Assembly: GCA_002989075.1 (NCBI GenBank)
Contig: PSQN01000016.1
Location: 1,469,346 to 1,533,345 of the forward strand
DNA: 64,000 nt
From: Arthonia radiata
Taxonomy: Eukaryota > Ascomycota > Arthoniomycetes > Arthoniales > Arthoniaceae
Reading direction: 5' to 3'
Shown: positions 1 to 64,000 of the stretch, piece by piece
Numbering within the stretch: position 1 is the first letter of the stretch
Layout: every line of letters starts with the position of its first letter
Made by a program: the position numbers and the translations under genes
Notes under the pieces: generated by a model
The model's database searches: none
The model's input: the letters and a program-made list of their open reading frames with translations, nothing else
Told to the model about the DNA's origin: nothing

Positions 1-924
1 ATGGATTGGAAGACGTCGGGGAGAAGGTGGGCGGTGTAGCCGTTTGTGGCGAGAATGACATTCGAGGCTTGCATACTTCTGTCTCTGGAGCGGACTGTCC
101 AGCTTGAATCTCCTCGCTGCTCGAGTGCGGTGACAGGCGTGTTCGCATAGATCTTCAAGCCTTTCGATTGCGCCACTTCGAGCACACCAGTAGCGAACTT
201 GTAGCTGTGCACGCTGCCTGCTTCCTTGTACTCGACGGCGCCGAGCGCATCCGGACACAGGAAGCGTCTTCGCGCCTCATCTCGGCCAATGATTGTATAG
301 CGCTCGCACTCGCCATCAATATGCGTATTCATGTAGCTCGTACATTTCTTTGCAGTCTCGAGCTGTTCGGCATCGTATATTACGTCGACGGTGCTCGAAG
401 GATGGACATCGCAATCAATCCCATGCTCTCCTACCAGAGCGTGTGTCGCTTTCACGTTGGCGTGCTCCAGCTTCGCGATGCGGACAGCTTCATCGAAGCC
501 TAACGCCTCGAGCTCATGTGGGAAGTGGCGGTATGATGCGCCCTGATATGAAATTAGCACGTGTCTTGCTCGTTGCCCACAACGCCTCGCTGCTAGAGGC
601 GGACCCCAAGGGATAGGAAGGATCGTTCTCTTCATGTATAGCAAAGGTACATCAACACCACACCTTTGTGTGGCCTCCATTACGACCTGTCGCTCCACTG
701 CATACTTCTCTAGCTTCGAGCATCACTACATGTGCAGACGGTTTCTTTTGAAGCATGTTGAGAGCCATGCAAGCACCGCTGATGCCGCTGCCAACAACGA
801 CATAGTCTGCGTTGTCCGTCCATGCTGACGGCGGGCGGATGTTTGGCTGGTGGGTGGCTTGCCAATAGGACTGTGTCGGATTAGCGACTGGTAACGAGAC
901 AAGTAGCGTTGAGCGCTCGTCCAT
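1..924 (-). CDS. FAD-dependent oxidoreductase (DAO family), 3' part cut by window edge
   Basis: Two exons are visible: 924-664 and 542-1, with an intron at 663-543 (GTGTGG donor, GCTAAT branch, ATCAG acceptor). The coding frame leaves the window at base 1. Residues 45-50 form the Rossmann GxGxxG (GSGISG) that binds FAD ADP. Residues 77-85 carry GATGRNGGH, the second FAD motif of the fungal family related to D-amino-acid oxidase and glycine oxidase. Exon 2 continues in the family pattern, with YRHFPHELEALG soon after the junction and an ILATNGYTAHLLPD motif near the edge. The start at 924 gives the usual N-terminal LPVxNPTQSYW segment and no signal peptide. These enzymes oxidise small amine substrates with O2 as acceptor. 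The substrate cannot be read here. Family assignment is firm; the specific function is unknown. Confidence 0.9.
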
Positions 925-1387
925 TGCTGTTCGCCGGGAAATGCCTTCAGAAATTCTATCAATAGCTTGTGGTATTCAAACAAATGGCGTGTTCGTCCAC
1001 TGATGTTTTGGAAAGAGTAAGAGTGGACGCGTTATCTTGCTTTAGACATGCCGCGGAAGCGTTTGCTGTGCGCGGGGACCTGATCGTCAGGTACAAGGTT
1101 GCTCGTGCAGCTATTACGTTCATGTATCACTGAGGTTTGCAGCATCCAATGCATGTCTTTTTTAGTAAGAAACAATTGATAAAATGGCTCACGGCCGGAT
1201 ATTGCTGTAATTACATAACGACCATTGTGTACTGCAACGATGTGGTGACTTTGCTTTCTGTGACACCAAGCACTATACTTCGATCAGAGACCTTTTCCCA
1301 AATATTGAAACCCGAAAGCATTGCTCCGATAACCCTCGCAGTGTAAATTAAAATCTATACAGCCATGGACACATCAAGCGCATTGCT
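925..1387. other. intergenic, no gene seen
   Basis: This is upstream of the oxidoreductase and downstream of the GPI-anchored protein gene. Only short unsupported frames are present. It presumably holds the oxidoreductase promoter. Confidence 0.6.
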
Positions 1388-1997
1388 TTACAAAAAAGCG
1401 GCGAAGATGAGACCGACGAGACCAAGGGCACCGCCGCTGACTTGGATAGCAGCAGCGCCGTTGGTCGGTTGGGAGCCGGAAGATGAGGAGGCTTTTGAGC
1501 TGCTGCGCGAGCCGCTGGTGCTGGAAGAGCCAGTGCTGGAGGAGTCGGAAGAAGAGCTGGAGCTGGATGGGGTCGCGTTGGGAGTCGCGTTAGGAGTGCC
1601 AGCAGGAGTGCCAGGGGTACCAGCGCTCGGGTAGTTGTACAAAGCCGGAGTCGCGCCAGCGCCCATTGGTGCCATGTACGAGCCGCCGCTTGGGTAGTAC
1701 GGTGCTGCAGCCGGGGTGGTCATGCCAGCGGGGATGGTCACGACGGCCGGCTGACTGGTCACCACGTTTGTATTGACGTCAGTGTTGACGGTTGGGATGC
1801 CTGTGGAAACACATGTCAGTGATGCTGCATTGAAGCCGGAGACGCGCGCACGCGCAAGGAGAGAACTCACCAGTGACGACGCCGAGGGAGTTTGTCTGGG
1901 TAAGGAAGGCGGTCGCCGGGTTGCTGTAGGCGACAGAGGAGGAAGCGCTTTGCGCAACGGCAGCGCCCGCGAAAGCAAGAGCAGCGACAGTCTTCAT
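1388..1997 (-). CDS. Ser/Thr-rich secreted protein with predicted GPI anchor
   Basis: Exons 1997-1871 and 1800-1388, joined in phase across a 70-bp intron (GTGAGT...CCACAG), give 179 residues. The N-terminus MKTVAALAFAGAAVAQ is a classical signal peptide ending near residue 16. The middle is low-complexity (NATP repeats, then a serine run with SSSTGSSSTSG). The C-terminus has a small-residue site (NGAAA) followed by a hydrophobic tail ending AALF-like (GLVGLIFAAFL), the layout of a GPI attachment signal. Such proteins sit on the plasma membrane or in the cell wall. No enzymatic domain is seen, so the role is unknown; a structural wall mannoprotein is a reasonable guess. Confidence 0.85.
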
Positions 1998-3131
1998 TGT
2001 TGTGGTGTTTGGATGAATGGCGTGGTAATTAGAGAATTTGAAGTGGTTTGATGCTGAATAGCTTGACTGGAATTGATTACTGGTAAACGATTGACTGTGG
2101 TGGGTATTATTAAACGTGTGGATGTCGAATTGGTGGAAAGTTCGATGAAGGAGAGAAGATGAGCGAGAAGAAGGGGAGCTGAGGACTTGGAAGAGACTGC
2201 TCGCTTCAGGGGTTCCCAAATTGCTTTCGGGCCAATGGTCCAATCACGTCGGAGCCGAACCTCATTGACGCGCTAGCACCGCGCTGACTCGGAAATCCAG
2301 ATCCTTTCCGACGCGTCTCCGCCTTGCGTGCTTGCATCCAATACTCACTGCACGAAAGCGTCTTATCCACTCGTATTCCAGCAGACAACGGGATGTTCGC
2401 TAAATAGTCGAGCTGCAAGATGGAGCCCGGAGTCTGTACGTAGCAGCTCATGAAAAGCTTCGGCGCTGTTGCCTCACAACAATCTCTACTGGACTATGTG
2501 CCTCAATGAAGTGCTAGATAGAGCCGCGCAAGCAATGTGTTGCTATTCTGGCGCTGTATACTCATTCGTTGGCTCTTATGAAGAAGAGTGCAGAATTGAA
2601 ATCCCCTGGGCCCTGTACCTCTGTACATGTGTGCATTAGCCACTAGATCGGGATCTCTACAGTAATAGCTGCCCTTTGCTGGCAGTCGTTAGTACCCAGG
2701 AAAGGGTCCTCGTGAGCAGCGTCAATGGTGTCTATCAACGTCTCAGCTGCATTAATTTGCTCGGCACCGTAACCTGTTCCCTGCTGGATACTGCAATAGC
2801 ATAAGCGTCCTTACATATAGCGGATGTATGCGACCTCCTGGACTACTCATTGTAGGTCTCCGTGCCCTTCGTTCGCCCTGAGCTCTTCGTCCTCTCAAGG
2901 TCCATCACTGAACTCTGCGCATTCGTCCTGCGTGTTCCGGATAGGCTATTGATGGTTTTTGGTCAGTCTCGCGCACCAGACCGTGCTTTGCGACAATAAC
3001 GCCTTGGGCGCTCGAGTACCTGGACTGTGATGGTGCGAATTGCGTGGTATTGCGCATCATCATCTGAATGTTTACGGGACGTTCATGCGATGCTTGAGCG
3101 GTGTCGCTGTATGTCATCTGCTCCGATTCTG
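1998..3131. other. intergenic region between GPI-protein promoter and vps26 3' end
   Basis: This contains the upstream region of the GPI-protein gene, with pyrimidine/purine-biased tracts around 2080-2200, and the 3' flank of vps26. The open frames here (for example 2206-2451 and 2905-3117 on the minus strand) have no recognisable domain and I do not call them. Confidence 0.55.
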
Positions 3132-4358
3132 CTATGAGACGGCCATCTGTTTGTTCTGCTCGATAGCCAGGGGCTGATTCTCCGGAGCTTGTCGAAACAA
3201 CACTATCTCGCTCTGCTTAAAATATCGTCTCGCGTCCTCGTCGATCAACACTAGACTGAGGTAGTATCTCGTACTGTACTTCTTGTTCACCTCCCTGAAC
3301 GTCGGCGTGAGGTCAAAGCCGCCCAGGAACAGTCGTATCGGTATCGTCTCCCCTCTCGACGGGCTGCCATCCATGATCTCGAACCGCACCAGAGTCTCAG
3401 ACTCATTGTACTGATTCGGTGGCGCGCCAGTCGTCTCTCGTCGGATGATGCTGAGCTCCATGTGCTTTATCTTCAGCCGTACCAGTAAGAAGTATATCCT
3501 CCCCACGATCACGTCTTTTAGGTGGTACTTGCTCTTCGAGTACTCAAACTCAATGTGTAGGCAGTCCTCGATCCCAACGTCCATTTTGATGCTGCTGTTG
3601 ATCTCCGGTGGTATTCGGTAAGAGTAGACCCAGAGGTCCTTTTCTCGCATGACGTCGGACATGCGGCGGGAGACTGTGGCGCGAATGAAATAGCGTAAGC
3701 GGACATTGATGCCGTTGTATGATTCGTATTGCTTTTCGACGTTCTTGAAGCTGAAGGAGTAGGTTTGAGCGTGATGTAGCTCGCCTGGGCTGGCGAGCTC
3801 TTGGGAGGTAGAGAGAAATTCGTAGTGGTTACCGCGGTCGAAGAACATTTCTGTGACTCTGGGTTAGAACACGACCGGACAGGGCGTCGAACAGGCGCGA
3901 GTCTGTGGGAGCTTCTGCTGCGGTGCGCTGGTGGACCTGACACCGGATGTGGGTCTGGCGTACCTATGCTGCCAATGAACTGGACCTTGATCCCGGTGTG
4001 CTCGAGTCTCTTGCCATCTTTCGGCCTGACTGTGACATTGCCTGTGACCGACTCGCCGTCGAAATATAGTGGGCTGTATGTGGACCGTTGTCAGCTGCTG
4101 ACCTGAGTGTGCGCAATTCTGGCAGTGCAGTTAATGCTCAGAGGCTCCTTACGCCTTCTCTCTCCTGTTCTTGTCCAACTTCGTTTCCACCATCATCCGA
4201 TCGTCAGTGTCTTGAAGGACCTGCGATATGTGATCAGCCAAAGGCAAGCATCCGCCATGGTGGGCCTCGTGCAGTGCAGTCGCAGCGGCATTGGTAGGTT
4301 TCAAAGCGGAATCACTTACAACATCGATCTCGCACGGAGGCGCGAAGAAGATAGACAT
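3132..4358 (-). CDS. vps26: Vps26, retromer cargo-recognition subunit
   Basis: Four exons (4358-4320, 4220-4153, 4073-3964, 3850-3132) join in phase to 311 residues; introns are GTAAGT, GTAAGG and GTACGC type. The N-terminus MSIFF and the segments PLYFDGESVTG, HTGIKVQFIGSIE, ELASPGELHHAQTY, KQYESYNGINVRLRYF, REKDLWVYSY, MDVGIEDCLHIEFEYSKS and DEDARRYFKQSEIVLFRQ are diagnostic for the Vps26 arrestin fold. The protein pairs with Vps35 and Vps29 on endosomes and returns cargo such as the CPY receptor to the Golgi. The first exon encodes only 13 residues and would be missed by a plain frame scan. Length is normal for fungi, allowing for a short C-terminal tail. Nothing suggests decay. Confidence 0.97.
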
Positions 4359-4861
4359 GTTGGCTCAAGCAGGACCGGGATCATGAATGGTCTGGCCGTT
4401 CATGAATCCATCGGGAACGCTCAAGTTCGCAAACAATGGTTCAGGGTGAGACGTGCCCTTTTCCGTCAACGTTTTTTCACGGCAGGGTTCAGGGGTGCTG
4501 TTGACTTATCACAGCTATGCCCTCTGTCGAAATATGAGTACGCATACGAACGATCAAGAATGTATGTATCAGTGGACTAAAGCACCGAGGAAAGCGAAAA
4601 TCTCTAATATGGAGCTCGTATGAACAAGGAAATGTACACTATTTACAGACTAGGGGTATCAAGTTCGCTCGCTCTTGCATTCTATACATCCTTTCTCTCC
4701 TTCTCTTCTGTAACAGATTGGGTATCTCAGCATTAGTATATTCACATCAGCAGAGTGTGATGTAGTTCTCTTCCTTCTGCACATCTTCCAGACCAGTAGG
4801 TCTTTCCATTTGCGGCTTCTTTCAACGAGTACTCCACATCGTTAAAGCTCCATTTGAATTG
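4359..4861. other. intergenic, vps26 promoter side
   Basis: This lies between the vps26 start and the 3' end of the large coiled-coil gene. A TC-rich stretch near 4685-4715 and AT-rich 3'-UTR-like sequence are visible. No gene is supported. Confidence 0.55.
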
Positions 4862-7800
4862 TCACGAGCTGCCGACAAGGTTCTCAGGCGGACCCAAAGG
4901 GCTCAAGACCGAATCCTGGGCAATCTCTTGCGACTCGCCCATCCCGTCTGCACCATCAGCAAGCTCATCTTCGAGGCTTCGGACTTGATCACCGCCTCTG
5001 TGTGCAAATGAAGCGTCATCGCCGCCAAACATGCCTGGTTCAGCCTCGAGCGGGGTGCGCAATGGGTCTTCATGCTCGCTCACAGAGACGCCCGCCGTAG
5101 CTTGAGGTGTCCTGGGTTTGGAAAGCCTTGACCTTGTTGGCGATAGCTGCGGGGAGATCTCCTCATCACCAGTAGCCTCAAGCTCATCTTCGAGGGACAT
5201 TGAGAGAGGCTGCGCGTCTAGCTCACGACCGTCGGTTGAGTAAGACGGCATTCGCTCTTGGTATCTGGTTCTCTGCATGGTTGACGTGGGTGTCGGCGTA
5301 CGTCGGACGTAGTTGGACGCGGGCGGAGTCATGAGACCCGTGAGAAATGTCTGGGCTGCGCTTGCAGATCTGCCAGCGACCTTGTCTGCGGAACCAATGG
5401 CAGTCGCGTCAGACAATGCAGAGTCCAAGCGCATTCCACGACGTGACGGCGTCGCGTTGGGACCGGCGACAGCATCGCGGATGGTTGACAAGCCTGGAGA
5501 GGCTTGCCCGCGTCGCCAATTGCCCCACGCGGCGGCTATTTGCGCGGCTCGAGGCGTCGCGAAATTTGACACGTCCCGGAGCATGTCGCGGCCTTGTTCC
5601 TGTAGCCCTTGAGATATGGCGCTGGCAGCAGTATTGCTAGCTGGTAAACCTGCTGCTTTGTTTGTCTGACCGATGAGGCGTTCTTTCTCCTGCTGCTCCA
5701 TTTGGAGATTCGCACGAATTCGAATAGCAGCATCTCGGGCCTCGATGTGATCATAGCCTTCGCCAGACAACATGTCAACGAGGTCACTCAAGTCATCAAC
5801 GCGCACACCGAATAGCTCACGAAGCCAGTTGATCTCAGTCTCACGAGCAACAAGCTTTGTTTCGGCATCTCTGGCCTTCAACAGTCCTCCACGCTCGAAC
5901 TCAAGAGATTCAATGCGGGTTTCGCGCTCTTGCAGCTGCTCCTGTAGAACAACGATGGACTCACGCAGAGCCTGTGGCGAGACACGATCTGACGGCCTCA
6001 AGCTCTCGCGATTCTGGGCTTTCGTAGTCTGTTGCTGTTGAGCTGCAGTGGCGGCAGCCTGGGCTGCTGACTGTGCGACAGTGACTTTATCTTCGAGGTG
6101 CTTGCACTTGTCGTCTAGAAGCTGGAGCTTGCCGTCCTTGACTTTAAGAGCCTCACTGAAGTGGACCTCGGCGCGTTGTTGGTCACCAAGCGCACGTCGC
6201 ATAGCTAAAGCATGCTCGCGAGACAAGTCTGCTACGTGCCGATCGAAGCGAGCACGCTCCTCGTTACGAGCTATGCTGACATTCTCCATAGTCTCGCGGA
6301 CTGCATTAGTGCGAGCTTTGTTCGCCTCTTCAGTTCGACGACCGTAATCTTTTCGCTGATGCTCCGCTTCAGCTTTTACAGTTTGCAGCTCCTGACGGAC
6401 ATGGTGTAATCGAGTCTCGAGCTCGGTGCGGACACCATCGAATTTACGCCTCGCGACTTCCAACTCGGCCTCGACAAGGCCTTTGCCACGCTGGAATTCG
6501 GATCGCGCGATGTCTTTGGCTTCCATTGCCTCTCTCTCGCGCATGTTGATGTCGCTTTGTGCAGCTAGATTGGCATCGCGCAATTTCTGTACATCCGCAG
6601 TCAGACGCGCATGCGAGTGTCGTGTCTCTTCTAGTTGTACGGACGCCTTGATCGCGTTTCGCTCATGTGTCGCCATGACTTGCAGATTGCCCTCGAGGCG
6701 TTGACGGACCCGCATTTCCTCCTCGAGCCGCGCAGAGAGCACGGTAAGCTCTTTCACAGCTTCTTCGTCTTTGCGGCGGAAAGCATCACGATCGGAAGTA
6801 TGAGAATTGGTCGAGAATTGCAGCTTCTCTTTCAGTGCCTCGATCCTATCTGTTTTCTTCACACTTGCCTCGCGTTCATCGGCAAAATTGCGCGCAACGC
6901 CAGCCAGCTTCTCCTGCAACGATTCGGCTTTGCTGTGAAACTCTCCTCGTTCTTGTCGATGCTGTTCGACTTCCTGACGTAACTTGTCAAGTACGATCTG
7001 AAGTTCCTCCCTACCTTGCCTGACAGAGTCGCGCTCTTCACGCCAGCGATCGGCCGTCTTGCGATACTCGTCCAATGTGGCCTCAAGAGCAGAGACTTGA
7101 TTTGACTGGCCGGAGAGTCGTACCTTCAGCTCTCTTTCGGCTTTCTCCAGGTTCTCGATCCGATCTTGGGCGGCTTGCTTATCTCGGCGAAGGCTTTGGA
7201 TGTGATGGTCAGTATGAGTCTGGTTCTCTTTGTAGAGGCTGATCTCCTTCTCTGAAAGCTCAAGCATTTTCTCTACATCTTTGTACCTAGACTCAGCGTC
7301 GCTACGAAGACGCACTTCTGATTCAATACGCTCGAGATTGGCAGTCGCGGCACCGTGTGAAGCATCAGTCGTCGAAGCAATGGCTTCTTTGATGCCCGCT
7401 GAAGCGATAGCCTCCATGATGATTGAACGGATATGCTCAGGCTCGAGGGCCGTATCTTCAGCTTTCGAAAAATTCACGACCTCTTTAACGATTGCACGAA
7501 TCTCATCAGGGTCAAATGCCGGTGCTGGTGAAGGTGCGTTGGCCTTGACTGCTTCAGCAACGATGCCGCGGAGCTTCTGCTCCTCCAGAGGCTCACGTGG
7601 TCCGCCGAAAGCCTTGATTGTTTCAGCAACAACTAACTTCATGTGCTCGGGATCGAACTGATCAGCGATAGGCGTAGATGACTTCATCGCTTCGGTAACG
7701 ATGGCCCGCATCTGATCTGGATTCATGGACGAGGATGCTATGCCGAAGGATTTGATCGTCTCCGCGACGACAAGCCTCATATGCTCAGGGTCGAACTCCG

Positions 7801-10800
7801 CTGCGGGCGCAGATTGAGCAGAAGATACTTTTACAGCGTCGGTAACAATTGAACGCATTTGTTCACGGTCTAACGGCTGCGATTCGGGGGCCATTGAGGC
7901 TACCGCCTGATTAATTAGTGATCGAATTTGCTCTGTATCCATGGTAGGCGTTGTAGGCGCAGATGCCTTCACGACATCTGCGATTAAGGAAAGAATGCGC
8001 TCAGTGTCGAATGCTGGTGCTTGTGGTGGTCCAGAAGCCTTGACTGATTCTGCGACGACTAATCTCATCTGCTCCACGTCAAGTCCACCTCTGCCATATT
8101 CAGAAGATGATAGTGCGCTTTGAACGATGGCTCGTACTTGCTTCGCATCGAGGTCGTGTTCTCTTGTGCTCAATGGTCTCAGTTCATCTCCGATTATCGC
8201 ACGAATCTCTCTAGCATCAAGAGCGTGGTGCTTGTCGCTCAATGGCTTCAATTCCTCTGCAATCATGGAACGAATTTCACTGGCATCTGGAATAGCAGTA
8301 TTGCCCATGGCCAAGGGCTTAATGGCGTCCATAACGACGGATCGAATCTGCTCTAGCTTCGCTTGAGATCGTCGTGCACGTCGACCTGGCCGAGTCTCAT
8401 CAGCATTGCCCTCGTCATCAGCATCACTGTCCGTTCTTTCCGTAGCTGCCGGTAGAGGCGCATGCGTTGAAGCAGCCCTAACAGACGAATCGACGTCTTT
8501 GAGTGACTGCTGCAGTGGGTTCAGGTGCTGCTGTAACACGCCCTCGATCAGACTCTTGATGCGAGTGTCGAAGAATTGCGCATGTGGCACGAGCTTTGAT
8601 TCGTCTCCCGACTCCAGCATGTCATCCCAATCGCTGATTTGAGTGTCCTGCGTGCCCACTAGTTTTCGTACAGGAGAGGCGCTATTTCTCATCGACTGTT
8701 GCTGCTCACGGATCCAGTCCGCAGAGACCGCAGGACTTTGCCTTTTGGGAACAGCCTCAAGCGCAGACAATTTTGATTCACGGAGCAAGGGGCTGTCGTC
8801 ATGCGGCTGTTCTCTCTTGACTGGCGACTTCACCGGCGCGGGGAGCTTGTTGTGTTGCTCTTGCTCTTCGATGCCAAATTCAGGGGCACCATTCAAGTTC
8901 TCCATGATAGCATCAATTTCTTGGTAAGTGGGTGACAGCGGCCTCGATGGTGATGGCGGACTCCTGCTTCGAGACTGTTGTCCCGCAAGGGACGCATCTC
9001 GGGCTGAGGACGCGGATGCTTCCTTCACTGCAGGTACCTGAGGGGCGGCATCATGGTCGTCAATGTCTTGCACTGTGTTCATCCTCTTGTGTGGAGGGAC
9101 ATACGTGCCGTTCACAGGCTTTTCTTGCTTCGAGACCTCGGTTTGTGGACGCTGCTTTGCAACGTCGAGACCAAATTCGTGCCAGGGCTCCTTGTCTACA
9201 TCATCAAAATCACTGTCTTTTTCATCGATCATATTGTCGAGCTTGGGAAGTGTAGTTGGTATGCCGAGCTTATTGCCACCCGTCGCTGATGGGGGCAAGT
9301 CGAACTTGGGCTCGTTCTGCCCGTCCAACATCGTGGGCTTGCTGCGCTTGAACCGCTCACTACCCTGCGCAATACGTCCCTCTTCGTCTTCTTGCAAGTC
9401 AGCATCTTCTTTCCCCTTCTGCGGAATCACGTTCGGATTAACGATTGGAATTGCTTTTGATTTCTTCATCGGTTTGATGATGTCCTCCGTGGGATTGATT
9501 GGGCTGAAGATTCTGTCACGGGCGAATTGCTCCTTGTTAGTACCCTCTTTCGAAGCTAGCTGGGCATGGGGCTTCTTTGCGGAAAAGTCGAAGGCAGAGG
9601 AAAAGTTGAAATTGCTTTGTTCTGGGGGCTTGAACACTGGTGCTGTGACATTGAAGTTTCCGCCACCAGTCGTCTCGCCATTTGCATGCGCAGTAAGGAG
9701 GGAGACAGCAGGCCTGGTGGCTGCACTGCTGGTTGGACTTGCAGGCATGAATGGGTTTTTATCCATGGATGTCTTCTTGACAAGGGCAGGTTTAGGCTCA
9801 GGCTCAAACTTGAACTCCTTTGCCTCGACATTAAAGCCGGAAGACGAGGCTTTGGATGCATGACTAGGGGCGCTGCGGTAGCCCGTCGGCTGTGTTGGCG
9901 GAGCTTGCGACTTTGCTGATGCAACCGAATGCGTCTGGGTTGGCGTGGTCGAGGCCGGGCGGTCTGCATTGACGTATTCACCAGGATAGTATTGTGCATT
10001 CTCAGCTTCTCTTTCGAGATTTTCGCTGATGTTGTGCCGATGACCGTGTGGCGTTGGGTAAGCAAGCTCGCCGTATGTCTGCTGCTGCGCGCGGTACGTC
10101 GGCGGGGGCGTTGATAGATCACGACGCTGTCGGGTCTGCGGAACGGACATGTCCTCAGCCAATACTGGGGTGTGCTCGAGAGGAAGAGTTCCATGACGCG
10201 AGAAACCAGGTGGTGCGTTGGAAACAAATTGCCCTGATTGCATGCGTGGCGTCTGTGTCTGAGAACGGTCCACGCGGAACATGTCGGGTGAGCCGCGTGA
10301 CTGCGCAGACGACATGCGTTGCAGCCCAGGCGGAAACGGCATGCCCATTTGTGGTGGCGGACCTGCGTTTGGATTGCCGGCTTGAAGAGAATGCTGCTGA
10401 TGTTGCTGGTTTCCATTCCCTTGGGCAGCCGGGTTGAAACCATGACCAGGGAATGGAAAACCAAATGTTGACTGCCTCGACATATGTCCGGGCCGACCTT
10501 GGGTTCCTACAGAAGCTGGCGAGCCCAGCGCCCCCACTGAGGTGTTGTTGGTGAAAGCTGCTGGCGAGAACGATCGTGCAGAGAATGGCTTATGGTGCTG
10601 ACTGTTGACGGACGAAGAAAGCGGAGGAGGCGAATTCGCAAGACCTGGGAAAGAGGCCGACGCCTGGCGTGACATTGCCTCAGCTGCGGACGGTGTCTCT
10701 TCTCCCGCAGGCTTGACGCCTAGGGCCTTCAGCTTGTTCTCCATCATCTGCTGCATGTAACCGTCCCATTTCCTTTTGTCTGGTATCATTACATTGCAGT

Positions 10801-12036
10801 TTCCTTGCTTTTGACTGGCGGCCTTCTCCTGCGCTTGATGGGTAGGATCGGGATAGACAGCGCAATTCTGCGTTGAGCCATCGTCGCCGATGCCGGCTGG
10901 GTGCTTGTCGAAGCCATAGTCGTAGCCTTGGACATTGAAGCCCTCGCGTTGAAGCTCTTGAAATCGCGAATGATATCTGCTCAGCGCCCTAAGAAAAAGA
11001 TGTCAGCACAGCCGCTTCTGAAGTTTGTTCAGTATTCGAACTAGACCCTTTGAGGCGACGCCAGCGCGCTAGCCGTCTGACAAGGAGTTTTACGGCAACA
11101 GAACGGGATGTGTGGATGCTCTGAGACGTACCAAGGTCGACGACGACGATCGAAATCCTCTTCCTCTTTCGGTATTCGAATCACACATGGTCTTCCTCGC
11201 TTCGACATCACCTTCTTTGCCGGTGTAAGCGTCCCCGATGCAGGCGTTGATGTTCGACGCACTAGGTCAGGTGTAGAAGGCTTGGACTGTGTAGGGTCAG
11301 GCTTCGGTGGAGCAAGAGCTGCTGGTTGAGCAGCGGTAACGGTGGATTCCTGAGATTTCTTCGTTTTTCGAGGAGGCGGAGCTGGCGCCGACGGCTGGCC
11401 CGAGGATTCCCCTAGATCGATGAGCGGACCTTCCTCAACAACTGCGAGCTTCTTCTTCTTCGTGGTAGAGGCTGGAGACGTGTTTGATCCTGATACTGAT
11501 GGAGGCGTCGTCTGCGGAAGTTGGACGCTGGACTTCTTTCTGATATGGCCGGGCTCGCTTTTTGGAGTGGATTGTGCAGTATCCGCGTCTGGCGTAGCCG
11601 GCACGTTCGACCTCTTTCTCGCATGCTTTGTCTCGCTCTGCGGCGTTGATTGAACAGTCTCTGCAACCAACGGCTTTACCGTTGACTTTGTGCGACTATG
11701 CGCGCTCTCAGCGAGCAAAGGAGGTTTTGGAGCGTCTTGAGCGCTCGCTGTCGGAGCTTGAACGGTAGACTTCTTTCTCCCGTGGACCTTCTCGGATACG
11801 GGTGTTGCTTGGTGGCTGTCCGCACTCTGCTGTGGCTCCTTTCTTTTGGGCTTCTGCGGCGGGGGATCCATTGGTTCATCAGCCCAACTATACTTCTCTT
11901 CTGGTTCAGCTTTCGACGGTACGGGAGGAAGCGCCTTCGTCGGTGTAGCTTTCTTCGTCGACTTGGGGGATGTGGGAGATTTCGGGGTCTCCGAGGGCTT
12001 TGCGGACTCGGACTCGGCGTACTTGGATGCAAGCAT
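4862..12036 (-). CDS. very large fungal repeat/coiled-coil protein (2343 aa)
   Basis: Two exons: 12036-11132 and 10988-4862. The junction uses a GTACGT donor and CTTAG acceptor and yields RRRPWALSRYHSRFQEL, a block I believe is conserved in fungal orthologs. The long second frame has no ATG of its own before residue 369, which supports adding the first exon. Residues 1-300 are basic, low-complexity and Ser/Pro/Lys-rich. Residues 300-1170 are mostly disordered. About 1177-1498 is a tandem helical repeat (separate entry). About 1500-1950 is a long heptad-rich coiled coil (Glu/Arg/Gln rich). A compact segment follows (INWLRELFGVRVDDLSDLV) before a disordered tail. I do not recognise a characterised family. 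Similar fungal proteins are loosely labelled myosin-like, and a cytoskeletal or scaffold role is inference. The start could lie further upstream. Confidence 0.85.
7400..8365 (-). repeat. 14 tandem copies of a ~23-residue helical repeat inside the coiled-coil protein
   Basis: The coding sequence for residues ~1177-1498 contains 14 successive degenerate units. Each starts like (E/Q)xR(S/A/L)(I/V)(I/V)xEA(V/I)K and ends with a short Pro/Ser/Ala linker plus (F/L)DxE. Unit length is 23-26 residues; 14 x 69 bp matches the span. DNA-level similarity between units is partial (recurring ATGCGT... and GTCGT... reverse-strand cores), indicating old duplication with divergence. Confidence 0.85.
10989..11131 (-). 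repeat. introner-like intron of the coiled-coil gene
   Basis: This 143-bp intron starts GTACGTCTCAGAGCATCCAC and has a TGTGCTGACAT branch region ending in CTTAG. Both ends resemble those of the hsp78 intron and of the copies at 12.1 and 28.5 kb; unrelated introns in this window do not show this. See findings. Confidence 0.55.
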
Positions 12037-13022
12037 GGCCTATGGCAGTGACTGTCAGCTTGGCTGCAATACGCAACAGAACTGGATCGAGGTCACGAGG
12101 AGCCTCCAAGTGATAGTGACCTGCCACCCTGACAACTCTACAGCCTCCACACTGTGTCTTCTGTTCTTTCTTGACGGACTTTCAGTCGTCGAAATGGAGA
12201 CGCTGCCTAAACGCGCTCATTCCGAAAGCAAAAAACACTCGCGTATGCTCTCTCAAGACGCATTGTGCTGACATGTAGCGCTCCAGGATAGCTGCGCTAT
12301 GTATATCCCAAGGAACAGCAAGATGACACGTACCTTGTCGTTCGTTGAAGCAGTCTGTTGCCGTTATATTAAGGGAGTAGTACTGTATAGTGTTTTTGGC
12401 GGTCCTCGAGACCAATGACGCGTGCTGAAACGAGATGCAACATGAGACAAAAAAGGAGATAGTAAAGAATGACTGCTAGTTGAGGGACGACATCGACATG
12501 ACCTCTGAGTAGAGGCAGAGAGACAGAACCGCCCAGTGACGATGTACTCGAAATCCCAGAGGTCGTGGCTGAAGGCGTAGATGTTGCAGCCAGGAGTGAA
12601 TTCAAAAGCAACCATCAGACGAGAAACGCGTGCTGGCGGAAAGATGGTCTGTGCTTCCATCCTAGCGTTCCGGCCGAGGATGTCCCGACGTCATCGTGCA
12701 TCCCCTTCTCGACGGGATATCATGTGATCGTTCACGTTCTTTCGGTAAGGAAGGCCACATAGTGCAGAGGTACACATACGAAGTAATGACGAGCGCAACT
12801 TGTCTTGTCATCACGCTCACTATCACCTCAGTACGATCCTTTCAAGAGGATGAAAAGGCCAGACAGGAACAGAGTATGTTCCAGCGAGTTGTGCAGGCTT
12901 TGATCCAAAATCGATAATTCAGTACTACCTCCATGCTCCGTCCGATGCTCTTGTTCATGCACATACCTCGTAGCTAACCTACCAAACCACTTCCTGTACA
13001 TGTCTCGTGGCCACTTTTTCCC
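12037..13022. other. intergenic region upstream of the coiled-coil gene
   Basis: This holds the presumed promoter of the coiled-coil gene and the 3' flank of the LIM gene. It contains an introner-like sequence copy at about 12131-12286 but no supported gene. A 98-codon minus frame at 12364-12660 has no recognisable features. Confidence 0.5.
12131..12286 (+). repeat. introner-like sequence copy outside any called gene
   Basis: It contains TCTACAGCCTCCAC at 12137, a GTCGTCGAAATGGAG core at ~12186, and TGTGCTGACATGTAGCG followed by CTCCAG at 12286. It matches the 28573-28697 copy at the 5' end and core, and the 28500-28572 copy at the 3' end. The first bases are GACAAC rather than GTAAGT, so a donor site is not intact here. 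Confidence 0.6.
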
Positions 13023-15000
13023 TCAAGCTTTCAATCTTCGTGCCTCACAGTTTGAACAAAATGGATCCATTGACTCCCCGCGCAGAAAGTATCTGCCGTC
13101 CTCAAATTGCCCATTACATTCCTATGTTGAATTATCAGTCTTTTACCAATGTCTCGAAAGAGTATGAGATATGAACTCACCATACACCTGAAGCACTCGT
13201 CATGCCACTCAGCGTCCAGCGCCTTGAGCACCATATCGATCACTGGTCTTTTGCATTTCTTGCACTTACCAGAAGTGCGGTTGTGATGGCAGTTGACGCA
13301 CCAGGCGTATCCTTCCTTTTCTACGAAGGGCGTCTGCTGGTCGAATGGCTGTGTCATCTCATTAGCTGCCCACCGACCCTCCCGATCGGATAGTATGCAC
13401 TCACATCACCGCAATTAGCACAAAAGAAATGTCCGACATGATATTGAGCTCCCAATGCCAAGATCATCTCTCCCTCAATCGGCGTCTTGCAATTCCTACA
13501 TTGTGGACTAAAGAATTCGTGATAATCGAGGTGGCAGTAGAAGCGAAGCGAGTCATCGTTATCATCGTCCATGGTGTAGCCTTCTGGCGGCTCGATATCT
13601 TCGCCAGCCATGCGTATGTCTATGCGCTCGAGTCGTGCGTCTCGGCTCGCTGCTGGCTCAGGATAGAACTGAACACATTCGAGGCCTTCGCCGCAGTAAA
13701 AGCATGAAAAGCACGCTGGGTGGAAACGCGTTCCTGCGGCTGTGACCGTGCGGCCGTAGATTGGCAGAGCGCATTGCGCACATAGTGCTGAGGCGCCACG
13801 CATCGCATGTGGGGTTCGTTTGGATGGTGATATAATTGTGGGTGCTGTTGCCGTATGACGAGGTGGCGGTGGTCGGGAAGGCCCCGGCGCAGCATTTCTG
13901 TGCGGACGAGGCTTTGGCGTTGGTGTGACTGCCGTATTTGAAGGCGTATCTGGCTCTCGCATTGATGGAGTCGTGGTCGTCGGCGTGTTATTATCGGCCT
14001 GTGTAGGATCATGATCTATGAAGATCTCGGGCACGCCTTCTATGCTTATCTGGGGTACGTCGGGCGTGTCAAAGTCGTCCTCGATGCAAATCGAAGGAGG
14101 TGCGGGGGTCTGTGAGAGTCTTTGCCTATCGGCAAATTTGGCTTGGTCCATGTCGCGAAGTGTGGGGACTACGGGAGCCGACGCAGCCATGCTAGTCGGT
14201 AGACGTCTGTCGTCGAATGCCTGCGCAGGCCTTGGGAGAGGCCTTGAAGGTGTTGCTCGCGTTTGCGATGGCCTTTCACATTCTGTCTCTGGTGGCTTCC
14301 AATCTTTCCGAAAGCTGACGATAGGCCTCTCGGGCTGGTCGCTTACGAAAGCAGGCGAAGGCAAGTTTGGACTTCGTTCTCGAAGGCTTCTGCTCGTTGC
14401 AGCTCGGATGTCCTCGCCCCTGATCTCAACACCATTTCTGTAGCGGGTTCCTTCTGCATCGTACTCGACATCAGCCGGGTCTTGAGGCACGGTCCTTCGC
14501 TGTGGGAGATGACCAGGCGTTGCGTATGGAGCATGAGGCTGTTTATGTTTGCGCACTAGTTCTCGAGCTTCTTCCCTGGCCGCGTCTGTAGTGTTCTCGT
14601 CATGCTCGAGTTGCAGTGTTTCCATCGCCATACGAACGTTATGGCTTTCCTGTTTTTCTGCATCTCTTTGTTTCTGGTCGCGAAGGCTGTTATAGCACAT
14701 CTTCTCTGGCGAGGCACGCCCTGATGAGGCCGATCCTGTCCCGCGATAGAACGACATGGCGCTCGAGGATCTTGAGTGACCAAGGGCTTTATCGGAACCG
14801 GAAGAGGACGAAGAACTCGGTAGCGATGGTTCGTCAGCTCGCGTAGTGCGGCGAGTAGAGGCTGGTGGCGGTCTCGAGCCGGTGGGCCTGGCCGGTCTAT
14901 TACTTCTCAAGTCGGCAAGGTAGTCGCCCATTTGCTGTTGCGTGAAGTTGGTCGGTCCAGGAGGCGGACCATGGTCTTTGCTCCGAGAGCGATGCAACAT
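13023..15000 (-). CDS. three-LIM-domain protein, paxillin-like (fungal Pxl1 type)
   Basis: Exons 15000-13405, 13348-13181 and 13121-13023 (GTGAGT donors both times) give 620 residues. The N-terminus contains QMGDYLADLRSNRPARP, a short leucine-rich element typical of this fungal family, followed by about 350 disordered residues. LIM1 (about 400-490) begins CAQC...FHPACFSCFYC and carries a long insert. LIM2 (about 500-560) runs CRNC...HFFCANC, then CVNC across the first intron. LIM3 (about 562-620) runs CKKC...HDECFRCMEC...CSNC and spans the second intron, so the last intron is needed to complete it. Zinc-binding Cys/His positions appear complete. Fungal relatives act at the actin ring and sites of polarised growth. 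Assignment to LIM is firm; equivalence to Pxl1 is inference. Confidence 0.92.
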
Positions 15001-15226
15001 ATTGGCGGAGGCTCAGATAGGAGGATCAGCTCAATGCGCTTGTCGTACCTCAGCCGAGAATAGGCAGCTGAAACTATTAGAGCGTCTGATGATCAAATTT
15101 GGGACATCAGCCGTTGCGCACACTGGCGTCAGGTGAACAAAGTCTACGTTGTTTACTCTGGGGACTACCCGGTCACTACAGAAACGCCTTGGCACGTTTC
15201 ATCAAAATCTCTGAAGCCGCTCTTAC

Positions 15227-15532
15227 TTATAACGACCCGACCTCAATCTTTCCACTCTTGCGTTGGCAGTCTTGAAACTCGTACAGCATGTCTGGAAATA
15301 TAGGCTCTGTCAAACGATTCCATTTTATCTCAATATCGCCATCTTTCGAAACTGTCTCAGCGGCTTCGAGAGTCATGACCCGTTGACCATCGACATGTGA
15401 AATGCGGGCAACGTCTTGAGCAATCTCGAAAAAAGCAAGAGCGCATTCATTTAGCGTATGGTGACTGTGCAGAACATTTTGGAAATCATCAGTCCAAGAA
15501 TGCGCGATGTGACGGACATAATCCTCTCCGGC
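15227..15532 (-). CDS. possible small gene or terminal exon, function unknown
   Basis: An open frame of 101 codons lies directly after a CTAG acceptor and a TGTGACCCTGAAC branch-like region. It has no upstream in-frame ATG, so it was invisible as a standard ORF. Its translation has protein-like composition (for example SWTDDFQNVLHSHHTLNE and EIKWNRLTEPIFPDMLYEF). A short first exon ATG GAA GTT CTG ACG CTG at 15592-15575 would join in phase across a 42-bp intron, which is at the low limit for fungi. I cannot name a family; a SnoaL-like or small hypothetical protein is possible. It may also be the 3' exon of a gene whose 5' part I cannot place. Confidence 0.4.
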   Translation of the reverse strand, partial: AGEDYVRHIAHSWTDDFQNVLHSHHTLNECALAFFEIAQDVARISHVDGQRVMTLEAAETVSKDGDIEIKWNRLTEPIFPDMLYEFQDCQRKSGKIEVGSL

Positions 15533-15778
15533 CTAGTTCAGGGTCACAGTTTATAGAAGCGCCTTTCTAAGCACCAGCGTCAGAACTTCCATGTGTCTCT
15601 GGTCTTAAGCAATGTCCGGAAAGCCGCAGATCATGCTTGAAGGCTCTCAAAAGAAAGAGTAACCCAACGAGTGTTGAAAGACAGATGGATTGCTTCATCA
15701 ATCTTAATCTCAGACACACCAATCCTATACACACGATACACACGGACGAGACACACCATCGACTCTATCGAGTCTACG

Positions 15779-17644
15779 TTAGTATTCTTGCGGATAGTTC
15801 CACTCCACGCCTGACGAGCCCGTCCACTCGAATGGCCCCGACCACTGGCTGAACAAATCTGGCAGGTCACCGTTGCCATTGGAAAATAGCGGCTCTTCGC
15901 CCATAAGCTGTTCACTGGTATCCTCACTGGGTTGAGGCTGCACCATTGGCTCCATCAAAGTCAGGTCGTCAAGAGCAGCAAGGTCTCGTCGCTTCTTTGC
16001 CGTCAACGCTTGTATCAGCATGCGTGATGTGTCCACAGCATCCGCAGTATTCTCAGAATCGAAGCGATCATCGACTTTTTGGGTGACTTGCATCGCGCGC
16101 TTCAAGATGCCGACGCTCTGCGTCGAGTCGAGCGATATAAGCACACATGTGAGCTGAAAGACAGAGTCGACGAGGTGCCACCACGCTTGGCCAGACTCCA
16201 GAAGAGCTTCCGCTGCTGTCAGTGCTTCGTCGTAGATGGCATTCAAATCAGTGATCTGGTGAGCGATGCTTTGCTTGGCTCCTACCACCAACAGGCGTCG
16301 ATACATGCTAGACGCCACATCAGCTGCTTGCAGCGCAATTACCGGATGCATCTTCTTCATTGCCCGCATCTTTCTTAACAAGTCAGTAAAGTACTGCGAC
16401 TGCTCTCCTATGCTTCTAGTAAGAAGGCTGTTGATACCACGCAACGGTATGACTTTGCCAAGCTCACACAAGGCAGCTGTCGCACTTTCATCCGGCGAAG
16501 GGAAAGGGTTCTTCACTGTGATATCGTCTACCTGCACAGCCGATCTGCCTGTCTCAAGAGCTAGGCTTTGATGAAATGCCCATGCCGTCCAGAAAAGTTT
16601 CGCGCGATAGGTGAGCTCCCAGTTGTCCAGCAGTTGAGGTGCACCGATGGCTTTGGAGATCGCTTCGAAGTCTTTGTGAAGCCCAAGAGATTCAAGACCA
16701 TGCATTGTACTGCAGCTTCTGGCCCAAGTAATGGAATGTTGATTCGTAAGCCGCAAGTAGATCGAGTTGAAGATCATCGCTCCGATGTGGCATGGCTCCA
16801 GGTCCCATGTCAGGTTTGGATCCTGCAAATTATCGTCGCACAGTTTCGAGATCTCCGCTTCGTTCTCAAGCGGGTCATCGGCAAAGTACGAGCCTAGTAC
16901 AATTACCGAAGTCAAGAGGTAAGGAAATGAAGGGGTAGATTGGCCATTCCAGAGCTTTCCACAGCGGCGTATGAAGTCATCGAGATCCAGACAGCCGAAC
17001 ACAGGATGGACGCGCTCGAAGAAGATTTCGACATATTTCCTGGCCGTCGGTGCGTCGACAGCATCGGTGATGCTGGTGATGGACCGTGTCTGCGATCTAT
17101 CGCGGATCTCCACGTTCCACGCATGGCAAACTAGCTTTGGCACTCGTTCTGCTTGATACTCGAGACCCAGAAGATGCGGAAACGCCATCGCCGAATGCCT
17201 GGAGTAGAAGCGGCTCTTGGTTGTGTCCAGTAGGACAGACTCCTGGGCTGCTGGCTTAGGCAACACATGTTTCCTATGCGCCTCCAAGTAAGCCTTCGCT
17301 TGAGCGACCTTTCGAAGGATGCTGTTCCTCACCTGATACTCTCAACGACATCTCCTGCCACACAAGTGATTCGGTGCCTCAGTTCTACGTCCTGCATTGG
17401 AGGCGTGGTTTGCGGGGTCGGTGGCCCATCTGACCGGTTAAAGATGCACGCATAGCCCTTTGTACTATTAGCAGGTCCGCGTTTGCCGTCCCTGGCGCTA
17501 GAAGGATCTGCTATCGGTAAAACTCACATAGCCGTCGCACGACGAACATGGCTGGTTCCCGTCGCACTTGCGTTTGCGCTGCTGGCAAGGGAGGCAGGCT
17601 CGTTTGGCGCGTATACGCTTGTGAGTAGACGGCTGAGATGCCAT
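15779..17644 (-). CDS. Zn2Cys6 transcription factor with fungal-specific regulatory domain
   Basis: Exon 1 (17644-17528) encodes MASQPSTHKR and then the zinc cluster C-x2-C-x6-C-x5-C-x2-C. The sixth cysteine (C-x6-C, CDGYGYAC) comes from exon 2, which starts at 17457 after a CTAAT-branch intron. Exon 3 (17332-15779) carries the middle homology region: SRFYSRHSAMAFPHLLGLE, RKYVEIFFERVHPVFGCLD and long helical segments. Exon 2 and exon 3 are in different frames. A 56-bp intron at 17388-17333 restores the frame and gives 579 residues, but this junction is my least certain. The protein should bind CGG-type half-sites and regulate pol II genes. Its target is unknown and no adjacent pathway cluster suggests one. 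Confidence 0.85.
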
Positions 17645-18447
17645 GATGTCGGCTAATACGGAGTTCTTCGAACAGCAGTTGGAGATGTACCTGAACTGTC
17701 TGAAACCTTCGAGCTCCGGTGAGCTGTCCGCGCTGCGCTCGAGACGACGAACAGGCGATTAATTACTGTTGACCGTCGGGGCTGAAGAAAGGCTGCTTAA
17801 CACCTAAGCAGGCTCAGCACGTTATGGGCTCGATTCTTTTGTCTGGGTGGTGCGGCACGCGAGTCGTACCTTGCAGATGTACTAACATACTCTACTGAGG
17901 AGACACTTGCTGGATGCGGCTAGCTTGTAGGAGAACGCTCTGTTATAACACTCAAATCCCAGGTCAAACGACGTGAGTACAACAATACTGATCTGCCTGC
18001 TCTATCGATGTTTCAGACACCTTTGCAATTCCTCTGACCACAATTGACAAATTGGAAAAAGTGCCGCGTATGAGAAGCATCTGTAGTGCATAGCTTGAAG
18101 AGAGACACGCTTTTGGACCTTGGAGTCAGACTAGATAGGAGCTCCTCAAAAACGAGCTGTCCACCTCTCCGCATGCTTTTCGCGCTAATATTAGCTCCCT
18201 AAACATATTTTTCGCTATGAACTTTGCTCCCTCGCAAAGCATGCAAAGTTCAGAATCGCAGCTGTAAAGCTAGAGCAAGCTTCAAGAGTCTTGCAGTATG
18301 TACTGGATCAACTGACGGCCTCATGTTACGTAAACGTGTATCAGGGCGCCGTCATACAGCAGATCTGAGGGCTGTTTTAATTCTTCCTTGTATGTTCGCA
18401 ATGGCAATGTTTCGATCCCTCCGCGGACCGCTTGCACCGGCGTCTGA
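17645..18447. other. intergenic: TF promoter and NLR 3' flank
   Basis: No supported gene. The frame at 18224-18532 on the plus strand overlaps the NLR 3' end and has no features. Confidence 0.55.
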
Positions 18448-21400
18448 TCAATTGATGTATAACAGGGCGCATCCACCGTTTCGCGAGCGTCTCTCTACTT
18501 TCCAGTCGAGCTCAAAGGTTCTGATTGTATAATCGCAAAGTATTTGCACTTGCAATTGCTTCCCGATGCATCTCAAGATGCGTTGTGTGATATCGCAAAC
18601 GCTGGCCTTCACGATCTCGTCACCCAGAGAACCTCGTTTGGCGGCCCAAGGCAGGACCCACTCCTGAAGCTTAATGATACTTTTGATGTCAGGCTCAAAG
18701 TCTAAAGATGACGGCTCAATGCATCCTTGAATCTGGTTGACTTGCTCCAACTTTTCGTCGCGTCTGAGGTTTTGGCCATCTCGACAGTCGCTGGGGTGAG
18801 ATCCTGGATTCGACTCACCAACAACGAAACTGTACTGGATCGTCTGAAATGCGTATCGTTCTTGCACACCGCGGGACTTCAGAAAGTCTCGCAATTCCGC
18901 ACACCGCTCCAGCTTCGTTAGGTGACACGCTCTAGGATAGTTCGACTGTTGGGTCGATGCATAGTAGGTTTCTAACACACTCAAAACATTCATGCCGACC
19001 GTTATGTCGATATCGATGGCTTTATACCGTTCTACTGCGAGGCATAACCTCATAGTTGGCCTCATAGAGTTGCCAAAACTTATTGCAGATGGGTTCGCGC
19101 CGTGGTCCAGGAAATGTCGCATGGTTTCGATAGGTGTCGCGGTATCCCATCCAGTGAGCCGACGCACTGTATCAAGAAAGCAAGTCCATGGCGTGCAGGT
19201 GTTGTGAGAGCCCCTGCTGACTTTCAGCTTGAAATCCAGGTGAGAAAACGCCTTATGCATTCGTAGCGCCCATCGCCGCAGTAAGCGTTCATTGCGCTCG
19301 GTGTACAAGTGCGGCTTGAAAGCCGCATTCGGATCGGCGCCATTGTGGAGGAGAATTTTCAGCAACCGTGACCGCACCTCATCTCGATTAATGTGCTCAC
19401 CATGGTGCGAGAATGTATAGTTGTACTGGGGGAAATCCTGGTCGTGCATATGCGTCGATGCACACTAAGCAGATACGTCGCGATATTCGTTTTCCTCTCC
19501 AGTAGATCATTCACTGTATGCTCAAGGCCCCAGAGCGCACAACAACCGGGCAATTCCGTGGCGATTCCCGTATTAGCTTTGCTAAAGTTCAAGCCTGTGG
19601 TAAAGTTGTCAATCAAAGCGGCGTGAAATTCTTCACGAACACTCGATGAATCATTTGACTTTTTGAGTGCAGGCTCGAGGTCTGAAATGAGCAAGGATAG
19701 CACTCACCCGCAAACTTGGTCCAGGCGAATGGTACATTCGAAAGTTCAAATGCCGGCACAACTCCCTGGAGTCTATTTTTCGCCACGTCTTCAAGGCGGC
19801 CCAACACTTTCAAGGCAGACAATTGGGCGCGTCGGTCGGCGCGAGCGGCGATATGGAAACACAACATAATATCGTGCAACAAAAAATTTTGAGCGAGCTC
19901 GACTATCCAAGGTAACAGCTCTACTCGTCGTATATATGCTTCGCTTAGGGCTAGAGAAGGATTGCACCAAATCTGTTGGGAGCCTGGCAGAGGTTCGTTA
20001 TTAAAGCGTATCAACCCGTGTTTCTCCAGGTAGTCCAAGGCAGTCCGATGTGAAAATCTGACTATAGCGTTTCGATCATCAAACTTTGCTAGCGCGTACT
20101 TTGCCTTGATCGCATCGATATCATCAAAGGTGCTCCATTCTTTAAATGGTCTCCGCCCGTGGTATGATGGTGCTTTTGCAGGAAGACCAATTTCTACAAA
20201 CCCGCCACAATGTAATTGCAAGCGGGCCGCCGTCCTGACACATATATTCAAGAGGAACCTCTCGTCCACGGTTCTCAAGGGAGGGTCTTCAGCCCATATT
20301 TCTTGATCATTTAGTGCCAGGGTCAATACGGTGATATGCATTGGAGAATAGGCCACTGCGTTGAAGTACTGCAGTACTTGAGCCTGATAACGCGGCTTGA
20401 TGCACGCGAAGAGATGGGCGTAGACGTCCTCAATTTCTGATGGCATTTCAGTGAGGCAGTCAAGCAGCTGCTCGTCAGTGTCGTAGCTGAAATATCCCTG
20501 TGGCAGCGAAGGCGTCAGTTTTGTTGGACACCCACATGCTGAGGGCCTGCGGCTCAGTGCCCCGTAACATTCCGCATCAGTCATGATCTAGTCGCTCCTA
20601 TAACATCGCCCAAGACATACCTGTAATAGTGATTTCACAGCTAACCGGACCCAAAGAAAGACGCCGTAAGCTTGCAATACAATGCTGGTTTTTAAGTTCT
20701 CCATGCTAGTATTCAAGGTGCATTTGCCATCACGCTCTTGAACCGCATTTCGAAGTCTGTCGCCAACGTAAATCTCTATAGCTTCTTGAGTAAGATCCTG
20801 AACATGCAGCTGAGGCACATACCGGAAACTGCGGTCGAACACAGATTCCGGTCGGCTGGCAACGCATAATTTGACATGGTTGATGCTTGAAAACTCCTTG
20901 ATCAGTGAAATCAATGTATCGGGATCCTCGTTGACTCCGTCTAATTCGTCGAGTCCATCCAAAAGCATGCAGAAACAGTTCGGTGAGGACAAAATTGACT
21001 TCAAGGTGTTACTCATCTTCTTGACTGTCCAGTACATTTGATTGCCCCCTTCAACTGAATCCAGTATTGTTGCCAGATCAGGTCGCTGATAGAGGATGTT
21101 ATAAAGTACCGCTCGCAGTAAGCCAGCAATTGACTTCTGCAGCTTCGAGGGTGTTGATCTCCATAGCGAAAAGGCAACCTTGACAAGAGGCTTGCCGCGG
21201 GCCCATTTCTCAAGTGCTTCATTAGTCCTCGGATCCTCTGTTATGAATCTCATCAGTGTCGACTTGCCAGATCCTGGCTTGCCGGCAATCCAGTAGACAC
21301 CATTGTCACACTCCAGCCAAGACCGAAAGTCATGCCACTTGCAATCTTGCACTCCTAATTTGGGCTTAAATATCCATTCTGATGTTTGTGCATGAGCATC

Positions 21401-22174
21401 GGGAATTTCCTCCATTCGTGCATTTATCTCGGGGAAGTAAAGGCTCTGCAACAAAGTCTCGCGGCGAGCATCAACGCGAGACTGCGTTGGGATGATTACT
21501 GTCTTCAACTGACCAAGTTCACGGCTGACTTGATCAACCGCAGATTTTGACGTCGCTGTGATATGGTCTTTCAGCTCGAGTTTGTCGGCGGATAGCTGTG
21601 CAAAAAGCTCTTGTGCAGACTTGTCAAGCTTTCCAAAGCCTTCGCGTTGCTCGAGTAAAGTGAGGTCTGACCGTTGTCTGTATGCGTATGTTAGTCTTTG
21701 CCTGCCAGCCAGCATAATAAATGCCAGAATGCTCAAAGAATACTTTAGGTTGACCAAGATCCTAGTATTGAAGTTCTGGCGATGCTGCTCGAGCTGCTGC
21801 TCGAAGCTCTTTACTTTTCCCATACTCCTCATTATCTTGTATGTGCTGACAGCCGCCGACACCCAACGACCCTTGCCGTCCTTGGGTTCATTCTCCGTGA
21901 GTAATTTTGCGAGCGATTCCGCAGTCACCTGTGCATCTTGCGACAACTTCAGAAGCTCCTCGTCATCACTCGTTCTTATTGTAGCAAGAGAAGACCCCTG
22001 CAGATGTCGATCAAGAGAGACGAGCGCATCATCAAAGGCCCTGCCAGAGCTTGCGATGTCTTCGAGAGGATGCTTGCCTTTCTGGATGTCGTAGCACAGC
22101 CTTGTGAGTTTGGCGCCCACATCCACGACAGTGATGATGCTGCTTGCCAAAGAAAGCGCGCTGAATGGGTCCAT
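18448..22174 (-). CDS. NACHT NLR (STAND) protein with ankyrin-like C-terminus; C-terminal frame unresolved
   Basis: Exon A 22174-20621 encodes the fungal STAND N-terminal domain (MDPFSALSLASSIITVVDVG), then NACHT with Walker A GKPGSGKST (~residue 297) and Walker B CMLLDGLDELDG (~405). Exon B (20497-19708) follows a GTATGT intron. Exon C starts at 19594 after a 113-bp intron (GTGAGT...CCACAG) that restores the frame and gives ELPGCCALWGLEHTVNDLLE. The last part, frame 19449-18448, has ankyrin-like helices (LLKILLHNGADPN, MRHFLDHGANPS) but lies in a different frame from exon C. A 53-bp intron at 19535-19483 (GTGAAT...CTTAG) would fix it but removes conserved-looking residues; a frameshift is equally possible. 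Fungal NLRs of this type sense non-self and can trigger cell death. An intact or damaged receptor cannot be distinguished here. Confidence 0.8.
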
Positions 22175-23218
22175 GACCAGTCAGATCATGTCCAACCGTT
22201 ACCCAAGTGCTCAGGTATGGACATCGACACAGGAAAGCGGCCAGGAGTGAGTTCATATCTATGTTGTATCCAGCAACCCCGCAGATGTACGACGTAAGCA
22301 CGATGCAGGCACCCGTTGGAGGACTGTAGGACATGAAATCACAAGATTTTCAGAGCTGTTCCGTAAAGCATCTGGTATTAGGTCTACATTGTGTAGGATG
22401 GAGGATAGCCGTTTTCAAAACGATCAATGCTTTGCAAGGGGGTTCTAAAATCAATGGAACGCTTCATTATAGCCACTCTATGCATTATGGGGTTCCATCT
22501 GGAGACAAGTAAGTGAATCATAACAGGTGCCAGAGAGCTCCACATGTTGCAGCAGAAAGCCCAAGTAGGCGTGTTTTCCTGGATTTTGGAAGATGGTATG
22601 TAAGTCTAGGAGACCACTAGTTGCCAGCCATTGAGACCATGCAAAGTGCGACTCACTATTTAGTGTTGAACCGAGAAGATCACTGCGCCAAAGGTGAAAA
22701 TAGCGACGAAACCTGACAGCGTGTGATTTGGAAAAAGATGTCTCCCAAGGAGGACAGCGAAACGTGGCCACCTGGCCAGCGAACACCAAATCTCCGTGAA
22801 TCTCCGAGCTAGCGGGCGACGGCGCTGGGATGCTTACGGTCTAGCGCGCTGGCGTAGTGGGGCTCCAGCGATTGCCTTTTTCGGATTGCTTCCTCCAGTC
22901 AGCCCGCCGCGATCAATGAAAAACACACATACGCGATCCTGATCGTCAACTTCAAGTAACGAGCTAGGCGGGACGGTGATACTGAAGCTCCGTAGGAGTC
23001 ACCGCTCGGCCTTTGGAGTATCTCCACATCATCAAGCACTCCATGCGAGCTGTAGTCAAGAGCATAAGAAGCCGCTTCGATCATGCCTTTACAGCACAAG
23101 ACGTAGAAGTATCATCGTAGAACAACGAGTCGTTTCATTCTTGATCGCCTTACTCCCATCCTACCCTCACACTCATCATACATCACACATCCAAAACCTC
23201 CTCACCACCACCACAACC
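22175..23218. other. divergent intergenic region between NLR and MDR oxidoreductase
   Basis: This is the shared upstream region of two divergent genes. A CT-rich stretch with CACC/ACC repeats just before 23219 is a typical fungal core promoter. A 103-codon minus frame at 22478-22789 has no recognisable motif and is not called. Confidence 0.55.
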
Positions 23219-24344
23219 ATGTCCACCCCCACCCCCGAAAACCGCGCCGCCTACCTCACCCACAAGCAAGCCCACCCCTTCACCATCTCCCCCGCCCCCA
23301 TGCCCACGCCCAAACCCACCGAAGTCCTCATCCGCGTCGCCGCCGTCTCCATTAACCCCGCCGACTTCGGCGTCCAGGCCATGGGCATCATCGTCGACCA
23401 GTTCCCCGCCATCCTCGGCTCCGACGCCGCAGGCACCATCACCGCCGTTGGGTCATCTATCACGAAATTCAAAGTCGGCGATCGCGTCACCGCGCTGACG
23501 GAGGGTCTTGTCCCCGGCGCTCTGAACATGAGTAAGGCTGCGTTCCAGCTGTACACGGTCGCGGACGAGGTCTTCGTGGCGAAGGTCCCGGATGCGGTGG
23601 CCTTCAAGGAGGGGTGCATACTCCCGTTGTGTTTGGCCACGGCTGCGACGGCGCTGTATCAGCCTGATAACCTAGCTTTGCCTTTGCCGAAGGTGGGAGC
23701 GAAAGAGGAGAAAGGCGAGGTACTCGTTATCTGGGGCGCTGCGTCCGCTGTGGGATCTTGCGCTATTCAGATGGCGAAGGCATCCGGGTATGAGATCGCG
23801 GCGACGGCTAGTCCGCATAACTTCGAGTACGCGAAGAGCATCGGGGCTGATCACGTGTTTGACTACAAGAAGGACAGTGTGGTGGAGGATGTGGTCAGCG
23901 CATTGAAGGGTAAGAAGTGTGCTGGGGTCTTCGCCGCGACTGTGGGCTGGGATCTGTTTGGCAAAGCTTTGCAGCAGTGTGGTCAAATCACGAGTCAGCT
24001 TGGTGGACGCAAGCTGTTGGGGAGCGTCATTCCGCCGGGGATGCCGTTGCCGGATACGCTGGAGCTTCCGGAGGATATCACGTTCTTGCGGAGTAAGTTG
24101 CGGATCTCTCGACGCAGAGCGCGTTCATTGCTAACTTATTCACGCAGACTGGGGCACGGCTATCAAGAACACGCATGTTGGACCCTACCTCTTCAACGAG
24201 TGGATCCCGGCTGCCCTGGCTGATGGCTCGTTGAAATGCAAGCCAGATGTGGAGGTGGTGGGCAAAGGTTTGGAGAGTTGCCAAGAAGCTGTGGACAGAG
24301 TGGGCAAGGGCGTCTCTGCGAAGAAGCTGGTTGTTGAGTTCTAG
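23219..24344 (+). CDS. MDR-superfamily oxidoreductase (zinc-independent enoyl/quinone reductase type, CipB-like)
   Basis: Exons 23219-24092 and 24148-24344 (GTAAGT, GCTAAC branch, ACGCAG) encode 356 residues. The start at MSTPTPENRAAYL follows a CCACAACC context; the longer open frame upstream is not needed. Residues 35-90 form the GroES-like domain (VLIRVAAVSINPADF, GSDAAGTITAVG, FKVGDRV). It lacks the catalytic-zinc Cys/His and the four-Cys structural loop. The Rossmann segment is VIWGAASAVGSCAIQMAKASG, binding NADPH through GAASAVG, followed by AKSIGADHVFDYKK. Exon 2 gives the family C-terminus with HVGPYLFNEWIPAALADG and KKLVVEF. Substrate is unknown. Related fungal genes are often stress- or secondary-metabolism-linked, but no cluster is seen here. 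The coding region is markedly GC- and C-rich in its first third. Confidence 0.93.
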
Positions 24345-24648
24345 AGGCAGACTGCCTCGACAAGCCTCTAATCCGGCCGTTGTGTGCTGACGCCTAAAAC
24401 ACGCAATATGGTATGCTCACATAATGCACTAAATATCAGACCGAAGTCGTCCTCCACGTATTCTTTTGTCTCCTCAACTCACGTCTCCGAGATCACTCAG
24501 ATTTGTATGCGACGCCGGGCTGCTCCGCCGCCCAGACAGTGGACGCTCCTTTGACACATTTCGTGCCACTCAGGACATCTGCTAGGTTTTCATTGACTTC
24601 AGCAGCATCGAGCTGACCTTGCGTGATCATGAAGGCCTCCGTCGACGT

Positions 24649-25311
24649 TCACCTGTGGCCGCCTCGCTTGGTCAGTGTCCCCTTTCCCTTGCGGATGGGC
24701 TTCTTCAATTTATCAAGGAAGGTGAGACGTGCGGCACGAACATCATCCGTAGTTGCACGACCAAGGGCCTTTGTCTGTTCGTTGCCGTTCTTGTCGCCTT
24801 GATCATTAGACTAAGTAGACCATTAGTAGCGGATTATTCGGCTACAGGCAGTACCGGCACTCACTTCAGTGGAAGAGCCGAGACGGTGGCCCGTTATGCG
24901 CTTCGAAGTGACGCCGCGAGTCTTGCGTTTCTTGGCTCGATGCTCGTCGTCGGAACCGTCTTCGTCCTCGGGATCGCTAAGCTCGTCGAACTCCTTCTGC
25001 AGCAAAGAGGTTGCTTTGCGCTTGGCCGGACGCTAGAATACGTCAGCTGTCTCATACTCCACTCAGATGGGAAGATATGTACTGACGTCTCCACTGACTC
25101 TGGGGTTTCCCGTGCGCGCCGTGTCTCCGTCGTCCTCGCGATGCTTAGCGGTGGATGACAGGCCCGCCTGCTCGTTGGCCTCATAGATCAAGGAGGCGAC
25201 GAAGTCTTCGTCGTAAACCTTTAGTGAGGCTTTGGCATCGACGTTGTGCTGTGAGTCTTCGGTGTTTGTGTTCTTGTGCTTCCTTGATTCAAATAGGTCG
25301 AAGTATGCCAT
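24649..25311 (-). CDS. uncharacterised acidic/basic protein, probably nuclear
   Basis: Exons 25311-25087, 25032-24865 and 24810-24649 give 184 residues. Donors are GTCAGT (weak) and GTGAGT; acceptors are TTCTAG and CTTAG. An alternative first donor 15 bases earlier would also keep frame. The N-terminus is MAYFDLFESRKHKN. Segment KVYDEDFVASLIYEANEQAG looks folded. It is followed by an acidic run (DPEDEDGSDDEH), a basic nuclear-localisation-like run (AKKRKTRG) and KLKKPIRKGKGTLTKRGG. I do not recognise the family. After the TGA at 24651-24649 the same frame stays open for 51 more codons to a TGA at 24495-24493 and looks protein-like, so the native C-terminus may be longer (see findings). Confidence 0.7.
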
Positions 25312-26184
25312 CTTGACTTAAGTGGGGTGTTAGTCACTGCAATGATGATACTGTTACTGTGGAAAGTCTCAGGCCGGAAGTTTCTTGAGAGTTTTTGACG
25401 GCGAAGAAGGGCCCAAAGGGAGCGAAGGAGGGAGCGGCTTTGAACACCTCATGCAGCATGGACTCGCCCATAACAGAAAGCATATGCGTACTCTTAATGC
25501 CTTCACCTGCATCTTATGCACGCTTTCCTCAGCGTCTTGACAAGTACAATTTGTTTGGCATTTCACCCGCAACTGATGAAAACTGCTCAGGTGACAAAGA
25601 TACACGAGAAAGAGCGAAGCCTGCTGCGCAAAGGCGGACATTGAAGGAGAAAGCCACAGCCGAATACGGTAAAGAAAAAATTGCGATCATTTTGTTTCTT
25701 TGACAGACAGTGGTTTTACCAGTGAGAAACGATACGATTATCAGAGGCCGCTTCTGAACCGAGTCGTGAAGAGCGACGTTCCTCTTAGATTCGACAGAGC
25801 CGACTGGCTGATACAAGTCGGCTTGCAGTAGTCCAAGTCCTTGCCATGACTAAAGTTTATTCAGTACAAGCCCACAAAGTGTGGCAAACCCACCTCGACG
25901 CCTCACCAGACCACCTTGCCCTCACCGTTTCATTTCTGGATATAAGGCTTGTTATTCTGGGATTGCACCCAGCTCTACGAAAATGTGTAGCGCAGTCTTG
26001 ACATGTAGAAGCGCCCGCCTGACGCGAATTTCACAATTCAGTCCAGTATACTAGTCATGATCAAGGCACTATCCTGGGCCTGCAAGCCAATCTAGTTCCG
26101 CTAATAGTCGTACAGTCGGTGTTGATACAGATATTGACACAGAATCTTACAAGCACGGGTCTTCCATCAGCTTTTCCCCTTTCC
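25312..26184. other. intergenic, no gene supported
   Basis: This is the upstream region of the gene above plus the 3' flank of the next minus-strand gene. Frames at 25369-25816 lack features. Confidence 0.5.
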
Positions 26185-26696
26185 CTAGATGCCGTAGCTG
26201 CCATTCACGGTGAACGTCTGATCCTCCTCCTTCCACCGGACATTCACATTCTTCCCAGTCACGTTCATATCATTGTAACGCGCGCTGGCGACGATGTGTT
26301 GCTTTGCGACCGTGCGAGCAAAGTCCTCGATCTCGAATTGCATGAGTTTCTTGGGCTTCTTGGCGTCAGCCGGCTGGCCTGTGAGGACGTTGAAGCCTTG
26401 TGTGGAGGGTAGCGCGCCGGAAAAGCTGAATTTGGCGCTAGCGGTCTTGCAGGAGGCTTTCCACTAGTGTTTCGTCAGCTCGGACTTAATTCCCAATGCA
26501 TGTGAGGAGCTCTGCAAGCGCTCACTTTCATCTGACTTTTGATGCCTTTCACCATCAGTATCCTGGCGCGGTCCGCTTTCTCCTTTGCTAGCTCTTCAGT
26601 CATATCAGTGGTCGTGCTTGAGGGGATGACTGCCGTCGCCGCAGATGACAGGGCGTTCTCAAGGTCCTCTTCCAAAGTTTGGATCTTGGCAATGAG
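26185..26696 (-). CDS. uncharacterised coiled-coil/beta protein, 5' end unresolved
   Basis: Two exons are clear: 26696-26526, which begins after a CATAG acceptor, and 26463-26185, after a GTGAGC...CACTAG intron. The first encodes a helix (LIAKIQTLEEDLENALSS) then AKEKADRARILMVKGIKSQMK. The second encodes a beta-rich end with WKASCKTASAKFSFSG, ASARYNDMNVTGKNVNVRW and a final FTVNGSYGI. No ATG suits the start. A preceding helix-like frame (ELDALQTYVEAEQEHF, about 26770-26720) probably belongs to the gene through a further intron, but I could not fix the splice site. The domain pattern is not one I can name. Confidence is good for coding status and low for the 5' structure. Confidence 0.6.
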
Positions 26697-27216
26697 CTAT
26701 GGGACTAACGTCAGCAAAAATGTTCTTGTTCAGCCTCCACATAGGTTTGAAGAGCATCCAACTCGACTGATTCAAAGCAGTGCCGGCAGACGAGAAGCTG
26801 AGTAAATCATAAAGAGGTACACGAGCGCATGCCGCTGGGGCAAAAAGCCCAAAGCCCCTCGGCAACGGATCCCGTCGTGCACCATACCCCTGTGCTACCG
26901 CATCACAAGCAATAATGACTGACGATCCATTGACCCAACCACAAAGAGCAACACGACAACGAGTCCTCAATTTATGAGACACCAATTACGCTATAAAGCA
27001 CTACATGCGGGCTGCGTCTGATTAATTCGGTCTCCTGTCAGCGTCCAGTGATGCTTCTGGAAGCGTAACACAAGCCTTCCGTCAGAAACCCACTGAAGTG
27101 ATGCGGAATGCTCTCGCTGCCTTGCTTTCCTTCTTTCTTTCCTCTTCGTCATTCATAGTCGTTCTACTCCGTATTGTAAATAACCATCTGAAGAATCGGG
27201 GCCTATAGCTGCTGCT
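26697..27216. other. unresolved 5' part of the preceding minus-strand gene and intergenic DNA
   Basis: The start codon of the gene ending at 26185 should be here, together with its promoter. Nothing else is supported. Confidence 0.45.
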
Positions 27217-27720
27217 ATGGAAGCCTATAGTCAGCCTCTTCATCACATTACTTATACAGCCGACGGCACAATAAGAGGCGATCGAAGCCCTCTCTTTACC
27301 AAGGAGCACGCGAGAGCGAACGTGAGCAAAGATCATCACTATTACATCGGTGGTAATCAAGAGCGGCTCAACTCCAAGTGGTATAATCCCAAGCCGTATT
27401 GTGAAGACGGAAAGACGTTCATCGGTGTGACGAGAAACTATACTGGATCTGATACGAGTGACGTGCAGTCCACTCTTGCTCGATTTGCCGCTATGATCGA
27501 CCACGGCCGACCTTGGCATTGCGTGTGGAAGCAAGAGCGTGCACCGTCGTCTCATCCGGGCGACTCCATCACATGGCGTGGCCAATGCAAGACCATCGAA
27601 CCTGAGGAGAGATACTTTGCATTTACAGAAGGGCATATCGACAGCACCAATCTTCATGAATCCGGAATTCGTCGAGCCCTCCGCTCGACTGTATGGCGTC
27701 GGCTGCTGTGGCGAAACTAG
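27217..27720 (+). CDS. hypothetical protein, 167 aa
   Basis: A single open frame starts at MEAYSQPLHHITYTADG. It has balanced composition with many aromatic residues, Asn and Gly (NPKPYCEDGKTFIGVTRNYTG), which is what a real protein usually looks like. No domain or signal peptide is recognised. A longer 297-codon frame on the opposite strand (27975-27082) is Arg/Ser/Val-rich, as antisense shadows tend to be. I prefer the plus frame but cannot exclude either or neither. It may extend through an intron past 27720. Confidence 0.4.
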   Translation: MEAYSQPLHHITYTADGTIRGDRSPLFTKEHARANVSKDHHYYIGGNQERLNSKWYNPKPYCEDGKTFIGVTRNYTGSDTSDVQSTLARFAAMIDHGRPWHCVWKQERAPSSHPGDSITWRGQCKTIEPEERYFAFTEGHIDSTNLHESGIRRALRSTVWRRLLWRN

Positions 27721-28499
27721 AAAGATCAGCTGTGTTTCGGAGCGCGCGGCGCCTTCGCATGGCTGTTTGAGCTCCTGTACGCTGTTTGTAACGATGAGTG
27801 GGTCATGAACGTCTGCACGATGTTTCTTAGCTGAGAGAGCAGGCAGATCTGAATTAAACTGCGAGTTGAGCAAGCTCTGTGGTTGTCGACCACATTTTAT
27901 ACTTGCCCTATCGTCCGCGCCATCAGCTGCAACAACAATTCTTACCCCGACTGCATCCATGACGGTTACGAGCATCGCGATAGAAAGCTATGACCTAGCA
28001 ACACTCAAGGCCGCGTACAGCCGTGGTTTGGGGCGCAAGGGGCCTGCGGTGCGCAGAGCTATGTTGGTGGCGAGAAGGCCAGCCCAAAGCACCACTGCGA
28101 AAATAGACGCAACGAATGTGAACTTGGTCATCGTTACAGAGCAAGAAAAAGGCAGCGCTGAGCGAAAAAGGGTATTTGCTCCACACATCAAATTGCCATA
28201 CGTCATTTTTCAAATTGCGGCTTGGGACGGAGCGGTTGTTTACCTCTTCGAAGCTTGCTACACCGCCTCCTTTCGGCGCCCTCGAATGATACCCATCCCA
28301 CGCACAAGGCCATCAATGTGACAATCGGATTCGCTAGGCAACGACAGTTTCTGAAACCTGACGCGACTATGGCGAGTCACAGTCGCATTGCTCTCGTGAT
28401 CTGGGTTGCCCTTCTCACAATCGACATCTCCTTTCGATGCTACTGGAACACTCACAGCAACGATACTTGCGTCTCCCAAGCTAAGTCCACCTCAATACC

Positions 28500-28572
28500 C
28501 GCATTCCAAAAGCAGAACATGCTTGTGTGCGTGCTCTTTCAGAAGGGAGTGTGCTGACATGTGGCGCTCTAG
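28500..28572 (+). repeat. introner-like sequence, 3' part
   Basis: It contains CATTCCAAAAGC, TTTCAGAAGGGAGTGTGCTG and a CTCTAG end. It aligns with the 3' half of the 12131-12286 copy and with the 3' end of the intron at 10989-11131. Its AG is immediately followed by GTAAGT of the next copy. Its 5' limit is not determined. Confidence 0.55.
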
Positions 28573-28697
28573 GTAAGTCTACAGCCTCCACGCTATCTTT
28601 TCTATTGTTGCCGAGCGGCCTTGCGGTCGTCAAAATGGAGGCGCTGTCTGACTGGGTGCTCTTTGAGACTGCATTGTGTTGATGGTCAGGGCTTTAG
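28573..28697 (+). repeat. introner-like sequence, complete intron-like unit
   Basis: The 125-bp unit begins GTAAGTCTACAGCCTCCAC and ends GGGCTTTAG, with ATTGTGTTGATGG in the branch position. It shares TCTACAGCCTCCAC and the GTCGTC-AAATGGAG core with the 12.1-kb copy. It also shares its 5' end with the introns of hsp78 and the coiled-coil gene. No flanking coding exon is recognisable. Confidence 0.6.
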
Positions 28698-29147
28698 GAA
28701 CTACAGCATCTTCTACATCATTACAGACGGTCAGTGATCAATTCCCCAGTCTTGCAAGGCCCGCGCTGAAACTAGGCAGCTACTCCGTGATGATATGCTG
28801 CTGATACTGTCATGGATACTCGTGTTTGTGGTGCTCAGATTCAACATCCGTCTCATCCTGAATGGTTGAAGATACTCCCACAACACATCCTCTCACATGA
28901 GGGAAGCGCACACACGTTGCAATGAGGTCATTATGGTGCGCGATGTGGCATGGAAGATGGGGCTGAAGAGTGAGAGCTGCTTGCATGTGCTGTTTAGCCG
29001 GCAGCATACCCCAACGATGAACGGGTGACACGTGGAAAGTACATCACTCTGATGCGATTGCTATGAAAGTCACAGCGAGCCACCATTGTTCTTTGCACAC
29101 TTGTCTTTCTGATTGAACACACACAAACACGGCGAAAACATTCGATT

Positions 29148-29453
29148 ATGCGATTCAACGTCTTCACTGCGATCGCCGCGTTGTTCATCGTTGGACTTGC
29201 GCTTGGTCGATCCACCGCATCATCCAACACAATCATTCAACGCCTTCAACTGGTTATGTCCGATCCTGCAGACTTGTTGCAATGGGCCGGCATAGTCAAG
29301 CTAAAGACGATGGGCCACAAGGCGGCCGCTGCAACTGAGAACAATGCTGTACTGAGTAGCTACAGAGTCCATGTGAACCAACCCTTCAAAGATCTATGTT
29401 TGCGGGATGCTATCCCTGAGACGCCAGACGAGTCGAAATGGCGAAAAGTCTAG
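29148..29453 (+). CDS. small secreted protein candidate, 101 aa
   Basis: The frame starts MRFNVFTAIAALFIVGLALG, a textbook signal peptide with likely cleavage around residue 20-25. It continues with RLQLVMSDPADLLQWAGIV and ends DESKWRKV. Only one cysteine is present in the mature part, so it is not a cysteine-rich effector. It sits in a gene-poor stretch, a common location for species-specific secreted proteins. No family is recognised. A CACACAAACACGGCGAAAACA leader precedes the ATG. Confidence 0.55.
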   Translation: MRFNVFTAIAALFIVGLALGRSTASSNTIIQRLQLVMSDPADLLQWAGIVKLKTMGHKAAAATENNAVLSSYRVHVNQPFKDLCLRDAIPETPDESKWRKV

Positions 29454-30926
29454 ACTGTGTCCATCTACGGATGCTATCAGTCTCCCCTTGTATTCCATTT
29501 GTTGATGTTGATACGTAGAGCATGTCAATATTATCGGGGTTTGTTAGCGAAGATGGCATGTCAGCAACAGAGAGCCAACGAGGTTAGCAGATTGAAGGAG
29601 TGCGAGTTTTTCAAGACTGGGCTGGTTGAGCAGCACTTTAGTGATAGATTTCTACCGCTATTCTCACGAATCTGATGGCTGTAGTCATGGTGTTGCAGCT
29701 ACTGGCGCGGAAGAAAGAGTGGACGCGTCCAGACACGCCAGGGTGCAGTATGTACCCTGCATGCCCACCGCCTTCGTGTCTGTCGAGGTCGCCAGTGGTC
29801 GCGTCCCAGGACGTATACGTAGCTGAAACACGATATGCAATCTGGGTTAAAACTCCGACCCTTACAAATGTCCGGAGCGTTTCATTCTGCTTCAGAAGAT
29901 CTGCCGACGTGGCGATATCCGGCGGCTCGGCGGCCCGCTTCGATACCGCGGCGGGCTAGTGATGTCATTGGCCCTCGCACAGCTCGGGTCTCGCATCGGG
30001 CACAATATTGTGTCCAAAACGTGACTGCCAAGTTGATGCATCTGCATTATGTTAATGCGATTTCTGGCTATCATAACTTTGAAAATGCCTCCAACACGCC
30101 TTGTTTTTGAGGATCGAAGAACCGTGTGTACTCGGAGGAGCCGTGTAGTAGATGCGAAGGATGCCTGCTGATGCCTGTGAGCGCAAAATAGCCCACACAG
30201 CCGGCTTGTTACGCCAGTATGAAACGCGGTAGGTGCACGACCAAAAGAATGCGTACAGGCCATGACATCCGATTTGCTGCTACGCGGTAAGCACAAGCGG
30301 TGCGAGAGCACCTTGTCACTTGTGGCTGTATTAATTCATTGCACAGTCTGTCTGTGCCGCCGCATCAGTGGTTGTATCCGTCTGATATTCCATTTGCATT
30401 TCGACCCTACTTCTGACAGCGCGGAAGAAGACAAATCTGCAGATACCTTGTTATGTTAGCGTTCTTTGTAGGGCCGCGGACTCTCAACACGGGTATGATC
30501 GCACACCAGGAGTAGGCCAGCGGCATTCCCATGGACACGAGCTTCGCTTTGTCGCAAGTGTGAACATCATGTCAAGACCTTGCATTCCTCGACGCAGTTC
30601 AGCAGGTGCCTGGGTCATCGCAAGACATATCACTGGGTCAAAAGTATCCACGGTTCTGTGGTGGGGCTGTTACCAGGAAAGCGTGATGACCGTTGTCCCT
30701 TCACCAAGCTCGATCTGCGAGGCTGGGACAGAGCTGTAGATAGGTGGCCTCCCCGTGAAATGCGTCATTGAGTCATCCCCTTCTCGTGCTGCTCTCTTTA
30801 AGACGTCGTACTATCACCCTTGTATAGCCTGTCAACTTTTGCTCAACACCGACAGCTTACCATACGCAGCTGACTCTCTAAGTCAATAGCAGACCACGTA
30901 CCATACCTTAGGCAACCTTTAATATT
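29454..30926. other. intergenic, no gene supported
   Basis: Several short frames on both strands are visible without leaders, domains or splice support. The last ~100 bases are a C/T-rich leader to the gene at 30927. Confidence 0.5.
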
Positions 30927-31418
30927 ATGTCCGACAGTGAAACTCCAGACCCGAAGAACCTCCCGAAGAACCATCCACACCTTCCACACCTTCCACACCC
31001 ATACAAGGACCTGCGTGAGTGGCTCGCAGCGGGCCAGCCCGTCGAGGAGACAGATGTGGAGCCGGCGGACGGTGGTGGTCGGAAAGGTATATTCAAGAAA
31101 GCAAAAGAGGTATGCTTATTTCCCAAACCCCCAATGGCCATAGCGGGCAAGCTGCTGACTCTCTGACAATAGGCGCTGACTGGACGAGGGACCGAGGGAG
31201 TCTCGGAGTACGAATTTGAAGCCAAGGCCCAGTACTATCGAGACCACCCTGGGTTCAAGAAGAGAGTTGACGCTCGCGTTGGGGAGCTGCATGCGGCAAA
31301 GCAGAACCGTGAGGAGATAGAGTCAAAAACCGATGCCCAAGTCAAAGGCAAGAAAGACACTGCGAAGTTTGGGCTGGGTGAGGGGAAGGGCGGTGACTAT
31401 GGGAAGCTCCAAGACTAG
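30927..31418 (+). CDS. small uncharacterised hydrophilic protein, 142 aa
   Basis: Exons 30927-31109 and 31173-31418 join in phase across a 63-bp intron (GTATGC, GCTGACT branch, CAATAG). The N-terminus is MSDSETPDPKNLPKN followed by a repeated His-Leu-Pro segment, encoded by three near-identical CCACACCTT units. Then come YKDLREWLAAGQPVEE and RKGIFKKAKE. Exon 2 gives EYEFEAKAQYYRDHPGFKK and a Lys/Gly-rich tail. Charged and mostly helical, it has no signal or membrane segment. Clean splicing with good codon flow supports a real gene. Function unknown. Confidence 0.7.
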
Positions 31419-32125
31419 GAACATGGACGGATTTGCCGTTGTTTGGCAAACCCTTTCACGACTTTTGTCAGCCTTCTTGAGTAGTATGCGGTTTCCATTC
31501 GTCGGCACTGAAAGCAGGTGGCGTGGTGAGCTTAGAGCAAGTGCGCAACCGGTGAGCAAGGCGATATCGTCCCATTGCACCGCTTAATGGCATTCGTAAG
31601 ATCTTGCACTGGCGACTGTCGACCTGCCCTGCAGATGAAGAGCCATGTCAATGAGAAGGTGCTGTCGGTTATAGGTCCCAAGGTCGGCTGCAAGTCAGCA
31701 AGAACCAAATGTGTCCCCTTACACTGTGAAGCGTACTTGCGCAGGCAGAGCACTTTGACGAGTTTGTAGCTGGCGAATCAAAGGCACCAAGGTGTGAGAG
31801 TACTGACGAGGCTGTAGATGAGTGTCGACCTCCGCATACCACGCACTTCAGTTACTCAGCCGGCTCAAGGTCGAGCGCACATATCTGGCACGCTCCGTTT
31901 CCAAACCATCCAAACCGAGATCGGATAGCTGGCATCACCGATATCCGTGGAATAAGTGAGGTTCAACATCCGTTTCAGAAACTCAGGGAAGGTGCTCCAT
32001 ACTCACTCGGCCGAGAGGTAGCTGAGTGACGTCGCGGCCGCCAAACTCGTCTAAAGCTCTCCCATACAAGCCTTATCTAGTGTTATAACTTTCGAAAACG
32101 GCGACGCCGGTCAAAGAGTGCAATC
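31419..32125. other. intergenic, SMP-30 gene promoter side
   Basis: No supported gene. Short frames only. Confidence 0.5.
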
Positions 32126-33364
32126 ATGGCTGGTATTAAGCAATACAATATCTCTAAGCCGTACCTCGACATCAAATGCGAGCTAGGTGAAGGACCGCAC
32201 TATGACGAGCGTATCAAAGAGTTCCGTTTTCTGGATGTTGACGGCAAGAAGATGTATAGACACTAGCCTCAGTTTGAGGAACTAGTTCAGCTGAAATAGA
32301 CCACAGTCACTTCATAGACCCATCGAAGGGCCCATCAACGCTCCGCACGATCTCCCACCCCGACTTCAAAGTAGGCGTCACAGCCGATATCGAAGGGAAT
32401 GAGGATGAGTTCGTGGTTGCTGCTGAGACTTCGTTCGGCGTCCTGAACAAGCACACCGGCGAGTATCGTTCGCTCAAAGAGTTCTGGGTAAGTCTTAGAG
32501 CACGTACATATTCAGATCGAAGCTGTTCGATCATCGCGTTCGCTGCCTGTCCGCCGGCGCTGACTTGAAGATACCCTGCTTTAAGCATGTTGTTGCTAGT
32601 ATGGTTGCTGTGCAGAAACTGTATGCTGAACTCCACCAGGCAGGCGACCCAGAGGCCAAAACAAAAGCGAAACGCTGCCGCATGAACGACGGGAACATCG
32701 ATTCTGCTGGCCGGTGAGTACACGCTCTGTGGATCAGACAAATGTCCATACTTCGAGCAGTCTTCTCAATTAATGAGTATCATACTCACCCCGTGATAGC
32801 TTCTGGGCAGGCACCATGGTCGACCCGCAGAAAGACAGCCTAGACGGCATGATGAACCCCGGCGACAAGACCAATGCCCTCTTCCGCCTCGACCCCGATC
32901 TCTCACTCCACAAGATCCACGACGGCGGCGTTGTCCCCAACGGCATTTCCTGGACCTACGACGACAAGACCATGTACTACACAGACACGCCCACTGGCAT
33001 TCTCAAGTACGACTATGACAGTGCCTCGGGTACCATGAGCAATCGTCGCGTGTTCCTCAAATCTGAACTGGATCCCAAGAAGATGGCGGCGCCAGATGGC
33101 CACGTCATGGACGAGCAGGAGCACCTGTGGGTTGCCATGCACGGTGCTGGCAAAGTCGTGCGAGTGAATCCTCAAGGCGAGATCGTAGCGGAGGTCCTGG
33201 TGCCGGATGCGCCGAAGGTGACGTGTCCGTGTTTCGTGGGAACAGAGCTGTGGATTACTTCGCTTGGTGCGGGTCCGGACGAGGGCGAGCATGGCGGTGC
33301 ATTGTTCAAGATCGACGTTGGGATCAAGGGCAAGAAGAAGAACCTGTTCAAGCTCAACAAGTGA
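32126..33364 (+). CDS. SMP-30/gluconolactonase-family protein
   Basis: Four exons (32126-32253, 32307-32487, 32616-32713, 32800-33364) join in phase to 323 residues. The first junction uses the CCACAG acceptor and gives DVDGKKIHFIDPSKGPSTL, the family pattern. The metal-binding triad of SMP-30 is present: Glu22 (GEGP), Asn183 (VPNG) and Asp235 (APDGH). Also seen are MNDGNIDSAGRFWAGTM and TADIEGN. These six-bladed propeller enzymes hydrolyse sugar lactones using a divalent metal; the protein looks cytosolic. The stop at 33362 overlaps a GTGAGT. Splicing there to 33413 would continue the frame about 40 codons, a variant I consider less likely. Confidence 0.92.
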
Positions 33365-33858
33365 GTGCAAAGCTTGTGCGTCAGTACATAGCGAGGAGTT
33401 GGGCTCTGATACAGGTGCTTTCAGGGGATCGAGGCTCTAAACAATGACGCAAGGGAAACGATGGCACGATTTTATGATATAGATACAACCAAGCAGAACC
33501 AGATGCTGCTACTGTCATTGGAGATGAAATCATGAGCAGCGTGCTTCGATCGAATGTGAAATTCATGTCTCTGTTGATGCCCACCACACCTCCTGCAGGA
33601 CCCTCTGCCAAGACCCAGCTGCATCGGGCGAAACCGTAACAGCTCCGCTGACTAAGCAGGCCGCCTTTCATCCAACCTTCCCCGACCTCAAGCAAGCTTC
33701 AACGCTATCGCATCGGACTTCCCTACCAGCGGCGCACGCCTCGATCGCATCCCTTTTCTTCCCCACTCAAGAACAACACACTCCACAGCGCCATAGCCGA
33801 CCACCAACACCCTACCCTCCGTCCCTCCAATCACTTCCACAACGTAGCCGCGTCAACC
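33365..33858. other. intergenic, promoter of the complex I subunit gene
   Basis: Strongly C/T-rich from about 33720 to 33858 with several CACTCC/CACC runs, a common layout upstream of fungal housekeeping genes. No gene is seen. Confidence 0.55.
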
Positions 33859-34353
33859 ATGACCACCGCCCTCCGCACCCGCGCCCTCACCCTCCGCCTC
33901 CTCCCCCGAACGACCCTTACAGTCACGCAAAGACCTCCACACGTCCCCTCCACAGCACGCGCCTTCACAAGCACACCCGCGTCACGCAGCGGCGACGACC
34001 ACGGCTCACATTACGATCCCTCGGGCGGCTGGCTCTGGGGCATCCCCCCGGGCCAGAAATACGAGAAAGAGGGTTGGGAGCGCATATGGTACTATGGGTT
34101 CTTTGGGAGTTTGGGGCTGGCGAGCGTGGCGTATGCTTTTAAGCCGGATACGAGGTATGTTCTTTCTCTATGCGCTTTCTGGTGGATTGGGAGGTCTTTT
34201 CTACCGGATTGCTTGGGTAGAGGTGTATTTGAGGTTGGCTGAGTGATAGCATGCTGACATTGTAATAGTATTGAGACGTGGGCACTAGAAGAGGCGACGA
34301 GGCGGCTGCAAAAGGAGGGAATCTTGCCGGAGCAGGAGGTTGAGGAGTCATGA
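33859..34353 (+). CDS. mitochondrial complex I ESSS subunit (NDUFB11 homolog)
   Basis: Exons 33859-34154 and 34269-34353 (GTATGT, TGCTGACATT branch, TAATAG) encode 126 residues. The first ~45 residues are Arg/Ser/Thr-rich with no acidic residues, a mitochondrial presequence. Then come HYDPSGGWLWGIPPGQKYEKEG, WERIWYYGFFGSLGLASVAYAF (a single membrane span) and KPDTSIETWALEEATRRL, characteristic of the ESSS/NDUFB11 family. This accessory subunit sits in the membrane arm of NADH:ubiquinone oxidoreductase. The 3' flank meets the convergent transporter gene about 330 bases away. Confidence 0.92.
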
Positions 34354-34686
34354 CGAGCGCAGTGATGGGCGTGTGGTATAGGGCAAGTTCATATCAGAGA
34401 AAACTGCCTGCGCAAGCAAACGGGCAGAATGCTGGGTACAAAATTGTATGGCTGAGGTACGGACATAGACACAATGTGTATACACTCCAGAGCATCCGCC
34501 TATCTATGTGTAAGATTCCACAATACACGCCTCCCATTTGACGACAATACGGCATGACACAACGCTTGAGATGGAGAGCATTTGGCGTTGACATGCTGAT
34601 AGATGGCCGAACAATGATGGAAGTCTGTCCAACGCACGCTTTATTGCGAGTCTGTTCTCCGCAATCTAGACCGCCATCTGGGCGCT

Positions 34687-36137
34687 TTACACTTTCTTCC
34701 ACCCTACTAACCTCTTTAGCACACTTGACTCCCTTCCGTCCTCCCTCTCTACAACCCCAATCCTCCACATCCTCACCGCAACTAAACACCCCGCGGCCGC
34801 TATGTACATGAAACCCGCAAAAAGCTGCGCACCCAAGTATCCCGCCTTTGTCCCACTCACAATCTCCAGCGCTATCGGCTCGCTGAACGTTGTAGGCAAC
34901 ACCAGCGTCAACCACGTCAGATTCAACGCGCTCGGCAAATCCTGCAGCCCAATACACTCTGCCGTCACCGGTGCGATGGTCGCCCAGAATGTCCCGGACC
35001 CTGTGCCTGCAATCAGCGCGAAGAAGATAAGCACACCAAAGCTCTCGGCAAAGACCCAGATGACGAGGCAGAAGAGTCCGCAGGCGAACGTGCAGCTCAT
35101 CGCCATGTTCACGCGTCCCACTCGGTCCGAGAAGTAACCGACCGGTGGTCGCCCAAGCCCTTGGCCCAGATTGAGGATCGCGGATACCATGCTGCCCTGC
35201 TTCTGCGTCAATCCCGCGGATTGCGTTGCGTAGTTCGGCAGGCTGAACAGCAACACAATATACCCCAGCATGCTGAAGAAGCCCCACCCCAGGAGGCCCC
35301 AGAACTGCGGCTTCCGCAGCGTGGTGAGTGAGAACGCCGCATGCTTCGTCCCTATCTGCCTGTTCCTATCTTTTATTATTATCGAGCAAGTGAAATTCAC
35401 GCCGAAGCTCACGAGGCCCAGTATGCGAAAGGCCCAGCCCAGCCCGATGTTGCGGATCATGGCGTCTGTGGCGAGCGCGTACACAAGACCGCCGAGTCCG
35501 GAACCGGCGGCGCCGCATGCATTTGCTAGTGAGCGCTTCTTCGAGAACCATTGAGGTGGGACGTTGACGGACCCAACGAAGAGAAAGCCCATGCCCCAGC
35601 CGAAGCAGACGCCCTGAGACAGGAAGAGTTGCCAGGTCTGTTTCGCGAAGGATGCGCTGATGAGGGAGAGAGTCTGGAAAAAAACGCCTGTCAAGAGGCA
35701 GGCGCGCGTGCCGGCACGGCCAATGAGAGTGGTGGCGAGTGGGGAGATGAGAAGGGCCATGGAGATGGAGAGGCCGCCGACGAAGGCGAAGTCGAGGTAG
35801 GTCGCGCCAGGGAAGGTGGACGTGGACAGGTAGTAAGCGAGGAATACACCGTATGACTGGACTGTGTTAGTGGGGTGTGATGGGTGGGTGAGGTAGTGGC
35901 TGCGTCGGGTAAGGAACGTACGCTATTGATGCCCCAAGTATGTGCGTTGATTATGGCGACGCAAGCCACGCATATCCATCCGTAGCCGCCGTCAGGAGGT
36001 ATATCCTCCTCCTGCTTTACGCTTTCTCCTGCCGACTGCCCGATGGGTATACTTTTCTCGGGACCGCTGACTGTGCTGTCATCTGAGCGCTCTTGTGAAG
36101 AGGATTGCCGGCTCTGGTCGGCGGTGATGGGAGCCAT
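34687..36137 (-). CDS. MFS monocarboxylate transporter-like protein (fungal MCT/Mch family)
   Basis: Exons 36137-35922 and 35856-34687 (GTACGT, ACTAACAC branch, GTCCAG; intron 65 bp) give 461 residues. The cytosolic N-tail (about 50 residues, Ser/Gln/Glu-rich) leads into IPPDGGYGW, the hallmark start of helix 1 in MCT proteins. The exon join restores GINSSYGVFLAYYL. About twelve hydrophobic segments follow, including ALLISPLATTLIGRAGTR and GYFSDRVGR in the MFS loop 8-9 position. The family moves monocarboxylates or related small acids across the plasma membrane or an inner membrane. The actual substrate cannot be predicted. Confidence 0.92.
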
Positions 36138-36644
36138 TCTGGAATCTGACAGCCATCAATGATTTGCGCAAGGTAAGAGACTGTCGAAACAGGAGAGATG
36201 AAGAAGAAGACATGGTTGCGTTTGGGCGGTAGTGAAGGAGCATTCTCTGACTAAAACGACTCTGCGCCATTGATGACAATGACATCGTAGTCTCGGTAGC
36301 AGCGTCGGCGAGCTTGCCGAGCCGCGAAAGCTTGTTTACATTCCTGTGATCTCCTGGTCCGTGCGTTAATACTCGTGTTGCATTGAAACTACTGCTGAAT
36401 TGCACTTGTCCATTTGCGATACTCTACCAGTCCTCGCGAGAAACCAAGACATGTCTTGTGAATCATTCTGAGGCGCGTATGAAAGTGATTGGTGTTGAGG
36501 AGGAGACACATTTCACCAGGCGGAGTCTGTACCGTCGAGCGCGGCCAATGTATTGCAAAAGGAACGCTCAATGCAGTGCCTCGTGGATATTTGCGAGTCT
36601 TTAGAACATCATGCATCTCGTCAACGTAACATGACCTGCCACCT
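36138..36644. other. intergenic between transporter and eEF1B genes
   Basis: Transporter promoter and eEF1B 3' flank. No supported gene. Confidence 0.55.
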
Positions 36645-37582
36645 CTACAGCTTTTGCATGGCAGCAACGTCGGTGCTCTGGACGTGGTCTTCGGCGCTCT
36701 CGATCATTTCCTGCAGCTCGTCAAGAGAGACCTTCTCGTCCTCGACGACGAGGTTGATCTGCAGCTTCTTCACACCGAAACCAACAGGCACAAGCTTCGA
36801 TGCACCCCAAACAAGACCGTCTAGCTCAATGGACCGGACGCCCTCTTCGAGCTCTTTCATGCTTGTTTCGTCATCTGAAACACGTCAGTACTCGCAATGA
36901 GAGAAGCCAAAACAAGACCTACCCCATGGCTTGACATCGAGTGTGACGATAGACTTTGCGGCTGGCTTGGACTTGCCCTCCTTCTTCTTCTTGTATTCCG
37001 CGAGACGCTCCTCGCGCACTCTCACAGTCTCCTCATCTTCTTCTTCACTGCCGAACAGGTCATCATCGTCATCCTCAGCAGCATCAGGAGCCTTCGATGG
37101 GTTGACGGTGACTTCGCTGGACTCTGGTCCGTAGGCAGTGTAGTCCTTAGATGGATCGCCGGGCAGTGACGAGAATTCTAGCTCGAAGCTGAGGATGTGC
37201 TTGTACCAGCGGTAGGCGTGTGGGAACTTCTCGACTGGCGGCGACTTTTTCGTGGCTTGGAAGGTCTTGACGTCGGCCTGAGAGGGGGTGTAGCTGTATG
37301 CAGAAGATCAGTTAGCAACTTGCACACTGTGGTCATGGAGATAGAGTCCTGGTATCGACGTATGATCAGGCGCGCATTACGCGCATTGTCTCTAGTTGTA
37401 ATCGTTTTAGAGGTGTCTTAAGCCTCCTCATGAACACGGACCAATTGAGTATCATCATTACAGCAAATGCATGGAAATAGCTTTCAAGGGCATGCGACTC
37501 ACCCAGCGATGTAGCTACGAGTGGTAAGCCACTTGTCGAGCATGGTGAGACCAGCATCGTTGACGAGGTCGGTGAACCCCAT
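36645..37582 (-). CDS. translation elongation factor 1-beta (eEF1B alpha), nucleotide exchange factor
   Basis: Three exons (37582-37503, 37293-36923, 36874-36645) give 226 residues. Exon 1 encodes [19 protein letters not shown]. Exon 2 covers the GST-like N-terminal remnant, the acidic linker ([17 protein letters not shown]) and [10 protein letters not shown]. The catalytic C-terminal domain runs from [14 protein letters not shown] to DVAAMQKL, with [22 protein letters not shown] across exon 3. The second junction (TGG-G|AT) restores the conserved PWDDE. The protein exchanges GDP for GTP on eEF1A during elongation. The 209-bp first intron, placed early in a highly expressed gene, is typical. 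It is divergent from hsp78 with 336 bp between starts. Confidence 0.97.
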
Positions 37583-37918
37583 TTTGTCTATCGCTTGCGG
37601 TTGTTGGTAGTCGACTGAGAAAGACAATGGGTTCGTATCGTTGGATTGGAAACTCGCAGTCACAAGCTTCAGCAAATTTTTGGTCGCGGTGGAAGCGAAA
37701 ATGCGAATGGTTCCGTGATCCCTAGAATATCCTTTTCTGGTAATGCGAGACAGGCTCTAGCATGACTCAGATCTCTAATGACGTGTGCTGATTGGATGAA
37801 AGACGAATGTTCTCGTTGATTGTAGCAGACAGATGCTCTTCAATAGCAGCTTCCAGGCGCTGGTCGCTCTGCTTGCGGTAGCACAAGATCATTCTCCGCC
37901 GCCGAACCACCTTTCGAC
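37583..37918. promoter_or_regulatory. bidirectional promoter of eEF1B and hsp78
   Basis: The 336 bp between the two start codons must serve both genes. ATTGG (reverse CCAAT) occurs at 37645-37649 and 37791-37795. An inverted heat-shock-element pair GAATGTTC (nGAAnnTTCn) lies at 37804-37813, on the hsp78 side, and could explain heat control of the chaperone. No TATA box is obvious. Confidence 0.6.
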
Positions 37919-40482
37919 ATGAACGTTACAAGGTTGAGCCATGCAGGCCGGATCGCTCGCTGCGTTGTCAGTCAGTCGGCACCGCCTGTCGCGCCCTCGC
38001 AGGCCAGCACGGGGGCGCTGCGCAGAGGGACTTTGCTGCCTCAAAGAGCGTCATGGTCGGCATTCAGGATGTCGCGTCCTTCAATATCATGTCGGACCTA
38101 CGCGACTGGCAACAGTGCCCGGCGACCGCACCCACCTGGTGGCACTCATCGTATAAATCTAGGTGGCGAGCCTGAACAGTCCGCTCTGGAACAGTACGGC
38201 ATCGATCTGACAGGACGCGCAAAAGCTGGCAAGCTAGACCCGGTGATTGGTAGAGATGCAGAGATACATCGGACGATTCAAATCCTCTCGCGACGAACAA
38301 AGAACAACCCTGTCATGATCGGCAGCGCAGGCACTGGCAAGACAGCAATACTGGAGGGCCTGGCCCAGCGCATCGTTCGAGGAGATGTGCCCGAGAGTGT
38401 CAAGAACAAGAAAGTGGTGTCACTCGATCTGGGGCAGCTCATCGCAGGAGCCAAGTTTCGAGGTGACTTTGAGGAGCGGCTTAAGAAAGTGCTGAAAGAG
38501 GTCGAGGAGGCGCATGGGGGTATTATACTCTTTATTGATGAATTGCACACCCTTCTCGGACTCGGGAAGGCGGAAGGCAGTATGGATGCCAGCAACCTGC
38601 TAAAGCCTGCGCTCTCGCGAGGCGAACTGCAATGCTGCGGTGCAACAACCCTTAATGAGTATAGGCAGATCGAGAAAGATGTGGCCCTGGCAAGGCGATT
38701 CCAGCCTATCTTGATAGATGAGCCGACGATGCAAGACACAATTTCGATCCTGCGAGGTATTAAGGACAAGTACGAGGTTCATCACGGTGTGCGCATTACA
38801 GACGGGGTAAGTTCACAGCGTCCACACTCTGGCTTTAATAATGTGTTGTGACCTATTTAAGAGCTGGTCCGCCGGTGTTCATCTAAAAATAGACATAAAG
38901 TCTTTGGACACTCTAGTGACATTGCTGTTCAGAGAATGTGCTGACACTTAGACCCCAGGCTCTGGTCGCCGCTGCGACATACTCGAACCGATATATTACA
39001 GATCGCTTTCTGCCCGACAAAGCAATCGATCTAGTTGATGAAGCTGCCTCAGCATTGCGACTGCAGCAGGAAAGCAAGCCGGACGCCATCCAGAGGCTTG
39101 ACAGGTCCATCATGACCATACAGATCGAATTGGAGTCGCTCAGAAAGGAAGATGACATTGCCTCTGTTGAACGTAGGGAGAAGCTCGAGAAGAGTCTGAA
39201 AGAAAAGCGAGATGTAGTGGCAGAGCTGAACGAGAAGTGGGAGAAGGAGCGCGCCAAGATTGAGGATATCAAGAATGCGCAAGAAGAACTTGAGCAGGCC
39301 AGAGTGGAGCTCGAGCAGGCACAGCGAGACGGTAACTTTCGTCGCGCGGGAGAGTTGCAATACGCCGTCATTCCAGGCTTGGAAAAACGACTACCACAGC
39401 CTGGCACAGACCGGGGCGCCGCTGGCGGTGACGCGATGATACACGACTCGGTCTCAGCAGATGATATCGCGAACGTAGTGTCGCGCACTACCGGCATACC
39501 TGTGACGAAGCTCATGTCTGGCGAGGTCGAGAAGCTCGTGCGCATGGAAGACTCTCTTGCAAAGCACGTGCGTGGTCAAGACGAAGCGTTGCATGCTGTC
39601 GCAAATGCCGTACGTATGCAACGGGCTGGCTTATCTGGATCTAACCGCCCAATCGCAAGCTTTATGTTTCTTGGACCAACGGGCGTCGGCAAGACTGAAC
39701 TCTGCAAGAATTTGGCCAATTTTCTTTTCTCGACGTCAGAGGCTGTCGTTCGTTTCGACATGTCAGAGTTCTCAGAGAAACATACAGTGTCGCGCTTGAT
39801 AGGATCGCCAGCTGGATACGTAGGCTACGATGATGCTGGACAACTAACCGAGGCTGTCAGACGAAAGCCCTATGCCGTGCTACTCTTTGATGAGTTTGAG
39901 AAAGCTCACAGAGACATCTCATCTCTCCTGCTTCAGGTGCTCGATGAAGGTTTCTTGACAGATGCACAAGGCCACAAAGTCGATTTCAGGAACACCATCA
40001 TTGTACTCACCTCCAATCTAGGCGCAGAAGTCCTCGTTGCAGCCCAGGAAGAGCCGCCCTCTGCAGCCAAGGTGGGTGAAGCCAGCGAGCCGGAAATTCC
40101 AGCAGCAGCGAAGAAAGCCGTTATGGACATCGTCCAGAGCTCGTATCCACCTGAGTTCCTGAATCGCTTGGATGAGTTCATCATCTTCCGCCGACTGTCC
40201 CGACATGCGCTCCGAGACATTGTGGACATTCGCCTCACCGAGCTACAGCAGCGCCTCGACGAGAGGCGGATCACTTTGGACGTGCCACAGGAGGTCAAAA
40301 GCTGGCTGTGCGAGCGTGGCTACGATCCCAGATATGGAGCCCGTCCTTTGAACAGGCTCATCTCTAGACAAGTCGGTAATGGCCTTGCTGACGGCATTAT
40401 CAAGGGACACATCCGGAGCGGGCAGACCGCTGAGGTGAAAATCAGCGAAAACAGCCAGGCTTTGAGTGTGACAGCAAGATGA
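37919..40482 (+). CDS. hsp78: mitochondrial ClpB-type disaggregase Hsp78
   Basis: Exons 37919-38806 and 38959-40482 encode 803 residues. The first ~70 residues are Arg/Ser/Ala-rich and end near CRTYATG, a mitochondrial presequence. As in Hsp78, the ClpB N-domain is absent. AAA1 has Walker A GSAGTGKT (135-142) and Walker [14 protein letters not shown]. The coiled-coil middle domain spans about 330-440. AAA2 has Walker A GPTGVGKT (535-542), [11 protein letters not shown] and the sensor-2 region [13 protein letters not shown]. The protein refolds and disaggregates matrix proteins together with mitochondrial Hsp70. Its intron (38807-38958) belongs to the introner-like group described in findings. 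The promoter has a heat-shock-element pair. Confidence 0.97.
38807..38958 (+). repeat. introner-like intron of hsp78
   Basis: The 152-bp intron begins GTAAGTTCACAGCGTCCAC, close to the 5' end of the 28573 unit. Near the 3' end it has TTCAGAGAATGTGCTGACAC, like the other copies, but uses a further CCCCAG acceptor 15 bases after the TTAG. Confidence 0.5.
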
Positions 40483-41116
40483 CACAGCGAGTCCACAACA
40501 CGAGGAAGTTTAAGTTACGCTACGCCAGCAAGTGTTGGCGAACGCGATGCACAGGTGGACGATACATGCTCCGGCTGCGCGCTCGAGCATGGAAAGATGT
40601 AAGATATGATGACGACGACGACCTGTAAATACATTTCAATGATTTGACGAAACAACGTGGTTGCATAGCAAGGTCATTTGCAGCATACATAGATAGTAAT
40701 AATACCCCACTCATGATTTCCTGGGGTGTTGCCCGCGACACGGTCTGACCCTGCAATGATGCCTTTCTGCCTTTCGTGTTCATCTCTGCACTTAATCTTC
40801 CAATCTTCTATTCAATCTGACTCGCTCAGTCACGCCTAACATACAGGACAGACAGCGTGTAGCTGGAAGTCTCAACGAGCCCAACGTATCCGCTGGCGAT
40901 CCTTGCCACATGTTGACCCGTTCATCCACTAGGCCTGGGAAGGGAAGCCAGCAAGTACGCTCGCTGGTAACAGAATCCTCCGGTGAAGGCATTCAATTTT
41001 TCCAGAAAATCATACCAATAGTTTTGCCGTCGAAGAGAAACACGAGGGAGAAAGGAGATGATTCTTAGCGCGAGGCCATCCGTCGAGATTGTGATGCGTA
41101 GGTCTCGGTCAAATTA
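40483..41116. other. hsp78 3' flank and boundary to the repeat compartment
   Basis: No gene is supported. Base composition is still that of the gene-bearing part; it changes sharply after about 41.2 kb. Confidence 0.6.
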
Positions 41117-41367
41117 GTGGAACGGTCTCGAATAAACGGTCTTGGTAACCAACCGCTTTCAGCAGTTCAACTCTCACCTATCTGATCATAAGGCAGAGCG
41201 GTTCCTGCTACACTAGTTTGGCACCGGCCTCAATGAAATGGTCTTCTATTAATAGTAGGATTAGCAGATTTATTGTTACCAACGATGTTGCCAGTTTGGA
41301 GCGGGTCTGTACCCAGACGGTTCGGAGCGATCTTGGTACAGACCCCAATAAACGGAGACCGCTCCAC
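41117..41367. mobile_element. candidate 251-bp MITE (Tc1/mariner-type ends)
   Basis: The left end GTGGAACGGTCTC and the right end GAGACCGCTCCAC are inverted repeats differing at one position. TA dinucleotides flank both (41115-41116 and 41368-41369), as expected for Tc1/mariner target duplication. Internal partial inverted repeats (GGTCTGTACC / GGTACAGACC around 41303 and 41335) suggest folding. No transposase frame. A single copy is visible, so multi-copy status is untested. Confidence 0.5.
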
Positions 41368-41853
41368 TAACTTCACTGGTGGTCTGTAGGAACCTATATT
41401 GCACGAAGGCCAGATATCTATATTTTAGTATAAGCCTCGACAGAGACACGAATACGAGTATAAGCATACGTAAGCAAGAGCAAAGCGTACAGGAACTTGC
41501 TACGCATCTACGCGTAGAAAGAGCATTATAAGAGGCGCAAATACGCGACATATACGAGACGCACGCGTCGCGCGCGACACGCGCTTAATAGAAGAAACTA
41601 GGGGCGCTATATCCTAAACTTAGAGTAAACATACTTAAAACAAAGAGAGCGGTACTTTAAAACCTTAAGGCACCGCTAAATATATCTAGAGCGCTCTTAT
41701 AAAACTATAGAGCGCCTACTAGCTAAACTTTATTAAAGCTATCTAGAACCTTAAAGATACGCTTATATATAAGAAGCGTATAAGTAGCGGAAGAGGAGCG
41801 TTAGATACTATAGAGCGCCGGCTCTAGAGTATTAAGAAGACGCTAATAGATTC
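41368..41853. other. degraded repeat, left part interrupted by the Copia composite
   Basis: This is AT-rich, stop-filled sequence. One plus frame reads as a charged helical stretch (EQSVQELATHLRVERAL) once TAG/TAA are taken as decayed Gln, so it was probably coding. It is interrupted at GATTC (41849-41853) and resumes at 52683. Family not identified. Confidence 0.45.
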
Positions 41854-42360
41854 TGTTGGAAATTAACCAACTAGCTGGTTAGCTGGAACCCTCAGGGGCC
41901 CAGAGTATTGGACAGGTCCTACTAGCTGTCTCGGTCTAGAATAGAACAAGTCTTTTACCTAAAGGGTCGGGCCTAGTGGCCCGGGCCTAGGACAAAAAGA
42001 AGCATTGTACGACCTGTTCTAGACAGCTGGCCCGTAGTCTAAAACAACACGAAATAGACTTAGAGACTAATAGTTTTAGATAGACAGAATTACTATCTTA
42101 TGCGGTAAGTTACGGGTTATCTAGCCCCTATTAAAAGAACAGATATCTAGTAAGTTCTATATAGGCCGCTAGACTTAGATATATAAGCTAAGATCTCTCT
42201 AAAGAATTTTAGCTAATAAGACAGACAATATAATAACAGCTTCTCCTTGCTACTAAGTATTGTACCTGTATCAAGTTTAAGTATTGTACTAGTTTTAAGC
42301 TGGTCTCGTCTTTCTACTCTTTGTAGTAGTATCCTTCTTCTTCCCTGCACCTTATTAATA
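41854..42360 (+). repeat. Copia LTR A
   Basis: 507 bp, starts TGTTGGAAATTAACC. It ends ATTAATA where the other copies have TTTTTAACA. Best-preserved 5' terminus of the four LTRs. Confidence 0.9.
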
Positions 42361-42376
42361 GGTTATAAGCCCAGGT
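42361..42376 (+). other. Copia primer-binding site attached to LTR A, cut by the inverted copy
   Basis: GGTTATAAGCCCAGGT. It equals the first 16 bases after LTR C except one G-to-A, and ends with CAGGT, one side of the internal 5-bp duplication. Confidence 0.8.
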
Positions 42377-42883
42377 TGTTAAAAAGATATAGAGAAGAAG
42401 AAGGATACTACTACAAAGAGTAAGAAGACGAGATTAGCTTAAGACTAGTGCAATACTTAAGCTTAATATAGGTACAATACTTAGTAGCAAAGAGAAGCTG
42501 TTATTATATTGTCTGTTTTGTTAGCTAAAATTCTCTAGAGAGATTTTAACTTATATATCTAAGTTTAGCGGCCTGTACAGAACTTACTAGATATCTGTTC
42601 TTTTAATAGAGGCTAGATAACCTGTAACTTACCGTATAAGACAGTAATTTTGTCTATCTAAAACTATTAGTCTCTAAGTCTATTCTGTGTTGTCTTAGAC
42701 TATAAGCTAGCTGTCTAAAACAGGTCGTATAATACTTCTTTTTGTCCTAGACCCGAGCTACTAGGCCCGACTCTTTAGGTAAAAGGCTTGTTCTATTTTA
42801 GACCGAGATAGCTGGTAGAACCTATCTAATACTCTAGGCTCCTAGGGCTTCCGGCTAACTAGCTAGTTAGTTAATTTCTAATA
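42377..42883 (-). repeat. Copia LTR B, inverted
   Basis: 507 bp in reverse orientation, starting on the plus strand with TGTTAAAAAG (complement of the LTR 3' end). It is the 3' LTR of the inverted internal region. Confidence 0.9.
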
Positions 42884-45800
42884 TATCTTCTTAATCGACT
42901 AGTTGTTTTAGCCGGATTGTAAGCTAATTTGAGTTTTAAACGTTAGTATTTTAGCTAAGTCGATCGGTTTTGTTAAACCGTCTGCTAATTGTTCCTTTGT
43001 AGAAACGTATTTGAGCTCTGTTTGACTTGCCTGAACGTTTTCTCTAACATAGTGATACTGTATATCAATATGCTTAGATTTAGCTTAGAAGGTAGGGTTT
43101 TTTATAAGTTCTTTTGCTGAATTGCTGTCGCTAAGTAATAGTTTTACCGGCAAAACTGGGGTCTCCGGTCTAATTTAACCGGCTTGCCCGGGCAAATATA
43201 TGCTTGCCTGGTGCGTTAGAGCCCGCCGAGTCTTTTTATCCGCAGACTTTTTAAAAGTACCCGCTAAAACGGTAGTAATCGAATTTTCTTTAAAAATTCC
43301 GGACAGTTCGGTAGCAATTAATCGGATAAATAACTGTTTCTTTATAGTTTCTTTAAGGGCTATATATTTGGCCTTACAAGAGCTTAAGGCGACCGTTTTT
43401 TGTAGCTTCGAATTTTAGCTAAGGGCTCCGTTTCTAAGTAGAAAGATATAGCCGGTAGTCGATCTCCTAGTACCAAGGTCCCCCCCCTAATTTACGTTAT
43501 AATAGCCGGTTATACCGTCTATTAAGAGAGATTTGTAGTAAAGGCTAAGGTTAGGAGTTTTATCTAAGTAAGCCTAAAGGCTACTTAAAACTCTCTAGTA
43601 CTCCTCGCTAGGATTTAATATATATCGGGCTAGTAGGCTAGTTGTAAAGGTAATATCGGGTCTTGTCTTTGTTGTTAGATACAAAATCGACCCAATTTAT
43701 TGCTAATAATTAGAAATATTGGCACTGCTAGCTTAGTTAGAATTTGATACTAATTTTAAGCTAACGGGTTGTAGTATTTTTCTAGGCATTCGCCCGTTTT
43801 TCTTCGAGTATTTAGTTAAAATTTTAGCTAAATAAGTCGACTGGTCTAGGCAAATCTTTTTCGCCGGGCGATTTCGAATAATTTTAATTTCTAGGAACTT
43901 ACTAACGTCTTTTAAGTTCTTAACCGTAAGAGTCTTATTTAGTTCTTAGTAGATTCTAGAGATTATTTCGATAGAATTAGATACAGCTAATATGTTGTCT
44001 ATATAGACAATTAAAGTTGCCTGCTTTCTAGTTCTTTAAATATAAATCGACTAATTGGATACTGGAGGTTCGAAACCTATACCTCTTAGTAATTCTTAAA
44101 GATAGGCTTTCTACTATCGGTCGGCCTGTTTTAGACCGTAAAGGGCCTTCTTTATTCAATAAACTTTATTAGTTCCGTTAGATAGGCTAGTTAGTTGCTT
44201 AATATAGACAACCTTGTCTAACTTTACATTAAAATAAGCTAATTTTACGTTCTATTGCTTTATTTCCTAGTCTTTCTCTGCTGCTAAGGCTAGTATAAGC
44301 CGGTAGGTAATTAAATTTACTATATTTATAAAGGTCTCTATAAAATTGAGGCCGGGTCTTTACTAACAGCTCTTAGCTACTCAGCGGGCTTTAAAAATCG
44401 GCTTACCCTCTAGAAGATACTTAATCTTCGGTACCCAGCGCTCTTTTAGCGCCTTTCTATCCGGCGGCAGCTCGGTTAATATTTAGGTTTCTTAGTTAGC
44501 TAGCTCTTTAAGCTCCGACTGCATTGCGTCTAGCTAAGAAGACTAGTTCTTGAATGTCCTTATTTCTTTTAAGTTATTGGGCTCTTTAGTAAATGCGACT
44601 AAGGCCTGTTCGACGTATTGTTCTAGGTTATTATAAAACTCGTTAAACTAATTTTTGTCGGCGTTTTTGTATATAAAATCTATTTTCTAGGCGCAATCGG
44701 TGTCTACTCGGCTAGGGTCTTCAGTACTTCTATAATCTAACTCGGTAGGAAGATTAGACTCGTTTAGAGCTCTAGTTTAGTATAGTTCTTATTTAGATTC
44801 GTCCGCTAGTTGTTAAGATATAGGGGGGGTATACTGTTTCTTATATAGAGGACTCCCTTCTTTATTAAGAGGTACCTCCCTATTATCTTAAGATTTAGCG
44901 ATCGGATTTAGCTTGTTTTTAAACTTAACTTCTAGTTGTTCTTCGAGCTCTTTAGGAATACTCTTGATTAATCGATTAACCGTAGATCCCCGTAGGTCTC
45001 AAATAAATTTTTCTTTCTAGATATAGACGTCTCTCTCCTAGTAAACCTTCCGGCTATTGGGATCTAAGAGCTTATATTGGTTCAATCTGTAGCCTATTAG
45101 AATATAGGTAGTTGCTCTAGCGTCTAGTTTTTTTAGTTTAGGTTCTTTAAGATAAGTAACTGAGCCCCAGATTTTAATAGTACTGATATCCGGTTTTTTA
45201 CTGTATTTTACTTCGTACGGAGTAATAAACCCCGGCAATCCGGTATAAGGGGTCCTATTATAAATATAGATAGCTGCTTTTAGCGCTTTACCCCAATATA
45301 TCTAGAGTAGCCCGGCGGTATAAAGTATTGCTCAAACTTTACTAACAATTATTCAGTTAAAGCGTTCGGCTCGTCTATTTTGCTGAAGAGTATATAGTAC
45401 GGATATCGTTAGAATAGCTCCTTTTTGTTCTAGAAGCTGTTTTATTCAGCCTTCTCGGTATTCTTTTGTGTTGTTTAAGTATAATCTTTTAAAAGAATGC
45501 TCGGACTACGTTTCTTTCTGAGTAATATAGATAGATAGTGCGTCGAAAATCTAGTCTTTAGACTATAGTACTTCGGTAGCCGTATACCGGGTTTTATTGT
45601 CTATAAAGCTAGTAAATAATTAACCTTTAGAAGGGGTTTGCGGTACAATTAGCCCGCAAATATCTGAGTAGACTTTTTCTAAATAATTGGCCGATTTGTC
45701 TAGAGTTTCTCGGCTAACTTTAGCCGTTGCCTTTGCTTTAAAGCAAATTTAGCAATTATCTCCCGATTTGTCCGAATAATCTATTTCTAGGGTAACCTTT

Positions 45801-47270
45801 TTAAGCTGTTTTAAGGTATTTTCGCCTATATGTCCTATTCGTTGATACTAAAGGTTAGTTTTCGAAGAAATAGTATAGAGAGATCGAACTGTATTAATAG
45901 TCTGAGCTTCTATTACTATTAAGCCGTTAACATACCGCCCCTCGGTAGTTAGTTGTCCGGCTTAATTAACTTTTGGCTTGTTTTAGCCAAGAGTTACCTT
46001 ACCTCCCCTCTTTCTAAGCTTATTAAAGCTTAGAAGGTTAATTCTGAATTCCTTAACAAATAAAACTTCGTCTAGAACAATTATTTTGTTCTTAAAGAAC
46101 AGTTTTACTTTGCCTATCTAAAAGACTTAGATTAACTTCCCCCCTCTCCAACGAATAATCCGGTTAGTTGACCGGATATCTGTTAGAAGGTCAATATTTG
46201 AGTAAATATAGCTTATTAAGCCTATATCAAAGATCTAAGAATTAGTAGAGTAATTAACTCTGTCTAGTAATGCTGTAAAGCATTGTTCTTCTTGTAAGTT
46301 AGAACTATATACAGAAAATATTAAAAAATTGGTGTTTTTGGAGCTTTTGTTAGAATTTAGCTAGAGATTTGGATATTTTTTCCAACAAGTTGCCGGTTTA
46401 TGCCCCTTTTTGTTGTAAAAGGGGCATTTTTCTTAGTTTTTACTTAGAGATTTTAATTTTTCTCCGGTCCTTTACGTCGATTTGTTGTCTATTGCAGTAA
46501 AAACCTTTTCTGCTGGGGTACTACCGCGGATTCAGCGAGACTCGTTTATAAGTTAACTAAATAAGTCCTGTAGACTTATATCGCTAGTCGTTTGCCGATA
46601 GCTTTAGCTAATAATAGCTACCGTGTGCTTATATTCGGAGGTTAGATTGTAAAGAACGTAGGTAGCTACTATCTTGTTAAATAGTGCTAGTCCTTAAGTT
46701 GCTAAATTATCCGTTAATTGTCTAATTTTAGTAAGATAAAGCTTAAGGTTTTTTACCTTACTAAGTGTAGTGCTAAAGAGCTCCTTGCAAATTAGAAACT
46801 TAAAACTAAAACCTTTTGATTTGTATAACCTTTTTAGACTATCTCAAAGTTCTAAAGAGTTATAAATCTCCTTTATTTAAATAAGAGGACCGTTCTTTAG
46901 AGTTAGTCGAATAAGAACTCCTGCCCTTGTTAACTGTTCCTAGCGGCTAGCTTCAGTAATATCTCTAGCTAAATAGCCGGAAAAGGGGATTATAATATTA
47001 CTGTAGCCCTTTTTATTTAAAAGGGCCTCTATTCGAATCGACCAAATGTTTTAATTAGTCGAGCTCTTAAGTTTAAGAATCTTATAAGAGAAGTTTATAG
47101 CTAAATATATAGTCGGAGATTTCCAAAAAAAAAGAAAATTCTGTTCTAATAGTTAAATTGAGCTAAAAATTTAGAGTCGATTGGTAATAGAATCGTTCGG
47201 AGGTGCCGATAGGTGTAGTAGGGGAAATATTTTCTAAAAAGGAAATTCAAAAGGAATTGATGCTAACCCG
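42884..47270 (-). pseudogene. Copia gag-pol, inverted copy, degraded
   Basis: On the minus strand, in order from the right: gag with a zinc knuckle at ~46390-46440 (second Cys changed to Tyr), integrase, reverse transcriptase (YIDN at ~44005) and RNase H. The best surviving frame is 45238-45038, the integrase C-terminal end (PYEVKYSKKPDISTIKIWGS). Its gag-proximal edge, ACCCG at 47266-47270, abuts LTR C. There is no LTR of its own at that end. Confidence 0.85.
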
Positions 47271-47777
47271 TATTGGAAATTAACCAACTAGCTGGTTAGC
47301 CGGAACCCTTAGGGGCCTAGAGTATTGGACAGGTTCTATTAGCTGTCTTGGTCTAGAATAGAACAAGTCTTTTATCTAAAGGGTCGGGCCTAGTAGCCCG
47401 GGTCTAGAACAAAAAGAAGCATTATACAACCCGTTCTAGATAGCTGGCCCGTAGTCTAAGACAATACGAAATAGACTTAGAGACTAATAGTTTTAGATAG
47501 ACGGAATTACTATTTTTTATAGTAAGTTATAGGTTATCTGGCCTCTATTAAAAGAACAGATATCTAGTAAGTTCTATACGGGCCGCTAGACTTAGATATA
47601 TAAGCTAGAATTTCTCTAGAGAATTTTAGCTAATAAGACAGACAATATAATAACAGCTTCTCCTTGCTACTAAGTATTGTACCTATATTAAGCCTAAGTA
47701 TTGTACCAGTCTTAAGCTAATCTCGTCTTTCTACTCTTTATAGTAGTATCCTTCTTCTTCCCTGTACCTTTTTAACA
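47271..47777 (+). repeat. Copia LTR C
   Basis: 507 bp, starts TATTGGAAATTAACC (TG changed to TA) and ends TTTTTAACA. It is the 5' LTR of the plus-strand element. Confidence 0.9.
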
Positions 47778-47793
47778 GGTTATAAGCCCGGGT
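47778..47793 (+). other. Copia primer-binding site, half-tRNA type
   Basis: GGTTATAAGCCCGGGT directly follows LTR C. From my knowledge of eukaryotic initiator tRNA-Met, the complement of its anticodon stem-loop is GGTTATGAGCCCGG. The site matches this except for one G-to-A at a TpG, as RIP would give. Drosophila copia primes from the same tRNA region. Confidence 0.65.
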
Positions 47794-50700
47794 TAGTACC
47801 AATTCCTTTTAAATTTCCTTTTTAGAAAATATTTCCCCTACGACACCTATCGGCACCTCTAAACGATCCTATTACCAATCGACTCTAAATTTTTAGCTCA
47901 ATTTAACTATTAGAACAGAATTTCCTTTTTTTTCGGAAATCTCCGACTATATATTCGGCTATAGACTCCTCTTATAAGATTCTTAAACTTAAGGGCTCAA
48001 CTAATTAAGACATTTAGTCGATTCGAATAGAGGCTCTTTTAACTAAAAAGGGCTACAGTAATGTTATAATTCCCTTTTCCGGCTATTTAGCTAAAGATAT
48101 TACCAAAGCTAGCCGTTAGAAACGATCGACAAGGGTAGCAGCCCTTATTTAACTAACTCTAAAGGACGGTCCTCTTATTTAAATAAAGGAGATTTATAAC
48201 TCTCTAGAGCTTTAAAATAGCCTAAAAAGGTTATACAAATCGAAAGGTTTTAGTTTCGAGTTTCTAATTTGCAAGGAGCTCTTTAGCACTATACTTAGTA
48301 AGGTAGAAAACCTTAAGCTTTACCTTACTAAAATTAGACAATTAACGGACGATTTAGTAACCCGAGGACTAGCACTACCCAACAAGGTAGTAGCTGCCTA
48401 CGTTCTTTACAATCTAACCTCCGAATACAAGCATACGGTAGCTATTATTAGCTAAAGCTACCGATAAACGACTAGCGATATAAGTCTATAGAACTTATTT
48501 AGTTAACTTATAGACGAGTCTCACTAAATTTACAGTAGTACCTCAGTAGAAAAGGTTTTTACTGCAATAGACAATAAATCGACGCAAAGGACCAGAGAAC
48601 AATTAAAATCTCTAAGTAAAAACTAAGAAAAATGCCCCTTTTGCAACAAAAAGGGGCATAAACCGGCAACTTGTTGGAAAAAATACCCAAACCTCCGGCC
48701 AAATTCTAACAAAAGCTCTAAAAACACCGATTTTTCAATATTTTCTGTACATAGTTCCAACCTATAAGAAGAACAATACTTTATAGCATTACTAGATAGA
48801 GTCAATTACTCTACTAATTCTTAAATTCTCGATATAGACTTAATAAGCTATATTTGCTCGAATATTAACCTTCTAACAGATATCTGGCCAACTAACCGGA
48901 TTATTTGTTGAAGAGGGAGAAAGTTAATCTAAGCCTTTTAAACAGGCAAAGCAAAACTGTTCTTTAAGAACAAAACAATTGTTCTAGACAAAGTTTTGTT
49001 TATTAAGGAATTTAGAATTAACCTTCTAAGCTTTAATAAGCTTAAAAAGAGAGGAGATAAGGTAACTCTTGGTCAAAACAAGCCAAAAGTTAATTGAACC
49101 GGACAAGTAACTACCGAGAAGCGGTATATTAACGGCCTAATAGTAATAGAAGCTTAGACTATTAATATAGTTTAATCTCTCTACACTATTTCTTCGAAAA
49201 CTAACCTTTAGCATTAATAAATAGGATATATAGGTAAAAATGCCTTAAAACAGCTTAAAAAGGTTGCCCTAGAAACAGATTATTCAGACAAATTAAGAGA
49301 TAATTACTAAATTTGCTTTAAAGCAAAGGCAACAGCTAAAGTTAGCTAAGAAACTCTAGACAAATTAATTAATTATCTGAAAAAAGTCTACTTAGATATT
49401 TACGGGCTAATTATACCGCAAACCCCTTTTAAAGGTCGATTATTTACTAGCTTTATAGACAATAAAACCTAGTATACAACTACCGAGGTACTATAGTCTA
49501 AAGATTAGGTTTTTAATGCACTATCTACTTATATTACTCAGAAAGAAACGTAGTTCGAGCATCCTTTTAAAAGACTATACTTAAACAACGTAAAAGAATA
49601 CCGGGAAGGCTAGATAAAACAGCTTCTAAAACAAAAAGAAGCTATTCTAACGATATCCGTACTATATACCTCTTAGTAAAACGGACAAGCTAAACGCTTT
49701 AACCAAACAATTGTTAGTAAAGTTCAAGCAATACTTTATACCGCCGGGCTACCCTAGATATATTGGAGTAAAGCGCTAAAAGCAGCTATCTATATTTATA
49801 ATAGGACCTCTTATACTAAATTACCGGGGTTTATTACCCTATACGAAGCAAAATACGGCAAAAAACCGGATGTCAGTACTATTAAAATCTAGAGCTTAGT
49901 TACTTATCTTAAAGAACCCAAACTAAAAAAGCTAAACGTTAGAGTAACTACTTATATCCTAATAGGCTATAGATTAAACCAATATAAGCTCTTAGACCCT
50001 AATAACCGGAAGGTTTACTGAGGGAGAGACGTTTACGTTTAAAAAGGAAAATTTGTTCGGAACCTACGGAGATCTATAGTTAATCGATTAACTAAAAATA
50101 TTTCTAAAGAGCTTAAAGAACAACTAAAAGTTAAGTTTAAAAACGAGCTAAATCCGACCGCTAAATCTTAAGATAATAGGGAGATACCTTCTAATGAAGG
50201 AGGGAGTCCTCTATATAAGAAATAGTATATCCCTCCTATATCTTAACAACTAGCAGACAAATTTAGATAAAAACTATACTAAACTAGAGCTCTAAACGAG
50301 TCTAACCTTTCTACCAAGTTAGATTATAGAAGTACTAAAGACCCCGGCCGAGTAGATATCGATTACACCTAGAAAATAGATTTTATATACAAAAACGCCG
50401 ACAAAAATTAGTTTAACGAGTTCTACAATAACCTAGAATAATACGCCAAACAGGCCTTAGTCGCAGTTACTAAAGAGCCTAATAACTTAAAAGAAATAAG
50501 AGTATCTAAGGATTAACCTTCTTAGCTAAACGCAATACAGTTAGAGCTTAAAGAGCTAGCTAACTAAGAAACCTAGATATTAACCGAGCTGCTGTTAGGT
50601 AGAAAGGCGCTAAAAGGACGCTAGATACCGAAGATTAAGTATCTTTCGAAGGGCGAGCCGATTTTTAAAGCCCGCTGGGTAGCTAAGGGCTGCCAGCAAA

Positions 50701-52175
50701 GACCCGGTCTCAATTTTATAGAGACCCTTGCGAATATAGTAAATTTAATTATCTACCGGCTTATACTAGCCTTAGTAGCAGAGAAAGACTAGAAAATAAA
50801 GCAATAGGACGTAAAATTAGCTTATTCTAACACAAAGTTAGACAAGGTTGTCTATATCGAGCAACTAACTGGCCTATCTAACAGAACTAATAAAGTTTAT
50901 TGGATAAAGAAGGCCCTTTACGGTCTAAAACAGGCCGACCGACAGTAGAAAGCCTATCTTCGAGAATTACTAAGGGGCATAGGTTTTAACCCTCTAGTAT
51001 CCAATTAGTCGGTTTATATTTAAAGAACTAGAAAGTAGGCAACTTTAATTGTCTATATAGATAATATATTAGCTGTATCTAATTCTACCGAAATAATCTC
51101 TAGAATCTACTAGAAACTAAATAAGACTCTTACGGTTAAGAACTTAGGAGACGTTAGTAAGTTCCTAGGAATTAAAATTACTCGAGATTGCCCGGCAAAA
51201 AAGATTTGCCTAGACTAGTCGACTTATTTAGCTAAAATTTTAACTAAATACTCGAAGAAAAACGGGCGAATGCCTAGAAAAATACTACAACCCGTTAGCT
51301 TAAAATTAGTATCAAATTCTAACTAAGCTAGCAGTGCCAATATTTCTAATTATTAGCAATAAATTGGGTCGATTTTGTATCTAACAACAAAGATAAGACC
51401 CAATATTGCCTTTATAACTAGCCTACTAGCCCGATATATATTGAATCCTAGTAAGGAGCACTAGAGAGTTTTAAGTAGCCTTTAGGCTTACTTAGATAAA
51501 ACTTCTAACCTTAGCCTTTACTATAAATCTCCCTTAATAGACGGTATAACCGGCTATTTTAACGTAGATTAGGGGGGGAACCTTGGTACTAGGAGATCGA
51601 CTATCGGTTATATCTTTCTACTTAGAAACGGAGCCCTTAGCTAAAATTTAAAGCTATAAAAAACGGTCGCCTTAAGCTCTTATAAGGCTAAATATATAGC
51701 CCTTAAAGAAGCTATAAAGAAACAGTTATTTATCCGATTAATTGCTATCGAACTATCTAGGATTTTTAAAGAAAATTCGATTACTACCGTTTTAGCGGGT
51801 ACTTTTAAAAAGTCTGCGGATAAAAAGACTTGGCGGGCTCTAACGCACCAGGCAAGCATATATTTGCCTAAGCAAGCCAGTTAAATTAGACCGGAGACCC
51901 CGGTTTTACCGGTAAAACTGTTACTTAGCGACAGCAATTCGGCAAAAGAACTTATAAAAAACCCTACCTTCTAAGCTAAATCTAAGCATATTGATATACA
52001 GTATTACTATATTAGAGAAAACGTTCAGACAAGTTAAATAGAGCTTAAATACGTTTCTACAAAGAAACAATTAGCAGACGGTTTAATAAAACCAATCGAC
52101 TTGGCTAAAATACTAACGTTTAGAACTTAAATTAGCTTACAATCTGGCTAAAACAACTAGTCGATTAAGAGAGTG
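47794..52175 (+). pseudogene. Copia gag-pol, plus-strand copy, degraded
   Basis: Gag carries an intact CCHC zinc knuckle (CPFCNKKGHKPATC, ~48632-48673). Integrase remnants lie at ~49430-50040, including the YGKKPDVSTIKI and YILIGYRLNQYKLL motifs. Reverse transcriptase is at ~50640-51250 with KALYGLKQA and the catalytic site VYIDNILAVS (second Asp is Asn). RNase H is at ~51600-52100 with LLSDSNSAKEL and KKQLADGLIKP. Dozens of TAG/TAA codons sit where Gln or Trp is expected. A short purine tract (AAGAGAGTG) precedes LTR D. Confidence 0.88.
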
Positions 52176-52682
52176 TATTGAAAATTAACTAACTAGCTAG
52201 TTAGCCGGAACCCTTAGAGGCCTAGAGTATTAAATAGGTTCTACCAGCTATCTCGGTCTAGAATAGAACAAGCCTTTTATCTAAAGGGTCGGGTCTAGTA
52301 GCCCGGATCTAGGACAAAAAGGAGCATTATACGATCTATTCTAGACAGCTAACCTATAGTCTAAAACAACACAGAATAGACTTAGAGACTAACAGTTTTA
52401 GATAAACAAAATTACTGTCTTATATAGTAAGTTACAGGTTATCTAACCCCTATTAAAAGAACAGATATTTAGTAAGTCCTATATAGGCCGCTAGACTTAA
52501 ATATATAAGCTAAAATTCCTTTAGAGAATTTTAGCTAATAAGGTAGACAATATAACAACAGCTTCTCCTTGCTACTAAGTATTGTACCTGTATTAAGCCT
52601 AAGTATTGTACCAGTCTTAAGCTAGTCTTATCTTTCTACTCTTTGTAGTAGTATCCTTCTTCTTTCCTGTATCTTTTTAACA
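52176..52682 (+). repeat. Copia LTR D
   Basis: 507 bp, starts TATTGAAAATTAACT and ends TTTTTAACA, followed by GATTC, the outer target duplication. Confidence 0.9.
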
Positions 52683-53600
52683 GATTCTTCTATATAGCGT
52701 ATATAGACTATAGTTGCGTTATAGGTTCTAAGTAAGAAATATATATATATATACCCTCTTTAGACCAGCTAACTATATAGATTTAAGTTAAAACAGCTAA
52801 GTAAATAGAGAGTTAAGAGCTTCTTAAAGAAATTCAAAAGTTAATTCTAGCTATAGCCGTAGTTTAAACTCTTTAAAGTAGTATAGTTAAGATTACTCTT
52901 TCTAGTATATAAGCAGTACTATAGATATAGAGTATAGTTATAATAGCTAGCCTAAAAGTTCTATATTAAGACTTTCTTATTAAGATACTAGGAGTTCTAC
53001 TTAGAACGCTAGTTAACTATATAGATAAGAAGATAAATATAGCTCTATAGAGGGTAATTGAAAGAAGCTTAGTAAGCGTAGTAGAACGTTTATAAGTTAT
53101 ATAGGCCTTCTAGCTATATATACTATATAAATAAGATATATAATAGATATAAAATAAGAGTATATAAAGAGAAAGTAAGATATATAAATTACTAGTTATT
53201 AGGCTCTCTATTTAGGCTATATAGTATAAAGTAGTCTAAAAAGAACTTATCTTTAATATATAGCTCTTTAATATAAGAATCTTTAATTAAAGTATTTAAG
53301 TTTAATACTACTTTAAGTATTAATAGTAGAGCTACTATTAGTTAGCCTACTATTATATAGCGTACTATAGCTAATATATAGAAGTATATAATATTTATAC
53401 GTATAGCGTAAATAGCGTATCTTATATAAATTATAGTAAGAAGTATAGAGCCTAGCAGTATAGAAAGTACTATATATTTTAAATATACTTTAAAAGAATT
53501 TAAATATAGTAGACTAGCCTAGCTATATAGTTATAGTATATTTAGTATATAGCTAAACTATAGATAGATACTAAGAACTTTACCCTCTATATAATCTAGG
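52683..53600. other. degraded AT-rich repeat, right part
   Basis: Continues the sequence broken at 41853. Extremely TpA-rich with no readable frame. Host element unidentified. Confidence 0.5.
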
Positions 53601-53785
53601 TGTAGGACAGAGAGCAGTTAGATAGCAAAAAGGGCTTAAATAGGCCCTACTAGTATTTAAGCTAATTATTGAGGAGACCAGAAAGGGATACGTCTACTAG
53701 AGGAAAGATATCTTTCTAGAATCGCAGCCTTTCTAAATAGACAATATTCTGTCTCAATTCGCTATTAGAACGTCTATATATTACA
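53601..53785 (-). repeat. Gypsy LTR, 3' LTR of the minus-strand element
   Basis: 185 bp, TGTAGGACAGAG...ATATTACA on the plus strand. It matches 61418-61602 along its length. Confidence 0.88.
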
Positions 53786-53800
53786 ACTACCTTCCCCCTT
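53786..53800 (-). other. Gypsy polypurine tract
   Basis: On the minus strand AAGGGGGAAGGTAGT sits directly before the 3' LTR, as required for plus-strand priming. This fixes the element orientation. Confidence 0.8.
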
Positions 53801-55880
53801 AAAGAGGATCGCCCTCGATCCGAGTGTAATTTGCTATCTCTATCGTACCTTCTATTTATTGTCTTACGTAGAGCAATAACCTCGTTAAAAACCTGCTAGC
53901 TTATATCTACGTTTAGTCGAAAAAAGAGTAATATTACTTACTGTTATTCTATACGTCGTTTAGTGCTAGTTTTTTACAGCACCGAGTTATAGTGCTAAGC
54001 TTTACTTTTAATTTAAAGCTCTCGAGCCTAAGTTGTGAGCTCGGTAGTAAGGTTGTATATTATTTTTACCTAATTTTGCGTTCTTTTATATACTCTTATA
54101 TACACTTTTACCGATTAATTGCCCCTATAGATAGTAATAACTTACGTAAATAGGCTTCTTTACTTTTATATTAGTATCTGTAGGCGGAAGCTTTGTTATT
54201 GGTACCTAATAATAGATATAAAACAAGGCTCTTGCTCTTTTAAACTTTCTCTTTCTTTCTTTAATATTATTATACTCTTCTACTTAGCTTATAAGCTTCT
54301 CTTCTCTAGTAGACCTTTACTTCTCTTCTTAAATAATAAGTTTGTAGCTAATTTAATATTAAATTGTCTTTAATTTACCTTTACAATCTCTACTATATTA
54401 AGTTTTAACTCTATTAATAAACCCGCTGCTAGAGCGAGCTCTCTTAAAGCGCTAACTCGCCGCTTAACTTGCGGCATTAAGAACTCTAAAGCCGCTATTA
54501 ATCTTAAAACTCTTCTTTATAACGCTCGTAAGAAAAAAGCTTTTAAAATTACTTTATTAATTTCTAAATTATCTGCAGCTTTTCTTAGTCTACGCTCTTT
54601 TAAACTAAGTAGCGTATCTCTAACTTTTACGACTCTTTATAAGTTTACTATCTCTTATTGCTTTATTTTAGTCTAACTATTAACATTCTAGCACGTCGAA
54701 AGCGTTACGTTTATAAAAACGACTCCAACGATAATAAGATTGTCTGTTCTCTCTATTACCGCGATACTACTTATAAGCCCGAGTTGTCTATAAAGTCTTG
54801 CTGGTCTACCTCCTCGAATCCTACTTTTCGCGCTGTATCTGCGTTAATTTAGCCTTAGTTAGAGGCTTATATCTTGGTATGCTGCTGTTGTATAAAGGTC
54901 TTGTTTAGCGATATAGCTGTACGTAGTAGTTCTTTTACGAACTCCGATTTTAAGTATTACAAGAACTAAACCTGCGAGTAGCCTAAGAGATAGTATACTA
55001 AGTATACTCGCTATACTAGTATTAGAAGGTTAAAAGATAAGTATAAGATAGTAAGTCTAATACTCTTCCGTCTTAGATACTAATTAACCCTATATTAACG
55101 TATACTAGGTCTCTGCTTAGTAAAGATATATCTATAATCTTCTTATATACGCTAACTTCTTTTTAACCTCTAGTAAGAATATTTAAGATAACAAAGAGTC
55201 TTTCTATAACGACTATCTTACTCTACTTCGCACCTTTTGTATTTAGCTATAGACTTAGCAGCGCGGTCTAAGCATTAAGTCGGTCGAGTAGGCCGATACT
55301 AACAATTTTAAGTATATTAAGACGCTACGCTAGAGCTTTAATTCTAATATAGGGTTGTACGACCCTTAGCCGTCTACAAATAAGACTTCTTATAAGTTAG
55401 CTTTAATAGGTCTAATTAATTAAATTTAGAACCGCGTCGACGGTAGTTACGGCTAAGTTAAGTAGTATTATACCGCCAATCCGTACTAACTTCGACGCTA
55501 GTTCGAGTAGTCTTCTTATAGTTTTCTATCTTTTATTTAGCTAGGGTTTTAGTCTGTATAAGTAGTTTTTCTTGGCCTATTAGAATAGTTCTATATTTTC
55601 TTCCTATACAAGTTTTATTTTAGCTTTCTTATAGCTTAAGCTTTATAATTATATATAAATAGTCTTAGAGTTTAATACTATACTAATTCTATGTTCTAAA
55701 CTATACTTAAGGTAATTTATCTTTTCTTTAGCGTTATATTGTAAGCTAATCGTATAGGCTTATAGCTCTTTTTTATTTACGTTATCTAGTTTATCTTAGA
55801 CGCTTGCCTCTTAATTTAGCGTCTTTACGCTTCTTAAATTTCTTAAGGGCGTTAGAGTCTTTAAGATATATCCGCAGCTC
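53801..55880. other. extra region between Gypsy integrase and 3' LTR
   Basis: On the plus strand, antisense to pol, there is a TATAAA (54216), a TC-rich leader (54230-54300) and then a frame of about 85 codons without stops from ~54400 (for example ALTRRLTCGIKNSKAAI). A second open stretch (54658-54852, RRKRYVYKNDSNDNKIVC) lies in another frame. No family is recognised. It may be an additional antisense ORF or an older nested insert. Confidence 0.4.
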
Positions 55881-55899
55881 TATTGTATTATTTACCTTC

Positions 55900-57250
55900 A
55901 ACTATCCCTACTACTTAGTCTAATACTAGTTTTTATTTTTAATCTTAAAGCGGATCGCCTTAACGAGCTATTCTTTACTACTATCGACTTCGATCGGACT
56001 AGGCGGTTCTATACCGGGCCGACGGCGATATAGCTCTAGTAAGGATATATAAAAGACAGAGTAAATGTAGTAGAAGTCTAATAGTGCTAGCTAGTAAGCT
56101 TGTTTACTTACTTTCTTAAGGATTCTAAATAGTCCTAAGCTTCGATTATCGAGCTTCTTTATTAGCCTCTTTGTCTTAAGATTCTTTAACGACAGCAGTA
56201 CTAAGTTACCTACTATATAGTATTTTAGTATATACTTAGTGTTATACTATTCTATTTATAGATACTAAGCTTTCTCTAGCTACTGCTTTATTTCTTGTTA
56301 GCGGAGAAGACGTTCTTTTATATGCTTAACTACTATAGAATGTTCTAGCCTAAGCTACCTTCCTCCTTAACAAGAGGTATTCTTACCGATAGAAAGGTTG
56401 TCTAGCTTAACTACGGTATAGTACCGATTCGGCGGCGGCGCGCCGTCTAATACGTCTGCAACGCGACTAAACGTACATTCAATCAGCAAAATTTTTGTCG
56501 ATAAATAAACTTTTAAATTATATATAAAAATAGCTTCTTTTAGATACTTATACCAATTATCTTAATTCTAAGAGATATATATACGTAGGTAGTTTTTAAG
56601 TTTCTAGTTCTAACGCTCAGTTTAACTATTAGTTTGAGGGTAAAATACTGTACTTAACCTTCGTTTTACAGCTAAATGCTGGCAAAAGGTGCTTTAATAT
56701 AAGCTAGTAAATATAGATCCTCTGTTAGACAAGAGGCTTCTTAAGAATTCTGACGTTTTCGCTTAATGTTTATAAAGCACTTCTACTAGCTCTATAGTAT
56801 CTATAGTTTTACTAACTAGAATATAGATTATAAACTTAAAGGCTCGGTTTATGACTATAAAGATTAAATTAACAATGTCTCTGTTTTTTAAAAGAACTAT
56901 CGGTAGTTTAATAATAAAGTCTAAAAATAGGTCCTTAAAGAGGTTAATTAGAACCAACATCGCTGCTATTTCGCTGTATAGCTTATACCTCTTTATAGCT
57001 GTCCGTTAGCATATATTATATTTAGTAATAAAGTTCTTAATATACGTTGCTATCTTTTTTTACGTATATTTATGTCTTAGAATTTTAAGAGTCTTTTTAA
57101 CCTTAAAGTAGCCAGCAAGCTTATTATTATAATTTCTGCTTATAATTTTAAGCTTTAACGTAGAGCATTCTAGTATCTAAATTTTACTATCTTAGCGCAA
57201 TAACTTATAGCTATTAACTAACTATTCTACGTACTTTAGAGACTTAAAGT
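55900..57250 (-). pseudogene. Gypsy integrase remnant
   Basis: The stop-free stretch 56960-56763 reads LFLDFIIKLPIVLLKNRD, then LIFIVINRAFKFIIYI, the start of the integrase core. Upstream (to ~57100) the HHCC region reads YIKNFITKYNIC.. on the same strand. Stops interrupt the rest. Confidence 0.8.
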
Positions 57251-58399
57251 TTAAGTTAGGCCCTATTAGAGCATTTAAGTTAATTTAACTCGTACGGTGC
57301 TTTCTTATACCGGCTTAACGGCGATCTATTGTCGTTTTATTACTCTACTGATCTTTAGTCTCAGCTAATAATTTTAACTCCGATACTTTCTACTTTATAA
57401 AGGCGTTTCTCTACTAAGCTTCGAAGATTAAAGTCGTAAGACTCTAAAAAGTATTATTGTAAGCTATTTTGAGAGCGGTAGCTACAACTATCTTAACTCG
57501 TAATACGAGAGCTACCGAAAAAGGCTCTATATTAGTAGAGAAAGACCGACGCGTTTCTCGCTCCTAGGCGTTCTATATAAGGTCTATATTTAACTCTAAT
57601 TTACCTTCGATTTAGACTATAGTCGCGTTTAGAGTTTTAGATCGGTAGCTAAACCGCTAATAGTGTTTAAACTAATTTTTAAGTAATATAATTAAGACAG
57701 CAATTATACCTTCTTTTAGACTAGAGGGCTCTTTCCTAGTACTAAGCAAAGTAGTATCTCTTCTAAGCTTCTACTATAGGCTCGATAATATCTTATTAGC
57801 GTTATCTTCCTTTACTCTATATAAATTCTTATAATCTAGACGGTACAACGGCGCGTCTGCTAGGTTCTTACTACCCGTACGGTATAGTATTTTAAAGTTA
57901 AATGCTAATAAATCTTCTGTCTAGCGCGTCTATTGGCGAAACAATACTTTTATTGTTATAAAATACTATAGATTATTATAGTCTGTTACGACCTTTACTA
58001 AGTACTGTATATTAATAAGGAAATAGCGCTAGTACTTAAAGCTAGCTTATATTGCTATAAGCTCTTTATTATAGATATTATATTTTAGCTTAGTGTCTAT
58101 AAATTTCTTTAAAAAGAACGCTACCGGATATAAATATATATTTGCCTTGTTATTAGTACTAGTCTAAGCGGTATCCGCTATATTTAGTATAAATAAGCTT
58201 AAGTTAATATTTAACGGTAATAGTAATTAACTATCTCCCCTTAGCTAAAGTAAGATGTCTACTATTATAAAGTCTAATGCGTTAGTTATTAAAACGATTA
58301 ATAGTACCGGGTTAAAGTATATTAGTACTAATATATTTATAAAGGCTTGCTTTAGCGCTTTAAAAGCTTTTTGTTAAGCTTTGTCCTAAACAAACTTAA

Positions 58400-59300
58400 C
58401 GTCTTTCGTTAGTATATTTATTGATACTACGATGCGGCTAAATTTATAGATAAATTGCTAGTAGAAGTTTATAAATTCTAGGAAGGATAGAATCTACTTT
58501 ACGGTAGTAGAGACTAGCTATTCGACTATAGTCTGTACTCTTTTTAGGTCTATTTTAATACTATCGACTTCTATAGTAAACCCTAGGAAAGAAACCTTAG
58601 TAGTATAAAATTAACACTTAGACAGCTTTATAAATAAACTCTATTTACAGAGTCTTTATAGAACTTCTTTAATATAGTCTTTATAGCTTTCCTCGTCTTT
58701 AGAGAAAATTAAGATATTGTTTATATAAACGATATATATAGTATTAATAAGATTATCTATAGCTTTATAGATATATATTTAGAACGTAGCAGAGACGTTT
58801 GCTAGTCTAAAAGGTATTACTAGGTATTTATAGTGTCTATATCGAATATAAAACGCTGTCTTCTACTTATTCTCTTTATAAATATAGATACGGTAATAGG
58901 TATCGTAAAGATTAAGCTTTATAAATACCTTCGAGCCTTACAGGCGATTAAGAATCTTAGAGACTAGCAGCAATGCGTAGCGATTCTTTACAGTTATATT
59001 GTTTAAACCGCGGTAGTTAACATATAGTCTTAACGATCCGTCTACCTTAGATACAAATAGAACTGAAATACCCGTTGAACTGGTAGAGGGTTGTATCTAT
59101 TCTTTCTTAATTATAGCATTCAGATACTTCTAGAGCGTCTTTAGCTTATTCTACGATATAGAGTAGATTAGCTTATACAGAGGTTCTATACTATTCTTAA
59201 GCTTAATTTTATAAGTATGCTTACTAAGCAGCGCAAGCTTATTTAATAGTTCTTTAGAAAAGATATCTTTATATTTAGCGTACTAAGAAGAAAGCTTATC
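58400..59300 (-). pseudogene. Gypsy reverse transcriptase remnant
   Basis: On the minus strand around 58727 the catalytic box reads IVYINNILIFSKDEESYKD. Family elements have YxDD, so both catalytic aspartates have become asparagine, consistent with G-to-A change. Flanking sequence fits the RT palm but is stop-filled. Confidence 0.75.
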
Positions 59301-61417
59301 TCGCTTCTCTACTTTCTTAGGCTCGCTATTTAGAGTCCGGTCTAGTAGCAAACTAACGTCTAATAAAACCGCTATTTAATACTTATAACGTTTATCCGCT
59401 CTTATCTATAGAATCGCGGAGTAGTACTATTTACCTTTTTATAAATATACTAAAATTACGTCTTTATTAACGATCTCAATAGATTTAGCTTCTGCTACCC
59501 GTTCTTTAGGCGCAGAAAGGTTTCTCTAAGTAATTATTCTTATTATCTAGCTAATTTAAGACTTAACTTACTTAAGCTATAGGTATTCTAAGACGAGGCT
59601 ATATTCTATAAAGTTAGCTAAATATAGATAGAGTTAGTAATATTGTTTTTCCTTATATACGTCTCTTATAGTTATATTTACGTTATAAGCGCTATAAAGC
59701 TATAGCTTATTTTTATTAAGAAACTTAGTATACAGGAGCTTTACTTTATATAATTTTTACTATCCTCTTTTAAGTACAATACAATAATTAATAAGGTTAA
59801 TCTTTATACTAAAATCTACTAACGCAAGAACCTCTTGCGGCGACCTACTTAGCTGTACCAAGACTTTAATTCGTCCTTACCGTTAATCGATAGCTTTAAG
59901 CTTTAGAGACGCGAGGCTTACTCTTAAGGTCTATCGTTTCTTTATCTAACTAACGTCGAATTAACATCGATTTGGGGCGTAGTATATTTAGTAGTATAAT
60001 GCCCTTTCTAATTGTACGTAAAGTAGGTAATATTTATCTTACTATATATCGACCCTAGTTGTCTCTATACAGCAGAGCTATTGTCTCTTTGTTGGACCGG
60101 TAAGTTGCCTCGTTCTTAATATAAACTGCCTCGTTCGTAGTCCGACTCCTATAGAGATGCTCTAGCGTTATAACCACTATAGTTTGTATCTAATCCGCTA
60201 CCGGAGCGATCTCGGTTTATATTAGTATTGCGGGCGTTCTGCGATATACTACGATTAATATTTATATATTAACAAACTTTTTTTAGAAGCTTGTTTGTAT
60301 CTTTAAGTAGGTTTTCTAAGAAACTTTGCTTAATTAGCTTTACCTTAATTTATAAAGATAAGTATATATAGTAAAATACGGCCCGATTTAGGTTCAGTAT
60401 CTTGCTACCTAGCAACTTAGTTTCTTTGTTCTATAAAAAGCTTAGAAAGTTCTTAAGCTTCTGCGTTGAACTCTATATCGACGTAAAGAACTTTTCTATA
60501 TTAGCTATAGTAGCTGTAGCTAAGTCGACGATATATTCTATTATCTATTCTTTAAAGTACGCCTATAGGTAGAGCAACGTCTTCTCTTTATTCTCTTCGG
60601 CGTAAGTTTACTATCTATTCGCTAGGTCTCTAAGAAGTCTTTAAACATATTAAATAATAATATAAACGTTGTCGAGGTCCAATATATTAACTATCTAAAA
60701 TCTTTTTTTAATAGTTTAAGTCTATTAAGTGCTTATAAAGCTTATAGCTCTCTTAAGCTTAGACGTCTTTTTCTTAAGAAGCTCGTTAATTTAGCTTTAA
60801 AGGCTTAAATCGCTCTATAGCCGCTTACTACCAGCCCCTAAATTATAGATAGACTAGAGCTTAACTTTGAGTATTCGCTTTTTAAGCTTAAGCTTCTTAA
60901 TAGTGTACTGCTACTGCTATACTAGTAGTTCTTGTCTTAGCTTTCGTACTTTAACGCTTAAGAAGACGCTAAAGAGAGATTCTTTGCGGTTAAAGCCTTA
61001 ATAAGCCCCTTCGTTGTTGTTATTGTTTTAATTTAGACTATTGTTCTTTCTAGTTTGCGATCTACTTAGCGTCTATTCGCCGGCTTATAAGCTCTCCTAC
61101 TTATTGTTGTTGCTAAATTCTATATAAGGGTTCTAGTCTTCTTCGGCGTTAGCTATATTTTGCTACGCTCTGTATTCTGCTTGTACGGCGGATATAAAGC
61201 GACTACCGTTGTGTACTTAGTTCCTTGCTTGTTTTCTTTAAATACGGTACTTGTTAACATTGACTATTAATTAATTTTAATATTATTTATTTTAAGGTGT
61301 ATACAGAGTCTCGGTTATACTTAATTATACTAAATTAACCTTTAAACAACGTCGATAAGGTATCTAACTACCGGCCGCCCTCCTTGTAGGTTTAGAATAA
61401 TTAGAATGTAATTTAGA

Positions 61418-61602
61418 TATAGAGTAGGAAGCAGTTAGATAGCAAAAAGGGTTTAAATAGGCTCTACTAGTGTTTAAGCTAATTATTAAGAAGACTAGAA
61501 AGGGATACGTTTACTAGAGAAAAGATATCCTTCTAGAATTGCAGCCTTCTTAAATAGGCAACATTCCGTTCTAATTCGCTATCGGGACGTTTATGCATTA
61601 CA
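61418..61602 (-). repeat. Gypsy LTR, 5' LTR of the minus-strand element
   Basis: 185 bp, begins TATAGAGTAGGAAG on the plus strand (TG changed to TA relative to the other LTR) and ends TGCATTACA. Confidence 0.88.
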
Positions 61603-62285
61603 GTATAGAAGTTCTACGCTATACTATAGCTAATATTTATATACTAGTAAACTTTCTTTAGAAGCTTATTTATATCTTTAAGTAGGTTCTTTAAGAGACC
61701 TTACTTAAATAGCTTTATTTTAATCTATAAAGATAAGTATATATAGTAAAATATAGTCTAATTTAGATTTAATATCTTACTACCTAGTAACTTAGTTTCT
61801 TTATTTTATAGAAAGCTTAAAAAGTTCTTAAACTTCTATATTAAACTCTATATTAATATAAAGAACTTTTTTATATCAGCTATAGTAGCTATTACTAAGT
61901 TAATAATATATTCTATTATCTATTTTTTAAAGTACGCCTATATATAAAGTAATATCTTCTTTTTATTCTCTTTAGCGTAAGTTTACTATCTATTTACTAG
62001 ATCTTTAGAGAGTTTCTAAATAGACTAAATAATAATATAAATATTATTAAAATTCAATATATTAGCTATTTAAAATCTTTTCTTAATAGTTTAAGTCTAT
62101 TAAGTATCTATAGAGTTAATAGCTTTTTTAAGCTTAGACGTCTCTTTCTTAAAAAGCTTATTAATTTAGCTTTAAAGGCTTAAATTATCCTAGAGCTACT
62201 TGCTACTAGCCTCTAAATTATAGAAAGACTAAAGCTTAACTTTAAGTATTTACTTTTTAAACTAGAGCTTCTTAATAGTATACTT
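61603..62285 (-). mobile_element. truncated second copy of the Gypsy gag region
   Basis: This aligns in the same orientation with about 60228-60910 inside the adjacent Gypsy element (shared AGAAGCTT, TATCTTTAAGTAGGTT and ATAAAGATAAGTATATATAG). It is more AT-rich, so it is probably older. It is cut on the right by the element starting at 62286. Confidence 0.75.
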
Positions 62286-64000
62286 GTTACGGACACCAGC
62301 CCCAGACGGCCTAGCGTATACCCAAGCATTAACCACCGCTAGTTATCTCAGCCCTACCAGCATTATTCCCGACTAAGCCTATAAACCCGCTATAGGCATT
62401 ATCGAACAAGACAGCTATAAAAGCCTACGTCTTCTATAAACCCAATATAGGTATTATTAAGATTAACAGACATAGAGAAACTTCCCTATGTACCTTAAAC
62501 TATATAGCTAGACTAATAACTAACCTTAGGATAGACTTTAGTCTATTAACTTAATATCTAAATACAAGTTTCTTAACTATATTTAGATAACGTACTTTAC
62601 CTTCTATCTACTTTAGTTAAGCCCCTCTTACCTTCTATAATCTATCTCGCCTCTCCTACCTTTTAGTCTCTAGCATACAAGACACCTACCACTAAGGTCG
62701 ACAAGCATACAAGGTAAGTAAGCCTTAGTTCGGTTCTCTTAGCGACCAGCATTATACTTTAATAGACTCGCTATAAAAGTAGAGAAAGTAGATTAATTAT
62801 GTCTACTACTTTGGCACCCAACAGCCGCAACGCTACAAACAGGCTGGCTAGCAAGATAGCCGCTATAGATAAGATATCGGACGTTAACACTAAGATGAGT
62901 AAGAGCTTCTCTGGTAAACGTTCCGAACTTACTTTATTTCTGACACGCTTAGCCGTATATTTTAAGACTTATAAGGACTAGTTTCTAAACGATAGCACTA
63001 TAGTTTTATTTGTCGTATCCTATATAAATAGTAAGGCATACAAATAGTTTAACTTCTATCTTAAAGACTATCTCTATAAGGCATCTAACAAACAATAGAA
63101 AGAGACTAACGAGCTCTTCTCCAGCTTTGCTGCGTTTCAGCAAAAGCTTTGATAGGTATACAGGAATATAGATTCTAAACGTACTGCTGTACGCAAACTT
63201 AAGATACTCCGTTAGACAAGACCGGCCAGCCGATACGCCGCTAAGTTCCTGTAATATGCTAACTAAACCGAATAAAATAAAGGACCCCTGGTCGACGCTT
63301 TCTATAAAGGCTTGAAGGACTATATTAAGGAAATTATCTATATCCGTAGAGAAAAGTTTACCGAACTAGAAAAGTTTATAGAACGAGCGAAGGAGATCGA
63401 CGACAGCAACTTTAAAAGACAAATAGAAAAGAAAGGTAACCTCACTAATAGATTCTATAGAACAAAGAATCGAGCAAACTTACGATAAGACCGGAGTAAT
63501 CTAATAGAGTTAGATTTTATAAAGCTCCGAGGGAAACTAAACAATTAGGAACAAGAACATAGAATAAAGAACAAGCTATACTTATATTGCGGAAAGCTAG
63601 AGCATTAAGTTAAAGAATACCTTTCTAAGAAACAACAGTTCAACAGTACTGGTAGAAACGGGAACAATAATCGATCTTAAAGACCCTATTTCTTACGACA
63701 ATAGTTCAATATAACTACTTAGATACAGAAAGACACTTACTAGGTTACTTCCAACGAGAAGCACAACGAGCTAAACTTATTTAATTTACACAAGAACTGG
63801 GATACGGAAAGTAAGTTATAGAAAGAGACAAAGAAACGATAAATAAAACAGAAACAACAAAATCTACAGGACTGAAACAACACTGACCGCACTATTCCGA
63901 GGCATTAGGTATAGAGTACTATTGTACCACACAAAACACTATTCTAGACTGTGTGCTACGATAACAATTACACGACCCACGAATCTAACAAATTGGGATT
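62286..64000 (+). mobile_element. 5' part of another LTR retrotransposon (LTR plus gag), runs off the window
   Basis: It starts TGTTACGGACACCAGCCCC, an LTR-type terminus, with the LTR probably ending near 62739 where TAGCGACCAGCATT may be a decayed TGG primer-binding site. Gag begins with ATG 62799 (MSTTLAPNSRNATNR) and can be followed for ~1 kb through TAG stops. It includes a zinc knuckle around 63585 in which two cysteines read Tyr (TGC to TAC). Gypsy-type gag is likely. The remaining pol lies outside the window. Confidence 0.75.

Follow-up and report, generated by a model that had tools for sequence, protein, structure and literature searches.

A 10.8-kb compound Copia retrotransposon in the genome of Arthonia radiata is best read as the product of an antisense nested insertion into a primer-binding site (PBS), a subsequent inversion mediated by the resulting arms, and repeat-induced point mutation (RIP), a history that we consider probable. 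The unit lies in the window, a 64,000-nt stretch (C2:1469346-1533345) of a genome of 33.5 Mb in 16 contigs. The original prediction had taken the same structure for a fossil of autointegration, captured by a resident element. Its order, LTR A(+), 16 bp of PBS, LTR B(−), internal region(−), LTR C(+), internal region(+), and LTR D(+), is correct to the base.

Each of the four LTRs is 507 nt long. LTR A (41854-42360, +) leads into the PBS piece (42361-42376, +; GGTTATAAGCCCAGGT), which ends in CAGGT (42372-42376), the left copy of an inner duplication, and is joined there to the 3′ terminus of LTR B (42377-42883, −). The inverted internal region (42884-47270, −) begins with CGGGT on its own strand (ACCCG at 47266-47270) and abuts the 5′ terminus of LTR C (47271-47777, +). 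The upright PBS and internal region (47778-52175, +), which contains the Copia gag and RVT_2 fragments, carries one single, intact CGGGT at 47789-47793 and runs into LTR D (52176-52682, +). All the junction bases had been read correctly, and the 5-bp inner duplication stands. The inverted arms (42377-47270 and 47789-52682) measure 4,894 nt, are 90% complementary and are spaced by 518 nt; both extend exactly from a target duplication to an LTR terminus, far beyond chance, and their internal parts, 4,387 nt each, are in equal register. A second duplication, absent from the original prediction, brackets the whole unit: GATTC at 41849-41853 (+) is matched exactly at 52683-52687 (+), and the chance probability of such a 5-bp match is ~0.0016.

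As judged from its gag and RVT_2 matches, its TG...CA LTRs and its 5-bp duplication, the unit is a Ty1/Copia LTR retrotransposon. Two of the three fragments of the upright copy that were tried matched the Copia gag and reverse transcriptase families, both just below the Pfam curated cut-offs (PF14223, E = 7.9e-06, 25.9 bits against a cut-off of 27; PF07727, E = 3e-06, 27.4 bits against 31.6), scores that reflect how short these remnants of a broken copy are; the third had no retroelement match in Pfam. LTR A begins with TG, LTRs B, C and D finish in CA, and the remaining termini are one transition off. We take the PBS to resemble the anticodon half of the initiator Met tRNA. From ~41 kb the sequence is AT-rich, with the TpA excess and CpA/TpG depletion that mark RIP, a pattern that by itself makes a filamentous fungus the very likely host. 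Just ahead of this AT-rich block, open frames at 37847-40482 form a coding region that is presumably Hsp78/ClpB-like, by its motifs. The AT-rich part also holds a 674-bp direct repeat (60236-60909 and 61611-62284, 83% identical), and 53589-53785 and 61406-61602 match each other too. An Rfam search of the window returned nothing at gathering scores.

Two LTR ends sit at one duplicated PBS site, with the 5-bp footprint of the family, so an integrase-type event inserted the ends of a family element, joining two LTR termini to both sides of CGGGT in a PBS of the same family. That the CAGGT/CGGGT pair is the usual footprint holds across the genome: of 9 full-length copies inspected, 8 are flanked by a 5-bp target duplication, exact in 6 and one transition apart in 2. 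The ninth (L057, 235-5638) is full-length without a target duplication, its own two LTRs share few mutations (z = −1.28, with 98% of pairs higher), and by its sequence it is likely a recombinant of two copies. We rejected the 5-bp duplication as proof of autointegration because a nested insertion leaves the same one; the junctions are silent on whether the attacking ends and the target belonged to one molecule. In the genome search for the same junctions, neither inner junction occurs elsewhere among the scored matches (40 of 589 and 40 of 335 candidates scored).

The proposed history would run as follows. Element 1, bounded by LTRs A and D, would have inserted first, making the outer GATTC duplication. 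A second Copia element of the same family would then have entered the PBS of element 1 in antisense orientation, with CGGGT duplicated in the process, giving the map LTR A, PBS, a guest reading 3′ LTR(−), internal(−), PBS(−), 5′ LTR(−), then CGGGT, internal(+) and LTR D. A single crossover between the inverted 4.9-kb arms would flip the middle, so that what had been the 5′ LTR of element 2 became LTR C(+). Sequence was also exchanged between the arms over ~1.4 kb, and RIP scarred all parts. We infer both the order of events and the arm crossover as the cause of the flip. In a symbolic check, antisense nesting in the PBS plus an arm crossover yields the observed order, the orientations, and the inner and outer duplications. 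The GATTC copies stand around A and D as in one ordinary insertion, which supports nesting. This history explains the map as exactly as self-attack does and is simpler, and this genome holds examples of antisense nesting, of recombination where copies are nested and of exchange between these arms.

We annotated 23 other loci (L043-L045 and L047-L066), of which L047-L066 follow the order of junction-query matches, leaving out L043, L046 and the copies within the window itself. Same-family nesting was found at 5 of these 20 (L047, L057, L061, L062 and L064). It can be read on both sides at L064, where an antisense solo LTR lies inside an internal region between 5-bp duplication copies one transition apart; at the other four it is read on one side, a family copy adjoining an internal fragment of another copy in sense (L047, L057) or antisense (L061, L062) orientation. 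An antisense solo LTR is likewise found inside an LTR at L045, again with 5-bp duplication copies one transition apart, and within the PBS of another copy at L043 (3885-4905), with GGTTA on either side. L043 (C7) matches the second junction query over nearly its full length at 81%, and its junction is a different one, 11 bp from the PBS site of the window. Since L043 surfaced through this partial junction-query match and L045 through adjacent LTR matches, neither is a random draw. All three insertions that can be read on both sides (L043, L045 and L064) have been reduced to solo LTRs, a state that records homologous recombination at each. Having taken two insertions, the 16-bp PBS may be a preferred target, but a locus found through the junction query yields no targeting rate. 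The annotated loci include neither a second flipped nest nor an un-flipped full-length antisense nest read on both sides.

Two further loci have unusual structures of their own. L046, read in addition to the 23, is a truncated copy in which an LTR begins right after internal position 321, and is perhaps another nest. L055 (98-5208), a family copy, has its own target duplication (GTGTT) and an internal inverted duplication in the order 1-221(+), 3870-2222(−), 2112-4398(+), with a 17-bp overlap between the first two alignments; this arrangement looks like fold-back template switching during reverse transcription, a mechanism suggested by the order of the pieces.

Evidence that the two arms paired comes from their shared mutations. 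Of the 4,387 internal positions, 419 distinguish one arm from the other, 411 by a transition and 8 by a transversion. The comparison set comprised 23 other copies, many of them incomplete; 13 extend over the windows at 3,000-4,000 and 11 over all of 3,250-4,387. From position 3,000, mutation sharing between the arms reaches z = 5.2, 6.2, 5.5 and 5.0 in four windows, where the arm pair ranks 1, 1 and 2 of 105 pairs and then 5 of 91; over 3,200-4,000, z = 7.4. The twelve earlier windows give z of 0.9-2.6, the family background, and between positions 0 and 3,250 the arm pair has no more mutations in common than a pair of other copies. Divergence agrees: over 3,250-4,387 the arms are 5.8% divergent from each other and, on average, 8.7% and 9.4% from other copies. 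The sharing continues into the adjoining LTRs, where B and D over positions 1-250 (z = 2.68) fall in the top 1.1% of 2,278 pairs, and ends at LTR position ~242, with z = −0.76 beyond. Because mutations common to the arms rise above family background from ~3,200, the arms must have exchanged sequence, and we read this as a conversion or recombination tract of ~1.4 kb in which they paired and swapped sequence. With approximate ends, from internal ~3,200 to LTR ~242, it lies at 42642-44070 (−) on the B-arm side and at 50989-52417 (+) on the D-arm side.

This tract marks exchange, not a crossover as such, and a palindrome should acquire one too, whatever its origin. Along the arms, the density of RIP has no clean reciprocal step that would mark a crossover, the relatives of each arm, taken window by window, do not switch between arms, and no marker displaying the crossover was found. 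At family transversion sites that segregate, the arms match at 21 of 22 and differ at arm position 811, a difference that suggests two source elements under whatever model.

A sister-LTR phylogeny from raw differences was tried and set aside: LTRs A, B, C and D lie at much the same distance from one another as from the LTRs of other copies, and three transversions among them are absent from 64 other LTR sequences, so that raw phylogeny cannot choose a history. Raw 2:2 sites divide as AC|BD 15, AB|CD 6 and AD|BC 5, with 14 of the 15 AC|BD sites at LTR positions up to 242. We calibrated a shared-mutation test on the own-LTR pairs of eight elements (L066 gave no usable pair); the seven with a target duplication yield z of 1.37-3.35. 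Over the whole LTR, the values are 2.38 for A-C, 1.44 for B-D, 1.08 for B-C, 0.86 for C-D, 0.65 for A-B and 0.16 for A-D, which places A-D and B-C under all seven ordinary control elements. Over positions 1-250, A-C (2.2) and B-D (2.68) are sister-like against controls of 1.53-2.46, with A-D at 0.05 and B-C at 0.03; over 250-507, A-B (0.64) and C-D (1.32) fall inside a wide control range of 0.34-2.78.

These calibrated values fit neither nesting nor autointegration. The sister-like AC|BD pairing at 1-250 requires later conversion under the first and under the second too. Predicted by neither, the A-C pairing is counted against both, and it weighs somewhat more against nesting, where A-D and B-C should be sisters over their whole length; conversion may have wiped out that signal. 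The A-C excess over 1-250 lies in the top 4.6%, which is not significant alone with six pairs tested, and conversion is its likely cause.

The strongest competitor, which we consider unlikely, is the history put forward in the original prediction: a cDNA attacks its own PBS in inverted orientation, and the resulting circle with two inverted LTRs enters a resident element by recombination of a circle LTR with the resident's 5′ LTR. A symbolic check of autointegration plus circle capture also gives the observed map exactly, and the A-C sharing over LTR 1-250 could mirror repair copying at circle capture. The inverted two-LTR circle has precedent: passages of a yeast study name it, beside two truncated circles, among the Ty autointegration products (PMC4751563), and in the sections consulted of a Magnaporthe study split reads between LTR and internal sequence point to autointegration circles (PMC9694575). 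There, circles of MAGGY, MGRL3 and GYMAG1 are inferred to arise mainly by autointegration, and those of Copia1 mostly by homologous recombination, with a small fraction from autointegration (PMC9694575). The yeast abstract states that sequence junctions gave no sign of autointegration; in passages of its text, one mosaic read is consistent with autointegration into a truncated circle, and the inverted circle is compatible with none of the five remaining mosaic reads (PMC4751563).

Against this history stands the number of steps, namely self-attack, survival of the circle, and homologous recombination that hits the right LTR of a resident from the same family. A single cDNA as the source of both attacking ends and target finds no support, as A-B and C-D are not sister-like over the whole LTR and their values over 250-507, within the control range, supply no marker of a single molecule; the difference at site 811 also suggests two sources. 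Nor does capture of an inverted circle through its LTR follow from the map, since nesting plus an arm crossover gives an identical one. Overall, the LTR and arm comparisons revealed no marker that favors autointegration and no decisive one against it.

In another history, which we regard as quite improbable, two cDNAs sharing a particle or a nucleus were joined first, one antisense into the PBS of the other, after which the composite integrated once at GATTC via the A and D ends and the arms flipped. It produces the same map, and near-identical sources would account for the 21 of 22 sites alike and for the arms being the closest of 105 pairs by total transversions (8). This closeness is barely beyond that of the next pair (9) and the following ones (9-11), so membership in one subfamily suffices, and this genome offers no demonstrated case of integration between cDNA molecules. 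Finally, although long inverted repeats can be assembled in the wrong orientation, an assembly error is very improbable, as every junction coincides with both an LTR end and a target duplication and the differences between the arms make reads distinguishable; were only the inner block mis-oriented, a plain nested insertion would remain.

Nesting followed by inversion, our preferred reading, bears on how autointegration is recognized in genomes. The inverted-autointegration map is the nested-plus-inverted map, and a fossil of autointegration in a genome therefore cannot be recognized by its junctions alone, but calls for inherited LTR markers or a relative in which the nest is un-flipped. Were autointegration true here, it would mean that suicide circles can re-enter chromosomes. 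A literature search by titles and the starts of abstracts, in a collection with few papers from subscription journals, retrieved no genomic autointegration fossil and no compound element with inverted LTRs.

Among known systems, nested same-family LTR insertions resemble the window in having LTR termini at a 5-bp duplication inside another copy, and the nest at L043 shares both its antisense orientation and its PBS target. Unlike a plain nest, the window has the block between the arms flipped, with the right-hand LTR of the guest reversed and without its own PBS at the junction. In TIR-TIR inversions of insertion sequences, a crossover of inverted copies flips the intervening DNA, as proposed here (PMC3004938), whereas the repeats in the window are the arms of two nested retrotransposons of a eukaryotic Copia family. 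The inverted autointegration circle of Ty1 and retroviruses, as passages of PMC4751563 describe it, likewise has LTR ends at an inverted internal site with a target duplication; that circle is extrachromosomal, and the window adds an upright second element and an outer duplication.
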